NCBI RefSeq assembly: GCF_003259895.1
Contig: NZ_QLME01000029.1
Location: forward strand, 1-37,919
DNA from: Halanaerobium saccharolyticum
GTDB lineage: Bacteria; Bacillota; Halanaerobiia; Halanaerobiales; Halanaerobiaceae
Length of the DNA: 37,919 nucleotides
Direction: 5' to 3'
Shown here: positions 1 to 37,919 of the stretch, piece after piece
Layout of the letters: each line of letters begins with the position of its first letter
How positions within the stretch are numbered: the stretch's first letter is position 1
Made by a program: the position numbers and the translations under genes
The notes under the pieces: generated by a model
The model's input: the letters and a program-made list of their open reading frames with translations, nothing else
The model's database searches: none
Told to the model about the DNA's origin: nothing

Positions 1-58
1 AAGGATAGGGTAGTGACTGAATATTCTGTAGATAGTATACTTTACCAATAACTCAAAT

Positions 59-748
59 TTGACAATGCTTAAATATTTTTATGCAATGCTAGTGACTCGT
101 TATAAAGAAAGTTTAGAACTTGACCACAAAATTTTTGATTTATATGAAGAAGGACTTGGAATAGTATATATTGATAGAATAAATAAATATAACTCTGAAG
201 CAATAGCCACAGTTTTATCAGATAGAAAAGCCGGTAGTCAAATGATGGTTAATAAATTTATTACTATGGGGCACAAGAAAATTGCCTATGTAGGTAATAT
301 TGAATCAGAGAGATTTATGGGTTATAAAAAAGCATTCCAGGAAAATAATTTTAAGTTGCAGGATGATTTTATTTATAATACTGGCTGGAATGATGGCTAT
401 CGAGTTGGGACAATAGCTGCCAAAAAAATTATTAAAGCTGAGAAAAGACCGACGGGTGTGGTCTGTTTTAATGATCAAGTAGCAGTAGGCTTAGTTCAAT
501 GTTTACAAAAAAATGATATTAAAGTACCTGCAGAAATATCGGTCAGTGGTTTTGATAATATTGAAATCAGTGAATATTTTAGTCCGGCTTTAACCACAGT
601 GGATATTCCCAAAAGAACTCTGGCCAGAAAAGCAGTAGAATTGTTTGTTGAGATGATAAAAAACAAAAATACTGCTGATCAAAAAAGACAGTTTATTTAT
701 CCTGTAGAATTAAAATATAGAGATTCGATCAGAAAAATAAAACAGTAA
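59..748 (+). pseudogene. LacI/GalR-family regulator, N-terminally truncated (sugar-sensor half only)
   Basis: The open frame encodes most of the periplasmic-binding-protein-like sensor domain of a LacI-type repressor. The family pattern is clear: GIVYIDR, then the MGHKKIAYVG strand, GVVCFNDQVAVGLVQCL, and ISVSGFDNIEISEYFSPALTTV with a normal C-terminus. The helix-turn-helix and roughly the first 50 residues of the sensor are absent. The frame is closed by a TAG at 29-31, and family-like sequence only begins near LVTRYKES about ten codons in. The first ten residues look unrelated. A start at TTG 59 or ATG 65 would have no good ribosome binding site. A protein without the DNA-binding domain could not repress, so I read this as a remnant, but the left window edge prevents seeing a displaced 5' half. 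Confidence 0.7.
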
Positions 749-802
749 ATATTTTACAAAAACCTTGAAACTAAATAAAGCAAATTTTAGATTGTTTAAA
801 TC

Positions 803-843
803 AAGCAGTTAGAGTCAAGGATTATGGCTCTTCTGCTTTTTTC
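803..843 (+). terminator. Rho-independent terminator after the LacI fragment
   Basis: An AAGCAG arm (803) pairs with CTGCTT (833) and an inner AGAGTC/GGCTCT pair extends the stem. A run of six T follows. It separates the LacI fragment from the kinase gene. Confidence 0.75.
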
Positions 844-872
844 TATTTGATATCAAAAGATAGGAGTTTAAA

Positions 873-2651
873 ATGAAAATAAAAAAGTTAAAAAATCGGA
901 TAATTCTATATTTTATTTTTGTAACTATTATACCTTCAATGTTTATTACCTTCTTTTATTATTATAATACAAGCAATATTTATGAAGAAAATATCTTAAA
1001 AACAGCAGTTAATGATCTTGATTATATAAAAAATAATGTAGAAGAAAGAATTACAATGGCAAACAAATTTACCGACTGGTTTTATCTTAATTCAAATTTC
1101 AATCAAATATTAACTAACAATAACACTAAGACTTCAAGTGAAGATCTCGAAGTATATAAGCAGATTAATTTACATCTTAACAACTCTCCTCTCGAAAATT
1201 ATGTTGCTTCACTAATAATTGTAGGCAATAACGGAAAAGAATTTAAATTGGCTGCAGATGGATCAATGATTGAAGTTGAAGAAATTAAGTCTCAAAACTG
1301 GTTTGAATCAGGTATGAATGTTAACAACTCAGTTTTCTGGCCTGGTTTGATAGATAATCCAGCTCTGATTAGTAATTATGAAAATGTAATCCCGGTTATC
1401 CGACCAATTTTTCATGAGACTTCATATAAAAAAATTGGTTGGGTTTTTGTTGCATTTAAAGAAAGTTTAATTACTGATATTTATAATGATAGTAATGATT
1501 CAGAGATTAAAGAATATTATACTATTGATCATAATCAAAAAATACTGGCCTCAGATCAGGAAAATATATTTTTAAATAATCAGCAGTTTCAGAGTAAAGT
1601 AAATAATATTATGAATCAGGATCAGGGCTATTTTAGAATTGGAAATAATGGAGTTGAAACCCTCTATGTATTTCAGGAGCTGAGTCAGAATAACTGGTCA
1701 GTGGTAGAAGTTCTGCCGATGACAGTTCTGGCAGAACAAAATAGAGTATTAACCTATACTTCTTTAATGATTTTTTTGGTAAGTCTAATTTTGACTACCC
1801 TGTTAATAATCTATCTTTCAAATAATCTAACAGAACCGCTCAAAAAAATAGTACGACAGGTTAATCAGATTTCACTGGGAGTTTTTGACCAGAACAAGCA
1901 TATTGAAGGTCAGGATGAACTGGGGATTTTAGGCTCAAAGATTAATACGATGGCGGAAAGCATAAAAATCTTAATGAATAAAATAAAAGATGAGGAAGAA
2001 GAGAAAAGAAGATTTGAATTAAAAGCACTTCAAAACCAGATTAATCCCCATTTTTTATATAATACTTTAAATTCTATTAAATGGATGGCAGCAGTCCATG
2101 GAGCAGTTAGTATCAAAAAAATGGTTGTAGCTCTGGGGAGATTACTGCGCAACCTTTCGGCAGATACAAATAAAGAAATTACTCTAGCAGAAGAGTTAGA
2201 GATTCTGGATGATTATGTTTATATTCAGGAAATTCGCTATAGTGGCAGAATTAAATTCAAAAAAGATATTAAAGATCCTGAGTTATTGAAATCTAAAATT
2301 ATTAAATTTATTTTACAACCTCTAGTAGAAAATGCAATTTTTCACGGGATAGAAGCAAAGGAAGAAGCAGATTTAATCAAAGTTGAAATCACAAGAATTG
2401 AAAATACTAAAAATTGTGATCTGCTGCAGATTAAGGTTTATGATAATGGGATTGGGATGACCAGAGAACAGATAACTGAACTTTTAAATGAAAAGAAGAA
2501 AATCGAACATAAACATGACTTAAATGGGATTGGACTTCAGAATGTTCAGCAGCGAATAAAAATGAATTATGGAGCTGAATATGGACTTAAGATTAATAGT
2601 GCAGCAGGAGAATTTACAGAAGTAGTTGTCATATTACCGATAAACTTTTAG
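873..2651 (+). CDS. YesM-type sensor histidine kinase
   Basis: A 592-residue membrane histidine kinase of the LytS/YesM class, which pairs with an AraC-type response regulator to control carbohydrate uptake genes. One membrane segment lies at about residues 10-30. An extracellular sensor region follows to about 285, then a second membrane segment at about 290-315 and a HAMP linker. The His-kinase box contains QNQINPHFLYNTLNSIKWMA with the presumed phospho-acceptor His393. A HATPase domain follows with QPLVENAIFHG (N box) and DNGIGM and GIGLQN (G boxes). The start has AGGAG at 862. The partner regulator begins 12 bases downstream, so the two are co-transcribed. The ligand is unknown; the transporter and glycosidase genes downstream suggest an oligosaccharide or its binding protein. 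Confidence 0.93.
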   Translation: MKIKKLKNRIILYFIFVTIIPSMFITFFYYYNTSNIYEENILKTAVNDLDYIKNNVEERITMANKFTDWFYLNSNFNQILTNNNTKTSSEDLEVYKQINLHLNNSPLENYVASLIIVGNNGKEFKLAADGSMIEVEEIKSQNWFESGMNVNNSVFWPGLIDNPALISNYENVIPVIRPIFHETSYKKIGWVFVAFKESLITDIYNDSNDSEIKEYYTIDHNQKILASDQENIFLNNQQFQSKVNNIMNQDQGYFRIGNNGVETLYVFQELSQNNWSVVEVLPMTVLAEQNRVLTYTSLMIFLVSLILTTLLIIYLSNNLTEPLKKIVRQVNQISLGVFDQNKHIEGQDELGILGSKINTMAESIKILMNKIKDEEEEKRRFELKALQNQINPHFLYNTLNSIKWMAAVHGAVSIKKMVVALGRLLRNLSADTNKEITLAEELEILDDYVYIQEIRYSGRIKFKKDIKDPELLKSKIIKFILQPLVENAIFHGIEAKEEADLIKVEITRIENTKNCDLLQIKVYDNGIGMTREQITELLNEKKKIEHKHDLNGIGLQNVQQRIKMNYGAEYGLKINSAAGEFTEVVVILPINF

Positions 2652-2663
2652 GGGGTAACAATA

Positions 2664-4163
2664 ATGGTTAAGGTGATGTTAATTGATGATGAAGTTTTAG
2701 TAAGAGTAGGTCTTAAATCCTTAATTAATTGGGAAGAAAATGGCTATCAAATTATTGCAGAAGCATCCAACGGCCAGGAAGGATTAAATTTAATTAGAGA
2801 GAGGAAACCAGAAATAGTTATTGTAGATATTAAAATGCCGCTTAAAGATGGAATAACTTTAATTCAGGAAGTTAGGGAAATGAATCTAGCTACTAAATTT
2901 ATAGTTTTAAGCAGTTTTGATGATTTTAAGCTGGTAAAAAAAGCAATGAAACTGGGGGCAGTAGATTATCTACTCAAGTTGGAACTGGACGAAAAGGAAC
3001 TCTTAAAATCACTGGAAAATGCTGCTGAAAGTATAACTTCAGGCAAACAAAATATGGATTATCAGCCCCGGCTTAACAGCTTAGCTGAGATAAAAAAGAA
3101 AAGTCTTCAAAAAATTATTGCAGCTAAAATAGCTGATGAAAAGCAGATAAAAAAGATTTTTGAAGAACTAAAAATTAATTTAATAGAGGATAAAATTCTG
3201 TGTCTAACAATAAAAATAGATGAAAAAGAGGTATTAGAAAAATTTAGTCAGGGTGATATATATCTTTATGAAAACTCCATTATCGAAATTGTTGATGAAA
3301 TTGTTAGTGATTTTTTTAATGCAGTTTCTTTTATGAATAATTGGGGAGAAATTGTAGTTTTTTTAAATTTAGATAAAGATCTAGTAACTGAAAAAGAAAA
3401 AATAGGTAATCTAAATTTGCGCCTGCATAAAATGGTTAAAAATTATTTTTCCCTTTCAATTACAATTGCTATCAGCAGTCAAAAGAATAAATTTCTTCAA
3501 TTAAGCGAAGCATTTATTGAATGTTCAGAGTGCTTAGACTATAGTTTTAGATGTGGAGAAGGAAAAGCAATTCATTATCAAAATCTGGATAAAATTAATA
3601 AGTTAGGAACAACTGATTTTATAAGTAATTTTGCTGTCCAATTTGATGAATGTCTTGAATATAAGGAAATAAAAAGAGCTGTTTTGCTGCTTGAAAAAGT
3701 TATTACAAAAATCAAAGAAAATTTTATTAGTCGAAATGATGCCATTCACTTATATTTTAAGATAACAGGTTCTTTAGAAAAAAATTTAACTTTAGAGGTA
3801 ATTGAACAGCTCTGTGGGAGTGATAATTTATATCAAAATATAGATTCAATAACTAACAATAATGATTTAATTAATTGGATGCATAATTTGTCAGAAAAAC
3901 TTAAAGTTTATATGGATAAAAAACAGGAAAATTACCTTATTTTAGCAGCTAAAAAATATCTCAAAAATAATTATAGTGAAGACTTAAGTTTAGAAAGAGT
4001 GGCCCAGGAAATAAATATTAGTTCCGGTTATTTGAGTTATCTTTTTACAGAAAAAAGTGGGATTAGTTTTATAGAGTATTTAAATCAGCTTAGAATTTCT
4101 GAAGCGAGAGAATTATTAAAAGACAAAAAATTAAAAATATATGAAATTGCTGATCAAACCTGA
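2664..4163 (+). CDS. YesN-type AraC response regulator, C-terminus cut by in-frame TGA
   Basis: The N-terminal receiver domain has the acidic pair D8-D9 and phospho-acceptor D55 in IVIVDIKMP, with the conserved Lys in DYLLK. A linker of about 270 residues follows, then an AraC-type double helix-turn-helix (LSLERVAQEINISSGYLSYLF, then RISEARELL). Translation stops at TGA 4161-4163 after YEIADQT, inside the second helix-turn-helix. The same frame continues for 25 codons that complete the family pattern (see next entry). The family normally has Gly-Tyr where TGA-TAT stands, so this looks like a single GGA-to-TGA change. The 499-residue product would lack the second recognition helix and probably cannot bind DNA normally. 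A strong GGGGG ribosome binding site precedes the start. Confidence 0.9.
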   Translation: MVKVMLIDDEVLVRVGLKSLINWEENGYQIIAEASNGQEGLNLIRERKPEIVIVDIKMPLKDGITLIQEVREMNLATKFIVLSSFDDFKLVKKAMKLGAVDYLLKLELDEKELLKSLENAAESITSGKQNMDYQPRLNSLAEIKKKSLQKIIAAKIADEKQIKKIFEELKINLIEDKILCLTIKIDEKEVLEKFSQGDIYLYENSIIEIVDEIVSDFFNAVSFMNNWGEIVVFLNLDKDLVTEKEKIGNLNLRLHKMVKNYFSLSITIAISSQKNKFLQLSEAFIECSECLDYSFRCGEGKAIHYQNLDKINKLGTTDFISNFAVQFDECLEYKEIKRAVLLLEKVITKIKENFISRNDAIHLYFKITGSLEKNLTLEVIEQLCGSDNLYQNIDSITNNNDLINWMHNLSEKLKVYMDKKQENYLILAAKKYLKNNYSEDLSLERVAQEINISSGYLSYLFTEKSGISFIEYLNQLRISEARELLKDKKLKIYEIADQT

Positions 4164-4241
4164 TATAATAATCCTTATTATTTTAGCCGTGTTTTCAAAA
4201 AAGTCACCGGTTTGAGTCCGACTGAATATAGAAAAAATTAA
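4164..4241 (+). pseudogene. Orphaned C-terminal tail of the YesN-type regulator
   Basis: This is directly in frame after the TGA and reads YNNPYYFSRVFKKVTGLSPT followed by EYRKN and TAA at 4239-4241. That is the standard end of an AraC-family DNA-binding domain (the FSRxFKKxxGxSPxEYR signature). With the TGA read through, the protein would be 525 residues, typical of the family. There is no ribosome binding site or start codon of its own. Confidence 0.85.
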
Positions 4242-4383
4242 TGAATATTAAAATTTTATAGGTTATCTAAAAATAGTATAGGAAGAACTAGACTTTATTT
4301 TTTGAAAATTAAATATTCTTAATTTAATGAGATTTGTATATGAATTATTAAAATACTGCATTTCTCTCTTAAGTTTTTCTCTA

Positions 4384-4396
4384 TATAATAAACACA
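4384..4396 (+). promoter_or_regulatory. Possible -10 element and shared 12-mer upstream of the sugar-binding protein gene
   Basis: TATAAT lies at 4384-4389 with no recognisable -35, as expected for an activator-dependent promoter. The 12-mer ATAATAAACACA at 4385-4396 recurs exactly at 7567-7578, upstream of the DUF2264 gene. Either it is part of two related promoters or it is AT-rich coincidence. Confidence 0.35.
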
Positions 4397-4428
4397 GAAC
4401 AAAAAAATATTAAGGGGGAGAAATTTTT

Positions 4429-5694
4429 ATGAAAAAGTCTTTGTTGATTAGTTTTATTTTAATAATCTCTATTTTACTGTTAACAACTCTGTCGGTAGGT
4501 GCTCAAACAACTCTACGTTTAGTGTTGTGGGATTATGATATGTCACCAGAGTATCATGAATTAATTGAAGTTTTTGAAGAGCAAAATCCTGATATTGAAG
4601 TTGAGGTAGTTGATGTTACATCTCAGGATTATGGTGATAAACTGACCGTAATGCTTTCCGGTGGAGAAGATCTTGATATTTTTGCTGTTAAAGATATGCC
4701 CGGATATTCTAACTTTATACGAATGAATCACCTGGAACCTTTGGGTAAATACATGGAGCAGGACAATTTTGATACTTCTGTTTACAGTGGTTTGATGGAA
4801 GAAATTCAGGTTGATGGTGAATACTATGCTATTCCATTTAGAACTGATAACTGGATATTGTATTATAATAAAGACCTCTTTGATGAAGCAGGAGTTGAAT
4901 ATCCAACAAATGATATGACCTGGCCTGAATTTAGAGAAAAAGCTGATGCTGTAGCTAGTGGTGAGGGTAGTAATAAGATTTATGGAGCTTATATTCAGCC
5001 CTGGATGTCTCTAGCTACAAACTTAGGTGTTTTAAAAGCTGAAGGTGAATATACTCTTGCAAATGGAGAAGATTATGACTTTTTAGCTCCTGGTTATGAG
5101 TTATATTTAAAAATGCAGTATGAAGATCAATCTGTAATGCCTTACGGTGAAGCTACAACTTCTAGTGCTCATTATCGGACTCAGTTCCAGTCTGGTAGAG
5201 TGGGAATGATGTATATTGGAACTTGGGGAATTGGTCAGCTTATTTCAGATGGTAAAGCGGGCAGACATGATATGAACTGGGGTATTGCCAAATCACCTCA
5301 CTGGGATGATATGGAAGAACCGGATTCTGCAATTGCAATTGTAACTCCAATGGCGATTAATGCAAATAGTGATAAAAAAGATGAAGCCTGGGAGTTTATT
5401 AAATTTGCAGGAAGTGAAGAAGGTGCCAAGATCTTTGCAAAACATGGAGTATTACCAGCAGTAAAGACTGAAGATGTTCTGGATGTATATACTTCTGCAG
5501 ATGGATTCCCCGAAAATGCTTCTGCAGCTCTGGAAGCAAAGCAGTTAATCCTGGAATTCCCTCCTGCTCCTAATGCAGGTGTAATTAGTTCAATTATTCA
5601 GGAAGAGCATGAATTAATTATGTTAAATGAGGTATCTGTAGAAGAGGGGATTGAGAATATAGAAAAAAGAATTGACATGGAATTAAACTGGTAA
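4429..5694 (+). CDS. ABC transporter sugar-binding protein (SBP family 1, MalE/UgpB-like)
   Basis: A 421-residue secreted solute-binding protein. Residues 1-25 form a signal peptide (MKKS, long hydrophobic stretch, VGAQ cleavage region) with no lipobox Cys, so anchoring would be by an uncleaved signal or by permease contact. The mature part shows family features: LRLVLWDYD, FEEQNPDIEVEV, IPFRTDNWILYYNKDLFDEAG, WPEFREKADAV, and a C-terminal helix region with VSVEEGIENIEKRID. The mature protein is rich in Asp and Glu, which fits a halophile. It is the first gene of a transporter set with two permeases. No ATPase gene is nearby, so a shared MsmK-type ATPase encoded elsewhere is likely. Ribosome binding site AAGGGGGAG. 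Confidence 0.93.
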   Translation: MKKSLLISFILIISILLLTTLSVGAQTTLRLVLWDYDMSPEYHELIEVFEEQNPDIEVEVVDVTSQDYGDKLTVMLSGGEDLDIFAVKDMPGYSNFIRMNHLEPLGKYMEQDNFDTSVYSGLMEEIQVDGEYYAIPFRTDNWILYYNKDLFDEAGVEYPTNDMTWPEFREKADAVASGEGSNKIYGAYIQPWMSLATNLGVLKAEGEYTLANGEDYDFLAPGYELYLKMQYEDQSVMPYGEATTSSAHYRTQFQSGRVGMMYIGTWGIGQLISDGKAGRHDMNWGIAKSPHWDDMEEPDSAIAIVTPMAINANSDKKDEAWEFIKFAGSEEGAKIFAKHGVLPAVKTEDVLDVYTSADGFPENASAALEAKQLILEFPPAPNAGVISSIIQEEHELIMLNEVSVEEGIENIEKRIDMELNW

Positions 5695-5706
5695 ATAGTA
5701 ACTTCT

Positions 5707-5735
5707 CTGGACGAGTTAATTATTAACTCGTCCAG
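5707..5735 (+). promoter_or_regulatory. Perfect 14-bp stem hairpin between binding-protein and permease genes
   Basis: CTGGACGAGTTAAT, one T, then its exact reverse complement. Only TTTATTAAAT follows rather than a solid T-run. Such intercistronic hairpins commonly protect the binding-protein mRNA or partly terminate, so less permease is made than binding protein. Confidence 0.75.
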
Positions 5736-5751
5736 TTTATTAAATAGCAGC

Positions 5752-5780
5752 AGGAGGTGACCGGGAAACCGGAAAATATG
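5752..5780 (+). promoter_or_regulatory. Ribosome binding site with a CCGG-GAAA-CCGG hairpin before the permease start
   Basis: AGGAGG (5752-5757) lies 20 bases before ATG 5778, too far for normal initiation. Between them sits CCGG GAAA CCGG (5761-5772), a stem closed by a GNRA tetraloop. If folded, it leaves eight unpaired bases between AGGAGG and ATG, which is canonical spacing. This supports ATG 5778 over the GTG at 5757, which overlaps the AGGAGG itself. Confidence 0.6.
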
Positions 5781-6710
5781 AAATTTATTAATAGTTTCTT
5801 TAATAATATATTTAAAAGCAGTGATTCTGGTGTATTAACAAGTCGTAATAGAAAAACTGCTTATTTTTTTCTATTACCTAATTTTATAGGTTTTTTTGTT
5901 TTTACTTTAATTCCAATCGCAATTGCCTTTTTCCTTTGTTTTGTCCGCTGGGACTTTTCTAATCCAATGCGTTTTGTTGGACTTCAAAACTTTACTTATA
6001 TGTTTACTGATTCAACCTTCAGGATTGCACTAAAAAATACAATCTTTTTTAGCCTTGTTGCAGTGCCTTCAACTATGGTGATTTCTCTGGGGCTGGCAAT
6101 TTTATTAAATAAAATCATTAAAGGTGTTAAATTTTTAAGAACAATGTATTTTATTCCTTATATTACTTCTATGGTGGCGGTTGCAATAGTCTGGAATATG
6201 CTTTACAGTCCTTCAATGGGGCCGATAAATAGTTTTTTAAGAAATGTTGGAATTAACAATCCCCCTGGTTGGACAGCATCAACTGACTGGTCAATGATTG
6301 CAATTATTATTATGAGTGTCTGGAAACAAATAGGTTATTATATGGTTATTTATCTTGCAGGTTTACAGGGAATACCATCCCATCTTTATGAAGCAGCAAC
6401 AATCGATGGAGCAAATTCCTGGCAGAAATTTAAGTATATTACTCTGCCAATGTTAACACCTACTACATTTTTTGTTAGTATAATGCTTTTAATTGGATCA
6501 TTTAAAGTATTTACTCAAGTTATGGTTATGACAGGCGGAGGCCCTGGACGTTCAAGTAATGTTTTAGTTTATTATATTTATAATCAGGCCTTTGTCTACA
6601 ATAGATTTGGTTATGCTTCAGCAATTGCTTTTGTATTATTTTTTATAGTATTAGCAATCACGATTTTTCAGTTTAAAAAAGAAGAAAAATGGGTTAATTA
6701 TACCGGATAA
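5778..6710 (+). CDS. Sugar ABC transporter permease (MalF/UgpA-like)
   Basis: A 310-residue inner-membrane permease of the CUT1 class. Six membrane spans are visible, starting at AYFFLLPNFIGFFVFTLIPI. The cytoplasmic EAA loop that docks the ATPase reads EAATIDGANSWQKFKYITLP. The start at ATG 5778 is chosen because the GTG seven codons upstream overlaps the Shine-Dalgarno sequence. It follows the binding protein gene after a stable hairpin and precedes the second permease by 21 bases. The two permeases should form a heterodimer. Confidence 0.92.
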   Translation: MKFINSFFNNIFKSSDSGVLTSRNRKTAYFFLLPNFIGFFVFTLIPIAIAFFLCFVRWDFSNPMRFVGLQNFTYMFTDSTFRIALKNTIFFSLVAVPSTMVISLGLAILLNKIIKGVKFLRTMYFIPYITSMVAVAIVWNMLYSPSMGPINSFLRNVGINNPPGWTASTDWSMIAIIIMSVWKQIGYYMVIYLAGLQGIPSHLYEAATIDGANSWQKFKYITLPMLTPTTFFVSIMLLIGSFKVFTQVMVMTGGGPGRSSNVLVYYIYNQAFVYNRFGYASAIAFVLFFIVLAITIFQFKKEEKWVNYTG

Positions 6711-6731
6711 TTTGGAGGTGAAAAAGTTAAA

Positions 6732-7550
6732 ATGTCAAAAACTAAAAAAATAATCGTTTATATTTTATTAATAATTGGGGCTGCAGGTATGGTTATGCCC
6801 TTTGCCTGGATGCTTTCAGCATCTTTAAAAACTAACGTTCAGGTTTTTGAGTATCCAATTAACTGGATTCCTGATAATCCTCAGTGGCATAATTATATAG
6901 AAATCTGGCGGCAGATTGATTTTTTAACATATTATAAGAATACTATTTTTCTAACGCTGGTAGTTACAGGCTTAAGCCTTTTTACAAGTAGTCTGGCAGC
7001 ATATGCTTTTTCTAAAATTGAATTTCCAGAGCGCAACTTATTATTTCTTTTATATATTGGTACTATTGCAGTACCGTTTCAGGTCATTATGATTCCTCAA
7101 TTTATGATAATTAGGAATATTGGTTTAAGTGATTCACTCTGGGCTCTGGTTCTGATTCAGGCATTTACTCCTTTTGGGGTATTTTTATTAAGACAATTTT
7201 TTATGAGTATTCCCAATGAACTGAGTGAGGCAGCCAGAATTGATGGTTTAAATAACTTTGGAATATTTACTAGAATTGTGTTACCTCTGGCCAAACCGGC
7301 TCTGGCAACTCTGGCAATTTTCCAGTTTGTATTTGTCTGGAATGATTATCTGGGACCATTAATATATTTATCTTCGGACAGTAATAAAACTATCCAGCTG
7401 GGGATAATGAAATTTATGACTCAATATTCTTCTGATTATGCTTTAATTATGGCAGCTTCTGTAGTGGCAGTAGTTCCGGTAATAATAATTTTCTTATTCC
7501 TGCAGAAATACTTTGTAGAAGGAATTGCAATGTCAGGGATTAAAAGTTAG
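6732..7550 (+). CDS. Sugar ABC transporter permease (MalG/UgpE-like)
   Basis: A 272-residue partner permease of the CUT1 class with six predicted membrane spans. The first is near residues 6-28, and the last ends in the family-typical QKYFVEGIAMSGIKS. The EAA motif reads EAARIDGLNNFGIFTRIVLP. The ribosome binding site TTTGGAGGTG sits before the start. It forms the membrane pore with the upstream permease. The missing ATPase would have to come from elsewhere in the genome. Confidence 0.93.
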   Translation: MSKTKKIIVYILLIIGAAGMVMPFAWMLSASLKTNVQVFEYPINWIPDNPQWHNYIEIWRQIDFLTYYKNTIFLTLVVTGLSLFTSSLAAYAFSKIEFPERNLLFLLYIGTIAVPFQVIMIPQFMIIRNIGLSDSLWALVLIQAFTPFGVFLLRQFFMSIPNELSEAARIDGLNNFGIFTRIVLPLAKPALATLAIFQFVFVWNDYLGPLIYLSSDSNKTIQLGIMKFMTQYSSDYALIMAASVVAVVPVIIIFLFLQKYFVEGIAMSGIKS

Positions 7551-7616
7551 TCTTAATTATGGTATAATAATAAACACATTTTAATATGATAAATATTTTA
7601 ATTGGAGAGATTCATT

Positions 7617-8759
7617 ATGACAGATAGAAAATATTGGTTAGAAACAATGCTGCAGATTGTTGATCCTGTCTTAAAAAATTTAAGTCAGGAAAAGTTAAAA
7701 GAAAAAATGCCTGTTGCCAGCAGTAAAGAGAGAGTTAAGTATAGTTACCTGGAGGCTTTTGGCCGCAGTTTAAGTGGGATTGCTCCCTGGCTTGAATTAA
7801 ATTCCAAAGATGCAGATTTAACAGACTCAGAAAAGGAAAAACTTGAAGAATATTCTCAGATGGCCCGGGATTCTATTAGAGCAGCAGTTGATCCTGATTC
7901 AGCAGATTATATGGTTTTTAATGATCAGATTAGACAACCCCTGGTGGATACTGCTTTTTTAGCCCAGGCAATAATCAGGGCCCCCCAGGAACTCTGGCAT
8001 AAATTGGATTCTTCGACAAAAGAAAATTTAGTCAGAGCCTTAAAAAGCAGCCGCCAGATTAAGCCATATTACTGTAACTGGCTTCTTTTTTCTGCAGTGG
8101 TAGAGGCTGCACTTGCTTTTATGGGAGAGGATTATGATTCAGTCAGAATTGATTATGCTTTGAGAGAACATCAGAACTGGTATCTGGGGGATGGAGTTTA
8201 TGGTGATGGGCCTGAATTTCATTTTGATTACTACAATAGTTTTGTTATTCAGCCGATGATGCTCGATATTATTAAGGTGATGCAGGATAAGGATTCCGAA
8301 ATTGCCGAGATGGAAGCAAAAATTATAACTAGAGCCAGACGTTATGGTGAAATTTTAGAAAAAATGATTGCTCCTGATGGTACATATCCACCTCTAGGAC
8401 GATCGATAACCTATAGATTTGGGGTTTTTCAACTTTTATCCCAGCTTGCTTTAATCAATCAGCTGCCAGCTTCTTTGAATCCAGCCCAGGTTAGAACTGC
8501 TCTAACTGCAGTGATCAAAAAAGTAATGTCAGCCAAAAATATGTTTGATCAGGAGGGCTGGTTAACCATTGGACTTTATGGGAAGCAGCCGGATTTGGGA
8601 GAGGAATATATTAATACAGGCAGTCTCTATCTGGCCAGTGAAGTTTTTATGCCTCTGGGGCTGGATAATAATTCTGAATTCTGGTCAACTCCTGCAGAAG
8701 ACTGGTCAGCAAAGAAGATCTGGTCAGGGGAAAATGCTCAGGCTGATCATTCACTTTAA
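7617..8759 (+). CDS. DUF2264 family protein, probable glycan-acting enzyme
   Basis: The protein is 380 residues, starting at ATG 7617, which has GGAGAGA upstream; the in-frame TTG at 7602 overlaps that site. I recognise the DUF2264 pattern: YSYLEAFGRSLSGIAPWLEL, VFNDQIRQPLVDTAFLAQAI, NWLLFSAVVEAAL, then WYLGDGVYGDGPEFHFDYYN. The family has an all-helical (alpha/alpha)-barrel look. From memory, at least some members are assigned to glycoside hydrolases acting on uronic-acid linkages, but I cannot confirm the class. There is no signal peptide, so it works in the cytoplasm on imported oligosaccharide. The GH2 gene follows after 93 bases. Assignment to the family is fairly sure; the reaction is inferred from context. 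Confidence 0.75.
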   Translation: MTDRKYWLETMLQIVDPVLKNLSQEKLKEKMPVASSKERVKYSYLEAFGRSLSGIAPWLELNSKDADLTDSEKEKLEEYSQMARDSIRAAVDPDSADYMVFNDQIRQPLVDTAFLAQAIIRAPQELWHKLDSSTKENLVRALKSSRQIKPYYCNWLLFSAVVEAALAFMGEDYDSVRIDYALREHQNWYLGDGVYGDGPEFHFDYYNSFVIQPMMLDIIKVMQDKDSEIAEMEAKIITRARRYGEILEKMIAPDGTYPPLGRSITYRFGVFQLLSQLALINQLPASLNPAQVRTALTAVIKKVMSAKNMFDQEGWLTIGLYGKQPDLGEEYINTGSLYLASEVFMPLGLDNNSEFWSTPAEDWSAKKIWSGENAQADHSL

Positions 8760-8852
8760 AAGTTAAGCTACATTGTCGGAGTTGGATTATATATTTAATT
8801 AGGGTTGATAAGATTAAATAAGACTAATTAGAGAGATAAGAGGGAGATAAAG

Positions 8853-10625
8853 ATGGAAAAAAACAGCTCAGATAACTTTGTTAGTGATATTCATGATGAA
8901 GATTACAAAACCAAATATTTTGAACCATTAATTGATCATAATTCATTGATTTATGATATTAATCGAGAAAAAGAGTCATTAAACGGCAGCTGGAATTTTC
9001 AGATAGACCAGTATGATACTTTTTTAAGAGCCAGCTGGTACAAAAACAAAAAAGAAGATCAGGGTGGAAGAGAATATCCTCAGGATCATGATTTTAATAA
9101 CTGGGAAGAAATAAAAGTCCCGGCCTGCTGGAACACTCAATCAGATAAGTATCTCTATTATGAGGGACCTGCAGTCTACAGCAGAGATTTTAAATATATA
9201 AATCACGGCGAAAAGAGGGTTTTTTTAAAACTTGGTGCTGCCAATTATGACAGCTACATATTTTTAAATAAAAAGTTTTTAGGACATCATCAGGGTGGAT
9301 CAACTCCTTTTATGCTGGAGGTAACTGAAGAACTGGAAAAAGAAAATAGCCTGCAGATAGTTGTGGATAATACCAGACGCAGAGAAGCGGTACCAACTAC
9401 AAATACCGACTGGTTTAATTATGGTGGTCTTTATCGAGATGTTGAACTACTTAGACTTCCAGACAGCTATATTAAAGATTTTTCCCTCTCCCTGGCAGAG
9501 GATTCTTTGACTGAGCTAGATTTTGGAGTTGAAGTAGCTGGTTTGATTTCAGCTGGTGAAGCAGAACTTAAAATACCAGAATTAAATATTGAACAAACGA
9601 TTACTGTAAAAAATGGCAGCGGAAAAATTATTTTTGCGGCCCAGCCAGAACTCTGGAGTCCTGATAATCCTAAATTATATAAGGTGATTGTAAGTTTTGG
9701 CAGAGACAAAATTGAAGAAGAAATTGGCCTCAGACAGATTTCTGTTCAGGGGCGAGATATTTACCTAAACGGAGAAAAAATTTATCTTAAGGGAATTTCA
9801 ACCCACGAAGAGAGTGTAAGCAGCGGCAAAGCTGTAACTGAAGCAGAAATCATAGAAAATATCAAATTGGCCAAAGAAATGAACTGCAATTATATCCGCC
9901 TGGCTCATTATCCTCACAGTTATCAGGTGGCAAAAATAGCGGATCAAATGGGGGTTATGCTCTGGGAGGAAATACCTGTTTATTGGGCCATAGATTTCGC
10001 TAATCCAATGACCTGTCAGGATGCCGAAAATCAACTGCTGGAGTTAATAAAAAGAGATCATAATCGGGCCAGTGTAATTATCTGGTCAGTGGGGAATGAG
10101 AATCAGGATACAGATCAAAGACTTAAATTTATGAGTGATCTGGTTAAAAAGGCCAGGGAAGTTGATCCAACGAGATTGATCTCTGCAGCCTGTCTGGTAG
10201 ATGAAGAAAATAATAGAATTGCTGACCGACTGACAGAATATCTGGATATAATTGGTCAGAACGAATATTATGGCTGGTATGAACCTGATTTTTCAAAACT
10301 TAGTGACTGTATGGAAAATTCTAAGCCAGATAAACCAGTAATTATAACTGAATTTGGAGCCGGGGCCTTGAGTGGAGAACGGGGAACAAAAGATGATCTA
10401 TTTACCGAAGATTATCAGCTTCAGGTTTATCAAAAACAGACAGAAGTACTGGATGATATTGAATATATCAAAGGATTAAGCCCCTGGATTTTATTTGATT
10501 TCCGCTGCCCCAGAAGAACAAATAAATATCAAAAGGGATATAACCGCAAAGGATTACTTTCTGCTGATAAGAGCCATAAAAAACTTGCTTTTTATGAGAT
10601 GCAGAGGTATTATTCTAAAAAATAA
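8853..10625 (+). CDS. GH2 beta-glucuronidase-like glycosidase
   Basis: 590 residues, close to E. coli UidA (603), with no signal peptide. The N-terminal jelly-roll sugar-binding domain (LNGSWNFQID, VPACWNTQ, NYDSYIFLNKKFLGHHQGGSTPF) leads through an Ig-like domain to a TIM barrel. The catalytic acid/base is E416 in WSVGNEN and the nucleophile is E500 in VIITEFGAG. The motif N564-R-K566 in GYNRKGL matches the NxK motif that binds the glucuronate carboxylate in true beta-glucuronidases. That favours glucuronidase over galactosidase. The start has GAGGGAG upstream. Together with the DUF2264 gene and the transporter it suggests cytoplasmic trimming of glucuronosyl oligosaccharides. Exact specificity is inferred. 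Confidence 0.88.
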   Translation: MEKNSSDNFVSDIHDEDYKTKYFEPLIDHNSLIYDINREKESLNGSWNFQIDQYDTFLRASWYKNKKEDQGGREYPQDHDFNNWEEIKVPACWNTQSDKYLYYEGPAVYSRDFKYINHGEKRVFLKLGAANYDSYIFLNKKFLGHHQGGSTPFMLEVTEELEKENSLQIVVDNTRRREAVPTTNTDWFNYGGLYRDVELLRLPDSYIKDFSLSLAEDSLTELDFGVEVAGLISAGEAELKIPELNIEQTITVKNGSGKIIFAAQPELWSPDNPKLYKVIVSFGRDKIEEEIGLRQISVQGRDIYLNGEKIYLKGISTHEESVSSGKAVTEAEIIENIKLAKEMNCNYIRLAHYPHSYQVAKIADQMGVMLWEEIPVYWAIDFANPMTCQDAENQLLELIKRDHNRASVIIWSVGNENQDTDQRLKFMSDLVKKAREVDPTRLISAACLVDEENNRIADRLTEYLDIIGQNEYYGWYEPDFSKLSDCMENSKPDKPVIITEFGAGALSGERGTKDDLFTEDYQLQVYQKQTEVLDDIEYIKGLSPWILFDFRCPRRTNKYQKGYNRKGLLSADKSHKKLAFYEMQRYYSKK

Positions 10626-10653
10626 TTATTTTGAGTGTTGAAGAAATGAAATT

Positions 10654-10690
10654 AACTCCTGTCAATGATTATTCGGATGGCAGGAGTTTT
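10654..10690 (+). terminator. Terminator-like hairpin after the GH2 gene
   Basis: AACTCCTG (10654) pairs with CAGGAGTT (10681), followed by TTT. It could reduce, rather than stop, transcription into the oxidoreductase gene 25 bases downstream. Confidence 0.6.
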
Positions 10691-10715
10691 ACAAATAACC
10701 TGGGAGGGATTTTAG

Positions 10716-11942
10716 ATGTCAGAAGTAGGGTTTGCCGTTGTTGGTGTACGTAATTTTGCCGATAGTTATCTTCATAATATTGAAGAATTGGAAGCTGAAG
10801 GAAAAATTAAACTGACTGCCGTTGTAGTAAAGGATCAGGTAAAAAATGCTGAAAAAGTGAGAGAATTGAGACATAAAGGAATAGAAATTTATAGTTCTTA
10901 TGAAAATTTATTAAAAGAAGCAAAGACTTCAGTTGATGTAATTGGTCTTCCGGTATCTATTCCAACTCATGCAGAAATAGCGATTAAAGGGATGAAAGCA
11001 GGTTTTGATATTTTATTAGAAAAGCCACCGGCACCAACAGTTCAGCAATTAGATGCAATGATCAAAACCGAAAAAGAAACCGGTAGATTTACTTCTATTG
11101 GTTTTCAATTTATCCATTCAAATACAATTAGAAAGATCAAACAGTTTATTTTAGAAGGTAAATTGGGTGAAATCAAAGAAATAGCCGCCAAAGGATTCTG
11201 GCCTCGATTCAAATCATATTATGATCGGAATAACTGGGCCGGAACAAGTGTTGAAATGGGAAAGTTGGTTCTGGATGGACCGATGCATAATGCTTTTGCC
11301 CATTATTTAAATAACATGATTTACCTGGCAGGTCAGGATATGCAGAGTTCAGCGCAGTTGAAAAGAGTCAGAGCTGAATTATACAGAGCCCACAGCTATA
11401 TTGAGTCTGATGATAATTCCTGTCTGGAAGCTGAAACTACTACCGGAACTAAGATTTATTTTTATGTAACTCATGTTCCAGAGAAAATGCGACATCCCTA
11501 TATGGAAATTGTGGGGACAGAGGGTAAAATAGAATGGCATATGGAAGCAGAAGAAACAAAAATTGAATTAAATAATGGCAAAGTCATAGAGCTGGATAAT
11601 GAAGGTCTGGATCCCCATAAAGAAGTTTTCAGGATTGCAGCAGATAAGCATCTTGGTTTAATTGAAAACTTATACTGCACTTCGAAAAATACAAGAAGTT
11701 TTGTAGTTGCAATTAATGGCGCCTATGATTCTGCTCAAAAGATTAGAACAATCCCGCAGGAGCTGGTAGAAGAATTCACTAATGAGGATGGAGAATATCA
11801 GACTGTTCTACCTGGTATTGATCAACTAATAGATCAGGCCTTTGCAGAAAGAAAATTATTATCGGATCTTGATCTTGAGTGGGCAGTTAAAACAAATTGG
11901 GTTAATGTAGAAAATTATACGGAATTTAATCCTTTTAAATAG
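10716..11942 (+). CDS. Gfo/Idh/MocA family NAD(P)-dependent oxidoreductase
   Basis: 408 residues. The N-terminal Rossmann domain starts with VGFAVVGVRNFADSYL, and the family EKP motif appears as DILLEKPPAPTVQQLDAM. The C-terminal alpha/beta substrate domain has GKLGEIKEIAAKGFWPRF, LDGPMHNAFAHYLNNMIYL (with the usual catalytic-region His) and VGTEGKIEW. Members oxidise or reduce sugars, inositols or sugar acids, and some catalyse redox-assisted glycoside cleavage or epimerisation. In this locus it most likely handles a uronic acid or keto-sugar released from the imported oligosaccharide. The substrate cannot be read from sequence. Ribosome binding site TGGGAGGG. Confidence 0.87.
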   Translation: MSEVGFAVVGVRNFADSYLHNIEELEAEGKIKLTAVVVKDQVKNAEKVRELRHKGIEIYSSYENLLKEAKTSVDVIGLPVSIPTHAEIAIKGMKAGFDILLEKPPAPTVQQLDAMIKTEKETGRFTSIGFQFIHSNTIRKIKQFILEGKLGEIKEIAAKGFWPRFKSYYDRNNWAGTSVEMGKLVLDGPMHNAFAHYLNNMIYLAGQDMQSSAQLKRVRAELYRAHSYIESDDNSCLEAETTTGTKIYFYVTHVPEKMRHPYMEIVGTEGKIEWHMEAEETKIELNNGKVIELDNEGLDPHKEVFRIAADKHLGLIENLYCTSKNTRSFVVAINGAYDSAQKIRTIPQELVEEFTNEDGEYQTVLPGIDQLIDQAFAERKLLSDLDLEWAVKTNWVNVENYTEFNPFK

Positions 11943-11956
11943 AAAATTTAATTAAA

Positions 11957-12397
11957 TTAAAAATCAATATCAAAATTTTTAGAGGCATAAATAGAAATCA
12001 GACCTCCAATAAATGGTACAGCAATTAAAACAAAATCTATAGCTCTGGTTGGAATTGGTAAAAAAAGCTGATAAATAATAACAATAATAGGGATAACTAA
12101 TATTTCCCAGCCTGTAATGAAGAGGAATCTTTTGATAAGATTTCTCTTTTCTGCTCCCTTTTCATAATAATAAAAAGTATAAATAAAAAATCCCATCCAG
12201 GCAATTCCAAGAATTAAAAACAGAGGAATACCAGTAAATACTCTAATGAACTGAGAAACACCTCCTCCTTCGTTATAACCTGCCTGCAGCATTGTTGTTT
12301 TGACAAGAGTAAATAACTGCATTAAAAAGAAGAAACTCAAAATATTTGTCATTATAGTTAAAACAAAGGAAATGATTTTTCGATAAGCTAATTTCAT
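11957..12397 (-). CDS. Small integral membrane protein of unknown function
   Basis: 146 residues with four strong hydrophobic segments, at about 8-32, 52-75, 88-110 and 118-138. Positively charged loops (YYYEKGAEKRNLIKR) follow the second segment. The start has TGAGGA upstream on the minus strand. The gene converges with the oxidoreductase gene (14 bases between stops) and lies downstream of the cellobiose phosphorylase gene, from which it is separated by a terminator. I do not recognise a family. Confidence 0.65.
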   Translation of the reverse strand: MKLAYRKIISFVLTIMTNILSFFFLMQLFTLVKTTMLQAGYNEGGGVSQFIRVFTGIPLFLILGIAWMGFFIYTFYYYEKGAEKRNLIKRFLFITGWEILVIPIIVIIYQLFLPIPTRAIDFVLIAVPFIGGLISIYASKNFDIDF

Positions 12398-12489
12398 AAA
12401 AATTCCTCATTTCTTTTAAAGTATATTATAATAATAAACTCTACCTTAAAATAATGCAAGAAATATACTAATCTTTCACAAAATATAAA

Positions 12490-12526
12490 GGACAGGACTC
12501 AAAGTTTTAAAGTCCTGTCCGCTTTT
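12490..12526 (-). terminator. Terminator after the cellobiose phosphorylase gene
   Basis: GGACAGGACT (12490-12499) pairs with AGTCCTGTCC (12511-12520), a ten-base perfect stem. The minus strand reads into an AT-rich TTTATATTTT tract and the plus strand into GCTTTTTT, so it could work in both directions. Confidence 0.75.
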
Positions 12527-12541
12527 TTGATTAATTAAATT

Positions 12542-14968
12542 TTATCCCATTATAACTTCTACTTTAACTGGACCTTTATCAAAGTCTTTCAATATTTGAC
12601 CTTCAATTTTTTCGCCTTCAACAAATATTTCCTTAACTCCTTTGCTAACATGCTCCGGATTTTTTACTTCAATCTCAAATTTAGAGCCTCTAAACTTTCT
12701 CTGTACTTTAAAACCATTCCAATCTTCAGGAATACAGGGATCAATTTTTAAACCCTCAAATTCAGGTCTGATTCCAAGTATCCACTGGGTAATAGCTACA
12801 AAGTTCCAGGCAGCTGTCCCGGTTAACCAGGAGTTTTTAGCTTCCCCAAAACTGGCCGCATCCTGACCGGCAATCATTTGAGAATAAACATAAGGTTCAG
12901 TTCGATGCAGATCACTAATTTTTTCCCTGTAAGCAGGAGCAATTTTACTGTAATATTCAAAAGCGCGGTCTCCATTACCAATAATTGTTTCGGCAATCAT
13001 AACCCAGGGATTATTGTGGCAGAAGATAGCACCATTTTCTTTATAGCCGGGGGGATAGGAACTAACTTCTCCCAGATTAATTTGATATTCTTTAATTGTA
13101 GGATCCAGGATCATTAATCCGTGTTCAGAATTCAATCTTTGGTTAACTGAATTTAAAGTTTTTTCAGCAAATCCATCTTCAAGGCCCAGACCTCCCATAA
13201 TACAAAATCCCTGAGGTTCAATAAAGATTTCTGCATATTGATTACCTTTTGCTCCAACTTTATCACCATAATAGTCGTAAGCTCTTAAGAACCATTCTTC
13301 ATCGCGACCGGCTTTATTAACAGCTTTTTTCATTTTTTCTAACTCTGTTCTGGCTTTTTTAGCTAATCCATTTTCACCTACCTTTTCAGCTAGATGTACA
13401 AAATCAGGACCGGCAGTTAAAAACATACCTGCAATCATTACTGATTCAGCTGAGCTATCATCTTTATTACTTACTGTCTGGAATGATTCTCCTGGTTTTT
13501 CAGAAAAGGCGCTTAAATTTAAGCAGTCATTCCAGTCAGCATGACCAATTAGAGGTAAGTCATGGGGACCTAAATTATTAACCACATGCATAAATGAAGC
13601 TTCCAGGTGATCAAAGATCGTAGCTTTTTTGTCGCTATTAAAAGGAACTTCTGCTTCCAGTATAGAATAATCTCCAGTTTCTTTAATATAAGCAGCAACA
13701 GCAAAAATTAACCAGAGAGGGTCATCATTAAAGCCGCTGCCTATTTTGTCATTTCCTTTTTTGGTTAACGGTTGATACTGATGAAAAGCACTGCCATCTT
13801 CAAACTGAGTTACTGCCAGATCTTTGATTCGCTGTTTAACTCGTTCGGGGATTAAATGAGCTGACCCCAGTAAGTCCTGATTGGAATCTCTAAATCCTAT
13901 ACCACGGCTGATACCTGATTCAAAATAAGAGGCAGAACGAGCTAAATTATAGGTAACCATATTCTGATACTGATTCCAGGTATTAACCATTCTTTCTAAT
14001 TTGGGATCCGAATGTTCAAGTGAAAAAGAAGAAAGCAGTTTTTCCCAGTGTTGATTTAACTGATCAAAGGCTTTTTCAACTTTGGCTGTACTGTTATATT
14101 TTTCCATAAGTTTTTCTGCTTTGTCCTTATTAATAACTCCCGGGCTTTCCCATTTTTCTTCATCTTTGTTTTCTATATATCCCAGCTGGAAAATCAATTC
14201 TTTTTCTTCTCCAGCTTCCAGTTCAACTTCTAGAAAGTGAGAAGCGATTGGAGACCAGCCGTGAGCAATAGAATCATTTGATTTTCCAGCTTCTAAAACC
14301 TGTGGTTCAGCAAAGCTGTTATATAAACCTAAAAAACTTTCCCGGTCTGTATCGAACCCACTAATTTTTTGATTAACTGTAAAGAAAGTATAGTGATTTC
14401 TTCTTTCTCTGTACTCTGTTTTATGATAAATTGTTGAGCCATCTACTTCAACTTCTCCTGTATTAAAATTACGCTGGAAATTTGTCATGTCATCTTCGGC
14501 ATCATAGAGGCAGAATTCTAAAAATGAAAAGAGTTTAAGTTTTCTTTTCTTTTGACTCAGATTTTTAATTTTAATCTGATGCAGCTCCGTGTTATCTCCC
14601 TGAGGTACAAAGAATTTCATTTCAATTTTTAAATCATTTTTTTCTGACTTAATTACAGTATATCCCATTCCATGTCTGCATTCATAACTATCCAGTTCAG
14701 ACTTTTGAGGAGCCCAGCCTGGAGAAAAGTAGCTACCATTTTCATAGATATAATAATAGCGACCTCCAGCATCTGTGGGTACATTATTATAGCGGTAACG
14801 GGTTAGACGGCGCTTGCTGGCATCTTTATAAAAACTGTAACCTCCAGCAGTATTAGAAATTAAACCAAAAAACTCTTCCGATCCTAAGTAGTTAATCCAG
14901 GGATAAGGTGTGTCAGGTCTTTCAATTACATATTCCTTATTTTTGTCATCAAAATAACCATATTTCAC
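12542..14968 (-). CDS. Cellobiose phosphorylase (GH94)
   Basis: 808 residues, the usual size for cellobiose phosphorylase, which converts cellobiose and phosphate to glucose-1-phosphate and glucose in the cytoplasm. The N-terminal domain begins [20 protein letters not shown] and contains [14 protein letters not shown]. The catalytic (alpha/alpha)6 barrel carries [15 protein letters not shown] and [10 protein letters not shown], where the DWND Asp pair (D478, D481) includes the general acid. [10 protein letters not shown] and [17 protein letters not shown] are also typical. No signal peptide is present. Close relatives act on cellodextrins or laminaribiose, but the motifs fit cellobiose best. 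Phosphorolysis saves ATP, useful to a fermenter. The gene is monocistronic and divergent from the epimerase gene. Confidence 0.92.
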
Positions 14969-15277
14969 AATAAAACTCCTCTCTAAAATTATAATTAATT
15001 TCTTTAAATCATTGATCTTTAAAGCTAAAGTGAAAATAATAAGATAATCCGAAATCGTTTTAGCATATTTAATATATTCTTGTTAAAATAAAAAAATCCT
15101 TCTTTTTTTAAGAAATAAAATAAGTTTCAGGCAAAAAAATAAAAAAATTAAGATAAATAACTGTTACTTTCTTTTAAAATCAGCTTATCTATTATATAAT
15201 CTTAATAAATCGAATAAGTTTATTAAATTTTTTAATACTAATTTTGTAAATAGAAAAAAGCTCAGGAGGTATGATTT
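14969..15277. other. 309-bp AT-rich divergent intergenic region
   Basis: This should carry the promoters for both the phosphorylase (minus) and the epimerase-heme genes (plus). On the plus strand TATAAT at 15195-15200 is the best -10 candidate, with a weak -35. On the minus strand only loose matches are visible. I see no clear palindromic operator, riboswitch or RNA gene. A strong CAGGAGGT site (15263-15270) serves the epimerase start. Confidence 0.4.
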
Positions 15278-16150
15278 ATGATTTCTAAGCTTGAAAATAA
15301 TGAGATTAAAATTAAAGTGGATACTCAGGGAGCTCAGCTGCAGAAATTAATTTTAAAAGAGGATCAGAAAAATTATTTGTGGCATGGAGATTCTAAATAC
15401 TGGGGTAGAAGGGCACCTGTATTATTTCCGATTGTTGGCCGCTTAAAAAATGACAAATATTTATATAATGGACAGGAATATCAAATGACTCAGCATGGTT
15501 TTGCCAGAGATAATGAGTTTGAATTAGTAGATCAGGATAAGAATTTTTTGACTTATGCTCTGGAGGAAAATAGGGAAACATTAAAAAAGTATCCTTTTAG
15601 ATTTAGACTGGAGATTAAATATACAATTAAAGAAAATTCTCTTGCTGTAACTTATCGGGTTATTAATCAGGATCAAAAAGACATGTATTTTTCTATAGGA
15701 GCTCATCCGGCTTTTTATTGGCCGCTTGCTGAAAATGAAAGCAAAGCTGATTATTATTTAGAGTTTGAAAAAGAAGAAAATGCAGATAAATATTTACTGG
15801 ATTCAGGTTTACTAAATAATGAAAAAGTTAAGGTACTCAGTAATTCTAAAATATTAGAGCTGCAGCCGGATATTTTTAAAGATGATGCCCTGGTTTTTAA
15901 AGATCTAAAATCAGAAAAAATAACTTTAAAGAGCAGAAAATCAAATAGAGAAGTTCAGGTTGAATTTAATAACTTTCCCTATTTAGGAATCTGGTCTCAA
16001 TCGGCCGCGGCCCCTTTTATCTGTATTGAACCCTGGCAGGGAATTGCTGATTCCGTTAACAGCAGTGGTAAGCTAGAAGAAAAAGAAGGAATAAAGCGAT
16101 TAAAAGCAGGAGGAATATTTAAATGCACCCATACAATCACTATCGATTAG
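15278..16150 (+). CDS. Aldose 1-epimerase family protein (LacX/YeaD-like)
   Basis: 290 residues, beginning ISKLENNEIKIKVDTQGAQL. The family features are YLWHGDSKYWGRRAPVLFPIVGRL, QHGFARD and FSIGAHPAFYWPL (catalytic His region), and FICIEPWQGIAD (Glu region). It interconverts anomers of hexoses or related sugars in the cytoplasm, which would feed sugar released by the divergent phosphorylase. Only nine bases separate its stop from the first radical SAM gene, so it is probably co-transcribed with the heme genes. That pairing has no obvious metabolic logic. The start at ATG 15278 is preferred over the out-of-frame ATG at 15271. Confidence 0.88.
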   Translation: MISKLENNEIKIKVDTQGAQLQKLILKEDQKNYLWHGDSKYWGRRAPVLFPIVGRLKNDKYLYNGQEYQMTQHGFARDNEFELVDQDKNFLTYALEENRETLKKYPFRFRLEIKYTIKENSLAVTYRVINQDQKDMYFSIGAHPAFYWPLAENESKADYYLEFEKEENADKYLLDSGLLNNEKVKVLSNSKILELQPDIFKDDALVFKDLKSEKITLKSRKSNREVQVEFNNFPYLGIWSQSAAAPFICIEPWQGIADSVNSSGKLEEKEGIKRLKAGGIFKCTHTITID

Positions 16151-16159
16151 AGGTAAAAT

Positions 16160-17338
16160 ATGTTTAATATAACTAAAATGCTAACAGAATTTAATACTTA
16201 TGGAGATCAGCTGCGCTATGATAAAGACTGCAGTCAGTCATCAATTGGAACCCGACCTGGACTGGGACCAGTTGTTGCCTGGAATATTAATTCTCAGTGT
16301 AATTTAAACTGCAAACACTGTTATTCAAATTCTACAGCAGCTAAAAAAGTCGAAACTTTAAATACAAAAGAGGCTTTTGCTTTAATTGATCAGCTGGCTG
16401 ATTTTAAAGTCCCGGTTTTACTTTTGTCGGGAGGAGAACCACTGCTGCGCCCGGACTTATTTAAATTGATAAAAAAGGCTAAAAGCAGAGACTTAAGGGT
16501 AGTTTTATCTACAAATGGAACTCTGCTGACGGAAAAAATGGTTCAGGAATTAAAATCTCTGGGAGTTAGTTATATTGGAATCAGCCTTGATGGAATGAAA
16601 ACAGTTAATGATCAATTTCGCGGTAAAAAAGGAGCCTTTAATGCTGCTTTAGAGGGTATTCAAAACTGTCAAAAATATGATCAAAAGGTAGGACTTCGTT
16701 TTACTATTAATCAGGAAAACTATCAGCAAGTTGATGAGCTTTTTCAGCTGATTGAAAAGGAGAATATTCCCCGGATTTGTTTCTATCATCTGGTTTATTC
16801 AGGTCGAGGAGAAAATATTAAGGAAGCTGAATTAAGTGATCAGGATAAAAAGATGACAATTGATAAAATTATAAACTGGACTCAGTATTTTATCGATCAG
16901 GGAGAGCCCAGAGAAATATTAACAGTTGATAATCACGCTGATGGAGCTTATCTTTATTTAAAAACTAAAAAAAATGAGCCGGAGCAAGCTGAATATATTT
17001 ACAGCCAGCTTTTAAAAAGTGGGGGTAACCGCAGCGGCAGTGCAATTGCGAATATTGATCATCAGGGAGACGTTTTTGCAGATCAATTCAGCCGTTTTAT
17101 AAGACTGGGTAATATCAGAGAAAATAGCTTTTCTGAGATCTGGCAGGATCAGAATAATGAGTTTCTAAATAAAATGAGAAACAGAAAAAAACATCTTAAG
17201 GGGCGCTGTGCTGCCTGCCGATTTTTAGAAATCTGTAATGGTAATTTGAGAGCCCGTGCCTATGCAGCTGGTGATTTATGGGGCGCAGATCCCGGATGTT
17301 ATTTAAGCGATCAGGAAATTGGGGGGGTTTATAGATGA
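16160..17338 (+). CDS. ahbC: Radical SAM/SPASM protein NirJ1-type, probable Fe-coproporphyrin synthase (AhbC)
   Basis: 392 residues. The radical SAM cluster is C47-x3-C51-x2-C54 in NSQCNLNCKHC, followed by LSGGEPLLRPD and SLDGM. The C-terminal SPASM-like region has C350, C353, C359 and C380 for an auxiliary iron-sulfur cluster. The start ITKMLTEFNTYGDQLRY with GPVVAWNIN is typical of the Firmicute NirJ1 group, related to heme d1 NirJ and AhbC. AhbC removes the acetate chains of didecarboxysiroheme to give Fe-coproporphyrin III. The presence of NirJ2 and both AhbA- and AhbB-like genes nearby supports heme b rather than d1, since no cytochrome cd1 genes are seen. It overlaps the next gene by ATGA. 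Confidence 0.85.
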   Translation: MFNITKMLTEFNTYGDQLRYDKDCSQSSIGTRPGLGPVVAWNINSQCNLNCKHCYSNSTAAKKVETLNTKEAFALIDQLADFKVPVLLLSGGEPLLRPDLFKLIKKAKSRDLRVVLSTNGTLLTEKMVQELKSLGVSYIGISLDGMKTVNDQFRGKKGAFNAALEGIQNCQKYDQKVGLRFTINQENYQQVDELFQLIEKENIPRICFYHLVYSGRGENIKEAELSDQDKKMTIDKIINWTQYFIDQGEPREILTVDNHADGAYLYLKTKKNEPEQAEYIYSQLLKSGGNRSGSAIANIDHQGDVFADQFSRFIRLGNIRENSFSEIWQDQNNEFLNKMRNRKKHLKGRCAACRFLEICNGNLRARAYAAGDLWGADPGCYLSDQEIGGVYR

Positions 17339-18327
17339 ATATCATATCCTGGAATTCTACAAATAAATGTCATTTAAGCTGTCCTCACTGCTATCGCGAT
17401 GCAGGAAGTGATATGGGAAAAGAATTAAATACTGCTGAAGCTAAAAGAATGCTGGATCAGATTAAAGCAGCTAATTTTCACTTAATGGTTTTTTCTGGTG
17501 GTGAACCACTCTTAAGGAATGACATTTTTGAGTTAATGGCTTATGCCTCAGAAATTGGACTCAGACCAGTGCTGGGAACAGGTGGTGGATTAATTGATGC
17601 CGAAATCGCTGTTAAATTAAAAGAGGCCGGTGTTCTGGCTGCTGGTATCAGTTTAGATAGCGTCATTCCGGAAAAACACGATCAATTCCGGGGAGAAGAA
17701 GGACTTTTTACTAAGGTGGAAAATGCTTTTGTAGAACTTAAAAAAGTGGGAATTCCTTTTCAGACTCACATGACTGTTATGGATTGGAATCTGGATGAGT
17801 TAGAATCTGTAATAGATTATTCAGCTCAAATTGGGGCTAAAGCAGCTCATATTTTCTTTATGGTCCCTACAGGAAGAGCAGCGTATATAGAAGAGAGTGC
17901 AATTTCTAAAAAAGAATATCAGCAGGCTATAGAGAGAATTATGAAAAAATCAGAAGAGGTAGAGATTGAAGTTAAGCCGGTCTGTGCGCCTCAATTTATT
18001 GCTACAGCTGATCAGCTGGATATTCAGTCCCGATTCAGAAATGGCTGTCTGGCAGGTGTAAGTTACTGTATTGTTAATCCTGTTGGAGATGTTCAGCCCT
18101 GTGCCTACCTTGATCTTAAAGTAGGAAATGTTAAAGAAGAAAGTTTTAAATCTATCTGGGAAAACAATAAAACTTTAACTGAGATGAGAACTCTAGACTG
18201 GGAAGGAAAATGCGGCAGCTGTAAATATGGCAGCAGCTGTAGAGGCTGTAGAGCCAGAGCCTATTATTACAGTGGTGACTACATGCAGGCTGATCCCTTT
18301 TGTTCTATAAAAAACACTGGTCTGTAG
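17335..18327 (+). CDS. ahbD: Radical SAM/SPASM protein NirJ2-type, probable heme synthase (AhbD)
   Basis: 330 residues starting NIISWNSTNKCHLSCPHCYR, with the cluster cysteines C12, C16 and C19, then MVFSGGEPLLRNDIFELM and GISLDS. The C-terminal cysteines C293, C296, C302, C305 and C323 (GKCGSCKYGSSCRGCRARAY) fit a SPASM auxiliary cluster. This is the NirJ2 pattern, the group to which AhbD belongs. AhbD oxidatively decarboxylates two propionates of Fe-coproporphyrin III to vinyls, giving protoheme without oxygen. Its ATG overlaps the NirJ1 stop, so translation is coupled. The alternative is a role in a heme d1-like cofactor. Confidence 0.85.
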   Translation: MNIISWNSTNKCHLSCPHCYRDAGSDMGKELNTAEAKRMLDQIKAANFHLMVFSGGEPLLRNDIFELMAYASEIGLRPVLGTGGGLIDAEIAVKLKEAGVLAAGISLDSVIPEKHDQFRGEEGLFTKVENAFVELKKVGIPFQTHMTVMDWNLDELESVIDYSAQIGAKAAHIFFMVPTGRAAYIEESAISKKEYQQAIERIMKKSEEVEIEVKPVCAPQFIATADQLDIQSRFRNGCLAGVSYCIVNPVGDVQPCAYLDLKVGNVKEESFKSIWENNKTLTEMRTLDWEGKCGSCKYGSSCRGCRARAYYYSGDYMQADPFCSIKNTGL

Positions 18328-18367
18328 TTCTGTGACACATATCATATAAACTCCTTTTTAAAGATGC

Positions 18368-18396
18368 TATAATTACTTGAGCAGAATAATCAAGTA
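18368..18396 (+). promoter_or_regulatory. Possible promoter with operator-like inverted repeat
   Basis: TATAAT at 18368-18373 is followed at once by the inverted repeat TACTTGA (18374-18380), nine bases, TCAAGTA (18390-18396). The repeat would cover the transcription start of the gene at 18437. The -35 is poor. This suggests separate, repressible control of the unknown gene inside the heme cluster. Confidence 0.45.
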
Positions 18397-18436
18397 TATT
18401 AATAAAATAAGTATATTAAAAAAAGGAGTTTTGATA

Positions 18437-19090
18437 ATGAGTGCATTTTTAGGCCCAGTCCACATGTGGTTATATAATCAGATTCAAATAGTAGAAAAAC
18501 GGGAAGCGAAAATTGTTGAGCAGTTTGCTAATAAGTATTCGACAGAAGAGGTTAATAATCTAATTTTTGCTTATCGTGATCAGTACGGAGATTTAAAGGA
18601 AGATAAGCCGCTGGCAGAATTAATTGCTGGCAGCAACATCCATCCCTGGTTAGAAACTGCAATTAGTAATGCTCAGAGCAGAGAAGCAGCTGTTGCAGCA
18701 GCCTTAATGGATAAATACGATGATCAAGATTTACTTTTAGATATTTATGCTGATCAGGCAGAAAGACTTGCAGAAAAGGCTAAAATAAGAGACAATGTAG
18801 ATGAGTTTAATTTAGATGATGCTTTTGAAATTATAAATGAACATTTTGTAGAAAGAATGCCCTGTGATCGCTTATCAGGAGCAGTTAAAGAAGAAGGAAA
18901 GATCATCTGGAAACATCAGAGCCGTCTGCATCAGGAATTCTGGCAGCAGACCGAGGTTGAGATGGAGTTAATGCACCAGCTTTACTCGAAGTGGCTGGAA
19001 GTATTTATAGAAAATTTAAATCCCTCCCTTACTCATAAAAGAGTAAGAGAAGCTGATTATTATAATGATATCTTCTTTAATAAAGCATAA
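18437..19090 (+). CDS. Unrecognised His-rich helical protein inside the heme cluster
   Basis: 217 residues from ATG 18437, which has AAGGAGTT eight bases upstream; the in-frame TTGs at 18377 and 18431 have no usable site. The protein looks entirely helical, with no signal peptide or membrane segment. Notable points are GPVHMWLYNQI at 6-16 (H9), NIHPW (H69), NEHFVERMPCDRLSG (H136, C143), KHQSRLH (H160, H165), LMHQLYSKW (H180) and LTH (H200). Spaced His residues on helices, with aromatic neighbours, would suit a heme- or metal-binding bundle, but this is inference. It sits between NirJ2 and AhbA, with its own possible promoter and a terminator behind it. I cannot assign a family. Confidence 0.75.
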   Translation: MSAFLGPVHMWLYNQIQIVEKREAKIVEQFANKYSTEEVNNLIFAYRDQYGDLKEDKPLAELIAGSNIHPWLETAISNAQSREAAVAAALMDKYDDQDLLLDIYADQAERLAEKAKIRDNVDEFNLDDAFEIINEHFVERMPCDRLSGAVKEEGKIIWKHQSRLHQEFWQQTEVEMELMHQLYSKWLEVFIENLNPSLTHKRVREADYYNDIFFNKA

Positions 19091-19130
19091 TCTATAAATT
19101 CATTTCAAATACTTTAATTTATAAATTATT

Positions 19131-19171
19131 AAGCTCAGTTTAGAAAATCATAGGCTGAGCTTATTTTATTT
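19131..19171 (+). terminator. Terminator-like hairpin between the unknown gene and ahbA
   Basis: AAGCTCAG (19131-19138) pairs with CTGAGCTT (19155-19162), followed by ATTTTATTT. The ahbA ribosome binding site begins just after, so some read-through is possible. Confidence 0.65.
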
Positions 19172-19184
19172 AGGAGCTGTTTTT

Positions 19185-19658
19185 ATGGAAAAAATTGATA
19201 AGAAAATTTTAGATAGACTGCAGACGGGTTTAAAATTAGAAGCCTCGCCTTTTCAAAAAATAGCAGCAGAACTGGAAATAGAAGCAGACGAACTGCTGCA
19301 GCGGATTAAAAAGCTTAAAAAAGAAGGTTTTATTCGTCGGCTGGGAGGGGTCTTTAGATCTTCAAGGCTGGGCTATAAAAGTACTCTTATAGCTCTAGAA
19401 GTGGAAGAAGAAAACTTTTATCAGGTGGCTGAAATTATCAATCAGCATTCAGGTGTAACTCATAATTACCGCAGAGATCATCAATTAAATCTCTGGTTTA
19501 CCCTTTCAACGGCCAGTGAGCTTGATCGAGAAAATTTTCTGGCTCAAATTAAAGCTTTACCGGGAGTAAACGAACTCTATCAGCTGCCAAAAGAGAAGTT
19601 TTTTAAGTTAAATGTATTTTTTAAAATGGAAGAGGAAGCCGGTGATCAGCATGAATAA
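19185..19658 (+). CDS. ahbA: Siroheme decarboxylase subunit, Lrp/AsnC-like (AhbA-like)
   Basis: 157 residues. An N-terminal winged-helix region (FQKIAAELEIEADELLQRIKKLKKEGFIRRLGGVF) is followed by an AsnC-type alpha/beta domain. The siroheme decarboxylase hallmark RRDHQLNLWFTLS is present, with Arg and His next to the strand that lines the active site in the family. AhbA and AhbB form a heterodimer that decarboxylates the C12 and C18 acetates of siroheme to didecarboxysiroheme, the substrate of AhbC. The A or B label is by similarity of feel only; the two subunits are alike. It overlaps the next gene by eight bases. Despite the helix-turn-helix it is unlikely to be a transcription factor. Confidence 0.85.
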   Translation: MEKIDKKILDRLQTGLKLEASPFQKIAAELEIEADELLQRIKKLKKEGFIRRLGGVFRSSRLGYKSTLIALEVEEENFYQVAEIINQHSGVTHNYRRDHQLNLWFTLSTASELDRENFLAQIKALPGVNELYQLPKEKFFKLNVFFKMEEEAGDQHE

Positions 19659-20166
19659 TATTTCAGATAACGATTTTGGGGAAATTGTGGATGAACTGGA
19701 TAAAAAGATCATTAAGGCTTTAGAAACTGATATACCCCTGACCTTAAATCCCTATCAAAAAATTGCTGATAATTTAAATATTGATAGAGCTGAACTTTTA
19801 ACGAGATTACAGAAACTTAAAGAAAGAAAAATTTTAAAAAGAATTTCGGCTATTCTACACCACAGGGATTCCGGTTATCAGGCAAATGGGATGTTTGTCT
19901 GTCATTTTAATAAACAGGAGATTGAAGAGGTTGGAAAAGAAATTTCTGAACTAGAAGCAGTAAGCCACTGCTATCAGCGCAAGACCTATCAAAACTGGCC
20001 CTATAATTTTTATGCGATGATGCACGCTAAAAATAAAGAGGAACTGGAAAAGAAGATTGGCCAGCTGGTGGAAAAATACCAGATTGAAGACTATCAAGTT
20101 TTATATTCCACAGAAGAATTAAAGAAAACCAGTATGAAGTATTTCGCTTCTAATTTTGACAATTAA
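19651..20166 (+). CDS. ahbB: Siroheme decarboxylase subunit, Lrp/AsnC-like (AhbB-like)
   Basis: 171 residues from ATG 19651, which lies just before the stop of the preceding gene. The alternative ATG at 19612 would add 13 residues that duplicate the overlapping frame and match nothing. The layout parallels the partner: DELDKKIIKALETDIPLTLN, a winged helix (YQKIADNLNIDRAELLTRLQ), then LKRISAILHHRDSGYQANGM. The hallmark here is CYQRKTYQNWPYNFYAMMHA in place of the AhbA RRDHQLNLW segment. Together the two subunits should supply the AhbC/AhbD pair upstream. Siroheme synthesis genes are not in the window. Confidence 0.86.
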   Translation: MNNISDNDFGEIVDELDKKIIKALETDIPLTLNPYQKIADNLNIDRAELLTRLQKLKERKILKRISAILHHRDSGYQANGMFVCHFNKQEIEEVGKEISELEAVSHCYQRKTYQNWPYNFYAMMHAKNKEELEKKIGQLVEKYQIEDYQVLYSTEELKKTSMKYFASNFDN

Positions 20167-20223
20167 AATTATCATTGATATTATATAGGTACTCTAAGGA
20201 AAAACTTTTAAAGGAGAAGTGAT

Positions 20224-20550
20224 ATTATCAAGAAAAAATTAGCAGTTTTAAAAGATCTTCTCTCAATGTTTATTACTCAGCATAGAAATCAACTGTCATA
20301 TATTATTGGTTTTCTTTCTGCGCTAGCTTTTGCTCTAATATATACAAAATTTGGAATTAAATTAGGAGTTTCTGCTTTATTAGCAGGTATTTTAGTATTT
20401 GAAATTTTTGATCATTTCTTTGGTGGCAGCCCGGATATCATAGTTATGGGTGTTGATAGTGAAGAAGATATGATGGAAACTCTAAAAAAGACGATGTCAG
20501 AAGCAATTAAAGAAAAAAATAAGGAAAATTCAAATCAAAAAAATGATTAA
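20224..20550 (+). CDS. Small membrane protein of unknown function, likely ATT start
   Basis: Starting at ATT 20224 gives 108 residues beginning (M)IKKKLAVLKDLLSMFITQHR. AAGGAG (20211-20216) lies seven bases upstream, ideal spacing. The first ATG, at 20266, has no ribosome binding site and would drop 14 natural-looking codons. One hydrophobic hairpin (YIIGFLSALAFALIY and LGVSALLAGILVFEIF) precedes a charged C-terminal tail, MMETLKKTMSEAIKEKNKE, probably cytoplasmic. No ATG, GTG or TTG in this frame lies closer to the site. A family is not recognised. It follows ahbB after 57 bases and ends in a terminator. Confidence 0.65.
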   Translation: MIKKKLAVLKDLLSMFITQHRNQLSYIIGFLSALAFALIYTKFGIKLGVSALLAGILVFEIFDHFFGGSPDIIVMGVDSEEDMMETLKKTMSEAIKEKNKENSNQKND

Positions 20551-20558
20551 TTTTAATT

Positions 20559-20582
20559 GCAGCCCTTGAGGCTGTTTTTTTA
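20559..20582 (+). terminator. Rho-independent terminator
   Basis: CAGCC, loop CTTGA, GGCTG (20560-20574), then seven T. It ends the transcript of the small membrane protein and possibly the heme genes. Confidence 0.85.
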
Positions 20583-20589
20583 TAAATAT

Positions 20590-20618
20590 TTGACTTAATA
20601 TTCAAAATTTAATAAAAT
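20590..20618 (+). promoter_or_regulatory. Sigma-A promoter of the 5'-nucleotidase gene
   Basis: TTGACT (20590-20595), exactly 17 bases, TAAAAT (20613-20618). Each hexamer differs from consensus at one position. Confidence 0.7.
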
Positions 20619-20647
20619 TGATTTAGACTTTAAAAGGGGTGATAAAA

Positions 20648-22531
20648 TTGTTAAAAGGAAGAAAAGTGTTTTTCAGTCTGTTTTTGACTTTTATTTTAAT
20701 TTTCGCTCTTTCCTCTGTTTTAATGGCGGCTGAGACTTTGAGTATTCTTTCCACTTCCGATGTGCATCAATATTTAGTGCCTTATGATTATATGGAAGAT
20801 CAGGTTGATGAAACAATTGGCTTTTCTAAAATTTATACTTTAATTGAAGAAGAACGGAACAATAATCCAAATACTTTACTGCTTGATAATGGTGATCTGA
20901 TTCAGGGTAGTTTAATTGGACTATATGAATATCAGATTGAGCCAATTACTGAAGGTGAAACCCAGACAATAATTAAGGCCTATAATCATGCAGGCTATGA
21001 TGCTGCAACCATTGGAAATCATGAACTCCAGGATTACAGTCTGGATTATTTAGAAAAAGCGATGGCTGGTGCAGATTTTCCATTTTTATCAGCCAATATT
21101 ATGTTAGCTGAAAATGAAGATGAATTTTATACTGATCCGTATACAATAATAACTAAAAATATTAATGGCAAAGATTTAAGAATTGGAGTTGTTGGTTTTG
21201 TTCCACCACAGTCTATGCGCTGGGGTAAAGATCATCTGGAAGGTAATGTTGTGATTAAAGATATTATGGAACAGGCTGAAGAGGTAATACCCGAACTTGC
21301 TCAACAAACTGATATTGTGGTAGTTTTATCCCATTCTGGAATTAGTGATGCTCCTGTAGATTCCTATGATGCAAGGGAAAATGCCTCCTATTATATTGCT
21401 CAAATGGATGAGGTAGATGCTCTAATTACAGGTCATCATCATGGAACCTTTCCGGATGACTACGCAGATTTAGAGGGGGTAAATGCAGAAGAAGCTACAA
21501 TTTTTGGTGTACCAACAGTTATGCCCGGTTCCTGGGGTTCAGCCTTAGGTATAATTGATTTAGAGATTGCAGAAAATAAGGGCAGCTGGGAAGTTGTAGG
21601 ACATCAGGTCCGACATAGAGTAGTTGATGAAGATGTTGAATCTCATCCTGAAATTGAAGAAATTGCCCAGGATGTTCACGAAAATGTAATCGAATATGTG
21701 AGGACACCAATTGGAGACACAGAAAGGGATATTACTTCCTATCTGGCAAGAGTTATGGATTCTTCGGTAACCCAGATAATTAATGATGCTCAATTGTGGT
21801 GGGCAGAAGATGAGTTTGCAGAAGGAGAATATTCGGATTTACCAATTCTTTCTGCCGCAGCACCATTTAGAGCTGGCAGAGAAGATGCTGATTACTTTAC
21901 TGAAGTTATGGCCGGAGGAGTTACAATCGGTGATGTTACCGATATTTATATTTATGATAACCAGATCAGGGTAATGCACTTGAATGGTGAGCAGATAATT
22001 GAATGGCTGGAACGAAGTGCAGAAAACTTCAATAGAATTGATCCAGATTCAGAGTCAACTCAGGAACTGCTTAACCCTGAATTTTCAGCCTATAACTTTG
22101 ATGTGATTGATGGAATTGAATATGAAATTGATGTAACAAATGAAGTAGGAGAAAGAATAGTTAATGCAGAATATCAGGGAGAAGCATTAAATGAAGATAT
22201 GGAATTCCTGGTTGTAACAAATGATTATCGTGCTGGTGGAGGTGGCGATTTCCCTCCCGCTGTAGAAGAAGATCCGGTTTATGCTCCCAGTGGAGTAGTT
22301 AATAGAGAGATTATCATGGATTATATTGAAGTTCAGGGCACTATCAATCCTGCTCCAGATTATAACTGGTCAATCAGTTCCTTTGATCCTGCTGGTGAGG
22401 TAACATTCCGCTCTCATCCCGAAGCAATGGACTATATCGAAGAATATGAAATTCCAAATATCTCGTTTATAGAAACTGATGAGAATGGTATGGGAGTTTA
22501 TAGATTAGATGTTTCTAATCTAGATAATTAA
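20648..22531 (+). CDS. Secreted 5'-nucleotidase / cyclic-nucleotide phosphodiesterase (UshA family)
   Basis: 627 residues from TTG 20648, which has AAGGGGTG with correct spacing; the GTG at 20639 overlaps that site. A signal peptide covers about residues 6-27 (VFFSLFLTFILIFALSSVLM, then AAET). The metallophosphatase domain has its metal-binding motifs in order: STSDVHQYL, LDNGDLIQGS, TIGNHELQDY, VVLSHSGI and ITGHHHG. The C-terminal 5'-nucleotidase domain includes LSAAAPFRAGR, GGVTIGDV and a TNDYRAGGGGDFPP substrate loop. It hydrolyses nucleotides outside the membrane to release nucleosides and phosphate. Whether it prefers 5'-nucleotides or 2',3'-cyclic nucleotides cannot be read. It has its own promoter and terminator. 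Confidence 0.9.
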   Translation: MLKGRKVFFSLFLTFILIFALSSVLMAAETLSILSTSDVHQYLVPYDYMEDQVDETIGFSKIYTLIEEERNNNPNTLLLDNGDLIQGSLIGLYEYQIEPITEGETQTIIKAYNHAGYDAATIGNHELQDYSLDYLEKAMAGADFPFLSANIMLAENEDEFYTDPYTIITKNINGKDLRIGVVGFVPPQSMRWGKDHLEGNVVIKDIMEQAEEVIPELAQQTDIVVVLSHSGISDAPVDSYDARENASYYIAQMDEVDALITGHHHGTFPDDYADLEGVNAEEATIFGVPTVMPGSWGSALGIIDLEIAENKGSWEVVGHQVRHRVVDEDVESHPEIEEIAQDVHENVIEYVRTPIGDTERDITSYLARVMDSSVTQIINDAQLWWAEDEFAEGEYSDLPILSAAAPFRAGREDADYFTEVMAGGVTIGDVTDIYIYDNQIRVMHLNGEQIIEWLERSAENFNRIDPDSESTQELLNPEFSAYNFDVIDGIEYEIDVTNEVGERIVNAEYQGEALNEDMEFLVVTNDYRAGGGGDFPPAVEEDPVYAPSGVVNREIIMDYIEVQGTINPAPDYNWSISSFDPAGEVTFRSHPEAMDYIEEYEIPNISFIETDENGMGVYRLDVSNLDN

Positions 22532-22569
22532 TAGATGTAATAAGTGATAATAGTAAAGACTGTTCAAAT

Positions 22570-22603
22570 ACCCTCTTCCTTTTGCTGCAGGAGGAGGGTT
22601 TTC
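22570..22603 (+). terminator. Rho-independent terminator
   Basis: ACCCTCTTCCT pairs with AGGAGGAGGGT through one G-T wobble, followed by TTTTCTATT. Confidence 0.8.
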
Positions 22604-22738
22604 TATTCTGCAGTTATAAAATTTTAGTAATCTAACCTGACAATGGATATAAGTAATTTTTTCTGTTATAATTAAGTTAATAAATTCAGATAAAATTTCT
22701 CAAATAAGCGAACGAGTATATATAAATAGGAGCTAATA

Positions 22739-24862
22739 ATGAGAATACTAAAAAATTTAACTATCCAAAATAAAATACTACTGGGAATTGGACTCAGCTT
22801 TATTCTGGCTATGATTTTTTTGCTGGCAATTGTTATTTATCAGTTTGAAGACCTTTCAGCGGAAAATCAGGTTTTAATTGAAAAAGAATTACTGGAAAGA
22901 AAATATGACAAGTATGAAACCCTCGTTAAAAGCAGGGCGGAAATCTTATCAGAGATCTATCATTTACGTCTGGAGGAAATAGAGGCCAGAGGTGAGGAAT
23001 TAAATGAATCAGATATGAGATTACTGATGGCAGAACTTAATGATGACATCTATATTGAAGATGTATATTTTTATATTTATGATTTAGAGGGAACTACTGT
23101 TTCTTTACCCCCTACCCCCGCTTTAGAAGGTAAAAATCGGAGTGATTTAGAAATAAATGGAGTTCCGATTGTTAAAAATATGATTAGAATCATTAATCAG
23201 GAGGGTGGAGGACGCTTTAATTATCTTTATCATAATCCCCGGAATGGAATGCTGGAAAATAAGTATAGTTATATCCAAAAAATTTCCGGGACTGAAATGT
23301 TTGTCGGCTCTGGAGGTTATCAGAGCAGTTATTATAATATTGTAGATAGACTACTGCTTAAAATCTCAAATGTTAGAGATGAGACAATTTATCTGCTTTT
23401 AATTAGCTTTGCAATTATTGTTTTAATTATATTTTTAATTATATTTGATATTTCAGAATACATAAATTCAAATTTAAAGCAGATTGTATCAGCATTTAAA
23501 AGAGTGGAAAAAGGTCAGCTTAATTTTAAATTGGATATTAAAAGTGAAGATGAATTTGGAAGTCTGGCTGCTGGGTTTAATCAGATGTTAAAAAGAATTA
23601 AGAAATTGACTTATAATGATCCCCTGACCGGTCTTCCTAATTTGAATTTTCTGGAAAACAATCTCTCTGAGAGTTTAAAAGAAAATGCAGAAAATGATAA
23701 ACATATTTATTTATTCACCTTGATTACAGATAACATGACCTTAGTTAACAGCAACTATGGTTATCAAAAAGGTAATGAAATACTGCGGGAACTTTATCAG
23801 CGTCTGGGAAAAAATTTATCAGAAGAAATGACAATTGCCCGTAAAAGTGATGAATTTGTTTTCTACTTTGCTTCTAATAAAGATAAAGCAGAAATCAGAG
23901 AATTTGCCGGGGAAATTTTAAATAATCTTTCAGAACCCTATGAGGTTAACAATAATCTAATTTATTTAAAACTGAAATTAGGAATTGCAGTTAATGAAAA
24001 TCAGGAAAGTTGTTCAGAATTAATTAGAAAATCACGGCTGGCACTGCATTTTGTTGACGAAAAAAATAGTATTAAGTTTTTTGATCAGGAAATGATGGGC
24101 CAACTTTCAGGTAGGTTAAATTTAGAAAGCCAATTAAGAAAAGCCATCGAAAATGATGAATTTGAGCTTCATTATCAGCCACAGCTGGAAAGTAAGACAA
24201 ATAAAGTTGTCGGAGTAGAAGCCCTAATTCGCTGGCAGCATCCAGAAAAAGGCAGAATATCACCGGGAGAATTTATACCACTGGCTGAGGAAAGTGGAAT
24301 GATTTTAAAACTGGGGGACTGGGTCTTAAATGAAGCACTATGTCAGCTGAAAACCTGGCACAATAAAGGACATTCTGATTTGATTTCTGCTGTAAATATT
24401 GCACCTCAGCAATTTCAGCAGGATGATTTTGTTTCAAATATAGATGAATTATTAAAAAAACATCAGCTTGAGGCAAAATATTTAGAACTCGAGATAACAG
24501 AACGGACAGTAATCAAAGATATAGAATATACTGTAGATATTTTAAACCGCCTTAAAAAGCTGGGTGTTAGAATTTCTATTGATGATTTTGGTACAGGTTA
24601 TTCTTCTTTAGAATATTTAAATCGTTTTGCTCTCGATAAATTAAAAATTGATAAATCTTTTGTCCACAACCGCAGTAATTTAAACATAGTTAAAACAATT
24701 ATCATGATGGGCAGCAATTTAGGGCTGGAAGTAGTAGCAGAAGGTGTAGAAACAAAAGAGGAATTAGATTTCTTGATCAAAAATAATTGTAATTATTATC
24801 AGGGTTATTATTTTGCCAGGGCTGAAAAAGCCGCTGATGTTGAAGAATACTTTAGTAAATAG
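22739..24862 (+). CDS. Cache-HAMP-GGDEF-EAL protein, probable c-di-GMP phosphodiesterase
   Basis: 707 residues. A membrane segment lies at about 12-32. An extracellular single-Cache domain follows with YIYDLEGTTVSLPPTPALEGK and MFVGSGGYQ. A second membrane segment is near 220-240, then HAMP. The GGDEF domain keeps DPLTGLPN, but the active-site loop is R368-K-S-D-E-F rather than GGDEF. The usual first metal Asp region reads LITDNMTLVNSNYGY, so it is very likely inactive as a cyclase. The EAL domain is intact: E494-A-L with IRWQHP, NIAPQQFQ, LEITERT, DDFGTGYSSLEYL, KIDKSF and AEGVET. The output should be c-di-GMP hydrolysis controlled by a small extracellular ligand. The degenerate GGDEF may bind GTP as a sensor. 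Confidence 0.9.
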   Translation: MRILKNLTIQNKILLGIGLSFILAMIFLLAIVIYQFEDLSAENQVLIEKELLERKYDKYETLVKSRAEILSEIYHLRLEEIEARGEELNESDMRLLMAELNDDIYIEDVYFYIYDLEGTTVSLPPTPALEGKNRSDLEINGVPIVKNMIRIINQEGGGRFNYLYHNPRNGMLENKYSYIQKISGTEMFVGSGGYQSSYYNIVDRLLLKISNVRDETIYLLLISFAIIVLIIFLIIFDISEYINSNLKQIVSAFKRVEKGQLNFKLDIKSEDEFGSLAAGFNQMLKRIKKLTYNDPLTGLPNLNFLENNLSESLKENAENDKHIYLFTLITDNMTLVNSNYGYQKGNEILRELYQRLGKNLSEEMTIARKSDEFVFYFASNKDKAEIREFAGEILNNLSEPYEVNNNLIYLKLKLGIAVNENQESCSELIRKSRLALHFVDEKNSIKFFDQEMMGQLSGRLNLESQLRKAIENDEFELHYQPQLESKTNKVVGVEALIRWQHPEKGRISPGEFIPLAEESGMILKLGDWVLNEALCQLKTWHNKGHSDLISAVNIAPQQFQQDDFVSNIDELLKKHQLEAKYLELEITERTVIKDIEYTVDILNRLKKLGVRISIDDFGTGYSSLEYLNRFALDKLKIDKSFVHNRSNLNIVKTIIMMGSNLGLEVVAEGVETKEELDFLIKNNCNYYQGYYFARAEKAADVEEYFSK

Positions 24863-24901
24863 TATATCTTTAAATGATTTATCTTAATAAAGGAGTGGAT
24901 T

Positions 24902-25345
24902 ATGGAATTAAATATAAAAAGCTTTTCTGAACTGAATAATCAGGAATTATATAAAATTATTGAAGCTAGAATTAATGTTTTTGTCGTAGAACAAAACTGT
25001 CCCTATCAAGAATGTGATAATAAGGATCAGGATTCTTTTCATCTATTTTATCAGGATCAAAATCGGATTGCTGCTTACTTAAGGATAATCCCCCCGGGAA
25101 TATCGTATCAGGAAGCTTCTATTGGCAGAGTTCTGGTTAAAAAAGAATACAGGCGGGAAGGTCTGGGGATTAAAATGATGGAGGCTGCAGTTGCTTTTAT
25201 AAATAATAATTTTAATACAGAGGTAATCAGGATTTCGGCCCAGGAATATATACTTAAATTTTATCAGGATCTAGGTTTTAAAGTAGTTTCAGACCGCTAT
25301 TTAGAAGATAATATTCCCCATTATCAAATGCTGTATAAATTGTAA
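24902..25345 (+). CDS. GNAT acetyltransferase, ElaA-like
   Basis: 147 residues. The pattern IIEARINVFVVEQNCPYQEC with DNKDQDSFHLF is the ElaA N-terminal signature. The acetyl-CoA loop lies in IGRVLVKKEYRREGLGIKMM (R/QxxGxG/A motif), followed by FYQDLGFKVVSDRYLEDNIP and HYQM. It presumably acetylates a small molecule or a protein; the ElaA substrate is unknown. It follows the EAL gene after 39 bases with AAGGAGTGG upstream and may share its transcript. Confidence 0.85.
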   Translation: MELNIKSFSELNNQELYKIIEARINVFVVEQNCPYQECDNKDQDSFHLFYQDQNRIAAYLRIIPPGISYQEASIGRVLVKKEYRREGLGIKMMEAAVAFINNNFNTEVIRISAQEYILKFYQDLGFKVVSDRYLEDNIPHYQMLYKL

Positions 25346-25408
25346 TCAGATAATTTTTCTGATAGAATTATATTAAATGAAAATTATAGATGGAGGTGCT
25401 TTTTTAAT

Positions 25409-26191
25409 TTGATAAATTTAGTAGATGCAGCAGTACTTACAAAAGAATGGGCTCTAGATGTCGGTAAAATGCAAAGGGAAAAATTGAAAAAGGAAAGTTT
25501 TAAAGTTGATACTAAAAGTAACCTGAATGACCTTGTAACTGAAATTGATTTATTGAGTGAAGATATGATTAGAGCCAAAATAGAAAAGTATTATCCAGAA
25601 CATAATATCCTGGGCGAAGAAAGTGATTACTCTGATAAAAATAGTAAATACACCTGGGTTATTGATCCTCTGGATGGGACAAATAATTATGCCAGTTCTT
25701 ATCCAATTTATTGTGTTTCAATTGCTTTAAAATATGAATCTGAAGTTGTAATGGGGGTTATTTATATTCCAGAGTTAGATGAGATTTATTCCGCTATTAA
25801 GGGAAAAGGAGCCTATAAATCTGGAACTCCAATTAATATATCTCAAAAAACATCTTTAAACTCAGCTCTGGTTGCTACCGGTTTTCCCTATGATAAAAAA
25901 GATTCTAAAATTGATAATCTGGCTCCTTTAAATAAGATTTTAAAGGAGATAAGGGGTATCAGGCGTTCCGGCAGTGCTGCTTTTGATCTTGTAGCTGTGG
26001 CCGGGGGACGGATTGATGCTTTCTGGGAATTTAAACTTAAAGAATGGGATTATGCAGCAGCAGCTTTATTGATTAAGGAAGCAGGAGGAGAAGTTTATCA
26101 GACAGATTTGGAGGATGCCCCACTTTTTATAGCTGGCAGCAGAGAATTGGTTGCTGAGCTAAGAGAAATTATAGAGAGCATTTATTTATAA
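25409..26191 (+). CDS. Inositol monophosphatase family phosphatase
   Basis: 260 residues. The metal-site motifs are ILGEESDY (Glu pair), WVIDPLDGTNNY (the DPxDGT signature) and the second signature ELKEWDYAAAALLIKEAGG-type segment, WDYAAAALLIKEAGGEV. GIRRSGSAAFDLVAVAGGRI is also conserved. Members are Mg-dependent, Li-sensitive phosphatases for inositol phosphate, PAP or fructose-1,6-bisphosphate; which one applies here cannot be read. Translation probably starts at TTG 25409 behind GGAGGTG; no ATG or GTG lies near. Confidence 0.9.
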   Translation: MINLVDAAVLTKEWALDVGKMQREKLKKESFKVDTKSNLNDLVTEIDLLSEDMIRAKIEKYYPEHNILGEESDYSDKNSKYTWVIDPLDGTNNYASSYPIYCVSIALKYESEVVMGVIYIPELDEIYSAIKGKGAYKSGTPINISQKTSLNSALVATGFPYDKKDSKIDNLAPLNKILKEIRGIRRSGSAAFDLVAVAGGRIDAFWEFKLKEWDYAAAALLIKEAGGEVYQTDLEDAPLFIAGSRELVAELREIIESIYL

Positions 26192-26217
26192 AATAATAAG
26201 AAGCAGGTGAGCAGTAG

Positions 26218-27006
26218 ATGAGGATTATTAGATATCAAAAAGAGAATGAGATTAAAAATGGTATTTTAAAAGATGAAAAGATATTTAAACTGGAAGGAGA
26301 TATTTTTTCTGATTTTTCCAGGGGAGAAGAGACAGCAGATTTGAAAGAAGTTGAACTTTTAGCACCGGTTATACCACCCAATATAATAGCAATTGGTTTA
26401 AACTATAGACAGCACGCAGTAGAAACCGGGGCAGAAATACCAGAACGTCCGGTCATTTTTTTAAAAGCTACAAGCAGTTTAGCAGATCCAAATTCTGAGA
26501 TAATTTTACCCAAACTGGCTCCAGATGAGGTTGATTACGAAGCAGAACTGGCTGTTATTATTGGCAAAAAAGCTAAAAACATTGAAACAGTTGAGGTGGA
26601 CGAATATATATTAGGTTACAGCTGTGCCAATGATGTCAGTGCTCGGGACTGTCAGAAAAAATTAGATGAACAGTGGGCCAGAGGCAAGTCATTTGATACT
26701 TTTTGTCCGCTGGGACCCTGGATTGAAACTGAATTAGATCCTGGGGACTTAAAAATTAAATCTATTTTAAATGGTGAAGTTATGCAGCAGTCAAAAACTT
26801 CGGATATGATTTTTAACATAGACCAATTAATAAGTTATTTATCTCACAATATGACTCTACTTCCCGGAACAGTTATTCTAACGGGGACCCCAGAAGGTGT
26901 TGGTTTTGCCAGAGAGGATAAGATTTTTTTAAGAGATGGTGACCAAATTACTATTGAAATTGAGGGTATAGGAAGTTTAGAAAACACAGTCAAAAAAGGA
27001 AGATAA
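26218..27006 (+). CDS. Fumarylacetoacetate hydrolase family protein (YcgM-like)
   Basis: 262 residues with a short N-terminal domain and the FAH fold. Metal ligands are the ExE pair in VDYEAELAVIIGKKA and the Asp in CANDVSARDCQ. ARGKSFDTFCPLGPWI, MTLLPGTVILTGTPEGVGF and IGSLENTV are family landmarks. Members act as acylpyruvases, oxaloacetate decarboxylases or 2-keto acid hydratases and isomerases. The short YcgM-like form often clears oxaloacetate or acylpyruvates. The ribosome binding site GCAGGTGAG is modest. It lies 26 bases after the phosphatase gene. Confidence 0.88.
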   Translation: MRIIRYQKENEIKNGILKDEKIFKLEGDIFSDFSRGEETADLKEVELLAPVIPPNIIAIGLNYRQHAVETGAEIPERPVIFLKATSSLADPNSEIILPKLAPDEVDYEAELAVIIGKKAKNIETVEVDEYILGYSCANDVSARDCQKKLDEQWARGKSFDTFCPLGPWIETELDPGDLKIKSILNGEVMQQSKTSDMIFNIDQLISYLSHNMTLLPGTVILTGTPEGVGFAREDKIFLRDGDQITIEIEGIGSLENTVKKGR

Positions 27007-27080
27007 ACTTAATCAGTTATTCAAAAAAGTTATTTAAAAAAATTTATTAATTTAATATCAGCTCTTTAGGGAGGTTTATT

Positions 27081-27539
27081 ATGCAGTTTTTCAATCAGAA
27101 AACTTTTATTTTGCTAATCCCTGTTCTCTTAGCTGTCCTGTGCTATATTGTTCATAAAACAATTGCATCTTTAAAAAGAAAAAGGGCAGAAGAACTATTT
27201 ACAAATTACCACAAAGATAGAATTATATATTTTAGTAAAGAAGTCAATTTTTTTGGTCAGAAATCAGATGGTAGAATTCAACTTCGGGGTAATGGTTCCT
27301 TATTATTAACGCCTGATGAACTTCATTTTTTAAGATGGGTTCCCAAAAAGAATATTGTTATTTCTTTAGAGAATATTGAAAAAGTTGAGAGGGTTAATTC
27401 TTTTCTGGGAAAGAGTAAAAATAGAGAATTATTAAAAGTTGAATTTAGCAACCAGCAGGGAGAGAAAGATTCGGCTGCCTGGCTTTTAAATAATATGCAT
27501 GCCTGGGAACAGGTAATAAAAGATAATCTGCAAGAATAA
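27081..27539 (+). CDS. Membrane-anchored PH/GRAM-like protein of unknown function
   Basis: 152 residues. A single N-terminal membrane anchor (about 9-28) is followed by a basic stretch (SLKRKRAEE). A compact beta-rich domain follows with GNGSLLLTPDELHFLRWVPK and NIVISLENIEKVERVNSFLG, then a C-terminal helix NNMHAWEQVIKDNL. The spacing of strands and the final helix resembles PH/GRAM-like domains, which bind lipids or proteins. That resemblance is by eye only. Ribosome binding site AGGGAGG. Confidence 0.75.
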   Translation: MQFFNQKTFILLIPVLLAVLCYIVHKTIASLKRKRAEELFTNYHKDRIIYFSKEVNFFGQKSDGRIQLRGNGSLLLTPDELHFLRWVPKKNIVISLENIEKVERVNSFLGKSKNRELLKVEFSNQQGEKDSAAWLLNNMHAWEQVIKDNLQE

Positions 27540-27543
27540 ATAA

Positions 27544-27602
27544 AACCGCTCTTAAGGATTAGAGGCTGAATAAGGCCTTAAAGTCCTGAGAGCGGTTTTT
27601 TT
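27544..27602. terminator. Long bidirectional terminator between convergent genes
   Basis: AACCGCTCT (27544-27552) pairs with AGAGCGGTT (27589-27597), with a further imperfect inner stem closed by AGGC/GCCT. T-runs lie on the plus side, and the flanking AAAA tract serves the minus strand. It separates the PH/GRAM-like gene from the chemoreceptor gene. Confidence 0.8.
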
Positions 27603-27648
27603 GTTTATTTATGATCTTTATTTTTTTGTTTTCGCTTATTTTTATTTT

Positions 27649-29463
27649 TTAGACATTGTAACCTTTAAGGTTTTTGCGGAAGTTTTCTGTTAAGTCTTCC
27701 ATTTGCTCAATATAACCCGTCATTTCTTTAATCTTTTCAGAATAATTATTAACGCTGGCACTCATTTCTTCACTGGAAGCAGAATTTTCCTGAGCAATTG
27801 CAGCCAGATTATTAAAGTTTTCAATGACTTCTCTAATTTTCTTTGTTTCTGTATTTAAGCTGCTGACTATATCGACAACCTGATTAGTAGCAGATTCAAT
27901 ATCATTGGTGGCACTATTACTTGATTCAGCAACTTCCTCTAGAGCTTGATTACTTGCCTCAAGATTGGTGAACTGCTCACTGATACTGGAGCTGAGAGTT
28001 TCAACATGTTCGGTAAACTCTCCCAGATTTTTTCTGATTGTCTCAACTGCCTGTTGAGATTCTTCGGCCAGATCTCTTACTTCTTCTGCAACTACTGTAA
28101 AACCGCGACCATTATCAGAAGAGCGAGCGGCTTCAATAGAAGCATTAAGTGAAAGCAGATTAGTTTGTCCGGCAATATCTTCAACTGTATCTACAATTTC
28201 CATGATTGTCTCTATTTTTTCCGAAAGCTGTTTTCCTAACTGATTGACATTGGCAAATGCTTCCCGAACTCCACTGATTCTCTGATTGACATCAACAACA
28301 GCCTGAGTGGAAGAACGAATATTTTTAACAGCATTTTCTAAGTTTTCACGGCTGTCCTGACCGGCTTCAACCAGTTTTTCAATTTCTTCAACATTTTGAT
28401 TGACTATATAAGCGGATTCTTCAGTTTCCTGGGCCTGAGCCTGAGCTCCCTGAGCCACTTCATCTACAACAGTTGAAATACTGCCAGAAACTTCGTCCAT
28501 ATCTTCCGCCAGTTCAACAAAGTCCTTGGTAAAATTATGCATATCATCAGTTCCACCTTTTAAGAAAAGAATATCTTCTCTTAATTTGGCTTTTATCTGA
28601 CGCAGTTTATTAAATAATCTTTCAAAATCATCAGCTGTTTTTAGCCTGTTTTTATCATCAAGATTCAATGCTTCTATTTTACTAAGCTCATCATCAATTG
28701 CTTTAACAGGAGACATTAAAAGTCTGCTAATTAAGGCCAAAACAATTCCCAGTCCAGCAGAAGCCCCCAGATTAATTGTCAAGCCTGCTGAAAACTGAGG
28801 TAGAGATGTTAAAGCAAAACTTAATATAAAAGCAGTAAATCCCATTTTAGCAGGAATACTTTTAAATATACCCAGTCCCATAATTTTAGAGAATAAATAT
28901 TTTTTTTCATTTCTAAATGATTTTTCAAAGCTAATATGTATAGTTAAAAAATCTCGTCCATCATCTAAAGTTCCTCTGTCAATTTCTTCAACCTCAATAG
29001 GAGTTTTGAAAAATGAGGAACTACCCTCTAAAAGACCTAAAAAATAATCGTACATTCCTCTTTCAGATTTATATATCATTTCTATTTTATGATCATTTAG
29101 TTCTTTTGCTCGCAGACGAGGAGGGTTGGCTCCTGGAATCATTTCTGTTAACTGCAGATGCACGGTATCCATCAACATCAAAAAGTTTTTTAAAGTACGA
29201 TTACTGAAATATGAGGGAAACCAGTTGGAAAAAGTTTCAATATTTTTCATCCCCATATCATGCCAGATTTCACCGGGTTTTTTACCTACCTCCTGCCCCA
29301 TATATTTCATTAAATTCTTTGTTTTTTGATCTTCAATTGTTGTCATTGGTGTGATAATTAAATCTTCTTTAAAACCTGCTTTCTTTTTTGCGCTGCTGAC
29401 TACTTCTTCTCCATAAGTTTTTGTAAGAGTTTTAAGCCAGGTCGAAACGACTGTTCCCTTCAT
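27649..29463 (-). CDS. H-NOX domain methyl-accepting chemotaxis protein (heme gas sensor)
   Basis: 604 residues. Residues 1 to about 185 are an H-NOX heme domain starting [13 protein letters not shown]. The proximal heme ligand is H102 in LMDTVHLQL, the heme-distorting proline is P115, and Y131-x-S133-x-R135 binds the propionates. The O2-stabilising network W9, N74 and Y140 is complete, at the same numbering as the Thermoanaerobacter H-NOX chemoreceptor domain. Two membrane segments (about 212-255) and a HAMP-like region follow. The methyl-accepting domain has the conserved tip [20 protein letters not shown] and [13 protein letters not shown]. It should bind O2, and also NO, through ferrous heme and steer the cell through CheA/CheW, probably away from oxygen. 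Confidence 0.95.
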
Positions 29464-29628
29464 ATACTTCCCTCCATTAATAATTTAATTTCTAAAATTT
29501 GATAGAAAATTTTATGCTTTTATTTAAAAAAACAGAGTTCAAATAAAAATAGCTCAATAAATTAAGCTATATTAATAATATTTCGTGGTAAAGGAATAAA
29601 TACCTTCTTTAAAACAAAAAAACGTTAG

Positions 29629-29664
29629 GTACCAGGTCCAAAACGGCCGTTTTGGACCTGGTAC
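29629..29664. repeat. Perfect 36-bp palindrome (GGTACCAGGTCC type)
   Basis: The 18 bases GTACCAGGTCCAAAACGG are followed directly by their exact reverse complement. No T-run follows on either strand. Its GTACCAGGT end resembles the palindrome at 30850-30890 on the other side of phnD. A REP-like or mobile non-coding element is likely. Confidence 0.85.
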
Positions 29665-29687
29665 AGAAGAAATAATTCACAAAACAC

Positions 29688-29726
29688 TTAACATTACCTT
29701 AACAATTAGTTACAATTTTTTTACAA
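29688..29726 (+). promoter_or_regulatory. Pho-box-like array of four direct repeats upstream of phnD
   Basis: Repeats read TTAACA (29688), TTAACA (29699), then GTTACA (29709) and TTTACA (29720), spaced 11, 10 and 11 bases. This matches the PhoP box of Firmicutes, TT(A/C/T)A(C/T)A repeats about one helical turn apart. A TATATT at 29760-29765 can serve as -10, and there is no -35 match, as expected for an activated promoter. It implies induction by phosphate starvation. Confidence 0.7.
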
Positions 29727-29806
29727 TTCAGAAATACTCCTGTAACTTTGATATGTCATTATATTAATTGCAAGCGGAAAACAAAAAAACTTGGAGGTAA
29801 TAATTA

Positions 29807-30763
29807 ATGAAAAAATTTGGGCAAGTTTTTACAGTACTGATTCTTTTAGTTTTTATATTTAATGGATTTGTATTGGCGGCAGAAATGGACTTTGGTTATC
29901 TAGGTGACGAATTTGTTGATTATGATGGGGATTTAGTTGCGGATTTACCTGCTGATGAATCTGAATGGATTAATCCTGATACTATTATTTTTTCTTATAC
30001 ACCTGTAGAAGAGCCTTCAGTTTATAAGACAGCCTGGGCAGACTTTTTGGACCATTTAGCTGAGGTGACTGGAAAAGAGGTTATGTTTTATGCAGTGGAG
30101 AACTATGCTTCACAATTAGAAGCTTTAAGAGCGGGAAGAATTCATATTGCCGGTATCAATACTGGTAGTGTCCCTTTTGCTGTAAATACTGCAGGAGTTG
30201 TTCCTTTTGCCATGATGGCAGCTGAGGATGGAAGCTTTGGTTATGAAATGGAAATTATCACCCAACAGGATAGTCAGCTTGAAGGTTTAGAGGATTTAGA
30301 AGGTAAAACAGTTGCTTTTGTCTCTCAGACATCTAACTCTGGTTTCAAAGCACCATCTGCAATTTTAAAATCTGAAATGGGTTATGAAGCGGGAGAAGAC
30401 TATAAGACAACATTTAGCGGCCGCCATGATAACTCAATTATGGGTGTCTATAATGGTGATTACGAAGCTGCTGCAATTGCCAATTCTGTAATGCACAGAA
30501 TGGATGCCAGTGGAGCAATTGATATGTCAGAGATCAAAACAATTTATAAGTCTCAAACTTTCCCGACAACTGCTTACTCTTATGTAAACAATCTGCATCC
30601 TGGACTGGCTCAAAAAATTAAAAAAGCATTTTTTACTTTTGACTGGACAGGAACAAGTTTAGCGGCAGAATTTGAAGATGATAAGTTTATTCCAATTGAC
30701 TATAAGACTTACTGGGAAGTTATTAGAACAATAGATAGAGCAAATGGAGTAGAATATAAATAG
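29807..30763 (+). CDS. phnD: Phosphonate/phosphite ABC transporter binding protein (PhnD-like)
   Basis: 318 residues with a signal peptide (about 1-25, ending VLAAE) and no lipobox. The PhnD pattern is clear: IIFSYTPVEEPSVYKTAWAD, ENYASQLEALRAGRIHIAGI and LEGKTVAFVSQTSNSGFKAP, the Ser/Thr-rich ligand loop. The tail HPGLAQKIKKAFFTF is also conserved. The ligand could be a phosphonate, phosphite or another phosphate-like oxyanion. No C-P lyase, phosphonatase or phosphite dehydrogenase is in the window. Next genes are the ATPase and two permeases. A Pho-box-like array lies upstream. Confidence 0.9.
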   Translation: MKKFGQVFTVLILLVFIFNGFVLAAEMDFGYLGDEFVDYDGDLVADLPADESEWINPDTIIFSYTPVEEPSVYKTAWADFLDHLAEVTGKEVMFYAVENYASQLEALRAGRIHIAGINTGSVPFAVNTAGVVPFAMMAAEDGSFGYEMEIITQQDSQLEGLEDLEGKTVAFVSQTSNSGFKAPSAILKSEMGYEAGEDYKTTFSGRHDNSIMGVYNGDYEAAAIANSVMHRMDASGAIDMSEIKTIYKSQTFPTTAYSYVNNLHPGLAQKIKKAFFTFDWTGTSLAAEFEDDKFIPIDYKTYWEVIRTIDRANGVEYK

Positions 30764-30811
30764 AAACTAACAGAAATTAAATTGAAACAGATTTTTACTA
30801 TTGCTGGGGTG

Positions 30812-30845
30812 GCAGAGGCGGTTAATAAGAGCCGCTTTTGCTTTT
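30812..30845 (+). terminator. Terminator-like hairpin between phnD and phnC
   Basis: GCA-G-AGGCGG (30812-30821) pairs with CCGCTT-T-TGC (30832-30841), followed by TTTT. It probably attenuates, giving more binding protein than ATPase and permeases. Confidence 0.65.
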
Positions 30846-30849
30846 AAAT

Positions 30850-30890
30850 GGTACCGGGTGCATGGATATTTTTTCCAGGTACCCGGTACC
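30850..30890. repeat. Imperfect GGTACC palindrome (REP-like)
   Basis: GGTACCGGGTGCATGGA and TCCAGGTACCCGGTACC form 17-base arms with three mismatches around a T-rich loop. It is related to the perfect palindrome at 29629-29664, about 1.2 kb upstream. Confidence 0.75.
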
Positions 30891-30918
30891 TATATATTAT
30901 TACGGTACCTATATATTA
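30884..30918. repeat. Tandem direct repeat CGGTACCTATATATTA
   Basis: The 16-mer occurs at 30884-30899 and again at 30903-30918, 19 bases apart. The first copy overlaps the palindrome arm. It may mark slippage or a target duplication and lies just before the phnC ribosome binding site. Confidence 0.75.
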
Positions 30919-30934
30919 ATAGAGAGGTGAAAAA

Positions 30935-31783
30935 ATGCTAAAAATCAATAATTTGCATAAACAATATCCAGGAGGAGATTTAGCTCTAGAGGGAATTAAT
31001 CTAGAATTGAAAAAAGGAGAAATTGCAGCTGTTATTGGTCCATCAGGAGCGGGAAAATCAACTTTAATTCGCTGTATTAATCGTCTGGTTGAGTCCACGG
31101 CAGGAGAAATAATTCTAGAGGATCAGGACATTAATCAGCTAAGCAAAAAAGAATTAAAAGAGAAGAGAAGAAAGATGGGGATGATTTTTCAGGAATATGC
31201 CTTAGTTGAAAGACTAACAGTGATGGAAAATGTGCTGTCGGGAAGGCTGGGATATTTGTCATTCTGGAGAGCCTGGCTGCGCCGATTTCCACAAAAGGAT
31301 ATTAATCAAGCCTATCAGCTTTTAGAAAGATTAGGGCTTAAAGATCATCTAAATAAAAGAGCAGACCATTTATCAGGAGGACAGCGGCAGCGGGTAGGGA
31401 TTGCGAGAGCTTTAATTCAGAATCCAGACTTATTATTAGTTGATGAACCCACAGCCAGTCTTGATCCCAAAACCGCCAGACAAATTATGCGCTTAATTAC
31501 AGAAATGGCACGGGAAAGAGAGCTTGCAGCTTTAATAAATATTCATGATGTACTGCTGGCAAGAGAATATGTCAGTAGAATAATTGGAATGAGAAAAGGA
31601 AAGATTGTTTTTGACGGCAGTCCTGCAGATTTAAATAAAGAAACTCTAACCACAATTTATGGAAAAGAAGACTGGAATAACTTTAAGAATAAAGATCAAG
31701 AAAATTCAGCATCTGAAGGAGGTAATGATCTTGCTGACAGAGAGAAGCGAAAATTACAGCTGGCAGCGTCCTCATCTAATTAA
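30935..31783 (+). CDS. phnC: Phosphonate-type ABC transporter ATPase (PhnC-like)
   Basis: 282 residues. Walker A is GPSGAGKST, followed by the Q-loop in [20 protein letters not shown]. The signature is [15 protein letters not shown], Walker B is [12 protein letters not shown], and the switch His is in [23 protein letters not shown] is a PhnC-specific insertion. The C-terminal 25 residues are polar and unrelated to the core. Its end overlaps the first permease gene by 53 bases, so translation is coupled. Ribosome binding site GAGAGGTG. Confidence 0.93.
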
Positions 31784-32537
31784 AAGCAAAAATAAACGAA
31801 TAATTATTTATTTTCTGGTTTTAGCTTATTTAATTTTTACTTTTATTTCCCTGGAGATTGATCCTCAGAGAATTTTACTTGGTCTAAGCAGAAGCCAAAA
31901 ATATTTTGCTGATTTCTTTAGACCGGATTTTATTTCTCGCGGAGAGTCAATTATGGATGGAATCATTGAAAGCCTGACAATGACTTATGTGGCAACTATA
32001 TTTGGAATAATAATTTCAATTCCCTTTGCTTTTGGAGCAGCTGAGAATATTTCTCCAAAGCCAATTTATTTTTTATCAAGAGCAGTGATAGTTATCTCAA
32101 GAAGTTTTCAGGAAGTAGTTATTGCAATATTTTTTGTGGTAGTTATTGGTTTTGGTCCGATGGCAGGTGTTTTAACCTTAACTTTCAGCAGTATCGGATT
32201 TCTGGCAAAATTACTGGCAGAAGAAATTGAGGATATTGACTGGAGTCAGGTGGAAGCTGTTAAAGCGACCGGAGCTTCCTGGCCCCAATTAATGACTTAT
32301 GCTATACTACCCCAGATTTTACCCCGTTTTATTGGACTGGCGGTTTACAGACTTGATATTAATTTTAGAGCTTCGGCGGTAATTGGAGTTGTTGGGGCCG
32401 GCGGAATTGGTACAACATTAAATGCGGCTTTTGACCGTTATGAGTTTGATTCTGCTTCTGCAATATTGATTGTGATGATTGCGATTGTACTTCTGGGAGA
32501 ATTGTTTTCTTCCTTTATTAGAAAAAAATTAAAATAA
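31731..32537 (+). CDS. phnE: Phosphonate-type ABC transporter permease 1 (PhnE-like)
   Basis: 268 residues from TTG 31731, which sits eight bases after AAGGAGG (31716-31722). ATG 31725 is only two bases from the site, and a start at 31659 would add 24 residues lying inside phnC. The PhnE pattern is present: [40 protein letters not shown] and the EAA-type loop [40 protein letters not shown] completes it. About six membrane spans. It pairs with the next gene as a heterodimeric channel. Confidence 0.9.
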
Positions 32538-32565
32538 AGATTATTAAATAGAAAGGAGTTTAAAA

Positions 32566-33366
32566 ATGCCTAAAAATGATTATAACTGGCAGTTAAAAGG
32601 CAGAGTTAGAATTTTAAGAGAAATTTTATTCTGGGCAGCTGGTATCTGGCTTTTTATTTACTGCTGGAATATTATTTCAGCCCGGACAATGTGGCCTTTT
32701 GTTTATGATGGAGCTGAACAGGCATCCAAATTACTAATGAGGATGTTTCCTCCAAACTGGCCTTATTTTTTAAATCTTATAAGACCAATCTGGGATACAA
32801 TAACTATAGCTACTCTGGGAACAATTGCTGCTATATTACTGTCCCTATTTGTAGCGTTTTTGGCTGCTGAAAATACTTCACCCCATCCAATTTTAAGACA
32901 GCTGGCCCTTCTGATAATTGTAACTTCTCGTTCAGTAAGTTCTTTAATCTGGGCAATAATTCTAGTTATTATTCTGGGGCCAGGGGTACTGGCAGGAATA
33001 ATTGCAATTTCCTTAAGATCTGTTGGATTTGTCTCTAAACTTCTTTATGAGAGTATAGAAGAAATTGATAAAGAACAGGTAGAAGCAGTCGAAGCTACTG
33101 GAGCTTCCAAATTCTCGACTCTAATTTATTCAGTTGTGCCTCAGGTTTTTCCTTCATTTGTAGGGACAGCTGTTTATAGATGGGATATAAATATTCGCGA
33201 ATCTACAGTTGTTGGTTTAGTAGGAGCTGGCGGTATAGGATTACAGCTAAATGAAGCTATTTTGGGACTTAAATGGCCTGATGCAATAATAATTTTTATG
33301 ATGATTTTATCATTAGTATTATTTTCTGAATTATTTTCGGCTAAAATCAGAAAAATTCTTATTTAG
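32566..33366 (+). CDS. phnE: Phosphonate-type ABC transporter permease 2 (PhnE-like)
   Basis: 266 residues, the second PhnE paralogue. Shared landmarks are PIWDTITIATLGTIAAILLS, AENTSPHPILRQLALLIIV, TSRSVSSLIWAIILVIILGP and the EAA-type loop QVEAVEATGASKFSTLIYSV. LVGAGGIGLQLNEAILGLKW is near the C-terminus. Ribosome binding site AAAGGAGTTT, 28 bases after the first permease. Tandem phnE genes are common in Firmicutes. It ends the operon, followed by a hairpin. Confidence 0.9.
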   Translation: MPKNDYNWQLKGRVRILREILFWAAGIWLFIYCWNIISARTMWPFVYDGAEQASKLLMRMFPPNWPYFLNLIRPIWDTITIATLGTIAAILLSLFVAFLAAENTSPHPILRQLALLIIVTSRSVSSLIWAIILVIILGPGVLAGIIAISLRSVGFVSKLLYESIEEIDKEQVEAVEATGASKFSTLIYSVVPQVFPSFVGTAVYRWDINIRESTVVGLVGAGGIGLQLNEAILGLKWPDAIIIFMMILSLVLFSELFSAKIRKILI

Positions 33367-33379
33367 ATATATTACACCT

Positions 33380-33416
33380 ACCGTTTACGAAACCAAATTT
33401 TGGAAGCGTAAACGGT
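33380..33416 (+). terminator. Hairpin ending the phn operon
   Basis: ACCGTTTACG (33380-33389) and CGTAAACGGT (33407-33416) form a perfect ten-base stem, with an inner CCAAA-T-TTTGG. TTGAATTTTTT follows. Confidence 0.7.
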
Positions 33417-33468
33417 TTGAATTTTTTCTGGTAATCGAGTACCATTATAATTTAATATTGATTAAGTA

Positions 33469-33507
33469 AAAGGCCTTACAATCTTCTTATTTGTAGGGTC
33501 TTTAACT
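33469..33507 (+). terminator. Second terminator downstream of the phn operon
   Basis: AAAGGCCTTACAA (33469-33481) pairs with TTGTAGGGTCTTT (33491-33503) through two G-T wobbles, then AACTTTTTAAT. Confidence 0.6.
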
Positions 33508-33629
33508 TTTTAATTTATTAGTTTCAGTTATAATATTTTTAGAAAGAGATAAACTAATATTTAAAATATATAGATTTTTAAAAAGTTTTACTATTAAAAT
33601 TAACTATTTATTAGAAGAGGAGTGGTTTT

Positions 33630-34208
33630 ATGTCAGGTAAAAGATTTCATCCGGCCAGAAAGAAAAAATTATTTACAGAAAAAAGATTAAAAAGCTTAAA
33701 ACCTGCTGAACTTCTTTCTGAATTATATTTAAAAGAGGGAGATATTTTTATAGATGTTGGAGCCGGTAATGGTTTTTTCTCACTGCCAGGAGCTGAGATA
33801 GTTGGAGAATCAGGCAAAGTCTATTCTGTTGATGTAGAAATTGATATGCTTTTAGATTTAAAACATAGAGCTCAGCAGGCTGGTTTAGCTGATAGAATTG
33901 AGATAGTAAAAAGTGAAGATAATGATGCTAATTTACAGCAATCAGCTGATTTTATGCTTTTTGCCTATCTTTTCCATGAGCTAGATGCAAAGGATAAATT
34001 CTTAGATAACTATTTTAGATTTTTAAAAAAAGGTTCTCGAGTAGTATTTATTGAATGGGATCCTGAAAAAAGGGAAGAGGGGCCACCACTCCATCATCGG
34101 ATCAAGAGTGAGCAGTTGAAGACAATGTTAGAGCAGAGAGATATAAAAAATATAGAAGTAAAAGCTATAGATTATAATTCCTATTTAATTAGCGGGGTTA
34201 AAGTTTAA
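33630..34208 (+). CDS. Class I SAM-dependent methyltransferase
   Basis: 192 residues. Motif I is FIDVGAGNGFFSLPGAEIVG, followed by VYSVDVEIDMLLDLKHRAQQ with the ribose-binding acidic residue. FMLFAYLFHELDAKDKFLDN and GSRVVFIEWDPEKREEGPPL match later motifs. It resembles the UbiE/arsenite-methyltransferase class, but no Cys pairs for arsenic are present. The substrate is unknown. It is a single gene between terminators. Ribosome binding site AGAGGAGTGG. Confidence 0.85.
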   Translation: MSGKRFHPARKKKLFTEKRLKSLKPAELLSELYLKEGDIFIDVGAGNGFFSLPGAEIVGESGKVYSVDVEIDMLLDLKHRAQQAGLADRIEIVKSEDNDANLQQSADFMLFAYLFHELDAKDKFLDNYFRFLKKGSRVVFIEWDPEKREEGPPLHHRIKSEQLKTMLEQRDIKNIEVKAIDYNSYLISGVKV

Positions 34209-34231
34209 TTTAATAAAATATTTGTATAAAG

Positions 34232-34270
34232 AATGTAGGAATTTGTAGTTTAAAGTTCCTGCATTTTTCT
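34232..34270 (+). terminator. Terminator of the methyltransferase gene
   Basis: AATGTAGGAA (34232-34241) pairs with TTCCTGCATT (34256-34265) through one wobble, then TTTCTTT. Confidence 0.75.
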
Positions 34271-34281
34271 TTCGAAATTAT

Positions 34282-34310
34282 TTGACAATTTAAAATTATT
34301 GATTTATAAT
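34282..34310 (+). promoter_or_regulatory. Consensus sigma-A promoter P1 of the ribose-type ABC operon
   Basis: TTGACA (34282-34287), exactly 17 bases, TATAAT (34305-34310). Both hexamers are perfect. Confidence 0.85.
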
Positions 34311-34399
34311 GTTGTTACTGTAAAAATTTATAGTTTTTATCAGTATTAGTTTAGTTAATAAAATAATTTTAGAAAAATTTAATTAATACTAAAAATTGT

Positions 34400-34428
34400 T
34401 TGACAATTAAAAAATATTATATTATAAT
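34400..34428 (+). promoter_or_regulatory. Consensus sigma-A promoter P2 of the ribose-type ABC operon
   Basis: TTGACA (34400-34405), exactly 17 bases, TATAAT (34423-34428). It lies 118 bases after P1 and gives a leader of about 500 bases before the binding-protein gene. Confidence 0.85.
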
Positions 34429-34462
34429 ATTCTTACAAGTTAATAATATTTTTTTGAAGTTC

Positions 34463-34479
34463 TTTGCAAACGTTTAATA
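34463..34479 (+). promoter_or_regulatory. LacI-type operator 1
   Basis: TTTGCAAACGTTTAATA, core AAACGTTT at 34468-34475, about 30 bases after the P2 start point. LacI/GalR-family operators and catabolite cre sites share this core. Confidence 0.65.
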
Positions 34480-34513
34480 TTCAATTCTAAAGACAAATAA
34501 TATTTTTGTTGTT

Positions 34514-34530
34514 ATTGCAAACGTTTGATA
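34514..34530 (+). promoter_or_regulatory. LacI-type operator 2
   Basis: TTGCAAACGTTTGATA with the perfect palindrome CAAACGTTTG, core at 34519-34526. It lies 51 bases from operator 1, close to five helical turns. Confidence 0.65.
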
Positions 34531-34660
34531 TCTGAAAATAATTAATACAATATATATTTATAATTTTATAACTATTTAACCTAGTTTTACAAATATTATC
34601 CGTTATCTTGTTTTTTTAATTAATGATGATATCTAAAAAATCTTATTTATTTTTTATAGT

Positions 34661-34677
34661 TCTGTAAACGTTTGAAA
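34661..34677 (+). promoter_or_regulatory. LacI-type operator 3
   Basis: CTGTAAACGTTTGAAA, core at 34666-34673. It is 147 bases from operator 2, 14 helical turns at 10.5 bases per turn, so looping between them is geometrically favourable. Confidence 0.6.
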
Positions 34678-34720
34678 TTTGAAAATTAAAAAAATTGTGG
34701 GAATAACACTATTATTTTAT

Positions 34721-34798
34721 AACTACCACTGTAAATAATTCAGAATAGCTTATTTTAATATAAGCTCTGTGTTATTAATCAGATGGTAGTTTTTTTAT
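34721..34798 (+). terminator. Leader terminator/attenuator upstream of the binding-protein gene
   Basis: AACTACCA (34721) pairs with TGGTAGTT (34784-34791), enclosing an inner AGCTTAT/ATAAGCT hairpin, and a run of T follows. It stands in the transcribed leader about 135 bases before the start codon. A full terminator here would block the operon unless bypassed. The stretch after it (34799-34931) has a GGGAGGTGAT site at 34806 with no proper gene behind it and nothing else I recognise. Confidence 0.7.
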
Positions 34799-34931
34799 TT
34801 ATAGAGGGAGGTGATAAATAATAAAAGAATGTATTATTAAAGAGTTTAAATTAGGGGTTAAGTTAGATTATTTGCTTTTAGGGATCATAGTTTCAAAAAA
34901 CAATATTGATTAATACAATAGGAGGATACAA

Positions 34932-35939
34932 ATGAGAAAATTATTTTATCTATTCATAGTTCTGATGTTAGTTTTAGGTGTAACAGTTACTGTTTCCGCT
35001 CAAACTGAGGCTGATGAAGAGTATAGAATTTCTGTAGTGCTTAAAGCTACAAATAGTGATTACTGGAAATCTGTACAGGCGGGTGCTGATCAGGCAGCAG
35101 AAGATTTTGGGGTTGAAGTTTCTGTTGTTGGACCAAGTAATGAAACTCAGGTTATGCAGCAGATTAATTTATTAGAAGATCAAATTTCTAGACAGGTTGA
35201 TGGTCTTGTAGTTGCTCCTTTAAGACCTTCAGCAGCTAAGACAGTTTTAGAAAAAGCAATTTCACGTGGAATTCCGGTGGTTACCATAGATACTGATGCT
35301 GAATTTGAGGGCAAAACTTCTTTTGCTGGTACAGGTAATTTCCAGGCTGCTCAACAAGCTGGTAATTATATGGTAGAAAAATTGGATGGTGAAGGAGAAA
35401 TAGCAATAGTTAGGGGTGCGGCTGGAGATTATATTCATGATCAAAGAGTAGAAGGATTTTTAGATGCGATAGGTGATTCTAATATAAATGTTGTATCTAC
35501 TCAGCCTGCTGATAGCCAAAGAGGTGAAGCTGTTAGTGTAATGCAGAATATTTTACAGACCTACCCAAATATTGATGGTGTTTATGGTACAAATGATGAG
35601 ATGGCTTTAGGAGCTTTCAGAGCACTTAAGAGTACAAATGCTGGTGATAATGTTACAGTTATTGGTTTTGATGGTTCACCTGATGCAATTAAATCAATTA
35701 GAAACGGCGAATTAACTGCTACAGTACAGCAGGACTCTTATAATATTGGTTATACTGGTGTAGAATTGATGGTTAAAACTTTAAATGGTGAGGAAGTTGA
35801 AAAAACTGTTCCAGTACCAACCAATATAATTGATAAGGATAATGTAGATGAATCCATTAGAGATTTAAGAAAGGCATTTAGTAGAGATCGCCTTGAAAAT
35901 ATCTTTGGTGAAGATTTAATTGAAGAACTCTTGGATTAA
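34932..35939 (+). CDS. Ribose/simple-sugar ABC binding protein (RbsB-like)
   Basis: 335 residues with a signal peptide (about 1-24, ending VSAQ) and no lipobox. It belongs to the periplasmic-binding family 4: ISVVLKATNSDYWKSVQAGA, QISRQVDGLVVAPLRPSA, GIPVVTIDTDAEFEGKTSFA and GVYGTNDEMALGAFRALKS. VIGFDGSPDAIKSIRNGELT and ATVQQDSYNIGYTGVELM complete it. The ligand is a pentose or hexose such as ribose; the exact sugar cannot be read. It is the first structural gene behind a long regulated leader. The tail after about residue 310 (DLRKAFSRDRLENIFGEDL) is longer than in E. coli RbsB. Ribosome binding site ATAGGAGGA. Confidence 0.92.
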   Translation: MRKLFYLFIVLMLVLGVTVTVSAQTEADEEYRISVVLKATNSDYWKSVQAGADQAAEDFGVEVSVVGPSNETQVMQQINLLEDQISRQVDGLVVAPLRPSAAKTVLEKAISRGIPVVTIDTDAEFEGKTSFAGTGNFQAAQQAGNYMVEKLDGEGEIAIVRGAAGDYIHDQRVEGFLDAIGDSNINVVSTQPADSQRGEAVSVMQNILQTYPNIDGVYGTNDEMALGAFRALKSTNAGDNVTVIGFDGSPDAIKSIRNGELTATVQQDSYNIGYTGVELMVKTLNGEEVEKTVPVPTNIIDKDNVDESIRDLRKAFSRDRLENIFGEDLIEELLD

Positions 35940-35956
35940 TTATTAATTAAATTGTT

Positions 35957-35978
35957 GCGGCCCCTTTTTTGGGGCCGT
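35957..35978 (+). promoter_or_regulatory. GC-rich hairpin between binding-protein and ATPase genes
   Basis: CGGCCCC, six T, GGGGCCG (35958-35977). It is very stable and sits just before the TTAGGAGGAG site of the ATPase gene. It probably protects upstream mRNA and lowers ATPase translation or transcription. Confidence 0.75.
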
Positions 35979-35995
35979 ATTTAGGAGGAGAACTT

Positions 35996-37489
35996 ATGGG
36001 AGAAACTTTTTTAAAAATTGAAAATATCACAAAAACTTTTCCTGGAGTTAAAGCTTTAGATAATGTTGATTTAGAAGTTGAAAAAGGTGAGATTCATGTT
36101 CTCATTGGAGAAAACGGAGCAGGAAAATCAACTTTAATTAAAATTTTAACTGGCTTACATCAGCCGGACAGTGGTAAAATAGTAATTGAAGGAAATGAAA
36201 TTAAGGAAAATAATTTAAGAACAGCACTGGATAATGGAATTATACCAATATATCAGGAATTAAATTTAATCCAACAATTAGATGTAACTGAAAATATTTT
36301 TATGGGACGAGAAATTAAAAGAAATGAAAAGTTTGGAATCATAGATCGTAAATTTATGGAAAAAAGAACCCAGGAAATTTTAGATAGATTAAATCAAAAT
36401 ATAAGTCCTACTGCTAAAATTCAAGATTTAGGTGTAGGGAAACAACAGATGGTTGAGATTGCAAAAGCACTTTCTGTAGATGTAAATTTATTAATTTTGG
36501 ATGAGCCAACATCTTCTCTGGGGGAAGATGAGGTAAATGAACTCTTTAAAACAATGGAGAAACTAAAAGAACAGGGTGTGACAATGATTTTCATTTCCCA
36601 TAAATTAAGTGAAGCCAAAAGAATTGGGGATAGGATTACTATTTTAAGGGATGGACAGCATGTGTCTACAAATAATATAGAAGATGTTTCAGAGGAAGAT
36701 ATAGTAAGAGATATGGTTGGACGAGATATTGATGAGCAGTTTCCCAAAATACAGATAGATAGAGGAGAAGAAATTTTAAGAGTTGAGAATCTAAAACGTG
36801 ACGATACTGTTAATGATATTTCTTTTTCTGCTTATAGAGGCGAAGTATTGGGAATTGCGGGACTGGTTGGAGCTGGTAGAACAGAATTGGTGAGGACTGT
36901 CATTGGAGCAGATAAAAAAGATAGTGGGAATATTTATATTAATGGTCGTAAAGTTGAGATTAATCATCCTAAAGATGCCTTAAAAGAAGGTATGGTATTA
37001 TTAACAGAAGATAGAAAAACGCAGGGATTATTTTTAGATCAGACTGTTAAATTTAATATTGTTTCATCTAATTTAAATAAGTATAAAAAAAATATTTTAT
37101 TGGATTTGAAGCATCAGGCCCAGGATAGTGAAAAATATGTAAACAATTTAAAGATAAAAACTCCAGGTATTTATACGAAAGCAAAACAATTAAGCGGAGG
37201 AAACCAACAGAAAGTTGTAATTGGAAAATGGCTAAATACTAATGCTGAAATATTTATATTTGATGAACCAACAAGGGGAATTGATGTTGGTGCCAAAGTA
37301 GAAATTTATAATATTATCAACGAACTTATTGGCCAGGGTAAGTCAGTAATTATGGTATCATCAGAGTTGCCAGAAATTTTAGGAGTTAGTGATAGAATTT
37401 TAGTAGTTAGTGAAGGAAAGCTAACTGCTGAACTTAATGCAAAAGATGCTACTCAAGAAAAAATTATGAGTGCAGCAACCGTAAGTTAA
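35996..37489 (+). CDS. Ribose/simple-sugar ABC transporter double ATPase (RbsA-like)
   Basis: 497 residues from ATG 35996, with TAGGAGGAG upstream; the in-frame TTG at 35969 lies inside the hairpin. There are two ABC domains in tandem. Domain 1 has Walker A GENGAGKST, signature-like LGVGKQQMVEIAKAL, Walker B LLILDEPTSSL and FISHKL. Domain 2 has the usual degenerate Walker A GLVGAGRTEL, signature LSGGNQQKVVIGKWL and IFDEPTRGIDVGAK, ending in SSELPEILGVSDRILVV. This is the RbsA/XylG/MglA pattern of CUT2 transporters. It needs a membrane permease, whose gene seems broken downstream. Confidence 0.95.
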   Translation: MGETFLKIENITKTFPGVKALDNVDLEVEKGEIHVLIGENGAGKSTLIKILTGLHQPDSGKIVIEGNEIKENNLRTALDNGIIPIYQELNLIQQLDVTENIFMGREIKRNEKFGIIDRKFMEKRTQEILDRLNQNISPTAKIQDLGVGKQQMVEIAKALSVDVNLLILDEPTSSLGEDEVNELFKTMEKLKEQGVTMIFISHKLSEAKRIGDRITILRDGQHVSTNNIEDVSEEDIVRDMVGRDIDEQFPKIQIDRGEEILRVENLKRDDTVNDISFSAYRGEVLGIAGLVGAGRTELVRTVIGADKKDSGNIYINGRKVEINHPKDALKEGMVLLTEDRKTQGLFLDQTVKFNIVSSNLNKYKKNILLDLKHQAQDSEKYVNNLKIKTPGIYTKAKQLSGGNQQKVVIGKWLNTNAEIFIFDEPTRGIDVGAKVEIYNIINELIGQGKSVIMVSSELPEILGVSDRILVVSEGKLTAELNAKDATQEKIMSAATVS

Positions 37490-37514
37490 TAATTTTAAGG
37501 GGGAAAATTATCAA

Positions 37515-37547
37515 ATGGAGAGAACAAATAATGATTTTGTTAAATAA
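37515..37547 (+). pseudogene. First codons of an interrupted permease gene (RbsC-like position)
   Basis: AAGGGGGA at 37497 is followed by ATG 37515 and ten codons, MERTNNDFVK, then TAA. This is exactly where a CUT2 permease gene should start, 25 bases after the ATPase stop, but no hydrophobic protein follows. An IS transposase end lies 170 bases on. I infer that an insertion cut the gene here. Ten codons are too few to prove permease identity. Confidence 0.5.
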
Positions 37548-37568
37548 GCGAATTTCATAATACGCTTA
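37545..37568. repeat. Small inverted repeat at the probable IS junction
   Basis: TAAGCG (37545-37550) and CGCTTA (37563-37568) flank 12 bases. It could be the IS end region or a weak terminator. The stretch 37569-37719 between it and the transposase stop is AT-rich and holds no other gene; it probably is the 3' non-coding end of the IS. Confidence 0.4.
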
Positions 37569-37719
37569 ATTTAGTTTAATTCAAAAAAATATTATCTACG
37601 AATCATAAAAATAAGCCTTTTAACTTGAAATTGTAGATTTTAATGATTTACCATAGATTTACTGCTAAATTTAGACGCACTTAGTTTGGGTATCTTAAAA
37701 TCATGTTTTAAAAAGATAT

Positions 37720-37919
37720 TTAAGCAGCTAAAACCTGATTTTGGAGTTTGATTTTCTCGGCTGCAATTCTTGCAGCTATCAAACTGATAGAACTTAATAG
37801 CAGATGAGTTTTAACTTTTTTAGCTCCCATTACAGTTAAGTTTTCTAAATTTAAATGCTCTTTTAGTCTGGAAAAAGTTCTTTCAACACTGGTTCTTTTG
37901 TTGTAGATCTTTCTCCAGG
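37720..37919 (-). mobile_element. IS4-type DDE transposase, C-terminal end (partial, runs off the window)
   Basis: The minus strand encodes 65 residues beginning WRKIYNKRTSVERTFSRLKE and ending QVLAA before a stop at 37720-37722. The Y-(2)-R-(3)-E-(6)-K spacing in YNKRTSVERTFSRLK is the YREK motif of IS4-superfamily transposases. E is the last catalytic acidic residue of the DDE triad. The segment after it is VMGAKKVKTHLLLSSISLIA. The N-terminal part, the other two acidic residues and the far inverted repeat lie beyond the window. The element faces the truncated permease gene tail-first. Confidence 0.88.

Follow-up and report, generated by a model that had tools for sequence, protein, structure and literature searches.

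A conserved His/Cys protein encoded in a Halanaerobium heme cassette: a probable member of an HcpR-type nitrosative-stress unit

Does a His-rich protein encoded in the middle of a heme cassette belong to the heme pathway? The question arises from the window analysed here, a stretch of 37,919 nucleotides from contig NZ_QLME01000029.1 of Halanaerobium saccharolyticum. A gene for a protein of 217 aa (18437–19090, plus strand like all features below unless stated otherwise; ATG at 18437, TAA at 19088–19090) had been claimed to lie there between the genes for NirJ2 and AhbA. The gene is present at this place, with its own ribosome-binding site (AAAGGAG, 18422–18428). That it is real is borne out by Halanaerobium copies with 72–90% identity and by relatives of 23–52% identity that are near full length and in which the motifs are fixed. 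We use FAM as a working name for its protein family. Upstream lie a nirJ1-like (16160–17338) and a nirJ2-like (17335–18327) radical SAM gene, the product of the latter scoring 490.6 bits against TIGR04055, slightly below the curated cut-off of 500. Downstream follow ahbA and ahbB for the alpha (19185–19658, NF040708) and beta (19612–20166, NF040707; ORF taken from the first ATG) subunits of siroheme decarboxylase, both above cut-off. The outer flanks are formed by an aldose 1-epimerase family gene (15278–16150) and a gene for a protein of 94 aa (20266–20550). This small protein has an apparent membrane segment, is without a match in Pfam or NCBIfam, and is conserved next to FAM or ahbB in Halanaerobium.

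The window protein had no match in the Pfam and NCBIfam libraries and thus stands, as originally proposed, as an undescribed conserved component. Matches to myosin, NicR and TM0693 among PDB sequences were weak and at chance level. A scan of the genome collection with the single protein retrieved only Halanaerobium copies besides Asticcacaulis matches of 23 residues, which were discarded. The genome search for the family, in which truncated and broken copies are included, found FAM in 19 of 61 near relatives and in 22 of 398 Bacillota. Outside the Bacillota a copy is present in Cetobacterium somerae (Fusobacteriota), and none was found in phages. A copy on a "Streptomyces flavofungini plasmid" was not counted as an actinobacterial member because its neighbours resemble Clostridium perfringens proteins; the record (L224, NZ_CP128848.1, 8041–20628) carries C. 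perfringens-like genes under the Streptomyces name and is probably a contamination. Another copy (L010, G020:C3:351047-351682) is intact except for a single in-frame TAA near residue 181.

The seven His (H9, H69, H136, H160, H165, H180 and H200) and the single Cys (C143) of the original prediction are all present in the window protein, and they differ widely in conservation. Counted over 35 FAM sequences with identities down to 23%, H9, W71, R82, M141-P142-C143-D144, W158 and W169 are invariant (35/35), followed by H69 (34/35) and H165 (32/35). The codons of the four conserved His and Cys residues are located at 18461–18463 (H9), 18641–18643 (H69), 18863–18865 (C143, in the motif MPCD) and 18929–18931 (H165). 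H136, H160 (14/35) and H180 (12/35) lack such conservation; H160 and H180 are invariant in the close set A1, and this does not extend to the family as a whole. For the four residues whose conservation had been proposed as a check, the expectation thus held for H9, C143 and largely H165, and failed for H160.

The location of the gene suggested a part in the Ahb pathway from siroheme to heme, as a tetrapyrrole carrier, a chaperone or a missing enzyme, and several observations agree with such a role. FAM, intact or broken, occurs within a nirJ1-nirJ2/ahbA-ahbB cassette in five genomes, the tetrapyrrole theme recurs in other homologues that adjoin genes of the siroheme enzymes NIR_SIR and AsrABC, and the predicted fold resembles the heme-binding H-NOX domain. 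AhbA is also enriched about threefold among FAM carriers, at marginal significance: it is encoded in 10 of 17 carriers within the Halanaerobiia (59 genomes; odds ratio ~3.2, p 0.076) and in 7 of 12 carriers in a sample of 249 Bacillota genomes (odds ratio ~3, p 0.054). The co-occurrence proposed as a check is hence no more than marginal, and there are 11 carriers without a confident AhbA (G003, G004, G008, G009, G044, G053, G058, G084, G128, G151 and G285). Conversely, nirJ2, ahbA and ahbB are contiguous without FAM in six other Halanaerobiia, one of them of the same genus (G011); nirJ1 directly precedes nirJ2 in G011 and G022 and lies about 1 kb away in G038, G041, G046 and G057. Four ahb-negative Halanaerobium (G003, G004, G008 and G009) possess an intact FAM gene. 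In these four, and at a separate locus in G005, it is situated between the aldose-epimerase gene and the gene for the 94-aa protein, the same two genes that flank the entire nirJ1-nirJ2-FAM-ahbA-ahbB cassette in the window. Within the cassettes the FAM copy is broken in three of the five genomes, as a pseudogene in G005, a remnant in G007 and a truncated gene in G013. Furthermore, FAM has its own promoter and a probable intrinsic terminator (AAGCTCAG...CTGAGCTT followed by a T-rich stretch, 19131–19171) between its gene and ahbA, the region 19121–19175 having a computed fold of -18.6 kcal/mol. Linkage to nirJ and ahb is confined to two genera of the Halanaerobium family (g1 and g3; genus counts here and below follow assigned genus labels). 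Since cassettes exist without FAM, carriers exist without ahb and cassette copies are broken, the link to the heme genes is local and dispensable. Only some Halanaerobium have FAM inside nirJ1J2-ahbAB, and this place does not reflect its core function. With a promoter and neighbours that point to nitrosative stress, membership in the heme pathway has become very improbable. The case also cautions against inferring function from a single operon, as FAM is found in a heme operon only in part of one lineage.

The operator-like promoter of the original prediction was found and can now be described more specifically. A box of the CRP/FNR type (HcpR-like; TGTGACACATATCATA, 18331–18346) is followed by a -10 element TATAAT (18368–18373) exactly 21 bp downstream. 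This spacing puts the centre of the box at about -41.5 from the transcription start inferred from the -10 element, which is a class II activator position. The sequence TGTGAnnnnnnTCATA is common to seven Halanaerobium FAM promoters, in each exactly 21 bp before TATAAT. At the inferred start lies an inverted repeat (ACTTGA-N9-TCAAGT, 18375–18395). In the genus g10 (L009 and L010) the corresponding position holds a different sequence that likewise pairs, which suggests a conserved hairpin. As the arms differ yet pair, the repeat is perhaps a hairpin of the 5' mRNA rather than an operator; an RNA family search around the FAM gene found none.

Across the heads of FAM operons, the joint score of box and -10 element reached at least 14/16 at spacing 21 in 13 of 21 genera, and at spacings 14–20 and 22–30 in only 0–3 genera per spacing. 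Among 389 other genes of the same loci 18 attained 14/16 (Fisher p 2e-11), a comparison in which the consensus had been fixed once the sites were known and the genera are not fully independent, while the fixed spacing and the control with other genes limit the bias. Among the high scorers of the control set are hcp and a nirC-like gene. Boxes of this kind also serve as sites for other Crp/Fnr proteins, and HcpR is the putative activator of FAM. In some clades the FAM box is GTAACnnnnGTTAC or near it; this is the published HcpR2 consensus, and the TGTGA form is that of HcpR (PMC1274295). For Clostridioides difficile, PMC12915319 describes HcpR as required for NO tolerance and as controlling hcp and frdX. 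The FAM promoters thus resemble the HcpR regulon (hcp, frdX and hemerythrins) of both papers in the box types TGTGAnnnnnnTCACA and GTAACnnnnGTTAC and in the kinds of target genes; the passages searched in the main texts of PMC1274295 and PMC12915319 contain no mention of the FAM family.

When the genome of the window was scanned for this promoter class, the sole perfect match was that of the FAM gene. Among the best other matches were those preceding nirC-asrA, a DUF438-hemerythrin gene with a RIC-like gene behind it, a cupin gene and a flavodiiron protein gene. With two mismatches allowed, 14 matches compared with 9 for the reversed control, so that only the best of them carry weight. Eight other genomes yielded 28 matches at one mismatch, versus 5 with the reversed control, and these precede FAM (in five genomes) and genes of a flavodiiron protein, hemerythrin and cupin. 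G053 has matches before ferredoxin-Hcp, a FrdX-like ferredoxin, DUF1858-hemerythrin, DUF1858-Crp and nirC. FAM therefore shares its promoter class with hcp, frdX-like and hemerythrin genes. In G007, where FAM is reduced to a remnant, the box persists and is now located upstream of ahbA.

Outside the heme cassette the neighbourhood of FAM is of the same kind. Neighbours were identified by Pfam and NCBIfam matches of representatives (DUF1858/TIGR03980, hemerythrin, NIR_SIR, Crp, AsrA, AsrB, AsrC and Hcp). By this measure 10 of 23 Bacillota genera have DUF1858, hemerythrin or Hcp genes or a siroheme reductase beside FAM, and ahb genes are close to it in two. DUF1858 and/or hemerythrin adjoin it in five genera, with Hcp nearby in two of these, and a siroheme-dependent nitrite/sulfite reductase (NIR_SIR) adjoins it in five others; in one genus (g28) the neighbourhood comprises the NIR_SIR reductase, asrABC and an adjoining Crp/Fnr gene. 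In Paraclostridium bifermentans, hcp, ferredoxin and hemerythrin genes lie on one side and the order FAM-hemerythrin-NifU-DUF1858-hcp on the other. Peptoclostridium acidaminophilum has DUF1858-FAM-hemerythrin next to MrpORP, and C. somerae has DUF1858-FAM. No telling neighbour was present in the genera f62, g49, g26 and g237, and a small control of eight ahb loci (~80 kb, related genomes) contained no DUF1858, hemerythrin, Hcp or NIR_SIR gene.

The family name of TIGR03980 is "hybrid cluster protein-associated redox disulfide domain". PMC9268430, PMC8117158 and PMC9052748 describe the RIC proteins (YtfE/ScdA) as combining a ScdA_N domain with a di-iron hemerythrin and as acting in nitrosative stress, with reports both of iron donation and of a reduction of nitrite to NO. 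DUF1858 shows a weak similarity to ScdA_N, and a DUF1858-FAM-hemerythrin operon hence resembles a split RIC joined by one additional protein. FAM itself has neither a ScdA_N nor a hemerythrin domain. It is encoded between or beside the two apparent halves, and in the genome of the window its promoter class also precedes the RIC-like gene mentioned above.

What kind of protein joins these modules was approached through its predicted structure. The original description as all-helical did not hold, because the predicted model, in which helices come first, ends in two beta hairpins. The AlphaFold model obtained with the 35-row alignment has a mean pLDDT of 93.8. The 50 VIA-align rows listed for it comprise TRAPP/Bet3, H-NOX/soluble guanylate cyclase and the V4R domain of PoxR, with Z values of 7.2–9.4, each Z of 7–9 being modest if taken singly. 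With an earlier model the matches also included MopR and some designed proteins. Bet3, TPC6 and PoxR were retrieved with both models, pointing to a likeness to the V4R/Bet3 superfold at modest Z and for a predicted structure only. The same holds for the H-NOX chain 6bdd, which aligned with a Z of 8.7 over 160 residues at 3.7 Å, modest again and with a predicted structure only. Foldseek searches with the FAM models gave nothing at E <= 0.001. Since the fold resembles H-NOX, FAM may bind heme or a tetrapyrrole.

The alignment of H-NOX chains such as 6bdd over almost the full length of FAM, its location in NO-stress operons and its invariant His and Cys would also suit a diverged, stand-alone H-NOX-like sensor that detects NO or O2 through heme or an iron-nitrosyl and signals nitrosative stress. 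However, the H-NOX Pfam model (HNOB, PF07700) did not match FAM, and a profile-profile comparison gave 0.2%. H-NOX has its heme ligand in the helix that precedes the first strand; at this place FAM shows no conserved His, and it lacks the YxSxR motif, as judged by eye from the alignments. No gene for a dedicated output domain lies alongside either, and we regard a sensor as improbable.

Sequence profiles lead to a different relative. One distant FAM member passes the cut-off of the Pfam family ATC_hydrolase (PF14196; 28.6 vs 28.1 bits), to which the window protein has no match, and the FAM profile matches an ATC_hydrolase alignment over residues 85–204 (83%, E 8.5e-6). ATC_hydrolase, V4R and HNOB have been described as similar and grouped together (PMC5847659), and FAM is best read as a divergent relative of the ATC_hydrolase/V4R branch with a predicted H-NOX/Bet3/V4R-like fold. 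The likeness to ATC_hydrolase concerns the C-terminal half, to which FAM adds about 80 N-terminal residues with conserved GPxH and IHxWL motifs. Such kinship, and the presence of NifU, MrpORP or asrABC in some FAM operons or neighbourhoods, would be compatible with an ATC_hydrolase-like enzyme whose substrate would be a thiol (C-S) compound, cysteine-derived or other, that is required for rebuilding iron-sulfur clusters. PF14196 has three conserved Cys, however, of which the second is lost throughout FAM and the first (position 163) is kept in 10 of 35 sequences, while FAM has its own C143 in the new invariant motif MPCD. An enzyme of this kind is hence about as improbable as a sensor.

Taken together, FAM probably belongs to an HcpR-type unit responding to nitrosative stress (NO, nitrite). 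It is best read as a new partner of a RIC-like module under HcpR-type control, with regulon and neighbours observed and with ligand and reaction proposed as follows. An HcpR-type activator from the Crp/Fnr family would switch on the soluble FAM protein under nitrosative stress. FAM would then most likely act as a partner of the RIC-like module (a DUF1858 protein with the motif HCLGCP and a di-iron hemerythrin), and also of Hcp or siroheme reductases. H9, H69, C143-D144 and H165 might bind a metal, NO or a sulfur ligand, whereby FAM could help to detoxify nitrogen oxides or to rebuild damaged iron centres. Every biochemical step of this scheme, including the assembly of H9, H69, C143 and H165 into one site, is inferred, and the ligand-binding mechanism taken alone is put forward tentatively. 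Somewhat more doubtful is a specific form of it, in which FAM would be the third piece of a split RIC (DUF1858-FAM-hemerythrin) in anaerobes. With an H-NOX fold and its own His/Cys metal site it would capture and pass on NO, iron or a persulfide, so that nitrite/NO chemistry would be coupled to the repair of iron centres in one HcpR-controlled unit.

Anaerobes depend centrally on Hcp, RIC and their regulators to survive nitric oxide and nitrite, and the surrounding modules are only partly known. FAM is a conserved, unnamed family in such operons of Bacillota and Fusobacteria, and its invariant His and Cys and H-NOX-like predicted fold make it a concrete and inexpensive target for testing.

Two further gene sets deserve mention. 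In G008 and G009 the HcpR-like promoter class also governs pairs of small permease-like genes (~158 and 174–199 aa; L195, L200, L201 and L206). In the window itself, a gene on the minus strand (27649–29463) encodes a protein of the methyl-accepting chemotaxis type with a full H-NOX heme domain, in which the heme-ligand His and YxSxR are kept. In G013, G005 and G007 an H-NOX chemotaxis gene likewise lies close to the ahb cassette, and owing to this repeated proximity its product may be a client of locally made heme.
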